From positions 1 through 35,442 of the forward strand of contig CAJBVW010000371.1 of assembly GCA_903959175.1 (NCBI GenBank): a stretch of 35,442 nt of DNA. The letters are read 5' to 3'. This document shows positions 1 through 35,442 of this stretch, one piece after another. Within the stretch, counting starts at the first letter, position 1. Each line of letters starts with the position of its first letter. Source of the DNA: an uncultured Pseudomonadota bacterium. GTDB lineage: Bacteria; Myxococcota_A; UBA796; SXON01. The notes beneath the pieces are model-generated. The model ran no database searches and was not told where the DNA came from. It was given only the letters and a program-made list of their open reading frames with translations. The translations under genes were made by a program, and so were the position numbers.

Positions 1-489
1 ACCTACCCCCTGCCCGAGGCCCAGGTCGACCGCTTCTTGATGAAGCTGGTGGTTACCTACCCGACCATGGAGGAGGAGCGGACCATCCTCGAGCGCAGCT
101 CGCTGCCGACGCCGACGCCCGATACCGTGCTTCACCCCGAGCAGATTCTTGAGATGCAGGAGATGACCCGGCGGGTGACCATCAAGCCGATGCTCGCCGC
201 GTACATCGTCAACCTCGTGCAAGCGACCCGTCAGCCGGGGAGCATCTCGACCCGCCTCGCCCGGCTCATCCAGTTCGGCGCCTCGCCGCGCGCCACCATC
301 GCGCTCGCGGCGGCGGCGCGCGCGGCCGCGCTGCTCGACGGGCGCGAGTTCGCCACGCCCGACGACGTGAAGGAGATCGCGCTCGACGTGCTCCGGCATC
401 GCGTCCTCCTGACGTACGAGGCGGAGGCCGAGCAGGTGACGCCGGACCAGGTGGTCCGCGAGATCCTCGGCACCGTGAAGACCCCCTGA
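1..489 (+). CDS. moxR: MoxR-family AAA+ ATPase, C-terminal part (5' end outside window)
   Basis: The frame is open from base 1, so the gene begins upstream of the window; 162 residues are visible. It opens with [16 protein letters not shown], the MoxR segment following the arginine-finger/sensor 1 region. It continues through the helical lid to GASPRA, which carries the sensor 2 arginine, and then the ATPDDV helix typical of the family's last domain. The Walker A and B motifs lie upstream and are not visible. MoxR ATPases act with von Willebrand factor A proteins as chaperones for maturation or metal insertion. The next genes are DUF58 and Bat VWA proteins, the standard partners, so a role in that complex is a safe inference. 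A 15-nt gap separates it from the DUF58 gene, consistent with one operon. Confidence 0.93.
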
Positions 490-504
490 GCGTCTGAAAG
501 CGCC

Positions 505-1362
505 GTGCTCACCTCAGACGAACTTCGTCAGATCCGCCGCCTGCAGGTGCAGGCCGGCCGACGCGTCGACAGCCTGCTCGCGGGCGACTACCGCTCCGCG
601 TTCAAGGGCAGCGGCATGGAATTCGAGGAGGTACGCCAATATGTGCCGGGTGACGACGTCCGCCGTATCGACTGGAACGTCACCGCGCGCACCGGCGAGC
701 CCTGGATCAAGGAGTTCCGCGAGGAGCGCGAGCTCACGCTCCTCATCCTTCTCGACGTGAGCGGCTCCGTCCGCTTCGGCTCCGGCGGCCGGGACGGGCG
801 CACCGACAAGCGGCTCCAGATGGCGCGCACCGCGGGCGGGCTCGCGTACGCCGCGCTCCGCACGGGAGACCGCGTCGGCCTCCTCTCGTTCAGCGACAAG
901 ATCCACCACTACCTGCCGCCCCGCCGCAGCCGCGGGCACGCGTGGCAGGTCATCAGCGCAGCGTTCGAGCACGTCGGAGACGACCACGGCACCGACCTCG
1001 CTGGCGCCATCGCCTACGCCACGAAGGTGCTGAAGCGCCGAGCGGTCGTGGCCGTACTGTCCGACTTCCACGCCGCGAAACCCTACGGGGGCGAGCTCGG
1101 CGCCCTTGTCCGGCGCCACAAGACGCACGCGCTCCTCTTCCACGACGCGCGGGAGGCCGCGTTCCCGAACGTCGGCCTGTTCACCCTGCGGGACGCGGAG
1201 ACCGGACAGGTCCGCGTGATCGACGGGGCGGCGCTCGCCGCCGCGCGCTCGGTGGACAGCCGCCTCGGGGAGCTCCGGCGCTACGGTGTCCGCGCCAGCG
1301 CGGTCTCCACCGACGAGGACGCGTTCTTGCGCCTCCAACAACACTTCCGGGGCACACGATGA
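505..1362 (+). CDS. DUF58 domain protein with VWA-like fold
   Basis: A 285-residue cytoplasmic protein with no signal peptide, starting at GTG. The N-terminal half holds the DUF58 signature (GMEFEEVRQYVPGDDVRRID, then WNVTART and IKEFREERE). The core then runs into a VWA-like domain with a MIDAS motif DVSGS (D84, S86, S88). DUF58 proteins are encoded between moxR and the bat genes in most Bat operons and probably bind metal or protein ligands through this site. The biochemical role in the family is not settled. The stop overlaps the next start as ATGA (1359-1362), showing translational coupling. The start was chosen because it is the first in-frame start after the moxR stop and the product then has normal family length. 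Confidence 0.9.
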   Translation: MLTSDELRQIRRLQVQAGRRVDSLLAGDYRSAFKGSGMEFEEVRQYVPGDDVRRIDWNVTARTGEPWIKEFREERELTLLILLDVSGSVRFGSGGRDGRTDKRLQMARTAGGLAYAALRTGDRVGLLSFSDKIHHYLPPRRSRGHAWQVISAAFEHVGDDHGTDLAGAIAYATKVLKRRAVVAVLSDFHAAKPYGGELGALVRRHKTHALLFHDAREAAFPNVGLFTLRDAETGQVRVIDGAALAAARSVDSRLGELRRYGVRASAVSTDEDAFLRLQQHFRGTR

Positions 1363-2150
1363 GCCCCGTGCTCCTCCTGGTCCTCGCGTGCGTGCGCGGC
1401 GACGCCGTGCCCCTCGCGGAGGGGGCCCCGGTGTGGGTCGAGGCGCGGCAGGTCCCGGCAGGTCAGGCCGTGCGCGTGCACGTCCCCCCGGGCACCACCC
1501 TCCCCGAGGTGGAGGGGCTCTCCGCGCGGGAGGTCGCGACCGACAACGGCGCCTCCGTGTGGGAGCTCACCGGCAACGACGGTTCCTACGTCGTCGACGT
1601 GCCCGCGGGCGCCACGGGCACGACGCGCCTCTTCGTGGACATCGGCGTCACCGGACCGACCGGCGGCCCGATGGAGGACCTCGTCGGCGTCGCCCCGCCG
1701 CCGCCGCCCGTGTGGCCGAATGTCCTCGCCGCGACCGTCGCGCTGGGCGCCCTCGTGGGGGCGGCCGTGTACGCATGGCGCCGCTTCCGTCCCATCCCGC
1801 CGCCGCCCCCGCCCGAGCCGGCCGACCGGGTGGCCCGTCGCGCCTGGGCCGCCCTCCGCGCCCGGGACGACCTCGACGCGGGCGTCCTCGCCGCCGAGCT
1901 GTCGGCGGTCTACCGTCGTTACCTAGAGGCGAGGCACACCTGGCCCGCCACCTCGCGCACCTCGCGCGAGATCCTCGACGCGCTCGCGGGGGACCTCCCG
2001 GCGATGCAGCTCGAGCGCGCCCGGCGGCTCCTGAACGCGATGGACATCGTGCGCTTCAGCGACCGCTCGACGCACGACGGCTTCTTCGCAAGCTTGGACG
2101 CCGACTTCGGGGCGCTCCTCTCCGTTGGGCCGGGGGGCACGCGTGCTTGA
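1359..2150 (+). CDS. Short Bat-operon membrane protein with BatD/DUF4381-like tail
   Basis: A 263-residue protein starting at the ATG that overlaps the DUF58 stop. It has a short hydrophobic N-terminus ending in LLLVLAC, which could be a signal peptide or lipobox. A small beta-rich exported segment follows, then a proline stretch, one transmembrane helix (about residues 119-138, from VWPNVLAATVALGA) and a second proline run. The cytoplasmic tail contains ELSAVYRRYLEAR and TSREILDAL, a pattern typical of DUF4381 proteins and BatD C-termini. A full BatD also lies downstream, so this is probably the small accessory protein found between DUF58 and BatA in many Bat operons. Its role is unknown; anchoring or assembling the VWA proteins is inference. 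It overlaps the batA start by 8 nt. Confidence 0.78.
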   Translation: MSPVLLLVLACVRGDAVPLAEGAPVWVEARQVPAGQAVRVHVPPGTTLPEVEGLSAREVATDNGASVWELTGNDGSYVVDVPAGATGTTRLFVDIGVTGPTGGPMEDLVGVAPPPPPVWPNVLAATVALGALVGAAVYAWRRFRPIPPPPPPEPADRVARRAWAALRARDDLDAGVLAAELSAVYRRYLEARHTWPATSRTSREILDALAGDLPAMQLERARRLLNAMDIVRFSDRSTHDGFFASLDADFGALLSVGPGGTRA

Positions 2151-3099
2151 GTGGATGCACCCCGCCTGGTTTGCCGCCCTCCCGTTGGCGCTCCTCCCCT
2201 GGCTCGCGTGGTGGCGCCCTCAGGCCATCCGCTTCTCCGTGCTCGGCGGCCTCGCGCCCGGGCGATCCTGGCGGGTGCTCGCCGCCCCGCTCCTCCCTTT
2301 GCTCCAGTCGGCGGCCATCGCGGGTGCGGTCTTCGCGCTCGCCCGTCCGCAGGAGGTCCGCCGCGAGACCACGCGCGAGTCCCAGGGGATCGACATCCTC
2401 CTGGCGATCGACACGAGCGACTCGATGGACGAGGCCGACATGCGCGCCGGCGCCCGGGAGCTCAGCCGTCTCGAGGCCTCGAAGCTGGTGATGGCGCGGT
2501 TCGTCGAGGAGAGGCCGGACGATCGCATCGGCCTCGAGGTCTTCGGCGAGGAGGCCTTCGTCCAGGTGCCGCTCACCCTCGACCACGAGGCGCTGGGCGC
2601 CTTCATCGGGCAGCTCGAGATCGGCATGGCCGGTCGGGCGACCGCCATCGGCTCTGCCATCGCCATCGGCACCAAGCGGATGAAGGAACTCGAAGCGCCG
2701 TCGAAGGTCATGATCCTCGTGACCGACGGCCGCTCCACCGCAGGCACCATCACTCCGCTCCAGGCGGCCGAGGCCGCGGCGGCGCTCGGCGTGCGCGTGT
2801 ACCCCATCGGCGTGGGCGGGGAAGGCGGCGGCGGGTTCTTCGGCTCCCGCGGCGCGACCATCGACGAGCCCTCGATGCGCGCGATCGCTGCGCGCACCGG
2901 CGGACGCTACTTCCGCGCGGCGGACACCGCGGCGCTCGCGCAAGTCTACACCGAGATCGACAGCCTCGAGCAGTCTTCCGCGCGCACCAAAGAGTTCGTA
3001 CATCGCGACGAGCGTTACCTCCTCGCGCTCCTTCCCGCGCTGGCAGCGTGGCTCCTCCAGGTCGCCCTCGGCGCCACCGTCCTCCGGAGGCTCCCATGA
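2143..3099 (+). CDS. batA: BatA, membrane-anchored VWA protein
   Basis: A 318-residue VWA protein. I start it at GTG 2143 because a GGGGGG run lies 5 nt upstream and the product then begins MLEWMHPAWFAALPLAL, the usual BatA opening. In-frame TTG 2125 and ATG 2155 are alternatives. The order is a TM helix near the N-terminus, a second hydrophobic helix (LLQSAAIAGAVFALARP), a VWA domain with MIDAS motif DTSDS (D90, S92, S94) and a C-terminal TM helix (LLALLPALAAWLLQVAL). BatA belongs to the Bacteroides aerotolerance family, placed in the inner membrane with the VWA domain facing the periplasm. The perfect MIDAS suggests divalent-metal-dependent ligand binding. It overlaps batB by ATGA. Confidence 0.92.
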   Translation: MLEWMHPAWFAALPLALLPWLAWWRPQAIRFSVLGGLAPGRSWRVLAAPLLPLLQSAAIAGAVFALARPQEVRRETTRESQGIDILLAIDTSDSMDEADMRAGARELSRLEASKLVMARFVEERPDDRIGLEVFGEEAFVQVPLTLDHEALGAFIGQLEIGMAGRATAIGSAIAIGTKRMKELEAPSKVMILVTDGRSTAGTITPLQAAEAAAALGVRVYPIGVGGEGGGGFFGSRGATIDEPSMRAIAARTGGRYFRAADTAALAQVYTEIDSLEQSSARTKEFVHRDERYLLALLPALAAWLLQVALGATVLRRLP

Positions 3100-5057
3100 T
3101 CTGGGCCCGCCCCGATCTGCTCGCGCTCCTGCTGCTCGTGCCCGTGGCGCTCCTGGTCGTGCTGCTCGTCGAGCGCGCGCGCTGGCGGGTCCTCGCGCTG
3201 ATCGCCGCGGTGGAGCTCCTCCCCGGCATCCTCCCGCCCGGCCTGAGAAAGGTCCGCGTGTGGCAGGCGTTGCTCACGGTGACGTCGATCCTGGGCATGG
3301 CTCTCGCCGCGGCCGGCCCGCGGCTCGGCTTCGACTGGCAACAACAGAAGGTCGAGGGCGTGTCCATCGCCGTGCTCCTCGACGTGTCGCGCAGCATGGA
3401 CGCGGCGGACGTGAGCCCCTCGCGCAGCGAGCGCGCGCGCCGGGAGATCCTCGATCTCGTCGGCATGTTGCGCGGCGACGCCGTCGGGCTCGTCGTCTTC
3501 GCGGCCGGTCCCTACGTGCGCATCCCCCTCACCGTCGACTACGACACCTTCGTCTGGGCCGTGGAAGACAGCTCCTCCGCCACGATCCGCGCCCAGGGCA
3601 GCGCCCTCGCGGGGGGGCTCGACGCCGCCACCGGCCTGCTGTCGAAGGCGGACGGGTCGGGCAAGGCCATCCTCCTCGTGAGCGACGGCGAGTCCCACGA
3701 CGAGCCCGCCGAGCTCACCCAGGCCATCGAGCGCGCAAAGGCCGCGGGCGTGCGGGTCTACGCCCTCGGGATCGGGGACACGGGCGGCGCCCCCATCCCG
3801 CTCGAGGAGGGCGGTTTCAAGAAGGACGCCGCGGGGAACATCGTGCTCTCTCGCCTCGACGAAGCCGTACTCCAGCAGGTTGCGTCGGCGACCGGCGGCG
3901 CCTACGTGCGTGCGGTGCCCTCCGACGACGACATCCGCGCCCTCTACGAATCGGAGATCCGCGGCAAGCTCGGCGCGTCCGAGCGCGGGATCCGGCGCGA
4001 GAAGCTCTGGCACGAGCGTTTCCAGTGGCCGCTCGGCGTCGCGCTCGCGTGCATGGCCGTGAGCTCGGCGCTCGGCATCGGGCGCATCCGCGCCGCACGG
4101 GTGGTCGCGGCCGCGGCCGCGTTCTTGCTGGCGGGAAGCCTCGTCTTTCCGTCGAACGCGCTGGCCGGGGTCGCGGAGGACGGTCAGGCCGCGCTCGCCG
4201 CGAAGAAGTGGGACCGCGCCGCTGAGCTCCTCGGGCAGGCCCGCGTGGAGGACCCCTCCGACCTGCAGACCACCCGCGGGCTCGCCGAGGCGTTGTATCG
4301 GTCGGGCCGTGAGCGGGAGGCCGAGCAGCTTTACCGGACCCTGGCGACGCAGGACCCCAAGAACAAGCCGATCTACCTCTACAACGCCGGAAACGCCGCG
4401 TACCGCGGCGGGCGCCTCGCGCAGTCCCTCGAGGACTTCAAGGCCGCTGCCGAGGCCGACCCGAAGCTCACGGCCGCGGCGAGCAACGCCACCGCCGTGC
4501 AGAAGGAGATCGCCGCGCGCACCGAGCAGAAGCCGCCGCCCGATTCCGGCGAGAGCGGGGACGATCAGGGCGGGGAAGGCGAGGACGGACAGGCGCAGGC
4601 GGGCGAGCAGGGCGACCCGAAGTCCGGCGAAGGTCAGCCTGCCGCGGGCGCTCCGAAGTCGCCCTCCGATCCGTCGTCTGGGAAGCCGTCGGACGCGGGC
4701 CAGCAGGATGGACAGGCGGATGCCCAACAGGGCCAGCCCGGCGAGGAGCCTCCTCCCGGGGAGAAGCCCCCCTCGGGCGCCCAGCCGTCCGGCGGCGCTG
4801 AACCCTCCGATCAATCTGGCGAACGCCCGCCCACGGCGGACGGCGCGACGGCCGATGGGAAGGCTGGCGACGGCGCCGAGGGTGAGCAGATCTCGGCGGC
4901 GGGCGAGTCTTCCGACGCGACGGGCGACGAGGCCGAGGGCCCCTCTACCGGCACCGGCGACATGACTGCGGAGGAGGCGTCCAGGCTCGTCGACTCGGTG
5001 CCGGACGGCAAACCCCGCGTGGTCGTCGCTGGGCGCGGAACGGAGAAGGACTGGTGA
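3096..5057 (+). CDS. batB: BatB-BatC fusion: VWA domain plus TPR and acidic low-complexity tail
   Basis: A 653-residue protein starting at ATG with CGGAGG 5 nt upstream. Residues 1-80 carry two hydrophobic helices. A VWA domain follows with MIDAS DVSRS (D96, S98, S100). Next are two hydrophobic segments near residues 309-330 and 334-358, the second (FLLAGSLVFPSNALA) looking like an internal signal or anchor. A TPR region follows at about 360-470 (AALAAKKWDRAAELLGQA; PIYLYNAGNAAYRGGRLAQS). The last 170 residues are rich in Gly, Pro, Glu, Asp and Gln, as in stand-alone BatC. BatB and BatC are thus joined in one polypeptide, an arrangement also known in some proteobacteria. It probably scaffolds BatA, BatD and BatE. 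The stop overlaps batD as GTGA. Confidence 0.92.
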   Translation: MIWARPDLLALLLLVPVALLVVLLVERARWRVLALIAAVELLPGILPPGLRKVRVWQALLTVTSILGMALAAAGPRLGFDWQQQKVEGVSIAVLLDVSRSMDAADVSPSRSERARREILDLVGMLRGDAVGLVVFAAGPYVRIPLTVDYDTFVWAVEDSSSATIRAQGSALAGGLDAATGLLSKADGSGKAILLVSDGESHDEPAELTQAIERAKAAGVRVYALGIGDTGGAPIPLEEGGFKKDAAGNIVLSRLDEAVLQQVASATGGAYVRAVPSDDDIRALYESEIRGKLGASERGIRREKLWHERFQWPLGVALACMAVSSALGIGRIRAARVVAAAAAFLLAGSLVFPSNALAGVAEDGQAALAAKKWDRAAELLGQARVEDPSDLQTTRGLAEALYRSGREREAEQLYRTLATQDPKNKPIYLYNAGNAAYRGGRLAQSLEDFKAAAEADPKLTAAASNATAVQKEIAARTEQKPPPDSGESGDDQGGEGEDGQAQAGEQGDPKSGEGQPAAGAPKSPSDPSSGKPSDAGQQDGQADAQQGQPGEEPPPGEKPPSGAQPSGGAEPSDQSGERPPTADGATADGKAGDGAEGEQISAAGESSDATGDEAEGPSTGTGDMTAEEASRLVDSVPDGKPRVVVAGRGTEKDW

Positions 5058-6667
5058 TCGGTATCGTATGGGTACAGGCCGCGCTCGCCGCTCAGGTCGC
5101 GCTCCGCCTCGACACCGAGCAGATCCGCGAGGGGCAGACCGTGCGCCTCGACCTCCAGGTCGTCGACGCTTCGGCGAAGGCCATCCCCAAGCTCGAGGTC
5201 CCCGAGGGGCTCTCGGTCGCCTTCAAGGGCCAGGGCCGCCAGGCGATGGTCCTCGACTTCCGCGCGACCTCCACCACGACCTTCAGCTACGAGCTCACCG
5301 CGCTCCAGCCGGGCACCTACACGGTTGGCCCCTACAGCGTCACGACGAGCGAGGGCGACCTGCTGACGCAGGCGGTCCAGCTCACCGTCGCGCCGCGCTC
5401 CGCCTCCGACACGGACAGCTTCACCGGCAACCTCGGGACCGACGTCGCGTGGGTGGGTCAGGTCCTGATCTACCGCTTGCGCTTCGAGACGGACAAGACC
5501 CTCATCCGCGGCGGCAGCCGGTGGACGCCGCCCTCGCCGCAGGGCTTCACCTCCGAGCCGACCGTCGAGGGCGTGACCGCCGAGTCCCGGCTGGAGCAGG
5601 ACGGCAAGGCGATCTCCGTGCTCGAACTCGACTTTCCGCTGCGCGCCTCGTCTCCCGGCAAGTGGACGGTGAACGGCGGCGTGCTCCAGACCCAGTACCT
5701 CGTCACGGACAAGAACCCGCGGCGGAGGAACCGGGCCCTGGAGGGGATGGGGATGTTTGGCGAGGCGCGCGACGAGGTCTACTCGACGCCTCCGCTCCCG
5801 GTCGAGGTCCGCCCGCTGCCGACGGAGGGCCGGCCCGCGGACGCCTCGGGGCTCGTGGGCCACTTCAGCGTGGCGTCCACGGCGTCCTCGCAGGCCACGA
5901 AGGTCGGAGACACCGTCACCGTCGAGGTCGTCGTCGAGGGAGACGGTCCCCTCGCGGGGTTCGCGCTGCCGCCGCTCGCGGGAGACGGCTTCCGCGTGTA
6001 CGACGATCAGCCGGTCGTCGTCGCCGCCATCGAGGACGGAAAGTACCACGCCAAGGCGACGTTCAAGCGCGCGATCGTGCCGCTTGAGCCTGGTGACCTC
6101 GCGGTGCCCGCGGTAGACCTCGCCTTCTTCGACCCGAGCGCCGGGGCGTGGGCCCGCGCCACGACCGAGCCGATCCGCCTGGAGGTCACCGGCGATGCGG
6201 CCCAGGCCAACCCCACCGTGTTCTCCCCGGACGGACCGCCGAAGGGCGTCTCGGCCCTCGGCGAGGACATCCTGCCGGTGCGCACGGAGTCCGTGCCGGC
6301 GAAGCCCTTGCCCCGCGCGTTGGCCCTCGCCTGGCTCGCTCCAGGCGGCCTCGCCCTCGTCGCCCAGGCCATCCTCGCCTTCGGCCGCCGCACGCCGCGC
6401 GCGGGGCGGGCGCGCCGCGAGGACTTCTCCGACCTCCCGATGGACGCCGAGGGGCGCCTCGCGGGGATCGAACGTATCTTTCGCGAGCGGGTCGCTGGGC
6501 GCCTTGGCATCGCGCCGGAGGCCCTCCGCCGCGAAGATCTCGCCGCGCTCGGACCCGCGGCCGAGGAGGCCGAGGCCATCTACCGCGCGCTCGAACGCCG
6601 GCGCTACGGGGGCCACGATGCCGTGGTCTCCGAGGAGAGGGTCCGTGCCCTCGTGGAGGGCTGGTGA
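5054..6667 (+). CDS. batD: BatD, large periplasmic beta-rich protein
   Basis: A 537-residue protein starting at the GTG that overlaps the batB stop. It has a short hydrophobic leader (MIGIVWVQAALAAQ). The body is a large exported beta-rich region with the BatD pattern, including QIREGQTVRLDLQV near the N-terminus and repeated immunoglobulin-like segments. One transmembrane helix lies near residue 420 (PRALALAWLAPGGLALVAQA). A cytoplasmic helical tail of about 100 residues ends at ERVRALVEGW. BatD is the oxygen-tolerance or ligand-binding partner in Bat operons; its molecular activity is not established. The leader is short for a signal peptide, so the first residues may act as an uncleaved anchor. 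The junction with batE is GTGATG. Confidence 0.9.
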   Translation: MIGIVWVQAALAAQVALRLDTEQIREGQTVRLDLQVVDASAKAIPKLEVPEGLSVAFKGQGRQAMVLDFRATSTTTFSYELTALQPGTYTVGPYSVTTSEGDLLTQAVQLTVAPRSASDTDSFTGNLGTDVAWVGQVLIYRLRFETDKTLIRGGSRWTPPSPQGFTSEPTVEGVTAESRLEQDGKAISVLELDFPLRASSPGKWTVNGGVLQTQYLVTDKNPRRRNRALEGMGMFGEARDEVYSTPPLPVEVRPLPTEGRPADASGLVGHFSVASTASSQATKVGDTVTVEVVVEGDGPLAGFALPPLAGDGFRVYDDQPVVVAAIEDGKYHAKATFKRAIVPLEPGDLAVPAVDLAFFDPSAGAWARATTEPIRLEVTGDAAQANPTVFSPDGPPKGVSALGEDILPVRTESVPAKPLPRALALAWLAPGGLALVAQAILAFGRRTPRAGRARREDFSDLPMDAEGRLAGIERIFRERVAGRLGIAPEALRREDLAALGPAAEEAEAIYRALERRRYGGHDAVVSEERVRALVEGW

Positions 6668-7389
6668 TGCTCCTGTTCGCGGCAACCCTCGCCTTCGCCT
6701 CCTCCGATGCCCGCTTCAGCACCGCCAACGCCGCGCTCGCCGCGGGTGACCTCCCCGCCGCCGAGGCGGGCTACCGCGAGGTCATCGCCGACGGCTACGG
6801 CACCGGCGACGTCTGGTACAACCTGGGCAACGTCCTGTACCGCCAGGAGCGGCCCGCCGAGGCCGTGCTCGCCTGGCGCAACGCCGCGGCGCGGCTCCCC
6901 CGGGACCCCGACATCGAGGCCAACCTCGACTTCGTGCGGCGCACCCTGCGCGACGGCGTGATCGCTGCCGATCCGCGCCCCTGGTTCGCCCCGTGGCAGG
7001 CCGCCCTCACCCCCGACGAGGGGATCTGGCTGGGCGCGATGGTCGCGGGCCTCGGCCTCGTCGCGCTCGCGTTGCGCGCCCGCCTGCCGCATGTCCCGCT
7101 CGTGGGGCTCGGCCTCGGCGGCGTCGTCCTCGGCGGCGCGCTCGCCGCGGGCGGCCTCGTCGAGGCGGCGCTTCCGCCGGTCGCCGTGCTCCTCGTGCCG
7201 GAGGCCACGGCCACGTCCGATCTCGGCGGCGGCGTCGATCTCTTCGTGGTCCACGCCGGCGCCGAGCTCTTGACCTCGGAGGAAGAGGCGAATCACACGC
7301 TCGTCATCCTGCCGGACGGGCGCAAGGGCTGGCTCCCGAGCGCGTCGCTCGGCGTTGTGGACCCGTCTCGTCCCGCTCCGGTGTTATGA
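6667..7389 (+). CDS. batE: BatE, TPR plus SH3-like membrane protein
   Basis: A 240-residue protein starting at ATG 6667 (GTG 6664 is also in frame). The signal-peptide-like start (MLLFAATLAFASSDA) is followed by two TPR units, including DVWYNLGNVLYRQERPAEAV. Two transmembrane helices follow (GIWLGAMVAGLGLVALAL and LVGLGLGGVVLGGALAAGGL). The C-terminal beta domain (LTSEEEANHTLVILPDG, RKGWLPSASLGVV) resembles a bacterial SH3 domain. This TPR/TM/SH3 order is diagnostic for BatE. It should sit in the inner membrane with the SH3 domain in the periplasm. Its stop overlaps an in-frame ATG of the next gene (ATGA, 7386-7389), so the lipoprotein that follows belongs to the same transcript. Confidence 0.9.
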   Translation: MLLFAATLAFASSDARFSTANAALAAGDLPAAEAGYREVIADGYGTGDVWYNLGNVLYRQERPAEAVLAWRNAAARLPRDPDIEANLDFVRRTLRDGVIAADPRPWFAPWQAALTPDEGIWLGAMVAGLGLVALALRARLPHVPLVGLGLGGVVLGGALAAGGLVEAALPPVAVLLVPEATATSDLGGGVDLFVVHAGAELLTSEEEANHTLVILPDGRKGWLPSASLGVVDPSRPAPVL

Positions 7390-7406
7390 GCGCGCGCGGA
7401 GGCGTC

Positions 7407-7916
7407 ATGTATCGTCTGCTCCTCGGCTTTCTGCTCCTGACCGGCTGTGGCTGGGAGGGTCGCGTGCGGCTCCTCTCCGACGCGGAGTTCGACCACTACT
7501 ACGCGCTCAAGCCGTACATGGCCGACGCGGACCGCAAGACCTTCCTCAAGATGAAGACCGAGGAAGAGCGGAACGCCTTCCTGAAAGAGAAGGGTCTCTG
7601 GGAGAAGTTCTACAAGTACCCGGAGAACATCCGCAAGGCGATCGTCGCCGGCGCCGTGCAGAACGGCTGGACCAAGGACATGGTCTACATGGCCTGGGGC
7701 GCCCCCTTCGACAAGCGCGCCCTGGCCGGCCGCCCCGCACCACGCTCGGAGCTCCTGGTCTACCGCTTCGAGAAGCAGGATGACGGCACCGTGCTCGTCT
7801 ACGTGCCCGACAGCAAGACCGAGTACACCGCCGTCGAGCGCTTCGTGCGCGAGGTCTACCTGGACAGCGACCAGGTGACCGAGATCGTCGAGCGCAAGGG
7901 CTGGGTACAGCAGTAG
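7407..7916 (+). CDS. Small lipoprotein, last gene of the Bat operon
   Basis: I do not recognise the family. From ATG 7407 the product is 169 residues and opens MYRLLLGFLLLTGCGWEG, a clear lipoprotein signal with lipobox LLTGC. The mature part is charged and soluble, rich in Lys, Glu, Tyr and Asp. A segment near the middle (GWTKDMVYMAWGAPF) recalls the helix-strand module of small BamE/SmpA-like lipoproteins, but the match is loose. I chose 7407 because GGAGG lies 4 nt upstream and the signal peptide is compact. ATG 7386, which overlaps the batE stop, would add seven residues and is a real alternative. The position suggests a partner of the Bat complex. Confidence 0.82.
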   Translation: MYRLLLGFLLLTGCGWEGRVRLLSDAEFDHYYALKPYMADADRKTFLKMKTEEERNAFLKEKGLWEKFYKYPENIRKAIVAGAVQNGWTKDMVYMAWGAPFDKRALAGRPAPRSELLVYRFEKQDDGTVLVYVPDSKTEYTAVERFVREVYLDSDQVTEIVERKGWVQQ

Positions 7917-7923
7917 GTCAGGG

Positions 7924-7950
7924 GCGCGCGCAGCATCCGCGCGCGTCTTT
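7924..7950 (+). terminator. GC-rich hairpin closing the Bat operon
   Basis: Eight bases after the last Bat-operon stop, GCGCGCG (7924-7930) can pair with CGCGCGC (7938-7944) around a 7-nt loop, and is followed by GTCTTT. The T tract is short, so efficiency is uncertain. It is the only candidate terminator before the radical SAM gene. Confidence 0.5.
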
Positions 7951-8058
7951 GGTAGTCCGGTCCCCGCTCCGCGTGGAGACGTGCGCGCGGGGAGGGCTCG
8001 GGGCTGGCAATCGCTATCGAGCGGGTCTACTGTAGGGGCCCAGGCGTGGAGCGCAGTG

Positions 8059-9657
8059 ATGAAGGTCTCTCTGATCAGCCCCTACCCGGACATCACGAAC
8101 TACGGGCTGCGCTCCATCTCGGCGACACTGCGCGCCGCCGGGCACACCACCCAGGTGTTGTGCATGCCCGACTTCGCGGGGGACGGCGAGAGCGTGCACG
8201 TCCGCATGTCGGAGGAGCGCTACTCGGCCCAGGTGATCGAGCAGATGCTCGACCTGGTCGCCGGCTCGGACCTCGTGGGCATCACGCTGATGACCCACTA
8301 CTACGACTCCGCGCGGCAGCTCACCAAGGCCATCCAGACCCGCCTCGGCATCCCGGTCATCTGGGGCGGCTTTCACCCCTCGGTGCGTCCCGACGAGTGC
8401 GCGCGGCAGGCCGAGTACGTGGCCATCGGCGACGCCGAAGACCTCATGCTCCAGCTCTGCGAGCGCCTCGAGAACGGCGGCGCCCAGAACCTCCACGGCA
8501 TCAAGTCGCTGGTGTGGCGCAAGGGCCAGGACGTCGTCCGCAACGCCCCCGGCTCGCTCGAGCAGGAGCTCGACCGCTACCCGGCGCCCGACTTCTCCAG
8601 GGAGGACCACCACATCCTCTTCGAGGGGCAGCTGATGCCGGTCACGAAGGACCTGCTCCGCCGCTACCTCCACAACGGCACCGTCAGCCGGATGTTCGGC
8701 AAGACCGGGTACCAGACGATGACGGGTCGCGGCTGCCCGCACGCCTGCACGTACTGCGGCAACAGCTTCTATCGCGACCTCTACAAGCGGCAGCGCTACG
8801 TCCGCTTCCGCTCCGTCGAGCACGTCATCGGCGAGCTCGAGGACGTGAAGCGCGAGTACCCGTTCATCGACTTCGTCTGGTTCTCGGACGACTCCTTCTT
8901 CGGTCGCCCCCTGCCGGACCTCCTCGACTTCGCGCACCAGTACAAGACCCGCATCGGCGACCCGTTCTACCTGCTCGGCAGCCCCGGCACGATCACCGAG
9001 GAGAAGTACTCCGCGATGGTCGACGCCGGCCTCCACTGCATCCAGATGGGCGTGGAGCACGGCAGCAAGCGGATCCAGAAGCTCTTCAAGCGCTCGACGA
9101 TGGGGAACGACAAGATCCTCAAGAGCGCGGAGATCATCACCAAGTTCACCGACCGAACGGCGCCGCCTCAGTACGACATCATCTACGATCTCGCGTACGA
9201 GACCATCGAGGACAAGCTCGACACGCTCCGCCTCGTCGCCGAGCTGCCGAAGCCGTATCGGCTCCAGGTGTTCTCCGTCATCTACTACCCGGGCACCTCG
9301 CTCCACACGCTCGCCGAGCGCGACGGGCTGGTGAACGACGAGAAGGCCGAGATCTACGACCGCATGTTCTTCGAGCGGCACGACAGCTATACGAACACGC
9401 TGCTGTTCCTTGCGCGGTCGGGGCGCTTCCCGCACCCGCTTCTCAAGGTCCTCATCGACCGTCGCGTCGTGGACGTGATGACCTCCGACTACATGGCCCC
9501 CGCGGGGACCGTCGCCCGCGCCGCCATCCACGCGCTGCGGCAGGCTCTCCGGAGCCCCGCGGTCGAGCGTGCGAAGGCGATGGGCACCTACCGCGCCCGG
9601 CTCGTGGGCATGACCGGGGCCGACGCCGGCGCCGCTGCCCCCTCCGCGGACGCGTAA
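8059..9657 (+). CDS. B12-binding-domain radical SAM protein
   Basis: A 532-residue protein. The N-terminal 140 residues have the Rossmann-like pattern of the cobalamin-binding domain (MKVSLISPYPDITNYGLRSI, then SDLVGITLMTHYYDSA and IPVIWGGFHPSVRPDE). The usual DxHxxG cobalamin motif is not evident, so B12 may be held base-off or not at all. The radical SAM core starts at GCPHACTYC, with the 4Fe-4S cysteines C226, C230 and C233 in a CxxxCxxC arrangement. GVEHGSKRIQKLFKR follows near residue 340, as in this family. Members methylate or rearrange unactivated carbons in cofactors, lipids or natural products; the substrate here is unknown. ATG 8059 gives the expected N-terminus. It lies about 140 nt after the Bat operon and has no obvious pathway neighbours. 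Confidence 0.9.
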   Translation: MKVSLISPYPDITNYGLRSISATLRAAGHTTQVLCMPDFAGDGESVHVRMSEERYSAQVIEQMLDLVAGSDLVGITLMTHYYDSARQLTKAIQTRLGIPVIWGGFHPSVRPDECARQAEYVAIGDAEDLMLQLCERLENGGAQNLHGIKSLVWRKGQDVVRNAPGSLEQELDRYPAPDFSREDHHILFEGQLMPVTKDLLRRYLHNGTVSRMFGKTGYQTMTGRGCPHACTYCGNSFYRDLYKRQRYVRFRSVEHVIGELEDVKREYPFIDFVWFSDDSFFGRPLPDLLDFAHQYKTRIGDPFYLLGSPGTITEEKYSAMVDAGLHCIQMGVEHGSKRIQKLFKRSTMGNDKILKSAEIITKFTDRTAPPQYDIIYDLAYETIEDKLDTLRLVAELPKPYRLQVFSVIYYPGTSLHTLAERDGLVNDEKAEIYDRMFFERHDSYTNTLLFLARSGRFPHPLLKVLIDRRVVDVMTSDYMAPAGTVARAAIHALRQALRSPAVERAKAMGTYRARLVGMTGADAGAAAPSADA

Positions 9658-9708
9658 ACCTCCGCTCGGGCGGCCCTTCCCGCGCGCGTGATCGGTTAGA
9701 GAGCGCGG

Positions 9709-10242
9709 ATGGAACCTGCGCTTCACCCCTCGGGCGTTCGCGTGGAGGTGGCGGTGCCGGGCGATGCCCCCGCCATCCTCGCGCTCCATCGGCGGGTGCT
9801 CGCTGAGGGCGAATGGTTCATCACCGAGCCCGACGAGTTCCCGGAGGGCGTCGAGAGCAAGGTGGCCGTCATCCGGGACGCCGCTCGCTCGGAGAACAGC
9901 GTGTTCCTTGTGGCACGGCAGCAGCACGCCCTCGTCGGGTGGGCGCAGGTGGTCGGCGGGGGGCGGCGGCGCACGCGCCACGTCGGCCGGCTCGAGATGA
10001 TGGTGGACGCCCGTGCCCGCGGCACCGGGGTCGGCTCGGCCCTCCTCGCGGCGGCGGTCGCCTGGGCGGAGAAGAACCCCGCGGTCCACAAGCTCTCGCT
10101 CAACGTGTTCGCGCACAACGCGCGGGCCGTCGCCCTCTACCGCAAGTTCGGCTTCGAGGAGGAGGGGCGGCGGCTGCGCGAGTACCGCTTCGCCGACGGC
10201 TCGTGGCGGGACGACATCCTCATGGCGCGCCCCGTTTCGTAG
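9709..10242 (+). CDS. GNAT-family N-acetyltransferase
   Basis: A 177-residue single-domain acetyltransferase. The acetyl-CoA loop is in RARGTGVGSALLAAAV (motif A, R/Q-x-x-G-x-G/A). The downstream motif B is KLSLNVFAHNARAVALYRKF followed by GFEEEGR, the pattern seen in RimI/PhnO-like and small-molecule acetyltransferases. The substrate cannot be read from sequence; protein N-termini, amines and antibiotics are all possible. The ATG is the first good start, 51 nt after the radical SAM stop, so the two may be co-transcribed. It converges on the response regulator gene with only 3 nt between stop codons. Confidence 0.88.
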   Translation: MEPALHPSGVRVEVAVPGDAPAILALHRRVLAEGEWFITEPDEFPEGVESKVAVIRDAARSENSVFLVARQQHALVGWAQVVGGGRRRTRHVGRLEMMVDARARGTGVGSALLAAAVAWAEKNPAVHKLSLNVFAHNARAVALYRKFGFEEEGRRLREYRFADGSWRDDILMARPVS

Positions 10243-10245
10243 GCG

Positions 10246-11595
10246 TCACTCCTCGCCTTCCCGCCACTCCGCCTCTCGCCGGTAGATCGTCCGCGCGGTG
10301 ATCCCGAGCAGGTGGGACGCCAGGGCGCGGTCGCCGTTGCACTGTCGGAGGGTCGCCTCGATCATGCGGCGTTCCACGTCCCGAAGTGGCGTGCCCGGGG
10401 TGAACACGAGGCGGGGAACGTCGTTCGGGTTCGGGGTGGCGGCCCGGATCGCCGGGGGGAGGTCTCCGAGGCGCACGATGTCCTCGCGCGCGAGGACTGC
10501 CGCGCGCTCCATCGCGTTCTCCAGCTCGCGTACGTTCCCCGGCCAGGTGTGGCGCTCCAGGGCGGCGAGGGCGTCGGGCTCGAGCCCGCGGAGCACGCGG
10601 CCGTTGCGGGCGGCGTGGGTCGACGCGAAGTGGCGGGCGAGCAGGGCGATGTCGGCCCGGCGCTCGCGCAGCGCGGGCACGTGCAGGCGGATGACGTTCA
10701 GCCGATAGTAGAGGTCCGACCGTAGACGTCCCTCGGCGACGGCCTGCTCGGGATCGCGGTTCGTGGCGGCGACGACCCGCACCTCCGTCCGGATCGTGCG
10801 CGTACCGCCGAGCCGCTCGTACTCGCCGTCCTGGAGGACGCGGAGCAGCTTGACCTGGAGGGGCAGCGGCATCTCCGTGACCTCGTCGAGGAAGATCGTC
10901 CCGCCCGAGGCGAGGTCGAACCGGCCTTCCTTGCGCCCGTGCGCGCCCGTGAAGGCGCCCGCTTCGTAGCCGAACAGCTCGCTCTCGAGGAGCGCCTCGG
11001 GGAGCGCCCCGCAGTTGACGGTGACGAGGCGTCCGGAGCGCCCGCTCATCGTGTGAAGCCATCGGGCGAGAAGGCCTTTTCCGGTGCCGCTCTCGCCCGT
11101 CAGGAGCACGGAGGCCATGGAGGGAGCGACCTGCCGCGCCTCCTCCATCAGCGCGTGGAGCTCGCCCGACTGCCCGATCAGCTCCCCGGGGGAGGCCTGC
11201 GCGATCTGCTGGCGCAACCGGGTGTTCTCCCGGAGGAGCTCGTTCTTCTCCAGCGCCTTCCGCACCGACGCGATGACCTCCGTGCGCCGGAGCGGCTTGG
11301 TCACGAAGTCGTACGCCCCCTCCTTCATCGCCTCGACGGCGTTCTCGACCGTGCCGTACGCGGTGACGAGGATGACCTGGACCTGCGGCGCGACCTGACG
11401 CGTGGCTCGGAGCAGCTCGAGGCCGCCCATCCCGGGCATCTTCAGGTCGCTGACGACGACGCCGATCTCGCCTTCCCGAAGGATCTCGAGGCCCTGGCGC
11501 CCGTCCGCCGCGGTTCGCACCGGCCACCCCTCACGGGCGAAGATCCGCTCCAGGGCGAGGCGATTGGACTCTTCGTCATCGATGATGAGGATCAT
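10246..11595 (-). CDS. NtrC-type sigma-54-dependent response regulator
   Basis: A 449-residue regulator in three parts. The receiver domain (about 1-115) has acidic pocket D6/D7, phospho-acceptor D50 in SDLKMPGMGG, a conserved threonine region VTAYG and the lysine of TKPLR. The AAA+ domain has Walker A TGESGTGKG, the sigma-54 contact loop GAFTGA, Walker B GGTIFLDEV and a second region-of-homology segment RLRSDLYYRLNV. The C-terminal Fis-type helix-turn-helix is ATLRQCNGDRALASHLLG. All residues needed to hydrolyse ATP and remodel RNA polymerase with sigma-54 are present. It lies 30 nt downstream of the histidine kinase, its evident partner. I found no convincing -24/-12 element in the window to name a target. 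Confidence 0.95.
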   Translation of the reverse strand: MILIIDDEESNRLALERIFAREGWPVRTAADGRQGLEILREGEIGVVVSDLKMPGMGGLELLRATRQVAPQVQVILVTAYGTVENAVEAMKEGAYDFVTKPLRRTEVIASVRKALEKNELLRENTRLRQQIAQASPGELIGQSGELHALMEEARQVAPSMASVLLTGESGTGKGLLARWLHTMSGRSGRLVTVNCGALPEALLESELFGYEAGAFTGAHGRKEGRFDLASGGTIFLDEVTEMPLPLQVKLLRVLQDGEYERLGGTRTIRTEVRVVAATNRDPEQAVAEGRLRSDLYYRLNVIRLHVPALRERRADIALLARHFASTHAARNGRVLRGLEPDALAALERHTWPGNVRELENAMERAAVLAREDIVRLGDLPPAIRAATPNPNDVPRLVFTPGTPLRDVERRMIEATLRQCNGDRALASHLLGITARTIYRREAEWREGEE

Positions 11596-11597
11596 CC

Positions 11598-11627
11598 GAC
11601 AGAGTGTCTCACGGATGACATTCTGTC
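11598..11627 (-). promoter_or_regulatory. Inverted repeat in the kinase-regulator gap
   Basis: The gap between the kinase stop and the regulator ATG is almost wholly an inverted repeat. GACAGAGTGTC (11598-11608) faces GACATTCTGTC (11617-11627) across 8 nt, with one mismatch in 11 pairs. On the transcript the stem begins inside the kinase stop codon and ends two bases before the regulator start. No Shine-Dalgarno sequence is visible outside it. It could hide the regulator's ribosome site, act as a processing site, or be a DNA operator. The T content is too low for a terminator. Confidence 0.5.
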
Positions 11628-13281
11628 AAGCGGGGACGCGCACCCGGAAGGTCGTCCCGGCGCCGGGCGTCGTCTCGCACACCAGGGAGCCGCCGAGATC
11701 CTCGAGGGATTGCCTGGCGATCGCGAGGCCGAGGCCGGTGCCGCGCACCCGCGTCGTGTAGAAGGGGTCGAACACCCGGTCGGCCACGGCCTTCTCCATC
11801 CCGGGGCCGTCGTCGTGGACGGCGAACTCGAGGAGGTCCCCCACGCGCGCGACCTCCACCTGGACGTGCCTCGCGCCGGCCTCCCCCGCGTTGCGCACGA
11901 GGTTGAGCAGGGCGCGGCGCACGGTGTCGCCGTCCATCTCCACCAGGGCGAGCGGGCCACCGACGACCTCGACGGACACGCCGGCGCGCCGCAGCGCCTC
12001 CTCTTCGAGGCCCACCACGCCGCGCGCGAGGGCGACGGGATCCTCCGGCGAGGTCTCGGGGAGGCGGCGTCGCGCGAGGTCGAGGTAGCGCTCGGTCACG
12101 CCTTCGAGGCGTTGAATCTCGGTGATCACGGTGGAGAGGAGGGCGCGTGCTTCGTCCGTCGACACCTCTTCGCTGAGCAGCTCGGCGTGGAGCGAGATGG
12201 CGTTGAGCGGGTTCCGGACCTCGTGCGTGACCTGCGCGAGCATCTGGCCGACGAGCGCGAGGCGCTCGCTGCGCTGGAGGCGTTCCCGATCGCGCTGCCT
12301 CTCCGTCACGTCCTCGCCCAGGAGGATGGTGCCGTGGTCCCCGAAGGGACGGACGATCACGTCCTGGAGGCGAGCCCCGACGGGGAGCGTGTCGTGGCGG
12401 CCGTGCGTCAGCTCGGCGAGGGACGCCGGGAGAGGCCGGCCCTCCTCCAGGCCCCAGAGCGTGCGCGCGGCCGGGTTGGACGTGCGTACGAGGCCCCCGT
12501 CCACCACGACCACGGCGGCGCCGATGTTGTCGAGGACTCGGCGCAGGTAGAGCGAGAGGGCGTGGAGGGTCCGGTCGCGCTCGTCGACCGCGTGCACCAT
12601 CTGGTCGAAGGCGCGGGCGAGCGTCTGGAGCTCCTCGATGCTCGCGGGCGGCATGGGCCCCGGCCGCTCCCCCGCGGCCACGCGCCGGACCTGCTCAGTC
12701 AGCGCGGAGATGGGGCGTAAGGAGGCGCCGGTGCCCCAGAGGAGCAGCGCGCTGAGGATCCCGGCGATCCCGAGGAACCCCCCGGACATGTTGCGCGCGC
12801 GGGTCTGGGCCGAGGCTGCCTTCTGGCTCGACGCGGCGATCCGGCCCTCGACCAGGGTGGAGAGCTGGAGGATCTCATCCCGCAGCGCGCCACGGGCGTT
12901 GCTTTCGGACTCCGTGCCGGTCGCCGCGCGCCAGGCGGCGATCTCGCGTTCGACGTCCTCCAGCTTGCGGCTGGCCGCCTGGAGGGCGGCGCGCTCCTCG
13001 CTGTCGAGCGGGAGGCGGGTGGGCGTCTCGGCGAGGCGCCGGGCCTCGGTGAGCGCGGCGTTGAGCGTGCCGGTCCCGGTGCGCTCGCGCTCGGCGAGGG
13101 CCACCATGCGCGACGATTGGCGTGCGAGCGGCAGGTACACGCGATCGACCACTTCGAGCGACGCGCCGATACGCCCGAGCTGGACCTGGTTGTAGACCAG
13201 CGCCGCGAGGAAGCAGAGGACCCCCACGGCGAGCCCCCCGAGCAGCCTCCCGCGAAGTGTACGGAACCAGCCCCCCGTCAC
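11626..13281 (-). CDS. Membrane sensor histidine kinase (HAMP, PAS, HisKA, HATPase)
   Basis: A 551-residue kinase starting at GTG with GGGGGAG just upstream. The order is TM helix 1 (about 12-32), an extracytoplasmic helical sensor of about 130 residues rich in Arg, Ala and Glu, TM helix 2 (about 168-185), HAMP (LRPISALTEQVRRVAAGE), a PAS-like domain (VLDNIGAAVVVVDGGLVRTS) and HisKA with phospho-acceptor H353 in THEVRNPLNAI. A HATPase domain follows with N-box LVRNAGEAG, G1 DDGPGM and G2 GTGLGLAIA. The helical sensor resembles four-helix-bundle sensors that report small ligands or envelope state; the ligand is unknown. It is divergent from the parvulin-surA-pdxA operon across 141 nt, so that operon is a reasonable candidate target, which is inference. 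Confidence 0.94.
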   Translation of the reverse strand: MTGGWFRTLRGRLLGGLAVGVLCFLAALVYNQVQLGRIGASLEVVDRVYLPLARQSSRMVALAERERTGTGTLNAALTEARRLAETPTRLPLDSEERAALQAASRKLEDVEREIAAWRAATGTESESNARGALRDEILQLSTLVEGRIAASSQKAASAQTRARNMSGGFLGIAGILSALLLWGTGASLRPISALTEQVRRVAAGERPGPMPPASIEELQTLARAFDQMVHAVDERDRTLHALSLYLRRVLDNIGAAVVVVDGGLVRTSNPAARTLWGLEEGRPLPASLAELTHGRHDTLPVGARLQDVIVRPFGDHGTILLGEDVTERQRDRERLQRSERLALVGQMLAQVTHEVRNPLNAISLHAELLSEEVSTDEARALLSTVITEIQRLEGVTERYLDLARRRLPETSPEDPVALARGVVGLEEEALRRAGVSVEVVGGPLALVEMDGDTVRRALLNLVRNAGEAGARHVQVEVARVGDLLEFAVHDDGPGMEKAVADRVFDPFYTTRVRGTGLGLAIARQSLEDLGGSLVCETTPGAGTTFRVRVPA

Positions 13282-13422
13282 CTGCTCCCCCGTCGAGGTC
13301 TGGCTAACGCGGCGCCCTCACGCCGTGCTGTCCCCGCGTGTCACGGGGGAGGAAGCGCCGGTTGCGGGCTAGGCCGTTTGTGATACACAGCGGCGTCCCG
13401 CGCCCCAGGGGCTGGAGGAAGG

Positions 13423-14496
13423 ATGATTTCGATGCGTTCTGTGCTGCTCTCCCTTTGTCTTCTCGGTCCCGTTGCGTGTGATGGTGGCGGCGCCGCCGCG
13501 AAGGATGCCGCGAAGGGTCAGGAGGCCAAGGCCGATCTGGGCGAGACCCTCGCAACCGTGAACGGCGTGGTCGTCGGCTCCAAGGAGTTCGAGCAGGCCG
13601 CTGCGCGCAAGGCGCCCGCCAGCGGCGATGCGCTCTCCGCGGAAGAGAAGAAGGAGGTCCTCGACTCCCTCGTCGAAGAGAAGCTCCTCTACGCCGCCGC
13701 CCTCGACAAGGGCCTCGACCGTGACCCCAAGGTCCAGAAGGTCATGGTCAACACGCTCCTCCGCGAGGACGTGTACAGCACCGTCAAGAACGGCGACTTC
13801 AACGACGAGATGCTCCAGGCCTACTACGAGGAGCACAAGAGCGAGTTCGTCGTCCCCGAGAAGGTGCAGATCAAGCGCATCCTCGTGAAGGTGACCGAGG
13901 CTCGCGCCGACGACGCCGCCAAGACGGAAGCCGAGCGCATCCGTGGCGAAGTCGTGAAGCAGCCCGACAGCTTCAAGGACCTTGCGGCCAAGTTCTCCGA
14001 GGATCCGTACAAGCGTCGCGGTGGCGACGTCGGCTTCGTCTCCAAGGAAGGCAAGCCCGGCCTCGACGCCGCGATCGTCGACAAGGCCTTCGGTCTCGAG
14101 ACCGGCGCCGTCTCCGAGGTCTTCAAGACCGCCGACGGCTACAACATCGTTCAGGTTGCGGCCCGCCGCGAGCAGGTCGAGCGCACCTTCCAGCAGATGA
14201 AGGGCTCGGTCCTCCGCAAGGTCAAGAACGACAAGATGAAGGAGCTCTACGACGGCTACGTCGCCAAGCTCAAGACCGGCGCCACGATCAGCGTCGACGA
14301 GACCAAGCTCGCCGCCGTCGAGATCAAGAACAGTCGCCGTCCGTTCACCCCGGGCGCTGGGCTCCCGGGCGCGGCCGAAGGCGACGAGGGCGCCGAAGAA
14401 GGCGGCCTCGAGGCCGGCGGTGAGGACGAGGGCGCTGCGGCCCCCGGTGGCGCGATGCCTGCTCCGGCCCCCGCCGGTGGTCCGGCGCAGAAGTAA
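13423..14496 (+). CDS. Parvulin-type peptidyl-prolyl isomerase lipoprotein (PpiC/PrsA-like)
   Basis: A 357-residue protein with a purine-rich GGAGGAAGG ahead of two candidate ATGs (13423 and 13432). The signal peptide ends LLGPVACDGGG, a lipobox with an unusual Pro at -3 and Asp at +2. An N-terminal chaperone segment of SurA/PrsA type follows (ETLATVNGVVVGSKEFEQ; LDSLVEEKLLYAAALDKG). The parvulin domain is at about residues 140-250 (QIKRILVKVTEAR; FSEDPYKRRGGDVGFVSKEG; GYNIVQVAARRE). The tail is a Gly/Glu/Ala/Pro low-complexity run, as seen in other lipoproteins here. The likely role is folding of exported proteins. It precedes the SurA-like gene by 6 nt, giving two isomerases in one operon. 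Confidence 0.9.
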   Translation: MISMRSVLLSLCLLGPVACDGGGAAAKDAAKGQEAKADLGETLATVNGVVVGSKEFEQAAARKAPASGDALSAEEKKEVLDSLVEEKLLYAAALDKGLDRDPKVQKVMVNTLLREDVYSTVKNGDFNDEMLQAYYEEHKSEFVVPEKVQIKRILVKVTEARADDAAKTEAERIRGEVVKQPDSFKDLAAKFSEDPYKRRGGDVGFVSKEGKPGLDAAIVDKAFGLETGAVSEVFKTADGYNIVQVAARREQVERTFQQMKGSVLRKVKNDKMKELYDGYVAKLKTGATISVDETKLAAVEIKNSRRPFTPGAGLPGAAEGDEGAEEGGLEAGGEDEGAAAPGGAMPAPAPAGGPAQK

Positions 14497-14502
14497 CGTT
14501 CG

Positions 14503-15576
14503 ATGCAGCTCGTACTCCTGCTGGCGCTGATCGGACGGGCCCTCGCCGAGGGCTCCCCGACGCCTGTGCCAGCGGAGGTCGCCCCCGAGGCGCCTCCGGC
14601 TCCCCCTGCGAGTGAGCCGGCGGCGGCTTCCCCCGAGGCCTCCCCGGGTGAGGTGGTCGACCGCGTTGCGGCTGTCGTGAACGAGGACATCATCACGCTG
14701 AGCGAGGTGTACGCCTTCGGCGCCTCCTACATCGACGAGGTGGTGCAGGCGCGGGGCCCGTCCGCCCGTCAGGCCGCCGAGGCCGAGGTGCTCGAGCGCC
14801 TGCTGGAGCGCCGGCTTGTCTCCCAGGAGATGACCGCGCTGAAGCTGGATCTCGTGGATCAGGACGTAGACCGCTCCATCTCGGACATCGCCGAGCGCAA
14901 CGGGATGGAGATCGACGACCTCCGCAAGGAGGTCGAGCGTAGCGGCATGGCGTGGGACCAATACCGCAGCGAGCTCGAGGAGAACCTGCGCGACATGAAG
15001 TTCGCGCAGACCGTCCTCCGCCCGCGGGTGAACGTCACCGAGGATGAGCTGCGCGACGCGTGGCTACGCACGACGCCCGCCGCGCCCGCCTCTGCCCGCA
15101 TCCAGGCGCTCGTCCTCTCGATCCCGCCCGGTGCGTCCGAGGCGGATCGTGAGGCGGTGATCGCCAAGGCGCGTGCGCTGCGTGAGCAGGCGCGCGCGGG
15201 CGCGGACTTCGCGGAGCTGTCCAAGGCGAACGACCAGGGGCCCTTCGGCGAGCAGGCCGGCGAGATGGGCGTGTTCAAGCCCGGCGAGCTGGTGGACGCG
15301 CTGGACAACGTCGTCGTGAACGCGCCCGTCGGGGACGTGAGCGAGCCCATCGTCATCGGGGACGGCGTGTACCTCCTCCGCGTCGCCGAGCGCCTGACGG
15401 GCGCGAACGACTTCGAGGCCCGTCGCGACGAGGTCGCCGAGCAGGTCTTCCAGGCCCGCCTCGAGGACGAGAAGCAGCGCTGGTACCAGGAGGCGCGCCG
15501 CCGCGCGGCCATCCGGATCCTCCTCCCCGGGCTGCCGCAGTCGGGCTCTTCCCCCGGGCTCTCCCCGACCCGATGA
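14503..15576 (+). CDS. surA: SurA-like periplasmic chaperone with one parvulin domain
   Basis: A 357-residue protein with a signal peptide (MQLVLLLALIGRALAEG) followed by a Pro/Ala-rich spacer. The SurA N-terminal domain starts at VVDRVAAVVNEDIITLSEVY, its hallmark opening. Helical segments follow, then a parvulin domain from about residue 200 (RIQALVLSIPPGAS; FAELSKANDQGPFGEQAGEM; VYLLRVAERLTG). E. coli SurA has two parvulin domains and about 428 residues, so this is a shorter single-domain form. SurA delivers outer-membrane proteins to the Bam machine. Its stop overlaps the pdxA ATG (ATGA), matching the surA-pdxA order known in enterobacteria and supporting the call. Confidence 0.88.
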   Translation: MQLVLLLALIGRALAEGSPTPVPAEVAPEAPPAPPASEPAAASPEASPGEVVDRVAAVVNEDIITLSEVYAFGASYIDEVVQARGPSARQAAEAEVLERLLERRLVSQEMTALKLDLVDQDVDRSISDIAERNGMEIDDLRKEVERSGMAWDQYRSELEENLRDMKFAQTVLRPRVNVTEDELRDAWLRTTPAAPASARIQALVLSIPPGASEADREAVIAKARALREQARAGADFAELSKANDQGPFGEQAGEMGVFKPGELVDALDNVVVNAPVGDVSEPIVIGDGVYLLRVAERLTGANDFEARRDEVAEQVFQARLEDEKQRWYQEARRRAAIRILLPGLPQSGSSPGLSPTR

Positions 15577-16478
15577 GCCGCGTTCCCCTGGTGCTGACCC
15601 CGGGGGACCCTCGGGGGATCGGCCCCGAGGTTGCGGTGCGGGCCCTGCGGTCCACGGGTCTGGACGCCGTCCTGCTCGGCGACATCGACGCCCTGCGCCG
15701 CTACGCGCCGGAGCTCACCGTCGTGGACGAGCTCTCCACCGGCACGGGTCTCCGTGCCCTGGCGCTGCCGCCCTCCGATGAGCCGGTCGAGGTCGTGGCG
15801 ATCAAGGAGGCCGTCGCCGCGTGCCTCGCGGGGCGCGCGCGCGCGATCGTGACCGGGCCCATCCACAAGGCCCGTCTGGCCGCGCGGGGTTTTCCCTACC
15901 CGGGCCACACGGAGCTCCTCGGCGCCTTGTGTGGCGTCGACGCGCCCGTGATGGCGTTCGTGGGTGGGGCCGTGCGCGTCGCGTTGGTGACCGTGCACCT
16001 GCCGCTGCGTGATGTGCCCGCGGCCATCACTCACGCGAAGGTGCTGCACACGCTACGCGCGGCCGATCGCGCGCTGCGGGAGCGCCTCGGCTTCGCGCAC
16101 CCGCGCCTCGCGGTGTGTGGCCTCAACCCACACGCGGGCGACGACGGGCTGCTCGGCCGCGAGGAGATCGACACCATCGGGCCGGCCTGTGTCGCCGCGC
16201 GTGCCGAGGGCATGGACATCTGGGGGCCAATCAGCGCAGAGACCGCCTTCTACGAGGTGGATCGCTCGGACATGGTCGTCGCGATGTACCACGACCAGGG
16301 GCTGGCGCCGCTCAAGCGCGTCGACTTCGGGCGCTCCGTCAACTGGACGCTCGGCCTCCCCATCGTGCGGACGAGCGTGGATCACGGCACCGCGGACGCC
16401 CTGGTCGGTACCGGCCGCGCCAGCGCAGACAGCATGGTCGCGGCGCTCGAGCTCGCGATCCGGCTCACCGGCGGCTAG
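15573..16478 (+). CDS. pdxA: 4-hydroxythreonine-4-phosphate dehydrogenase PdxA
   Basis: A 301-residue enzyme of the pyridoxal 5'-phosphate pathway that oxidises 4-phosphohydroxy-threonine with NAD. Family marks are all present: the opening LTPGDPRGIGPEVAVRAL, TGPIHK, the substrate loop GHTELL (zinc-binding His region), NPHAGDDG, YHDQGLAPLK and RTSVDHGTA. The metal ligands expected from the family (His in GHTE, VHLPL and YHDQ, Asp in DHG) are conserved, so it should be active. It is slightly shorter than the E. coli enzyme (about 329). It is coupled to the SurA-like gene by ATGA. Its TAG stop shares CTAG with the stop of the convergent lipoprotein gene. Confidence 0.96.
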   Translation: MSRVPLVLTPGDPRGIGPEVAVRALRSTGLDAVLLGDIDALRRYAPELTVVDELSTGTGLRALALPPSDEPVEVVAIKEAVAACLAGRARAIVTGPIHKARLAARGFPYPGHTELLGALCGVDAPVMAFVGGAVRVALVTVHLPLRDVPAAITHAKVLHTLRAADRALRERLGFAHPRLAVCGLNPHAGDDGLLGREEIDTIGPACVAARAEGMDIWGPISAETAFYEVDRSDMVVAMYHDQGLAPLKRVDFGRSVNWTLGLPIVRTSVDHGTADALVGTGRASADSMVAALELAIRLTGG

Positions 16479-17014
16479 TCTGCCGGGGCGTCGAGGAGGG
16501 TGGCGCAGCGCGCGCCCGCGTCCCAGGTGTCCCAGCGCTCTGGGCTGACGCCAAAGGCGCGGCAGTCGGCCTGCTCCGTGCCGTCGCGGCTCCAGACGCG
16601 CAGGATGCCGGTCAGATCCGCCTCGTTGCAGTTGAACGCGGTCGAGCTGCCGATGACCACGTCGCGCCAGTCGGACTCGATGTCCAGCGTCAGGGCGAGA
16701 GAGTCGGCGCTGCCGTCCGCCGCGGCGCTCTGGGAGTACAGCGTGTGCTTCTCGACGTACGCGCCGTCCGTGGAGAGCAGGACCTGCCCGTTGCCCGTCC
16801 ACGCGTCGGTGGTGGCCGTGAAGCGCCACTCGGCGGCCGCAACGTCGCAGCCGACGGTCGCCGCAGTGAGGGAGGGGAGGGTGGCCTCGATGGCAGTGCC
16901 CGTCTCTTCGGCGGGCGCGCCGGTGCACGCGGGCGCAAAAACGAGCACGGCGCAGACCCGGAAGATCCGGATCTGCGCCGTGCAGCGTTGGGGAACGAGA
17001 TCGTTACCGAGCAA
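16475..17014 (-). CDS. Small secreted lipoprotein, third and most diverged member of a tandem family
   Basis: I do not recognise a named family. The frame gives 179 residues from TTG 17014, including a possible lipoprotein signal (RIFRVCAVLVFAPACTG). GTG 16948 would leave only seven residues before that cysteine. The mature part shares the pattern of the two upstream lipoproteins: an early GC...W element, then YVEKHTLYSQ, then SSTAFNC, and a C-terminal DGTEQADCRAFG with a final cysteine near the end. The start is doubtful because a strong terminator for the upstream gene lies within its first 25 codons. Expression would need read-through, a promoter in the stem, or a start not visible here. 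Its stop overlaps that of pdxA. Confidence 0.68.
   Translation of the reverse strand: MLGNDLVPQRCTAQIRIFRVCAVLVFAPACTGAPAEETGTAIEATLPSLTAATVGCDVAAAEWRFTATTDAWTGNGQVLLSTDGAYVEKHTLYSQSAAADGSADSLALTLDIESDWRDVVIGSSTAFNCNEADLTGILRVWSRDGTEQADCRAFGVSPERWDTWDAGARCATLLDAPAD
16937..16983 (-). terminator. Strong Rho-independent terminator after the second tandem lipoprotein
   Basis: An 18-bp inverted repeat (16945-16962 and 16966-16983) has a 3-nt loop. Read on the minus strand, all 18 pairs form with one G-U wobble. Read on the plus strand the same position is a C-A mismatch, so the structure favours minus-strand transcripts. Five U follow three bases after the stem (16937-16941). It begins 20 nt beyond the stop of the lipoprotein gene at 17004-17525, and it lies inside the 5' coding region proposed for the next gene. 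Confidence 0.85.
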
Positions 17015-17525
17015 CGTTCGTGCACCACTCCGAGTAGTACGCCGTGTTCTGACCGGTCACGCGGCAATCTTCCGTGGACCCGTCGGCGCTGGTGGCGCCG
17101 AAGTACCAGGTGGTGCGGGCGGCGGTGGCGCCGGTGTCGGGGTTGAAGAGGGTGGTCTCGTTGAGGACCACCGCGTCGAGGGTGGTGACCCAGTCGAGGT
17201 CGAGACGGTAGGTCTCGCTGCCGTCGGCGTTGGTGGTCTCGAGGTCGAAGGCGGTGTGGTTCTCGTTGTAGAGGAACTCGAGGTCGGCCGTCTCGGTCAT
17301 GTCGAGCTCGAGGCCGCCGGCCGCGGTCGTCGTCGTGATGCGGTAGATGCAGAGGCCGCTGGCGCAGTCGCCGGAGAAGCCTTCACCCGTGGTGTCGCCG
17401 GTCATGGCGAACGCGATCTCGGCGTCGGTGTCGGTGGTGTCCGTGTCGACCACGCCGGTGTCCCCGGTGTCCTTTTCGGTGGACGTGCAGGCAAAGAGGG
17501 ACACGAGAGTCATAAGAGTGAACAT
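17004..17525 (-). CDS. Small secreted lipoprotein, second member of the tandem family
   Basis: A 173-residue protein starting at ATG 17525 with GGAGGAG 6 nt upstream. The signal peptide MFTLMTLVSLFACTST has lipobox LFAC. It is followed by an acidic spacer of repeated Asp-Thr-Gly (DTGDTGVVDTDTTDTDAE), a style seen in surface lipoproteins of Myxococcota-like genomes. The domain contains GDCASGLCIYRI, GGLELDMTETADLEF, NENHTAFDL, LNETTLFNPDTG, EDCRVTGQNTAYYSEWC and ends NVAR. The four cysteines may form two disulfides. The same ordered motifs occur in the gene at 17633-18184 (GDCSGSTCTWW, VELDLVETGD, FHNDFSL, NNQSTLFDM, ADCVTFGHDTSYFADVC), so the two are paralogs. Function unknown; probably displayed on the cell surface. 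Confidence 0.87.
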   Translation of the reverse strand: MFTLMTLVSLFACTSTEKDTGDTGVVDTDTTDTDAEIAFAMTGDTTGEGFSGDCASGLCIYRITTTTAAGGLELDMTETADLEFLYNENHTAFDLETTNADGSETYRLDLDWVTTLDAVVLNETTLFNPDTGATAARTTWYFGATSADGSTEDCRVTGQNTAYYSEWCTNVAR

Positions 17526-17597
17526 TTTTCTCCTCCAGAGATGGTGCGAGCGGCTTTTACACCAAGGTGGCGCCGGACGCAAGTCGAGTTCGCGGTG

Positions 17598-17624
17598 CGG
17601 GGGAGAAAGTGTGGTCCTCCCCCG
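17598..17624 (-). terminator. Stem-loop after the first tandem lipoprotein gene
   Basis: CGGGGGAG (17598-17605) pairs with CTCCCCCG (17617-17624) around an 11-nt loop, starting 8 nt past the stop at 17633. There is no U tract on the minus-strand side, so it may stabilise the 3' end or terminate weakly. It supports separate transcription of the two lipoprotein genes. Confidence 0.35.
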
Positions 17625-17632
17625 ATGAATCG

Positions 17633-18184
17633 CTACCAGTCGGCGGCGTCGTTCGTGCACACGTCGGCGAAGTAGCTGGTGTCGTGCCCGAAGGTCACGC
17701 AGTCCGCGTAGTCGCCGTTCTCGTCGGACACGACGAACAGCATGGTGATCTGGTTCGAGATCGTGCCGCTGGACATGTCGAAGAGGGTGGACTGATTGTT
17801 CACCTGGTCTTCGAAGCTACCGACGAGGTCGAGGTTGATCTCCTTGACCTCCGTCTCGTCGTCGAAGTCGGCCAGGGAGAAGTCATTGTGGAACTCGGAC
17901 CAGGCGCCGCAGACGAGGTCGCCCTTGGCGGCGGAGGGGCCGCAGCTCCAGGAGGGGTCGCCGGTCTCGACGAGGTCGAGCTCGACCTGGCCCGTGCGCC
18001 CGGTGGCTTCGACCCACCAGGTGCAGGTGCTACCGCTGCAGTCGCCGTTGAAGCCCTTGATCTCGACGGCGTCGCTGCCACCGGTGGACTCGCAGGCGGT
18101 GTCGCCCGTGTCGCACTTGCTACCGGAGCTGTCACAGCCGACGAGGGTGAGCGCCGCGGCGCCGAGGAGGAGAAGCGTCTTCAT
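17633..18184 (-). CDS. Small secreted lipoprotein, first member of the tandem family
   Basis: A 183-residue protein with a clean lipoprotein signal (MKTLLLLGAAALTLVGCDSS, lipobox LVGC) and a short spacer containing CDTGDT. The mature domain has about ten cysteines and a strongly acidic face. Its ordered motifs match the neighbouring lipoprotein: GDCSGSTCTWWVEATG, GQVELDLVETGD, FHNDFSLADF, NNQSTLFDMSSG, then ADCVTFGHDTSYFADVCTND. An extra cysteine-bearing insert (WSCGPSAAKGDLVCGAW) is absent from the paralog. A possible minus-strand promoter (TTGAAC at 18270-18265, 16 nt, TTAAGG at 18248-18243) lies upstream but is weak. The role is unknown; surface display is inferred from the lipobox. Confidence 0.88.
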   Translation of the reverse strand: MKTLLLLGAAALTLVGCDSSGSKCDTGDTACESTGGSDAVEIKGFNGDCSGSTCTWWVEATGRTGQVELDLVETGDPSWSCGPSAAKGDLVCGAWSEFHNDFSLADFDDETEVKEINLDLVGSFEDQVNNQSTLFDMSSGTISNQITMLFVVSDENGDYADCVTFGHDTSYFADVCTNDAADW

Positions 18185-18266
18185 GAGTCCATCCGGGGAA
18201 GGTTTGATGCTTGGAAACGGCTCCCCGTGGGGAGTGCAGGCCCCTTAAGCATGCCCGGGATCAGGT

Positions 18267-19931
18267 TCAAGGCGCAGGCGGGACTGCAAGCTCCTCGAAA
18301 GAGGCCGCCATCTTCTCGCGGAAGAGCATGCGCTCGATGCGATCGAGCAGGGTCTGGAGGCCTTCTCCGGTGATGGCGCTCACCGGAGTCGCGCTCCACT
18401 CCTCGACCATGGCCCGTACCTTCTCGGGCTGCGAACGATCGATCTGGTTCACGACGACCATCGTCGGGGCTTCGGCCGCGCCGAGCTCCTTGAGCACCTG
18501 GTCGACGGTCGCCTTCTGGGCTTCGGCCTCCTCGTCGCCCGCGTCCACCACATGGAGCAGCAGATCGGCCTCCAACGCCTCGTCGAGGGTGCTCCGAAAG
18601 GCGTGCACGAGATCCTTCGGAAGGTCCCGGATGAATCCTACTGTGTCCGTGAGGATGATCTCCCGGTCCTCCGGGAAGCGCATCCGCCGCGACGTGGGAT
18701 CCAGGGTGGCGAAGAGCTTGTCCTCGGCGTCCACCCGGCTCTGGGTCATGCGGTTCAGCAGGGTGGACTTCCCGGCGTTCGTGTAGCCGACGATCGCCAC
18801 GAGCGGCAGGCCGACACGCTTGCGCCGGTCGCGCCGCATGGTGCGCTCGGTGGCGATGTCGTCGAGCTGACGCTGAACGCGGTGCAGGCGCTCGTCCGCG
18901 CGCCGCCGGTTGATCTCGAGCTTCGTCTCGCCGGGGCCCCGCCCGCCGATCCCGCCGGTGAGGCGGCTCATGGCGGTCGGCATGATGGCCAGGCGCGGCT
19001 TGCGGTAGCGGAGCTGCGCGAGCTCGACCTGGAGCTTGCCCTCCCGGGTGGTTGCGCGCTGGCTGAAGATGTCGAGGATGAGCTGGGTACGATCGAGCAC
19101 CTTGAGCTCGGTCTCGGTGGCGATGTTCCGGAGCTGGGAGGGGGAGAGCTCCTGATCGAAGACGAGGACGTTGGCGCCGAGGTGCATGCAGCGCAGCACG
19201 AGGTCCTTGAGCTTGCCCTGCCCGACGAGCGTGCGTCCGTCGAGCTCACGGCGCACCTGGAGCACCTGATCGGCCACCTGGAGGCCGGCGGTGTTCGCGA
19301 GCCGTCCCAGCTCTTCGAGGGAGCGGCGGGCGCCGCGCGGATCCTTCAGTGTGACGCTCACCAGCACGGCGCTCTCGCGGCCGGACACGGAACGCGCGTC
19401 TGCAACGGTGCGGAATTGAGCTTCGAGATCGTGGATGAAGGCGGTGAAGTCCTCCTCGAAGCCGTGCACCGAGGTCACCTTCTCGACCCGCCACATCTCC
19501 CCGCCGCGGGCCTTGTTCGGCGGGAGGATCACGCCGTACTCGATCCCGCCCGGCAGCCCGTCCGGCTGCGACTGCACCACGACCACCGTGTCGAGGCGGA
19601 GGAGGGCGAGATCGGTGAGGTCGTCCTTGCTCAGGCCTTCGCCGCGCAGGTGCGTGTGCACGAGGCGGAGCCCACGAAAGCGGCTGGCGCCGGCGCGTTC
19701 GCGGCCTAGTTCGGGGATGAAGAGCTGGTGGGCGTCGCCCACGATCACCTTGTCGACCATCCCGGCGCGGTCGATGAGGAGCCCCACCTGGCGGTTGCAC
19801 TCCCGAGACACCTCCGTCATGCGACGGGCGAGCTCGGGAGTGATGAAGCGCGAGGCCGGGATGCGGCGTTGGTAGAACGACTGGAGGGCCTTGTTCTGGC
19901 TCGGCTTCAGGCCCTCGGTGTTCCCAAACAA
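18267..19931 (-). CDS. hflX: HflX GTPase, long N-terminal form
   Basis: A 554-residue ribosome-associated GTPase. After an N-terminal extension (GNTEGLKPSQNKALQSFYQR, ending near ECNRQVGLLIDRAG) comes the HflX N-terminal domain (GRTLVGQGKLKDLV; VFDQELSPSQLRNIA; GGIGGRGPGETKLE). The GTPase domain has G1 GYTNAGKST at 382-390, G3 DTVGFIRDLP and G4 NQID. HflX splits stalled or heat-damaged ribosomes. The usual HflX is about 430 residues; the longer N-terminus is common in deltaproteobacterial homologs. The only canonical start upstream of ATG at residue 38 is TTG 19931, with no Shine-Dalgarno at the right distance. An ATC at 19940 has AGGAG exactly 7 nt upstream (see findings). It follows the flotillin-like stop closely. 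Confidence 0.95.
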   Translation of the reverse strand: MFGNTEGLKPSQNKALQSFYQRRIPASRFITPELARRMTEVSRECNRQVGLLIDRAGMVDKVIVGDAHQLFIPELGRERAGASRFRGLRLVHTHLRGEGLSKDDLTDLALLRLDTVVVVQSQPDGLPGGIEYGVILPPNKARGGEMWRVEKVTSVHGFEEDFTAFIHDLEAQFRTVADARSVSGRESAVLVSVTLKDPRGARRSLEELGRLANTAGLQVADQVLQVRRELDGRTLVGQGKLKDLVLRCMHLGANVLVFDQELSPSQLRNIATETELKVLDRTQLILDIFSQRATTREGKLQVELAQLRYRKPRLAIMPTAMSRLTGGIGGRGPGETKLEINRRRADERLHRVQRQLDDIATERTMRRDRRKRVGLPLVAIVGYTNAGKSTLLNRMTQSRVDAEDKLFATLDPTSRRMRFPEDREIILTDTVGFIRDLPKDLVHAFRSTLDEALEADLLLHVVDAGDEEAEAQKATVDQVLKELGAAEAPTMVVVNQIDRSQPEKVRAMVEEWSATPVSAITGEGLQTLLDRIERMLFREKMAASFEELAVPPAP

Positions 19932-19950
19932 TGTTTCGATGACGCTACTC

Positions 19951-21183
19951 CTACTTCCGGACGACGGACTCGATGACCTGGGGGAGGTCGATCCCGAGCG
20001 CGCCCTTCAGCTCTTCGACAAGCGTGATGGCCTTGCGCGCGCTCACGTCCGCATCGGGGGGAAGGACCGTGAGGCGATCGACCTTGACTCTCTGGATGGT
20101 AGACACCAGCTGCCCCATCGTCGCCTGTAGTTTCTGCATCAGGAAGATGTCGCGCGAGGCCTCCCCGCCGTTCTTCCAGGTGGTGATCATCTGCTCGAGC
20201 ACGTGGTTGGTGGCGCGACCGTCCTCGACGATCTTGGCCGCCGCCCCCTTCGCGTTCGAGTTCGCGGCCTGCATCGCGGCCTCCGCGGGTGCGATCACGT
20301 CCGCCTCCAGCTGACGGCGGACCTGCTCCACGCGCGCGCTCTGGACCTTGAGCTCGCCCTCGGCGCGCGCGACCATGGCCTTCACGCGGCCGACCTCTTC
20401 GGCGATGAGCGCCTCGCGCCGGGAGAGCGTCTCCATGATGCGGCGATCGGTCTGCGTGCGGGCAATCTCGATCTCTGACTCGAGCTCCGACACGCGGGCC
20501 CGCTCGCGCGAGGTGGCGTCCTGGGTGATGGAGCGCGCGCGCGCGTTCGTCTCGGCGACCTTCGAGCGCATGATCAGGTCGGCCGAGCTCTTCCGGCCGA
20601 TGCTGTTCAGGTAGCCCTTCTCGTCCGACACGTTCTGGATCTTCAACGTGTCGAGCGAGAGGCCGAGCTTCGAGAGGTCGTGTTCGGCTTCTTCGAGGAG
20701 CTTCTCGGCGAAGGCGATCTTGTCCTCGTTGACCTGCTCGGGCGTGAGCTGGGAGAGCACGCCACGGAGGTTGCCCTCGAGGGTGTCCTTGGCGACCTGG
20801 ACGATGTCCTTCCTTGTGTACCCGATGAACCGCTCGATCGCGTTGTTGAGCACGGGCTCGTGACCCGCGATCTTGATGTTCGCGACGCCCTGCACCGTGA
20901 GCGGGATGCCGCCCTTCGAGTACGCGTTGGTGACCGCGACCTCGATGATCATGTTGGTGAGATCGACGCGGTCGACCTTCTCGAGGAGCGGGATGCGCAC
21001 CGAGCGCCCGCCCTTGACGATGCGGTAGCCGACGGTCTTGCCCTCGAGCCCGCGCGTGGTGCCCGAGAAGATCAGGACCTCGTTCGGGCCGCAGATGTAG
21101 AGCAGGTTGCGCAGCACGACGAGCGCGCAGAACGCGAAGAAGACGATGACGAAGAGGAGCGCGACGGGGACGAAGGGATTCAC
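19951..21183 (-). CDS. Flotillin-like SPFH membrane protein, second copy
   Basis: A 410-residue protein starting at the GTG that overlaps the stop of its paralog (GTGA). The order is one N-terminal TM helix (VALLFVIVFFAFCALVVL), an SPFH/band-7 domain at about 30-220 (GPNEVLIFSG; GRSVRIPLLEKVDRVDL; NAYSKGGIPLTVQG; EQVNEDKIAFAEKLLEEAEH), a long coiled coil at about 220-330 and a C-terminal region ending VIESVVRK. Flotillins form cage-like oligomers on the inner membrane, organise lipid microdomains and protect membrane proteins. It is clearly homologous to the adjacent gene; the two probably form a hetero-oligomer. The NfeD-like protein encoded upstream is the usual partner. Confidence 0.9.
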   Translation of the reverse strand: MNPFVPVALLFVIVFFAFCALVVLRNLLYICGPNEVLIFSGTTRGLEGKTVGYRIVKGGRSVRIPLLEKVDRVDLTNMIIEVAVTNAYSKGGIPLTVQGVANIKIAGHEPVLNNAIERFIGYTRKDIVQVAKDTLEGNLRGVLSQLTPEQVNEDKIAFAEKLLEEAEHDLSKLGLSLDTLKIQNVSDEKGYLNSIGRKSSADLIMRSKVAETNARARSITQDATSRERARVSELESEIEIARTQTDRRIMETLSRREALIAEEVGRVKAMVARAEGELKVQSARVEQVRRQLEADVIAPAEAAMQAANSNAKGAAAKIVEDGRATNHVLEQMITTWKNGGEASRDIFLMQKLQATMGQLVSTIQRVKVDRLTVLPPDADVSARKAITLVEELKGALGIDLPQVIESVVRK

Positions 21184-22457
21184 GACTGGATCTCCGTGCG
21201 GGAGGAAGCGCGCGCGAGGGTGCCGGTGACGTCGACGCCGGTGGTGGCGCGGAGCTCTTCGAGGACCTGCTTCACCATCGCGGGGTAGCCCGAGACGAAG
21301 GCGGCGAGCGCCTTGCCGTCGCCGCGGTCGATCACGGTGACCTCGCCGACCTCGACGCTGTTGACCCGTGCCACGACGGTCGCGACGATCTGTTCGAGCT
21401 GCTGGATGAGGAAGATGTCCTTCGCGTCCGCGCCGGCTGCGCTCCAGGTTCGGGTGAGCATCTCCAGTACTTCCGCCATGGCCGCGCCGTTCTCGGCGAT
21501 GGTCGAGGCCTCGCCACGGGCGCGCAGCGCTTCGGCCTGCTGCTCGGCGCGGGCGGGGAGGACGACCTCGGCCATGAGGCGGGTCTGCTCGAGCTGCTTG
21601 CGGATCTCCTGGAGCTCCTGCTCGGCTTCGGCGCGGGCCTCGGCGGCGAGTTGGCCGGTTCGCTCTTCCTCGGACTTCGCGGTCCCCTCGAACTCGGCCT
21701 TGATCTTGCGGAGCTCGTTCTGCTTCTTGCCGATGCGGGCCTCGGCCTGCTCGACCGCGATCTTGCCTGACTGGTTCGCCAGCGCTTCCGCCATCTCGGC
21801 CTCGCTCTTGGCGTTGGACTCGGCGATGTCGGCGACCATGAGCACGTTCGCGATGCGCTCGCGGCCGATGCTGTCGAGGTACTTCACGTCGTCGTAGACG
21901 TTGAGCACGCGGAGCGTGTCGAGCTGGATGCCGAGCTTGCGGAGATCGTCCTCCGCTTCGTCCAGCAGGGTGTTGGCGAACTTGAGACGGTCCTCGTTCA
22001 CCTCTTCCGGGGTCAGCCGCGCGAGGACACCGCGGAGGTGGCCCTCCAGCGACTCCTTCGCGACGCGCCGGATCTCGGCGGGATCCCGGCCGAGGAAGCG
22101 CTCCACGGCGTTCATGATCACCTTCGGGTCACTCGAGACCTTCACGTTCGCGATTGCGTGGAGGTTCAGCGGGATGCCGCCCTTGGAATAGGCGTTCGCG
22201 ACGTGCAGATCCAACGGGATGGTCGAGAGGTCCATCGCGTCGACGCGCTCGAGGAGCGGGACCCGGATCGTCCGCCCACCGAAGACGAGGCGGTAGCCGA
22301 CCTCGGAGCCGTCCGCCATCGTCCGTTTCTGGCCGGAGAAGATGAGTACTTCGTCCGGACGGCAGATGAACAGGAACTGCTTTGCGATCGCGACGGCCAT
22401 CAGGAGGCCGAATCCGACGGCACTCGCGGCACACAGGGCGTAGACGAGCTCTTCCAA
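21180..22457 (-). CDS. Flotillin-like SPFH membrane protein, first copy
   Basis: A 425-residue protein. I start it at TTG 22457, with AAGGAG 5 nt upstream, because the N-terminus (LEELVYALCAASAVGFGLLM) then aligns with that of the paralog. An upstream start would add a proline-serine-rich sequence reading back into the NfeD-like gene. The TM helix is followed by SPFH motifs PDEVLIFSGQ, GRTIRVPLLERVDAMDL, NAYSKGGIPLNLHA and EEVNEDRLKFANTLLDEAED, then a long Ala/Glu coiled coil and a C-terminal region ending RTEIQS. Role as for the paralog: a membrane scaffold. It is 10 nt downstream of the NfeD-like gene. Confidence 0.9.
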   Translation of the reverse strand: MEELVYALCAASAVGFGLLMAVAIAKQFLFICRPDEVLIFSGQKRTMADGSEVGYRLVFGGRTIRVPLLERVDAMDLSTIPLDLHVANAYSKGGIPLNLHAIANVKVSSDPKVIMNAVERFLGRDPAEIRRVAKESLEGHLRGVLARLTPEEVNEDRLKFANTLLDEAEDDLRKLGIQLDTLRVLNVYDDVKYLDSIGRERIANVLMVADIAESNAKSEAEMAEALANQSGKIAVEQAEARIGKKQNELRKIKAEFEGTAKSEEERTGQLAAEARAEAEQELQEIRKQLEQTRLMAEVVLPARAEQQAEALRARGEASTIAENGAAMAEVLEMLTRTWSAAGADAKDIFLIQQLEQIVATVVARVNSVEVGEVTVIDRGDGKALAAFVSGYPAMVKQVLEELRATTGVDVTGTLARASSRTEIQS

Positions 22458-22467
22458 GCGGGCTCCT

Positions 22468-23169
22468 TCAGGAGGGGGTGAGGAGGACGGGGGCGACGTG
22501 ACGGTCGGGGGCGACGGGCGTGACGTCGGCGGTACCGGCGGCAACATCCACCACGAGGACGCGCTCGCCACGTTCGATGAGGCGGCCCTCGCGGGTGGTG
22601 CCGGGCAGCTCGATGGTCTGGCCGTTGTGCACCAGGCGCACCTTGCCGAGCTTGTTCGGTCCGATCGAGAGGACGACCTCGGCGTCGCGCCCGCGGAGGG
22701 AGCGCGCGTCGAGGGCGCTCGAGACCGTGTCGCGCGAGACGGCGCGGAGGAGCGTCGTGACGCCTGCCCCCACGCCGCCGCCGGTGAGCACCGACAGGCA
22801 GACGCCGACGAGCGGATTGACGGCCAGCAGCGTGAGCAGGAGGCCCGTCATCCCGAAGGCCGCGAGGGAGAAGGTCCAGAACCGGAGGGAGAGGAAGATC
22901 GTCGCGAGCGCACCGATGCCCTTCATGGCTTCGGCGCTGCTCTGGCCGTGATCGTGGTGGGCAAGGTCCTTGCCGCCGGTCACATGCTCGCTGAGGCTGT
23001 GCCCCCCGCTGCCCTCGTGCTCGGCGCCCTCGCCTTCGACGGCAGCGTGCCCGTCGCCTCCGCTCGCGTGCGCGTCTCCGTCGGCATCCTTCCCGCTCCC
23101 GAACATCGACGCTGCGATCAGGATGCCGCCCAGCGTGAGGGAGCCAGCGTAGAGCGCGAGGAGGGTCAC
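22468..23169 (-). CDS. NfeD-like membrane protein with His-rich segment and OB-fold domain
   Basis: A 233-residue protein starting at GTG with AGGA 8 nt upstream. It has an N-terminal TM helix (LLALYAGSLTLGGILIA). A hydrophilic segment at about 27-78 is rich in Gly, Asp, Glu and His (HEGSGGHSLSEHV, AHHDHGQ). Two further hydrophobic helices follow (FSLAAFGMTGLLLTLLAVN; LVGVCLSVLTGGGVGAGV). The C-terminal OB-fold-like domain (SLRGRDAEVVLSIGPNKLGK; NGQTIELPGTT; ERVLVVDV) is of NfeD/YqiJ type. NfeD proteins are encoded beside flotillins and are thought to bind or regulate them. The His-rich stretch could bind metal; this is inference. Confidence 0.85.
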   Translation of the reverse strand: MTLLALYAGSLTLGGILIAASMFGSGKDADGDAHASGGDGHAAVEGEGAEHEGSGGHSLSEHVTGGKDLAHHDHGQSSAEAMKGIGALATIFLSLRFWTFSLAAFGMTGLLLTLLAVNPLVGVCLSVLTGGGVGAGVTTLLRAVSRDTVSSALDARSLRGRDAEVVLSIGPNKLGKVRLVHNGQTIELPGTTREGRLIERGERVLVVDVAAGTADVTPVAPDRHVAPVLLTPS

Positions 23170-23200
23170 GAGGGGATCCTGCCGAATTGGCGCATGGGAA

Positions 23201-23533
23201 TCAACGACCCCTGCCCAGGCTGAGCCAGCCGAGGATGAAGCACACGCCCCCGATCGGCGTGATCGCGCCGAGGATGGGTAGGTCCAGCAGCACGAGGGCG
23301 TAGAGGCTGCCGCTGAAGATCAGGGTGCCGGCCAGGAACAGGCGGCTGGGGAGCGGGCGGGGCGTGGGGGAGAGCGAGAGCGCCAGCAATGCGACGGCGT
23401 GGAGCAGCTGGTAATTGGCCGCAGTGCGCCAGGTCTCGAGGCGCTCGGGCGTGACGTGCGACTGGAGCCCGTGCGCGCCGAAGGCGCCGGCGGCTACGGC
23501 GGTCGCGCCGAGGAGGGCGGCGACGCGCCTCAT
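23201..23533 (-). CDS. DUF423 small membrane protein
   Basis: A 110-residue, four-helix integral membrane protein. It carries the DUF423 (YgdD-like) marks: AAGAFGAHGLQSHV in the first segment, WRTAANYQLLHAVALL in the second, LFLAGTLIFSGSLYALVL in the third and PIGGVCFILGWLSL in the fourth. Length and spacing fit the family. Function is unknown. Its ATG overlaps the stop of the preceding gene (ATGA), so the two are translated together. The 31-nt gap to the NfeD-like gene suggests one transcript. Confidence 0.92.
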   Translation of the reverse strand: MRRVAALLGATAVAAGAFGAHGLQSHVTPERLETWRTAANYQLLHAVALLALSLSPTPRPLPSRLFLAGTLIFSGSLYALVLLDLPILGAITPIGGVCFILGWLSLGRGR

Positions 23534-23751
23534 TGGTCCGCGCCGAGGGTCGCGAGCGCTGCGAGGAGCTCGTCCGACTGCTTGAACCGCAGCGTCGCGC
23601 CATCGAGTCGGCAGAGCAGGTACCGCTCACACGTCTCGCACTTGTCGAAGCACTCGACCGTGGACAACGCGCCCCCCGCGGCGGATACGCGGCTGGGGAG
23701 GGACGGGTCGTGACGCTGCATCCCGGTCGCACAGACCACTACCTGGATCAT
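23530..23751 (-). CDS. Small cysteine protein resembling DUF1450/YuzB
   Basis: A 73-residue soluble protein. Its pattern is V-V-V-C (C7), then VECFDKCETC (C34-x3-C38-x2-C41), then YLLCRLDG and a final helix DELLAALATLG. This order and the CxxxCxxC spacing match DUF1450 (YuzB-like) proteins, a thioredoxin-fold group that may bind an iron-sulfur cluster; the similarity is by pattern only. Starting at ATG 23751 fits that family's length, although no good Shine-Dalgarno is visible. It heads the minus-strand unit with DUF423. The 182-nt region upstream is shared with the divergent mutagenesis cassette. Confidence 0.65.
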   Translation of the reverse strand: MIQVVVCATGMQRHDPSLPSRVSAAGGALSTVECFDKCETCERYLLCRLDGATLRFKQSDELLAALATLGADQ

Positions 23752-23913
23752 CGGGAGACCGTGGGACGAGGGCGAGACATGCGGTTCGTGTATCCCGCCG
23801 TTCGGAGGCGCGTAGGCAGGGGAACACGCCGCGACGGCCGATGGTCGAGGATGCGCAAGGGCTGAACGTGATCTCTTTCGTGCGGACATATTCTGGCCTT
23901 GCGGAGTGGGGTG

Positions 23914-23931
23914 CCTGAACGTACGTTCAGG
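23914..23931 (+). promoter_or_regulatory. LexA-type SOS operator (perfect 18-bp palindrome)
   Basis: CCTGAACGTACGTTCAGG is a perfect palindrome with core GAAC-N4-GTTC, the spacing of the LexA box of Gram-positive and some other bacteria. It agrees at 16 of 17 positions with the Myxococcus LexA consensus as I recall it (CTRHAMRYBYGTTCAGS). It sits 2 nt before the first codon of imuA, as expected for an SOS-controlled mutagenesis cassette. A weak TTGCGG (23899-23904), 17 nt, TACGTT (23922-23927) promoter would place its -10 inside the box. Confidence 0.85.
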
Positions 23932-23933
23932 GT

Positions 23934-24773
23934 GTGTCCCAGCTCCCCCTCCGGCTCGTGCCCTCGGTTCGCGCCTCCCCCGAAGCGCCGCGCGAGGTCC
24001 GTGTGCCCGGTATCCACGGGGGCGACGAGGTGTCGAGGAAGGAGGGAGGACAGGGTGACGCGCCGCCACGCATGGCCGCGATCGACCGGCTGCGGGCGCT
24101 GGTGGGAGCGCGTGGTCGGGTGGGGATCGTGCCCGCGTCTCCGTCGCGTGCGGTGGAGATCCCGTCGGTCCTCCACGGCCATCTCTCCACGGGCATCGCG
24201 GGGTTGGACGCCTGGCTCCACGGCTGGCCCCAGCTCGCTCCGATCGAGCTCGTGGGAGCGCCGGGGGGCGGTCGGTTGGCGTTGGTCATCCCCCTGCTCG
24301 AGCGGCTCACCCAAGCGGGTCGTGCGGTGGTGCTGGTGGACCCGCTCCACCAGATCCATCCGCCAGGGCTCGGCCGGATCGATCCCGCCCGCCTGGTGCT
24401 GGTCCGGCCCCCGGGCGAACGGGCAGGGTGGGCGGCGGAGCAGGTGGCGCGCTCGGGCGCGGTGGACGCGCTGGTGGTGATCGACGCGCCCGCTTTCGGA
24501 CGTGCGGGCGTCCGGTTCGCCCGCGCGGCGGAGGCCGGCGGTATGGCCGTCTTCGTGCTCGCGGATCGTACGGACGCAGAGCTCCCCGCCGCCCTGCGGA
24601 TCGAGGCCGTCGGGTGGGAGGGGGATCGCGTGCGCGTGCGCTGCACCCGCAGTCGGGACGGACGGATCGTGGGAGAGAGGTGGATCACCCCCTCCGAGGC
24701 GCCGCCGGATACGGCGTCGATCCCCGTGGTCCGCTCGGAACGGGGGCATCGCCGTCACGTCGGAGTCGGATGA
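23934..24773 (+). CDS. imuA: ImuA-like RecA-fold protein of the mutagenesis cassette
   Basis: A 279-residue protein of the ImuA/SulA-like branch of the RecA superfamily. The family core GIAGLDAWLHGWPQLAPIEL is followed by a degenerate P-loop, GAPGGGRLAL at 108-117, lacking the Walker lysine, so it is not expected to hydrolyse ATP normally. Later segments (AVVLVDPLHQIHPPGLGRID; AVDALVVIDAPAFGRAG) match ImuA. The partner is ImuB, and the pair recruits DnaE2 for error-prone lesion bypass. The GTG lies directly after the operator, so the first 46 residues may be absent in vivo; ATG 24072 would give 233 residues. It overlaps imuB (ATGATG). The identification rests also on the following genes. Confidence 0.82.
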   Translation: MSQLPLRLVPSVRASPEAPREVRVPGIHGGDEVSRKEGGQGDAPPRMAAIDRLRALVGARGRVGIVPASPSRAVEIPSVLHGHLSTGIAGLDAWLHGWPQLAPIELVGAPGGGRLALVIPLLERLTQAGRAVVLVDPLHQIHPPGLGRIDPARLVLVRPPGERAGWAAEQVARSGAVDALVVIDAPAFGRAGVRFARAAEAGGMAVFVLADRTDAELPAALRIEAVGWEGDRVRVRCTRSRDGRIVGERWITPSEAPPDTASIPVVRSERGHRRHVGVG

Positions 24774-25534
24774 TGCGCAGGGGGTTCCTGGCCATCCATC
24801 TGCCGAGCTTTCGGCTGGAGCGCTGCGGCTGGGATCCGCAGGTGCCCACCGTGCTCGTCGCGGTCGAGCGCGGCGCCGAGCGGGTCCAGGCGCTCTCGCT
24901 GCCTGCGGGGAACGCGGGGGTGCGCTTGGGGATGACGCTCGCCGCGGCCCGCGCCTGCCTGCCGGAGCTGCGGCTCGAGCGGCTCGATCCCACCGGAGAG
25001 GTCGCGGACCTGGAGGCGCTCTGCACCGCGCTCGTCCGCTTCACCCCCGCCGCGCGCGCCGTCCCGCCCGACGCGCTCCTCCTCGAGGTGGGCGCCGTCG
25101 CGTTGGCCCCGATCCGGGCCTGTCTTGCCGAGCTCGGCCACGTCTGTCGCCTCGTGCTGGCGGAGGAGGGGGGGCGCGGCGCTCGCGCTCGCGCGGCACG
25201 CCCGGCGGGACCGGGTGGTGCCTCCGGGCGGGCTCGCCGAAGCGCTCGCGCCGCTCCCGGTGACGGCGCTCGAACTGCCCGATGTCGTGCAGCTTTCCCT
25301 GCACGACGTGGGCATCCGCACGATCGGGCAGTTCGCAGCGCTCCCCACGGCCGCGCTCACCGGTCGGTACGGGCCCGAGATCGCGATCGCGCACGCGCGG
25401 GCCGGAGGGCGTGCGCCCCCCGCGGCGCTCCCCGTGCCTCCTCCCCTGGTGGAGACCTCCTTCCACGTCGACTTCTCCGACGCGGTCGAGGTGTTGGAGG
25501 CCGTGTTGTTCGTCCTGAACGGTCTGGTCCGTGA
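24770..25534 (+). CDS. imuB: ImuB N-terminal third, frame interrupted
   Basis: The frame begins MMRRGFLAIHLPSFRLERCG, the ImuB opening, with GGAG just upstream. It shares the Y-family fold but lacks the catalytic acidic residues, as is usual for ImuB. It continues through VERGAERVQALSLPAGNAGV, RLGMTLAAARACLPELRLE and ALCTALVRFTPAARAVPPD, and reads as ImuB up to about base 25168. After the G7 run it becomes an Arg/Ala/Gly-rich string typical of wrong-frame reading and stops at 25534. The rest of ImuB is in the next frame. Either the run contains an extra G (assembly or sequencing error) or the gene needs a frameshift. I treat 25175-25534 of this frame as non-coding. Confidence 0.75.
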   Translation: MMRRGFLAIHLPSFRLERCGWDPQVPTVLVAVERGAERVQALSLPAGNAGVRLGMTLAAARACLPELRLERLDPTGEVADLEALCTALVRFTPAARAVPPDALLLEVGAVALAPIRACLAELGHVCRLVLAEEGGRGARARAARPAGPGGASGRARRSARAAPGDGARTARCRAAFPARRGHPHDRAVRSAPHGRAHRSVRARDRDRARAGRRACAPRGAPRASSPGGDLLPRRLLRRGRGVGGRVVRPERSGP

Positions 25535-28500
25535 CCTCGCGGCGTCCCTGGAACGAACCGGTCTGGCCGCGATGCGGGTGCAGGTCCGCCTGCGGCTCGA
25601 CCCCGGCGAGCACCTCGTCCCGATCCGACTCGGGCAGCCGTCGCGCGGCCCGGATCGGTTGTTCCGACTCCTGAGAGCGCGGCTGGAGCGGGTGCAGTTG
25701 GGCGCGCCCGTGGTCGGGGTCGGCCTCGAGCTCCTGGAGTCCGCGCCGTTCCGGGCCATGCAGGCGGGCCTGCTCGAACGCGCCGGGGCGATCGAGCCGC
25801 TCCCCGAGCTCTGCGCCCGCCTCCAGGATGTGCTCGGACTCGACGCGGTCTGCACGCCCGTCCTGGCCGACACCTGGTGCCCCGAGGCCTCCTGGGTGCC
25901 GGTGCCGTGGGGGCATCCGGGCCCCGAGCGCCCCGCCGCTTCCCCGGTGCCCGACCCCTCCGCGCCGCACGAGCCGGTGGACGGCGAGCGCGCGCCGCCG
26001 GCCGTGCTCCTGCCGTCACCGTCCCCGCTCCGGGTCGCCGCCGCCCCCTCCGGGCGCCCGCGCGCGCTCCTGCTCGACCGCGCATGGACCCCGCTCCCCG
26101 TGGTGGAGGGCCCCGAGCGTCTCGCCGGGGAATGGTGGCGCGCGGACGGGTGGCGGCGGGACTACTGGCGGGTCGGTCTGCCGGACGGTCGCCGTGCCTG
26201 GATCTTCCGCGAGGCCCTCCCGGGAGACGAGGACCCGCTCTCCCAGCGCTGGTACCTGCACGGATGGTTGGACGGCGCCGCGGCGCCGCCGCGTCCCGAG
26301 CCGGCGCCCACCCCCGCGCCGGTTCGAACCTCCCGATCCGCGCGCCCGCCTCCAGCGCGGTACGCAGAGCTGGTCTGCCGGTCGAACTACTCGTTCTGTG
26401 AGGGCGCCTCCTTCCCCGAGGAGCTGATCGAGCGCGCGCGGGAGCTCGGCCTCTCCGGGTTGGCGCTCACGGATCGGGACGGCGTGTACGGGAACGTCCG
26501 GTTCCACAAGGAGGCGAAAGGGTTTCCCATCCTGCACGGCTCGCTCCTCACCCTGAGGTCGGGGCACGAGCGCGTGCTGGACGGGGGCCCGGCGTGGTCC
26601 GCCGTGGCGCTGGTCCAGGACCTCACCGGGTGGGCGAGCCTGTGCCGCCTCCTCACCACCGCGCGCGGCGAGGCCACCAAGGGGCGGGCGGAGCTCCCCC
26701 TGGAGCGGTTGCTCGAGCAGAACGAGGGGTTGATCCTCCTCGCGCGCGGAGACTGGCCGGAGGACGCGTTGATTCGCCTGCGGGAGTCCGCGGGGGACCG
26801 CCTCTACCGCGCCGTCAGCCGCCGCCTCGCGCCCGGGGAGGAGGCCCGGATCGACGCGCTCGTCGGGGGGAGCATCCCCTGCGTCGCGACGAACGACGTG
26901 CTCCTTCACTCGTCCGAGCGCGCCCGTCTGCAGGACGTGCTCGCCTGCATCCGGATGCGGACCACGCTTCCGGAGGCGGGCCGCCGCCTGCAGCCCAACG
27001 CCGAGCGCGTGCTGAAGGACCCCGAGCGCATGGCGCGGCTGTTCCGTGCCTGGCCCGAGCTCATCGACCGCACGACCGAGATCATGGGCCGATGCCGCTT
27101 CTCGCTCAGCGAGCTGAAGTACCACTACCCCAAGGAGGTGGTTCCCGAGGGCTACAGCGCGATGGCCTGGCTCCGGGAGATCACCATCCGGGGCACGCGG
27201 GAGCGCTACGGCCCCACCCCCGCCGTGAGCGTGGTGCGCCAGATCGAGTACGAGCTGGCCATCATCGAACGGCTCTCCTTCGCGGCGTACTTCCTCACCG
27301 TGCACGATCTCGTGCGTTTCGCGCGGGAGCGCGGCATCCTCTGCCAGGGCCGTGGCAGCGCCGCCAACTCCGCCGTCTGCTATGTCCTCGGCGTCACGGC
27401 AGTCGATCCGGCGCACACCGACCTGCTCTTCGAGCGCTTCATCTCTGAGGAGCGCGGCGAGCCGCCCGACATCGACATCGACTTCGAGCACGAGCGACGC
27501 GAGGAGGTCCTCCAGTACGTCTACGAGAAGTACGGGCGGGAGCGCGCCGCCATGGTGAACGAGGTCATCTCGTGGCGCGGGCGCATGGCCGTCCGGGATG
27601 TCGGCAAGGCGGTGGGCCTCGGGCTCGATCAGGTGGACCGCCTCGCCAAGGCGATGGACAGCTGGGGAGGCAAGCCACCCTCCGAGGAGCGCTTTCGGGA
27701 GGCTGGCCTCGATCCCTCCGATCCCGCCCTCGCCCTCACCCAGGAGCTCGTCGGGGAGATCCAGGGCTTCCCGCGCCACACCTCGATCCATGTCGGCGGG
27801 TTCGTCATCTCCGATGGGCCCCTGATCGACCGCGCGCCGATCGAGCCCGCCACGATGGAGGGGCGCACCGTCATCCAGTGGGACAAGAACGATGTCGACG
27901 ACCTCGGCTTCGTCAAGGTGGACTTGCTCGCCCTCGGCATGCTCACCGCCATCCGGAAGTGCTTCGAGATGATGCGCAGCGCGCACGGCGTCCACCACGA
28001 CCTCTCGTCGGTCCCCCGAGAGGACCCCGGCGTCTACGACATGCTCTGCGAGGCCGACTCCACGGGGGTGTTCCAGGTGGAGAGCCGCGCGCAGCAGGGC
28101 ATGCTACCGAGGTTGAAGCCACGCAAGTTCTACGACCTCGTCATCGAGACGGCGATCGTGCGCCCGGGCCCCATCCAGGGAGGCATGGTCCACCCGTATC
28201 TGCGCCGTCGCACCGGCGAAGAGGAGGTGACCTACGTCGACGAGCGTCTCCGCCCCATCCTCGAGCGCACCCTCGGCATCCCCATCTTCCAGGAGCAGGT
28301 GATGGCGATGGCCGTCGCCGTCGGCGGCTTCACCCCCGGAGAGGCCGACGCGCTCCGCCGGGCGATGGGCGCGTGGCGCCGTCGCGGTGGGCTCGGCGAG
28401 CTGGGGGAGAAGCTGATGCAGGGCATGCGCGACAACGGCCTGCCCGAAGCCTACGCGCAGCAGATCTTCCAACAGATACAAGGGTTTGCGGAGTACGGGT

Positions 28501-29435
28501 TCCCGGAATCGCACGCGGCCTCCTTCGCGCACCTCGTCTACGTGTCCTCGTGGCAGCGCTGCTACTTCCCGGCGGCGTTCTGCGCGGCGCTCATCAACTC
28601 GCAGCCGATGGGCTTCTACGCGCCGCGATCGCTGGTAGCGGTCGCCCAGCGCCACGGGGTCGAGGCGCGCGCGATCGACGCCACGATCTCCGGATGGGAC
28701 TGCAGTCTGGAGCCCGCGGCGGACGGCCCTGCGTTGCGACTCGGGATGCGGCTCGTGAAGGGGCTGAAGGAGGGTGCAGCGCGCGCGGTGGAGGTGGCGC
28801 GTCGCGAGCGTCCGTTCGATGGGCTGGCGGACTTCGCGGCTCGCACTGGGCTCGATCGCAGCTCGCTGCTGGCGCTGGCACGTGCCTGCGCGCTCGACAG
28901 CCTGCTCCCTTCGGACCAACGCGGGGCCCGGGGGGCGGTGTGGGCGGTGGAGGGGCTCTGGAGCGGGCTCTTCGCGCGCACGCCCCGCGTGGAGCAGCAG
29001 ATGGCGCTCCCCCTCGCCACGCCCCTCGACGAGGTGCAGGCCGACTACCGCGCGACTGGCCTCTCCGTGCGGAGCCACCCCGTCGGGCTCGTCCGGGAGG
29101 CCCTGGAGAAGGACGGGGTGATCTCCCTCGCGCGGCTGGTGGAGGTACGGGCCGGCGCCCCCGTGCGCGTCGCGGGGCTCGTGTCCCATCGGCAGCGTCC
29201 GGGCACGGCCTCGGGCGTCGTGTTCATGACGTTGGAGGACGAGACAGGTACGGTCAACGTCGTGGTGTGGCCCAAGCTCTTCGAGCGCCAACGGACGCTC
29301 ATCCGGGGGGAGCCCCTGGTGTGTGTGTCGGGAGAGCTCCAGCGCGACGGGGAGGCTATCAGCGTGGTCGCTCACCACTTCTCCGTGCTGAAGACCGCGC
29401 CGCCGGTCGCCGCGTCCAGTCGGGACTTCCGATGA
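25125..29435 (+). CDS. dnaE2: ImuB C-terminal part fused to error-prone DNA polymerase DnaE2
   Basis: This frame is open for 1436 codons; real homology begins right after 25174, and TTG 25125 is only the first formal start. ImuB segments come first (VVPPGGLAEALAPLPVTALE; SLHDVGIRTIGQFAALP), ending with the ImuB tail YWRVGLPDGRRAWIF and RWYLHGWLD near 26273. A 30-residue Pro/Arg linker leads into DnaE2 at RYAELVCRSNYSF (26358). DnaE2 domains: a PHP domain with degraded metal motif (CRSN, LTDRDG), the polymerase core GRGSAANSAVCYVLG, catalytic PDIDIDF (Asp at 27474 and 27480), third Asp in FVKVDLLALG (27921), VESRAQQGMLPRLKPRKFYD, and a C-terminal OB domain (VAGLVSHRQRPG). No ATG or GTG lies in the last 90 nt before DnaE2, so fusion is required. 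Confidence 0.87.
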   Translation: MPSSATSVASCWRRRGGAALALARHARRDRVVPPGGLAEALAPLPVTALELPDVVQLSLHDVGIRTIGQFAALPTAALTGRYGPEIAIAHARAGGRAPPAALPVPPPLVETSFHVDFSDAVEVLEAVLFVLNGLVRDLAASLERTGLAAMRVQVRLRLDPGEHLVPIRLGQPSRGPDRLFRLLRARLERVQLGAPVVGVGLELLESAPFRAMQAGLLERAGAIEPLPELCARLQDVLGLDAVCTPVLADTWCPEASWVPVPWGHPGPERPAASPVPDPSAPHEPVDGERAPPAVLLPSPSPLRVAAAPSGRPRALLLDRAWTPLPVVEGPERLAGEWWRADGWRRDYWRVGLPDGRRAWIFREALPGDEDPLSQRWYLHGWLDGAAAPPRPEPAPTPAPVRTSRSARPPPARYAELVCRSNYSFCEGASFPEELIERARELGLSGLALTDRDGVYGNVRFHKEAKGFPILHGSLLTLRSGHERVLDGGPAWSAVALVQDLTGWASLCRLLTTARGEATKGRAELPLERLLEQNEGLILLARGDWPEDALIRLRESAGDRLYRAVSRRLAPGEEARIDALVGGSIPCVATNDVLLHSSERARLQDVLACIRMRTTLPEAGRRLQPNAERVLKDPERMARLFRAWPELIDRTTEIMGRCRFSLSELKYHYPKEVVPEGYSAMAWLREITIRGTRERYGPTPAVSVVRQIEYELAIIERLSFAAYFLTVHDLVRFARERGILCQGRGSAANSAVCYVLGVTAVDPAHTDLLFERFISEERGEPPDIDIDFEHERREEVLQYVYEKYGRERAAMVNEVISWRGRMAVRDVGKAVGLGLDQVDRLAKAMDSWGGKPPSEERFREAGLDPSDPALALTQELVGEIQGFPRHTSIHVGGFVISDGPLIDRAPIEPATMEGRTVIQWDKNDVDDLGFVKVDLLALGMLTAIRKCFEMMRSAHGVHHDLSSVPREDPGVYDMLCEADSTGVFQVESRAQQGMLPRLKPRKFYDLVIETAIVRPGPIQGGMVHPYLRRRTGEEEVTYVDERLRPILERTLGIPIFQEQVMAMAVAVGGFTPGEADALRRAMGAWRRRGGLGELGEKLMQGMRDNGLPEAYAQQIFQQIQGFAEYGFPESHAASFAHLVYVSSWQRCYFPAAFCAALINSQPMGFYAPRSLVAVAQRHGVEARAIDATISGWDCSLEPAADGPALRLGMRLVKGLKEGAARAVEVARRERPFDGLADFAARTGLDRSSLLALARACALDSLLPSDQRGARGAVWAVEGLWSGLFARTPRVEQQMALPLATPLDEVQADYRATGLSVRSHPVGLVREALEKDGVISLARLVEVRAGAPVRVAGLVSHRQRPGTASGVVFMTLEDETGTVNVVVWPKLFERQRTLIRGEPLVCVSGELQRDGEAISVVAHHFSVLKTAPPVAASSRDFR
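25168..25174 (+). other. Seven-G run at the ImuB frame junction
   Basis: A run of seven G lies where the ImuB reading frame must change. With six G the codons continue through EEGGAALALARHARRD, giving a normal ImuB sequence. It is the only place where one single-base change joins the two frames. Confidence 0.8.
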
Positions 29436-31105
29436 AGTCCCTGTACGGCCTCCGCGCCCCGTTCGGGCAGGCATGGGGCGGGTTAGCAGCGCGCATGTTC
29501 CTCGTGCTCTCTCTGATCGCGTGCTCCGGGGACGAGTCCCCGACGGAAGCCCAGCTTCCGCTCACTCCGGTGCCGGTCGAACCGGCGTCCGGTCCGCTGC
29601 CCGAGCCCCGCACCGGCGTAGGTGAGGTGGTGACCCCGCCCGAGGTCGTCCGCCCTACCGAGGTGCAGGACCGATCCGGCCCCGTCCGGCTGGACGTGTG
29701 GTTCGATCCCGACGTCACCACCTTCGAGGCGCTCGGGCCAAAGCTCGAGTCGTGGGGCTTCTCCCTGCTCGACGGGGACGGGGAAAGCTGGCGCGTCGGG
29801 ACCCCGCCGGGCAACGAATGGCCGGCCCGGCTCCTACCGCTCCCCGAGGTCGCCAACGTGACCGAGGCGGTCGACCTCATCTCGCTTGAGAGCGGCGCGT
29901 TCCGAGAGGGGAGCGAGCGCTACGGAGCCCTGGTCCACAGCTGGTCCTGGCGGGCCGGAGGGCCGACCAGCGCGGTGACCGGTGGCCGCGCGCCTCCGGA
30001 CCCCGCGCTCCCGCAGACCCTCCCCGCCCAGGTGGTCCGCTGCCTCGCCCCGGTGCGTACGGAGATGATGAACGGCGTATCCGCGGGGATCGGCTGGGAG
30101 CGGGCACTCCAGACCAACCCGTCGGCCTGGGTCCTGGTGCTCGAAGACTTCGGCGCATGCGACGCGACCGGGTGGATTGCGCTCCGCGCCGACGCGCCGG
30201 TGACGACGCTCACCGTCGGCGGTCGCCCTGCGACCGAGGCCGACGCCTCGCACGCCTACACGCTCGCGGTCGACTATCTGCGCAATCCTCGCCCGTATGA
30301 GGACGCCTCGGCGCTCGCGGCCTGGGATCTCCTCCGCGCCGCTCCTTCCGACACGCTCACCGCGGCCGTGTCGACCGTGGCGCCCGGCACCTTCCAGGAG
30401 CGGCTTTGGCAGGAGCTCGCCCAGCGAGACCACGCCGCAGCGCTCGCGCTCGCCCACGGCTCGGAGTCGCCCTCGCTCCGCGGCGCCCTCGCGGCCGAGG
30501 ACGGCGTGGCCCGCGCCGCCGCGCTGACCGAGGCCAACGCCCCCGCCGACGCCGTCTACGCCGCTCTCAGCGTGTGGCGACCGGGCCCGACCGACCCTCC
30601 GGAGACGCTCGAGCGCCTGCGGCAGTCGAGCGCGCCCCGGGTGCGCGAGAAGGCGTGGGAGCTCACGCTCGACGCCACGATGGCCGCCTGCACGGCGCGC
30701 GCGATGGCCGTGGCAGCCGCCGACCTCTCCACCGCATCCGCGATCTACCGGGAATGTCCGCAGCAGCCCGTGCGGATGCCCGCGTTCCAGCGCGTAGCCT
30801 CGCTGGACCCCTTGGCCGCCGCGGCGATGGTGCGCGTGGTGCTCGAAGAACCCGAGACCGTACGTACCGGCGTCGCCGCCGTCCGCAACGCCGCGGCGCT
30901 CGAGCGATGGGACCTCCTCGAGGCGCTTGTTGCCCGCCCCTCCGTCGCGCGGGACGTGCGGCGGGTGGCGCTCGAGTTCCTCGTTCGCCAGGGCACGGCC
31001 ACGGCGTCCGAGCTCGTGGAGCAGCACGGCGCTTACGTCGGCTACAAGACCACCGAGTCCTACGAGCCGGAGGGGCCGGCCACCGCCTCTGGGGACGAGG
31101 AATGA
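29432..31105 (+). CDS. Large lipoprotein of unknown function, coupled to dnaE2
   Basis: A 557-residue protein. Its ATG overlaps the dnaE2 stop (ATGA). A second ATG at 29495 would start directly at a compact lipoprotein signal (MFLVLSLIACSGDESP, lipobox LIAC). The first gives a 31-residue leader with the same cysteine. The mature part starts with a Pro/Val-rich spacer, then a beta-rich domain of about 200 residues (VRLDVWFDPDVTTFEALGPK). A long Ala/Leu/Arg helical region from about residue 290 looks like an alpha-solenoid (ERLRQSSAPRVREKAWELTL; RWDLLEALVARPSVARDV). I recognise no family. Its placement suggests it shares the SOS transcript, which is unexpected for a lipoprotein. Confidence 0.85.
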   Translation: MKSLYGLRAPFGQAWGGLAARMFLVLSLIACSGDESPTEAQLPLTPVPVEPASGPLPEPRTGVGEVVTPPEVVRPTEVQDRSGPVRLDVWFDPDVTTFEALGPKLESWGFSLLDGDGESWRVGTPPGNEWPARLLPLPEVANVTEAVDLISLESGAFREGSERYGALVHSWSWRAGGPTSAVTGGRAPPDPALPQTLPAQVVRCLAPVRTEMMNGVSAGIGWERALQTNPSAWVLVLEDFGACDATGWIALRADAPVTTLTVGGRPATEADASHAYTLAVDYLRNPRPYEDASALAAWDLLRAAPSDTLTAAVSTVAPGTFQERLWQELAQRDHAAALALAHGSESPSLRGALAAEDGVARAAALTEANAPADAVYAALSVWRPGPTDPPETLERLRQSSAPRVREKAWELTLDATMAACTARAMAVAAADLSTASAIYRECPQQPVRMPAFQRVASLDPLAAAAMVRVVLEEPETVRTGVAAVRNAAALERWDLLEALVARPSVARDVRRVALEFLVRQGTATASELVEQHGAYVGYKTTESYEPEGPATASGDEE

Positions 31106-32292
31106 CCCCCTACTGGCTCGACGGCGCCTCGCCCCTGGCGGGCGCCCTCACCGGCGACGTATCGGCGGATGTCCTGGTGATCGGCGCGGGGCTCTGCGGA
31201 GCCTCCGCCGCGCTCGCGCTCGGCCGCGCCGGGATAGACACCGTCTGGCTGGACGCCGGCGCGGTCGCCCACGGGGCCTCCGGGCGCAACGCGGGCTTCC
31301 TCCTCCAGGGCACGGCCGAGCGCTACGTCCGCGCGGTCGCGATCCACGGGCGGGAGCGCGCCCAGCGGGTGCACGGGTTGTCCAGGGAGAACCACCGCGC
31401 GATGGCGGCGACCATCGCCGAGCTCGGCCTCGACTGCGGCTACCAGCGCCGCGGCTCGCTCCAGCTCGCGGGCAGCCCGGAAGAGGAGGGAGATCTCCTC
31501 GAGTCCGCCGCCCTCCTTCGGGAAGACGGCTTCCCCGCCGAGGAGCGCGGGGCGGACGCGCTCGGCGAGCACCTCAGCGGCGCGGGCTTCCGCCTCGGGG
31601 TCCACCTCCCCGACGACGGCGAGCTCCAGCCCGCCTCGTTCGTGCGCGGCGTCGCGCAGGCGGCGATGGGCCTCGGAGTCCGTCTCTATGAGCACACTCC
31701 CGTCACGACGCTCCACGCCGACTCCCCGGGGGACGTGCGCGCCGAGACCCCCACCGGCACCGTGCGCGCCCAGATCGCGCTCGTCTGCACCAACGCCTCC
31801 GCCGGTGCCCTCCTCGGCGGCCTCCGCGGCGCGATCGACGCGGTGCGTGGCCAGATGCTGGCGACCGCCGCAGCGCCCCCCGTGTTCGAGTGCCCGATCT
31901 ACGCCGATCACGGCTACGACTACTGGCGGCAGGACGAGCACGGCCGCATCGCCCTCGGCGGGTGGCGCAACCTCGACCCCGAAGGCGAGGTCGGCCCGGA
32001 CGAGATGCTCCACCCCGTCATCCAGGCCCGGATGACCGACTTCATCCGTCGCTTCCCGGCCCTCCGGGACGTGCCCATCACCCACCGATGGAGCGGCACC
32101 ATGGGCTTCTCGCGGGACGGGCTCCCGCTCGTGGGCGCGGTCCCCGGCGCCCCGGGCGCGCTGGTGGCGGCGGGCTTCACCGGGCACGGCTTCGGCTTTG
32201 CGTGGGTCTGTGGCCGGTCCCTCGTCGACATCGTCCTGGAGGGTCGGAGCGAGGTCGCCGAGCTCTTCCCGGCGCGGCGCTTCCGCACATGA
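31102..32292 (+). CDS. DAO-family FAD-dependent amine/amino-acid oxidoreductase
   Basis: A 396-residue flavoenzyme starting at the ATG that overlaps the lipoprotein stop, with a GAGGA ribosome site. The N-terminal FAD fold carries VLVIGAGLCGASAALALGRA (GxGxxG). The family motif DAGAVAHGASGRNAGFL follows at about residues 50-66, then LVCTNA in the middle, HRWSGTMGFSRDGLPLVG and the C-terminal FAD loop AAGFTGHGFGFAW. This is the pattern of DadA/PuuB-type oxidases of D-amino acids, sarcosine or gamma-glutamyl-putrescine; the substrate cannot be told. No signal peptide. It is the last gene of the coupled run starting at imuA. Nothing in the sequence explains why an oxidase accompanies the mutasome. 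Confidence 0.9.
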   Translation: MTPYWLDGASPLAGALTGDVSADVLVIGAGLCGASAALALGRAGIDTVWLDAGAVAHGASGRNAGFLLQGTAERYVRAVAIHGRERAQRVHGLSRENHRAMAATIAELGLDCGYQRRGSLQLAGSPEEEGDLLESAALLREDGFPAEERGADALGEHLSGAGFRLGVHLPDDGELQPASFVRGVAQAAMGLGVRLYEHTPVTTLHADSPGDVRAETPTGTVRAQIALVCTNASAGALLGGLRGAIDAVRGQMLATAAAPPVFECPIYADHGYDYWRQDEHGRIALGGWRNLDPEGEVGPDEMLHPVIQARMTDFIRRFPALRDVPITHRWSGTMGFSRDGLPLVGAVPGAPGALVAAGFTGHGFGFAWVCGRSLVDIVLEGRSEVAELFPARRFRT

Positions 32293-32342
32293 TCCCTTCG
32301 GGGGATCCAGTAGTCGCTCCCCCCGCCGTCCGGTGGCGGGGG
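32291..32342 (+). terminator. Two hairpins after the oxidoreductase gene
   Basis: GATCCC (32291-32296) pairs with GGGATC (32302-32307) around TTCGG. Then CCCCCGCC (32320-32327) pairs with GGCGGGGG (32335-32342) around a 7-nt loop. There is no T tract after either, so they are plausible 3' structures of the upstream gene but not classical terminators. The rest of the 93-nt gap to the aldolase gene shows only a possible ribosome site (AGGAG at 32374-32378). Confidence 0.4.
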
Positions 32343-32385
32343 CCCCCCTCTCGGGGATAAAACGTCCAGCTTCAGGAGCCAGGGG

Positions 32386-33396
32386 ATGGGTCTCGATTAC
32401 CGCGTGCGCTGCTGCCCCGACGGGCTCGTCACCGACCGTCGCCGTCGCATCAAGGTCCTCGATTGCACGATCCGGGACGGGGGGATCTGCAACAATTGGA
32501 AATTCGATCGCGCCTGGGTGAAGCGCACGTTCGAGGCCCTTCAGGCCTCCGGCGTCGACTACATGGAGATCGGCTACCGCACCCGCGAGGGCGCGTTCGA
32601 TCGCAGCAAGGTCGGCGAGTGGCGCTTCCTCGAAGAAGACGTGCTCGCCGAGGTCACCGCCGCGAGCAACAACACGATGAAGATCGCGGCGATGCTCGAC
32701 TGCGGGAAGGTCGACCCCTCCGACATCAAGCCGCGCAGCCAGACCGTCGTGAACACCCTCCGTATCGCGACGTACGCCCACCAGATGGACGAGGCCCTGC
32801 GCCTCCTCGATCGCGCGTTGGAGGAGGGCTACGAGACCTTCATGAACGTCATGGCGGTCTCGACGCTCGAGCCAGCCGAGGTCGACACGTTCCTCGACCG
32901 GCTGCGGGACAGCGGCGTGCACAACGTCGCGATCGTCGACAGCTTCGGCGCGCTCTTCCCGTACCACGTGGAGCACCTCTTCCGCGTCTACCAGAACCGC
33001 CTCGGAGAGAAGATCAAGGTGGGCATCCATACCCACAACAACCAGCAGCAGGCCTTCGCGAACACCATCGCGGCGATCGACGCCGGGGCGGACTTCGTCG
33101 ACGCCACCGTGCACGGCATCGGCCGCGGTGCTGGCAACTGCCCGCTCGAGCTCCTGTTGTTCTACCTGGACAACCCCCGCTACGACGTGCGTCCGATCCT
33201 CGAGCTGGTCGACGAGTACGCCACCCTCCGGGACGATCTGCGCTGGGGGTACCACCTCCCGTACGCGATCACCGGCTTCTACAACGTGCACCCGCGCTCC
33301 GGCATCGAGCGGATGAGCCGGCCCGACCGTTACGAGTGCCGCGAGATGTACGAGACCTTCATGGGGCGCTTCGGCGAGCGCTCCGGTGGGGACTAG
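32386..33396 (+). CDS. HMGL/DRE-TIM aldolase-like protein
   Basis: A 336-residue TIM-barrel protein of the HMGL-like (DRE-TIM metallolyase) family. The first strand holds the DRE-type signature KVLDCTIRDGG, giving Arg and Asp at the active site. Metal-binding histidines are in GIHTHNNQQQAF, and the family glycine-rich motif is HGIGRGAGNCPLELLL. VDSFGALFP resembles the DT/SxG strand. It is closest in pattern to 4-hydroxy-2-oxovalerate aldolase-like proteins of secondary or polysaccharide gene sets, but no pathway partner is present, so the substrate is unassigned. ATG 32386 follows AGGAGCCAGGGG. Only 6 nt separate it from the next gene, so the two probably share a transcript. Confidence 0.85.
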   Translation: MGLDYRVRCCPDGLVTDRRRRIKVLDCTIRDGGICNNWKFDRAWVKRTFEALQASGVDYMEIGYRTREGAFDRSKVGEWRFLEEDVLAEVTAASNNTMKIAAMLDCGKVDPSDIKPRSQTVVNTLRIATYAHQMDEALRLLDRALEEGYETFMNVMAVSTLEPAEVDTFLDRLRDSGVHNVAIVDSFGALFPYHVEHLFRVYQNRLGEKIKVGIHTHNNQQQAFANTIAAIDAGADFVDATVHGIGRGAGNCPLELLLFYLDNPRYDVRPILELVDEYATLRDDLRWGYHLPYAITGFYNVHPRSGIERMSRPDRYECREMYETFMGRFGERSGGD

Positions 33397-33402
33397 CCCC
33401 GG

Positions 33403-34455
33403 ATGAGCGCCGTTGACGCGCCCGCCGCGTTGTTGCGCGCGGGCGGCGTCGCGTCGCGCCTCGCCGAGCTCACTGGCCTCGTGTTCCGTCCCGTGGAACG
33501 CGAGCCCGTCCCGGCCGTTAGCCGGAGCGCGTCCGTCGTCCTCGCGCCCGGGCGGCCGTTCACCGTGCTCTCCTGGAACGTCCAGTACGCGGCGACCCGC
33601 CGGCAGAAGTTCTTCTACGACGGGGGCGAAGCCGTCCATGTCCCCGCCGCGGATCGGGACCACGCGCTCGACGCCATCGGCGCCCAGCTGAGGGACGCCG
33701 CGCCGGACCTCGTGCTGATGCAGGAGCTCGACCGCGACAGCGATCGCACCGGCCGGCTCGACCAGCTCGGCGCCCTGCTCGAACGTGCTCCTTTCGCGAC
33801 GTTCGCCAGCGCGAGTTGCCACCGCAGCCGCTTCGTCCCTGCCCCCGCGTCCGACCCCCTCCGTCGCGTCGACATGCACGTAGCAGTCCTCACGCGGTTC
33901 CAGATCTGCAACCCGACGCGCATCCAGCTCCCGCTCCTGCGCGAGCCGCGCTGGCGTCAGGCCTTCAACCTCAAGCGTTGCCTGCTCACCGCCGAGATTC
34001 CGGTCGCAGGCCGCGCGCGCCCGCTGCACGTCGCCGTAACCCATCTTTCGGCGTTCTCGCGTGGCGACGGCACGCTCGCGCGCCAGATCGGGGTCCTGCA
34101 CGACTGGATGGCCGCGCGGGAGGCCGCCGGGGAGAGCTTCGTGCTCGGCGGGGACCTCAACCTCCTCCCTCCGGGGGACGATCCGGCGCGTCTCGGCCAA
34201 GACGGCGGACAATACGCCGATCACCCCAACCCCGTCGAGCGGCTGATCCCGCGCTTCCGCAGCGTCGTGCCGCCCGAGGCCCTCCTCGACCCGCGCAACG
34301 CGACGTACCTGCCCTGGGGTGCCGTCGTAGCCGACCGTGTGCTCGACTACCTCTTCGTGTCCGACGATATCGAGATCGTAGGGGCAGGCCCCGTCTCCCG
34401 ACCGAACGTCGTGTCCGACCATCATCCGATGGTCGCGACGTTGCGCCTCCGCTAG
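33403..34455 (+). CDS. Endonuclease/exonuclease/phosphatase-family protein
   Basis: A 350-residue EEP-fold enzyme. The ordered catalytic motifs are present: FTVLSWNVQY (metal-side Asn), LVLMQELDRDSD (catalytic Glu), HVAVTHLSAF, FVLGGDLNLLPPG (Asp and Asn), RVLDYLFVSDDIE and the terminal SDHHPMVATL (Asp and His). The family includes nucleases, sphingomyelinases and inositol phosphatases; which of these cannot be read from sequence. No signal peptide is seen, so it acts in the cytoplasm unless exported otherwise. The N-terminal 45 residues are less conserved. It starts 6 nt after the aldolase stop. The 143 nt after it hold one short hairpin, GTCCGA (34496-34501) with TCGGAC (34507-34512), and no T tract. 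Confidence 0.9.
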   Translation: MSAVDAPAALLRAGGVASRLAELTGLVFRPVEREPVPAVSRSASVVLAPGRPFTVLSWNVQYAATRRQKFFYDGGEAVHVPAADRDHALDAIGAQLRDAAPDLVLMQELDRDSDRTGRLDQLGALLERAPFATFASASCHRSRFVPAPASDPLRRVDMHVAVLTRFQICNPTRIQLPLLREPRWRQAFNLKRCLLTAEIPVAGRARPLHVAVTHLSAFSRGDGTLARQIGVLHDWMAAREAAGESFVLGGDLNLLPPGDDPARLGQDGGQYADHPNPVERLIPRFRSVVPPEALLDPRNATYLPWGAVVADRVLDYLFVSDDIEIVGAGPVSRPNVVSDHHPMVATLRLR

Positions 34456-34598
34456 GCCGCCGAACGGACGGTTCTACCTGTGGAGTTTCGACGGCGTCCG
34501 ACGGTCTCGGACGATGTGCGCGCCACCGGGAGAAACCGGCTTCCCGCCGAGGTCGAGCCGAGGTAGCATAGGCAGAATCTACTGCCCGGAAAGTGCCC

Positions 34599-35442
34599 AT
34601 GGCCCGCTCCAAGCAACACGCCCGAGACCGTCAGCTCCCCGCGGCGCCCGGGCAGGAGAGCGCGGAACGCACCCAGGGTGCCGGTCAGGGGCGTGGTCAA
34701 GCGCTCCCGCAAGTCGACGGCCCGATGACGGCCGGTGGCGCGCGGCGGATGGCGGGCGCCGCGGGCAATGCGTTCGCGGCTACGCTCGTGGGCGGCAAGC
34801 AGGACGCCCCCGCCGCGAAGGGCGGTGTCCAGGTCAACGCGGACGTCTCGGCCGGCGCCAACGGTGCCCAGGCCTCGGCGCAGGTCTCGGGCGGCCTCCA
34901 GGTGGGTGGCGTGCAGATCGGCGGGAGCCTCCGCCTCGGCGCGGGTGGGCGGAACGGCGGCGGGCGCCCCGAGGCCGGCGGCCTCAAGTCGGTCAACACC
35001 CCGAGCAGCACGGCGCCGACGACCGCCCCCGCGGGCCCCACGACCAGCGCCCCCGCGATGAACGGCGGCGGCACCCCCAACGCCCGTAGCTCCGGGGGCG
35101 CGGGCGGCGGCGCCTCGGCTGCCGTCGGTACCGGCGGTGACGACGTGGTCGCGGTCGGCGGCTTCCAGCTGAACGTCGCGACCACCGGCAGCGCGAACGG
35201 CAGCAACAGCACGCCGTCCGGGAACAACGGCTCGGGCGGGAACGGCGCTCCGGGCGGCAACGCCTCGTCCGGCGCGGGCGGTGGCGGCGGTTCGGTCTCA
35301 GCGCAGGCGACGGTCGGCGGCGGCTCGGTCAGCGCGAACATCTCCGTCGCGGCGACCGTCGGGACCTCCGCGACCACCGGCACGACCGGCGCGGGCACGA
35401 CCGCGCGCACCGGCACGGGCGGTTCGAGCGGCAACGCCGCCG
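34599..35442 (+). CDS. Gly/Ala/Thr-rich low-complexity protein, 3' end outside window
   Basis: The frame stays open from ATG 34599 to the last base (281 codons) with no stop. The N-terminus is basic and polar (MARSKQHARDRQLPAAPGQE), with no signal peptide. A short helical segment follows (ARRMAGAAGNAFAATLVG). Then come Ala/Gly/Val runs with alternating hydrophobic residues (VQVNADVSAGANGAQASAQV; VGGVQIGGSLRLGAGG). Long Gly/Asn/Ser/Thr stretches follow, and beta-like repeats return near the end (SVSAQATVGGGSVSANISVA). No family is recognised. Codon use has the high-GC third position of the neighbours. The minus strand is also open here, but its translation is mostly Pro/Val/Ala, typical of a shadow. 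Possibly a surface, filament or matrix protein. Confidence 0.62.
   Translation, partial: MARSKQHARDRQLPAAPGQESAERTQGAGQGRGQALPQVDGPMTAGGARRMAGAAGNAFAATLVGGKQDAPAAKGGVQVNADVSAGANGAQASAQVSGGLQVGGVQIGGSLRLGAGGRNGGGRPEAGGLKSVNTPSSTAPTTAPAGPTTSAPAMNGGGTPNARSSGGAGGGASAAVGTGGDDVVAVGGFQLNVATTGSANGSNSTPSGNNGSGGNGAPGGNASSGAGGGGGSVSAQATVGGGSVSANISVAATVGTSATTGTTGAGTTARTGTGGSSGNAA

Follow-up and report, generated by a model that had tools for sequence, protein, structure and literature searches.

Three tandem genes on the minus strand of the window (the whole 35,442-nucleotide stretch of DNA analysed here), called P1, P2 and P3, encode members of one unnamed family. This is a real new family, confined as far as sampled to one order of uncultured 'Deltaproteobacteria', and not a demonstrated antigen system. 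We give a probability of about one half to the reading that each protein is a single Ig/FN3-like domain, secreted, lipid-anchored and disulfide-bonded, that acts by binding in the envelope, with P3 as a constant core member and P1 and P2 as later, variable duplicates. The family is sharply bounded, occurring in almost every sampled genome of the order and in no sampled genome outside it. Envelope proteins that define a lineage in this way offer a useful handle on what sets an uncultured group apart, and where one core copy stays constant next to duplicates that vary, few genes suffice to ask about outside selection on the duplicates.

Three lipoprotein genes of one family

P1 (17633..18184, 183 aa) carries the lipobox LVGC (Cys17), a short Cys/Asp-Thr-Gly spacer and an Ig-like core (17633..18067), a predicted beta sandwich in the AlphaFold2 model of the mature protein. 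P2 (17004..17525, 173 aa) has the lipobox LFAC (Cys13), an Asp-Thr-rich spacer read from the sequence as Asp-Thr-Gly/Asp-Thr-Asp after the lipid-anchor cysteine (17394..17489), and a core resembling that of P1 by sequence. P3 (16475..17014, 179 aa from TTG 17014) has its lipid-anchor cysteine at position 30 and a core (16475..16876) predicted to form a seven-strand beta sandwich with a C-terminal helix and cysteines at positions 56, 129, 151 and 170. A motif scan placed a lipobox cysteine after the signal peptide in all three, with the start of P3 unsettled; the P3 start codon may be TTG 17014 or the alternative GTG 16948, and its signal peptide is therefore uncertain. The first-pass annotation had already given these three ORFs at the right coordinates and described them as tandem lipoproteins, which the lipobox motifs support. 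The usual neighbours of the cluster, determined by tblastn synteny, are an HflX-type GTPase gene upstream (18267..19931, minus strand) and a convergent PdxA-type gene (15573..16478, plus strand), which we take to be hflX and pdxA; the end of the latter shares 4 bases with the end of P3.

That annotation had also described an ordered set of motifs common to the three proteins, most of which we recovered. The H-x-x-F/L segment (HNDF in P1, HTAF in P2, HTLY in P3), the N/S-x-S/T-T-x-F turn (NQSTLF, NETTLF and GSSTAF, respectively) and the C-terminal DC..G..Y/W..C were found in each, as was the early GDC or GC element (GDC in P1 and P2, VGC in P3), while the ELD..ET strand was observed only in P1 and P2 and is absent from P3.

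Blastp comparisons gave E-values of 3e-18 for P1-P2, 9e-5 for P2-P3 and 4e-5 for P1-P3. When only the cores were aligned, scores were 65.1 bits for P1-P2 (best shuffle 23.5), 27.7 bits for P1-P3 (best shuffle 24.3) and 25.8 bits for P2-P3 (best shuffle 23.5), and no pair was reached by any of its 2000 shuffles. A profile of the P1 and P2 cores ranked P3 third among the 282 ORFs of the window with an E-value of 3.5e-4, the next ORF having an E-value of 210 (both computed at Z=10000). The spacer-free profile built from P1/P2 orthologues (A7) retrieved P3 with an E-value of 2.1e-9 genome-wide, and across the 7.2 Mb assembly it matched nothing besides P1, P2 and P3. Profile-profile comparison of the P3 family with the P1/P2 family gave a probability of 98 and an E-value of 2e-13. 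Orthologues of P1 in two congeners shared 72-76% identity with it. A contig scan with the three-row alignment returned no match, and one with the P3 alignment returned 15 loci. The records holding these loci were labelled Deltaproteobacteria, (uncultured) proteobacterium, Proteobacteria or Pseudomonadota, along with Klebsiella and Bifidobacterium labels that are probably wrong for those contigs.

It is scarcely credible that these are unrelated lipoproteins made to look alike by their signal peptides and low-complexity spacers. A profile retaining signal and spacer (A3) does collect such artefacts, with 14 matches in the genome itself compared to 3 for A7, but the cores match one another once the spacer is removed, and the predicted folds of P1 and P3 agree. 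The spacer-free profiles and core shuffles rule this explanation out, and together with the folds they bear out the proposal of a single, strongly diverged family. Five of the extra A3 matches listed fall in ORFs of 462-600 aa and are confined there to signal and spacer, indicating that the linker is general in this genome. The Asp-Thr-Gly spacers, present in P1 and P2 and absent from P3, had been read as a sign of surface display, a reading left without support by the recurrence of similar spacers in unrelated lipoprotein-like ORFs of the same genome.

Predicted fold, cysteines and lipoprotein class

AlphaFold2 modelled mature P3 with a pLDDT of 92.6 and a pTM of 0.83, and mature P1 with a pLDDT of 83.8 and low confidence in the spacer. 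The two models have the same Ig/FN3-like sandwich with the same strand order, and a GH2 Ig-like domain (6byc) tops or ties for the top of the VIA lists of both P3 (Z 7.3, 94 aligned, rmsd 2.9) and P1 (Z 7.4, 92 aligned, rmsd 3.0). Structural matches were weak, with VIA Z values under 8 and, for Foldseek against PDB structures, best E-values of 3.3e-3 and 2.6e-3 for the two models and TMq reaching 0.42 at most, so that 'Ig-like' names an arrangement and not an established relationship. The nearest solved structures, a GH2 Ig-like domain (6byc) and FN3, cytokine-receptor and CBM21/CBM56 domains, are beta sandwiches too, but identity in the structural rows is 8-14% and there is no sequence match. 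The conserved E-x-H and T-x-F, the cysteine pattern and the C-terminal helix are the family's own. Among viral structures, Foldseek returned two matches to long phage or unnamed proteins (E-values 5.7e-4 and 9.6e-4), and kinship with these was not accepted at TMq values of 0.41 and 0.37.

Searches of Pfam, NCBIfam and PDB sequences gave no known named family. For P1-P3, no Pfam match was above cut-off and no PDB sequence above threshold; 27 family members gave only stray Pfam matches (best 0.008), and nothing in NCBIfam exceeded its curated cut-off (best 0.81). A limited literature search, from which absence is not implied, found nothing resembling the family.

Cys56 and Cys129 were observed in 57 of 57 P3-type rows, and Cys151 and Cys170 in all 56 aligned rows. 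This C-terminal pair (Cys162/Cys176 in P1) occurs in nearly all family rows. In the P1/P2 clade, Cys49 and Cys54 were both present in 13 of 15 rows and both missing from 2, neither ever appearing alone. The N-terminal cysteine co-occurs with Cys54 in the P1/P2 clade, and with Cys129 in the copies of other families, both being invariant in P3. This co-occurrence suggests cysteine pairs that are partly common to the three proteins.

Like other bacterial lipobox lipoproteins, P1, P2 and P3 have a short hydrophobic signal ending at the lipobox cysteine. They differ from this general class in that P3-type signals are often very short with no clear charged start, and the Asp-Thr spacer is limited to the P1/P2 type. 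Myxococcus xanthus lipoproteins, which belong to the same broad lipid-anchored envelope class, are described in PMC3222651 as sorted to the inner membrane, outer membrane or matrix, with +2 Lys going with the inner membrane and +7 Ala with the matrix. P1 has Asp and P2 and P3 have Thr at +2, with Lys, Asp and Glu, respectively, at +7, and these rules may not hold in this lineage.

Distribution, position and evolutionary rate

The P3 profile matched 57 of the 63 genomes of the order and none of the 314 genomes sampled elsewhere in the phylum. A total of 57 P3-type ORFs were found in 56 genomes, and 56 of these ORFs have hflX, pdxA or both no more than 4 kb away (both neighbours in 35, one in 21). 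One P3 (genome G017) has neither gene nearby, and pdxA was not found near P3 in genus g3; these exceptions show that the linkage can be broken. In another genome (G028, 99% complete) the sole member is a copy of the P1/P2 type, located away from the hflX-pdxA slot. Among the six genomes with no profile match, G042 contains a divergent member between hflX and pdxA (E-value 4.5e-20), the contigs of G012 and G015 end right after hflX, G002 lacks an hflX match, and G049 and G054 have no good match to hflX or pdxA.

In the tree, the P3 type forms a clade of 56 rows (support 98/97), with P1, P2 and their kin in a clade of 15 (support 100/97); genome G041 has a second P3-type copy, the 57th row, and this one falls outside the P3 clade. 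P3, described initially as barely recognisable, is instead an order-wide orthologue at a fixed position, and P1 and P2 are the younger duplicates. Other lineages made their own duplicates, and at least two family copies were counted by hand in 35 of the 56 genomes. The slot lipoproteins of genus g6 matched P1/P2 with a probability of 98, spacer included, and had hardly any link to P3. P3 may have arisen at the hflX-pdxA junction, or entered it, before the radiation of the order, and mostly stayed there. P1 and P2 were probably duplicated later, at the level of the taxonomic family to which the window belongs, and other lineages would have formed duplicates of their own or had the slot refilled.

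All three genes change faster than most neighbours, and positive selection is not proven. Whole-gene dN/dS ranged from 0.25 to 0.94 in nine pairwise comparisons among three congeners, compared to 0.06-0.39 for neighbouring genes; P2 was the fastest (0.94, 0.78 and 0.50), and none of the nine values exceeded 1. Rapid divergence had been offered as typical of antigens, an argument that finds no support with every value below 1 and P3 nearly universal in the order.

Candidate functions and a hairpin at the start of P3

The most likely role is that of a binding or scaffold domain anchored in the envelope by lipid. The proteins would be held there on their lipid anchor and bind an envelope ligand, such as a glycan or a partner protein. 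P3 would presumably serve one unchanging task, and the duplicates would have diversified towards variable ligands. This putative binding is suggested by the fold class, the anchor and the spacer. Unlikely in comparison is that the proteins are surface antigens, adhesins or recognition proteins diverging under predators, phages or partners. The lipobox with the P1/P2 spacers, the multiple copies, the predicted Ig-like sandwich and the dN/dS of P2 count for it, but P3 is nearly always a single orthologue in a conserved place, dN/dS stays below 1 and the spacers are general in the genome. A recognition role is possible for P1 and P2, with P2 nearest by dN/dS.

We also consider it unlikely that P3 serves as a periplasmic housekeeping helper linked to the neighbouring genes, namely SurA/PPIase outer-membrane assembly to one side and, to the other, HflX with an NfeD-like and two SPFH proteins. 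The neighbourhood is stable over the order, P3 is near universal and in the window it shares its strand with HflX; against this, the linkage is broken in genus g3 and G017, hflX and pdxA occur near each other without P3 outside the order, and gene order by itself demonstrates no function. It is very improbable that these are lipoproteins for superinfection exclusion or immunity, or other cargo derived from phages or mobile elements. P1 has weak PHROG matches (best 0.0054; a Cor-type exclusion protein is matched at 0.11) and paralogue number varies, but most of these matches lie over the N-terminal signal region and a P3-core query found no relative on viral contigs, both of which disfavour such an origin, as do the conserved chromosomal place and the lineage-like pattern of P3 in the tree.

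Apart from the envelope-binding reading, we note as a lead, outside our main claim, a terminator-like stem-loop (16945..16983, minus strand) located after P2 and within the P3 reading frame, at its 5' end, with an 18-bp, GC-rich stem followed by TCGTTTTT. A limited literature search, from which absence is not implied, found no comparable case of a terminator within the signal sequence of a lipoprotein. By our custom-script rule, a loose one whose weakest matches have two mismatches, a stem plus T-run was observed in the 220 bases before the domain in 12 of the 19 P3-type loci from the taxonomic family of the window and 17 of 57 overall, compared to 65 of 1140 mononucleotide shuffles (keeping base composition only); it was not found by that rule in G006, G010 and other P3-type loci. 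One speculative and rather improbable scenario has P3 born at the hflX-pdxA junction as an order-defining envelope protein, the P1-P2 mRNA terminator lying within P3 signal-sequence codons in the window's family, P3 expressed only through read-through or translation-coupled antitermination, and the upstream duplicates free to diversify. The T-run would then encode part of the hydrophobic stretch of P3.

A lipoprotein family in the hflX-pdxA interval

We found the three open reading frames (ORFs) reported by the first-pass annotation on the minus strand, P1 (17633-18184), P2 (17004-17525) and P3 (16475-17014), between the presumed genes for HflX (18267-19931, minus strand) and PdxA (15573-16478, plus strand). 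P1 and P2 matched at 3e-18, while P3 matched P1 and P2 at 4e-5 to 9e-5. With signal peptides and spacers stripped beforehand, the real core score stayed above that of all 2000 shuffled P2 or P3 cores in each comparison of the three, with a small margin over the best shuffle in those involving P3 (27.7 vs 24.3 bits and 25.8 vs 23.5 bits). Among the 282 ORFs of the window, a profile from the P1 and P2 cores alone placed P3 at rank 3 with E 3.5e-4 (Z=10000), and the ORF after it had E 210; therefore the annotation's own profile test came out in favour of one family. In the reverse search with P3 orthologues, P1 and P2 ranked second and third, and with a spacer-free P1/P2 profile P1-P3 were the only matches in their own assembly (7.2 Mb, 611 contigs).

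A first alignment matched 19 of the 22 genomes of the window's taxonomic family. Relatives were divided into P3 orthologues (A2, 18 rows), P1/P2 types (A3, 15 rows) and a group whose members fill the same slot in genus g6 and genome G009 (A4, 10 rows). Profile matches reached a probability of 98 for A2 against A3 and also for A3 against A4, the latter with signal and spacer included; A2 against A4 spanned 36 columns only. The lipoproteins in the P3-hflX slot of g6 (L062:8879-9391, L067:8704-9210 and kin) carry FGMAEE..GWYGEDC..GPNSG..CH motifs, with a profile link to P1/P2 and hardly to P3.

P3 profiles matched 57 of the 63 genomes of the order, G028 being counted through a P1/P2-type copy only. 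Eight further genomes, from the class but not from the order, gave no match, and in the phylum sample of 377 genomes all 57 matches fell within the order (0 of 314 outside). Fifteen relatives were found in named records, metagenome bins mostly labelled Deltaproteobacteria or proteobacterium.

Chromosomal position

By tblastn with the window genes, one flank held what we take to be PPIase, SurA and PdxA and the other what we take to be HflX, a pair of SPFH proteins and an NfeD-like protein. P3 lay between or beside them, together with 0 to 3 further family copies (4 in G039 and G040). Both HflX and PdxA lay within 4 kb of 35 of the 57 P3-type ORFs (56 genomes) and one of them within 4 kb of 21, leaving a sole ORF, in G017, with neither. 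For the P1/P2 type, HflX or PdxA was no more than 4 kb away from 54 of 59 ORFs, and the other 5 lay elsewhere. Hand counts on fetched loci gave at least two copies in 35 of 56 genomes and one in 21; in the loci fetched from genus g3, HflX was near P3 and PdxA was not.

Six genomes of the order had no P3 match: G042 carries a diverged family copy in the hflX-pdxA gap, the contig ends after HflX in G012 and G015, G002 has PdxA and no HflX match, and G049 and G054 have no good match to either, with a partial HflX-like match in G054. Outside the order, PdxA and HflX were observed close together without a family member, directly adjoining in G067; a long kinase-like ORF separates them in G068, and the interval in G070 is similar in length.

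At 19951-23169 (minus strand), two consecutive genes, presumably SPFH-type and with a mutual identity of ~40% in cross-hits, are followed by a presumed NfeD-like gene and stand beside hflX in many relatives. A mutagenesis cassette at 23934-29435 (plus strand), presumably ImuA-like, ImuB-like and DnaE2-like, likewise lies close to the locus in several of the relatives. A putative terminator-like stem-loop (16945-16983, minus strand), an 18-bp stem plus TCGTTTTT, lies ~20 bases past the P2 stop and within the 5' part of the P3 frame, which rests on a putative start; its T-run codes for part of the P3 hydrophobic signal stretch. G007, G008, G003, G004 and G005 have similar stems with changed pairs in the same position, as do, less strictly, G006 and G001.

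Predicted fold, cysteines and age of the copies

Structure models covered P1 and P3. Mature P3 (pLDDT 92.6, pTM 0.83) was predicted as seven strands with a C-terminal helix, and P1 (pLDDT 83.8, pTM 0.77) had the same strand order with a low-confidence spacer. Foldseek against the PDB gave best E values of 3.3e-3 and 2.6e-3. The best VIA Z scores were 7.3 and 7.4, and both result lists contained a GH2 Ig-like domain; the two scores are below the Z of 8 under which, the tool warns, a match may reflect no more than a common arrangement.

C56 and C129 were present in 57 of 57 P3-type sequences; C151 and C170 were aligned in 56 of these and present in all 56. Among 33 P1/P2-type copies from other taxonomic families, 27 had Cys in both the C56 and the C129 column, 5 in neither and 1 in one only. 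In the P1/P2 clade (n=15) the C129 column was Cys in fewer than 3 rows, C49 and C54 co-occurred (both 13, neither 2, one 0), as did C81 and C92 (both 5, neither 10, one 0), and C162 and C176 were present in all 15. Because of these counts and co-occurrences, a C-terminal disulfide may be read as common to the family and an N-terminal one as replaced in the P1/P2 clade. Over the full set of 116 rows, the residues kept were E-x-H (105 and 109), T (104), D-C (93 and 114), G (98) and the final C (112).

The tree had 116 rows, few columns (141) and midpoint rooting only. P3-type rows formed a clade of 56 (support 98/97) that excluded the long-branched second P3-type copy of G041. Another clade, of 15 rows (100/97), united P1 and P2 with their kin from the window's taxonomic family. 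Copies in other lineages often grouped by lineage, e.g. two each in G036, G037 and G047. From these groupings we read P3 as probably the old copy and P1/P2 as younger.

Proposed role, rates and cell side

Single Ig-like domains that carry a lipid anchor and disulfide bonds commonly serve in binding. Since P3 is also constant and P1/P2 variable, P1-P3 would act as envelope binding or scaffold domains with diversified duplicates, a reading to which we give a probability of about 0.5. That they are antigens or recognition proteins, as the first-pass annotation favoured, seems unlikely. It had taken the Asp-Thr-Gly spacers to suggest surface display; such spacers are not peculiar to this family, since profile A3 also matches, through signal and spacer only, five or more further ORFs in that genome. 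Nei-Gojobori dN/dS among three congeners was 0.25-0.49 for P1, 0.50-0.94 for P2 and 0.26-0.45 for P3, and the P2 value near 1 is no proof of positive selection because codon bias at ~70% GC may lower dS. A housekeeping helper linked to the neighbours is rated slightly lower still; the family sits beside the same genes in most genomes. By dN/dS, the family evolves faster than HflX (0.07-0.10), PdxA (0.13-0.16), SurA (0.16-0.20), SPFH (0.06-0.11), HK (0.12-0.18), GNAT (0.12-0.18) and PPIase (0.08-0.11), with NfeD (0.28-0.39) overlapping P1 and P3.

A motif scan found lipoboxes in P1-P3. In a study of M. xanthus lipoproteins, +2 Lys marks the inner membrane and +7 Ala the matrix (PMC3222651); unlike lipoproteins so marked, P1-P3 have neither residue, so these rules assign them no cell side. 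One instance of the shared spacer is L054:8389-8748 (G000:C489:13520-13720), which the first profile matched weakly (E 0.0096) and in which signal and spacer precede a c-type-cytochrome-like CASCH motif. The lipoprotein signals that can be read in P3-type ORFs are often very short and lack a charged start, e.g. MFLFLAC and MWLGLILAC, as at loci L043, L046, L049, L050, L051 and L069.
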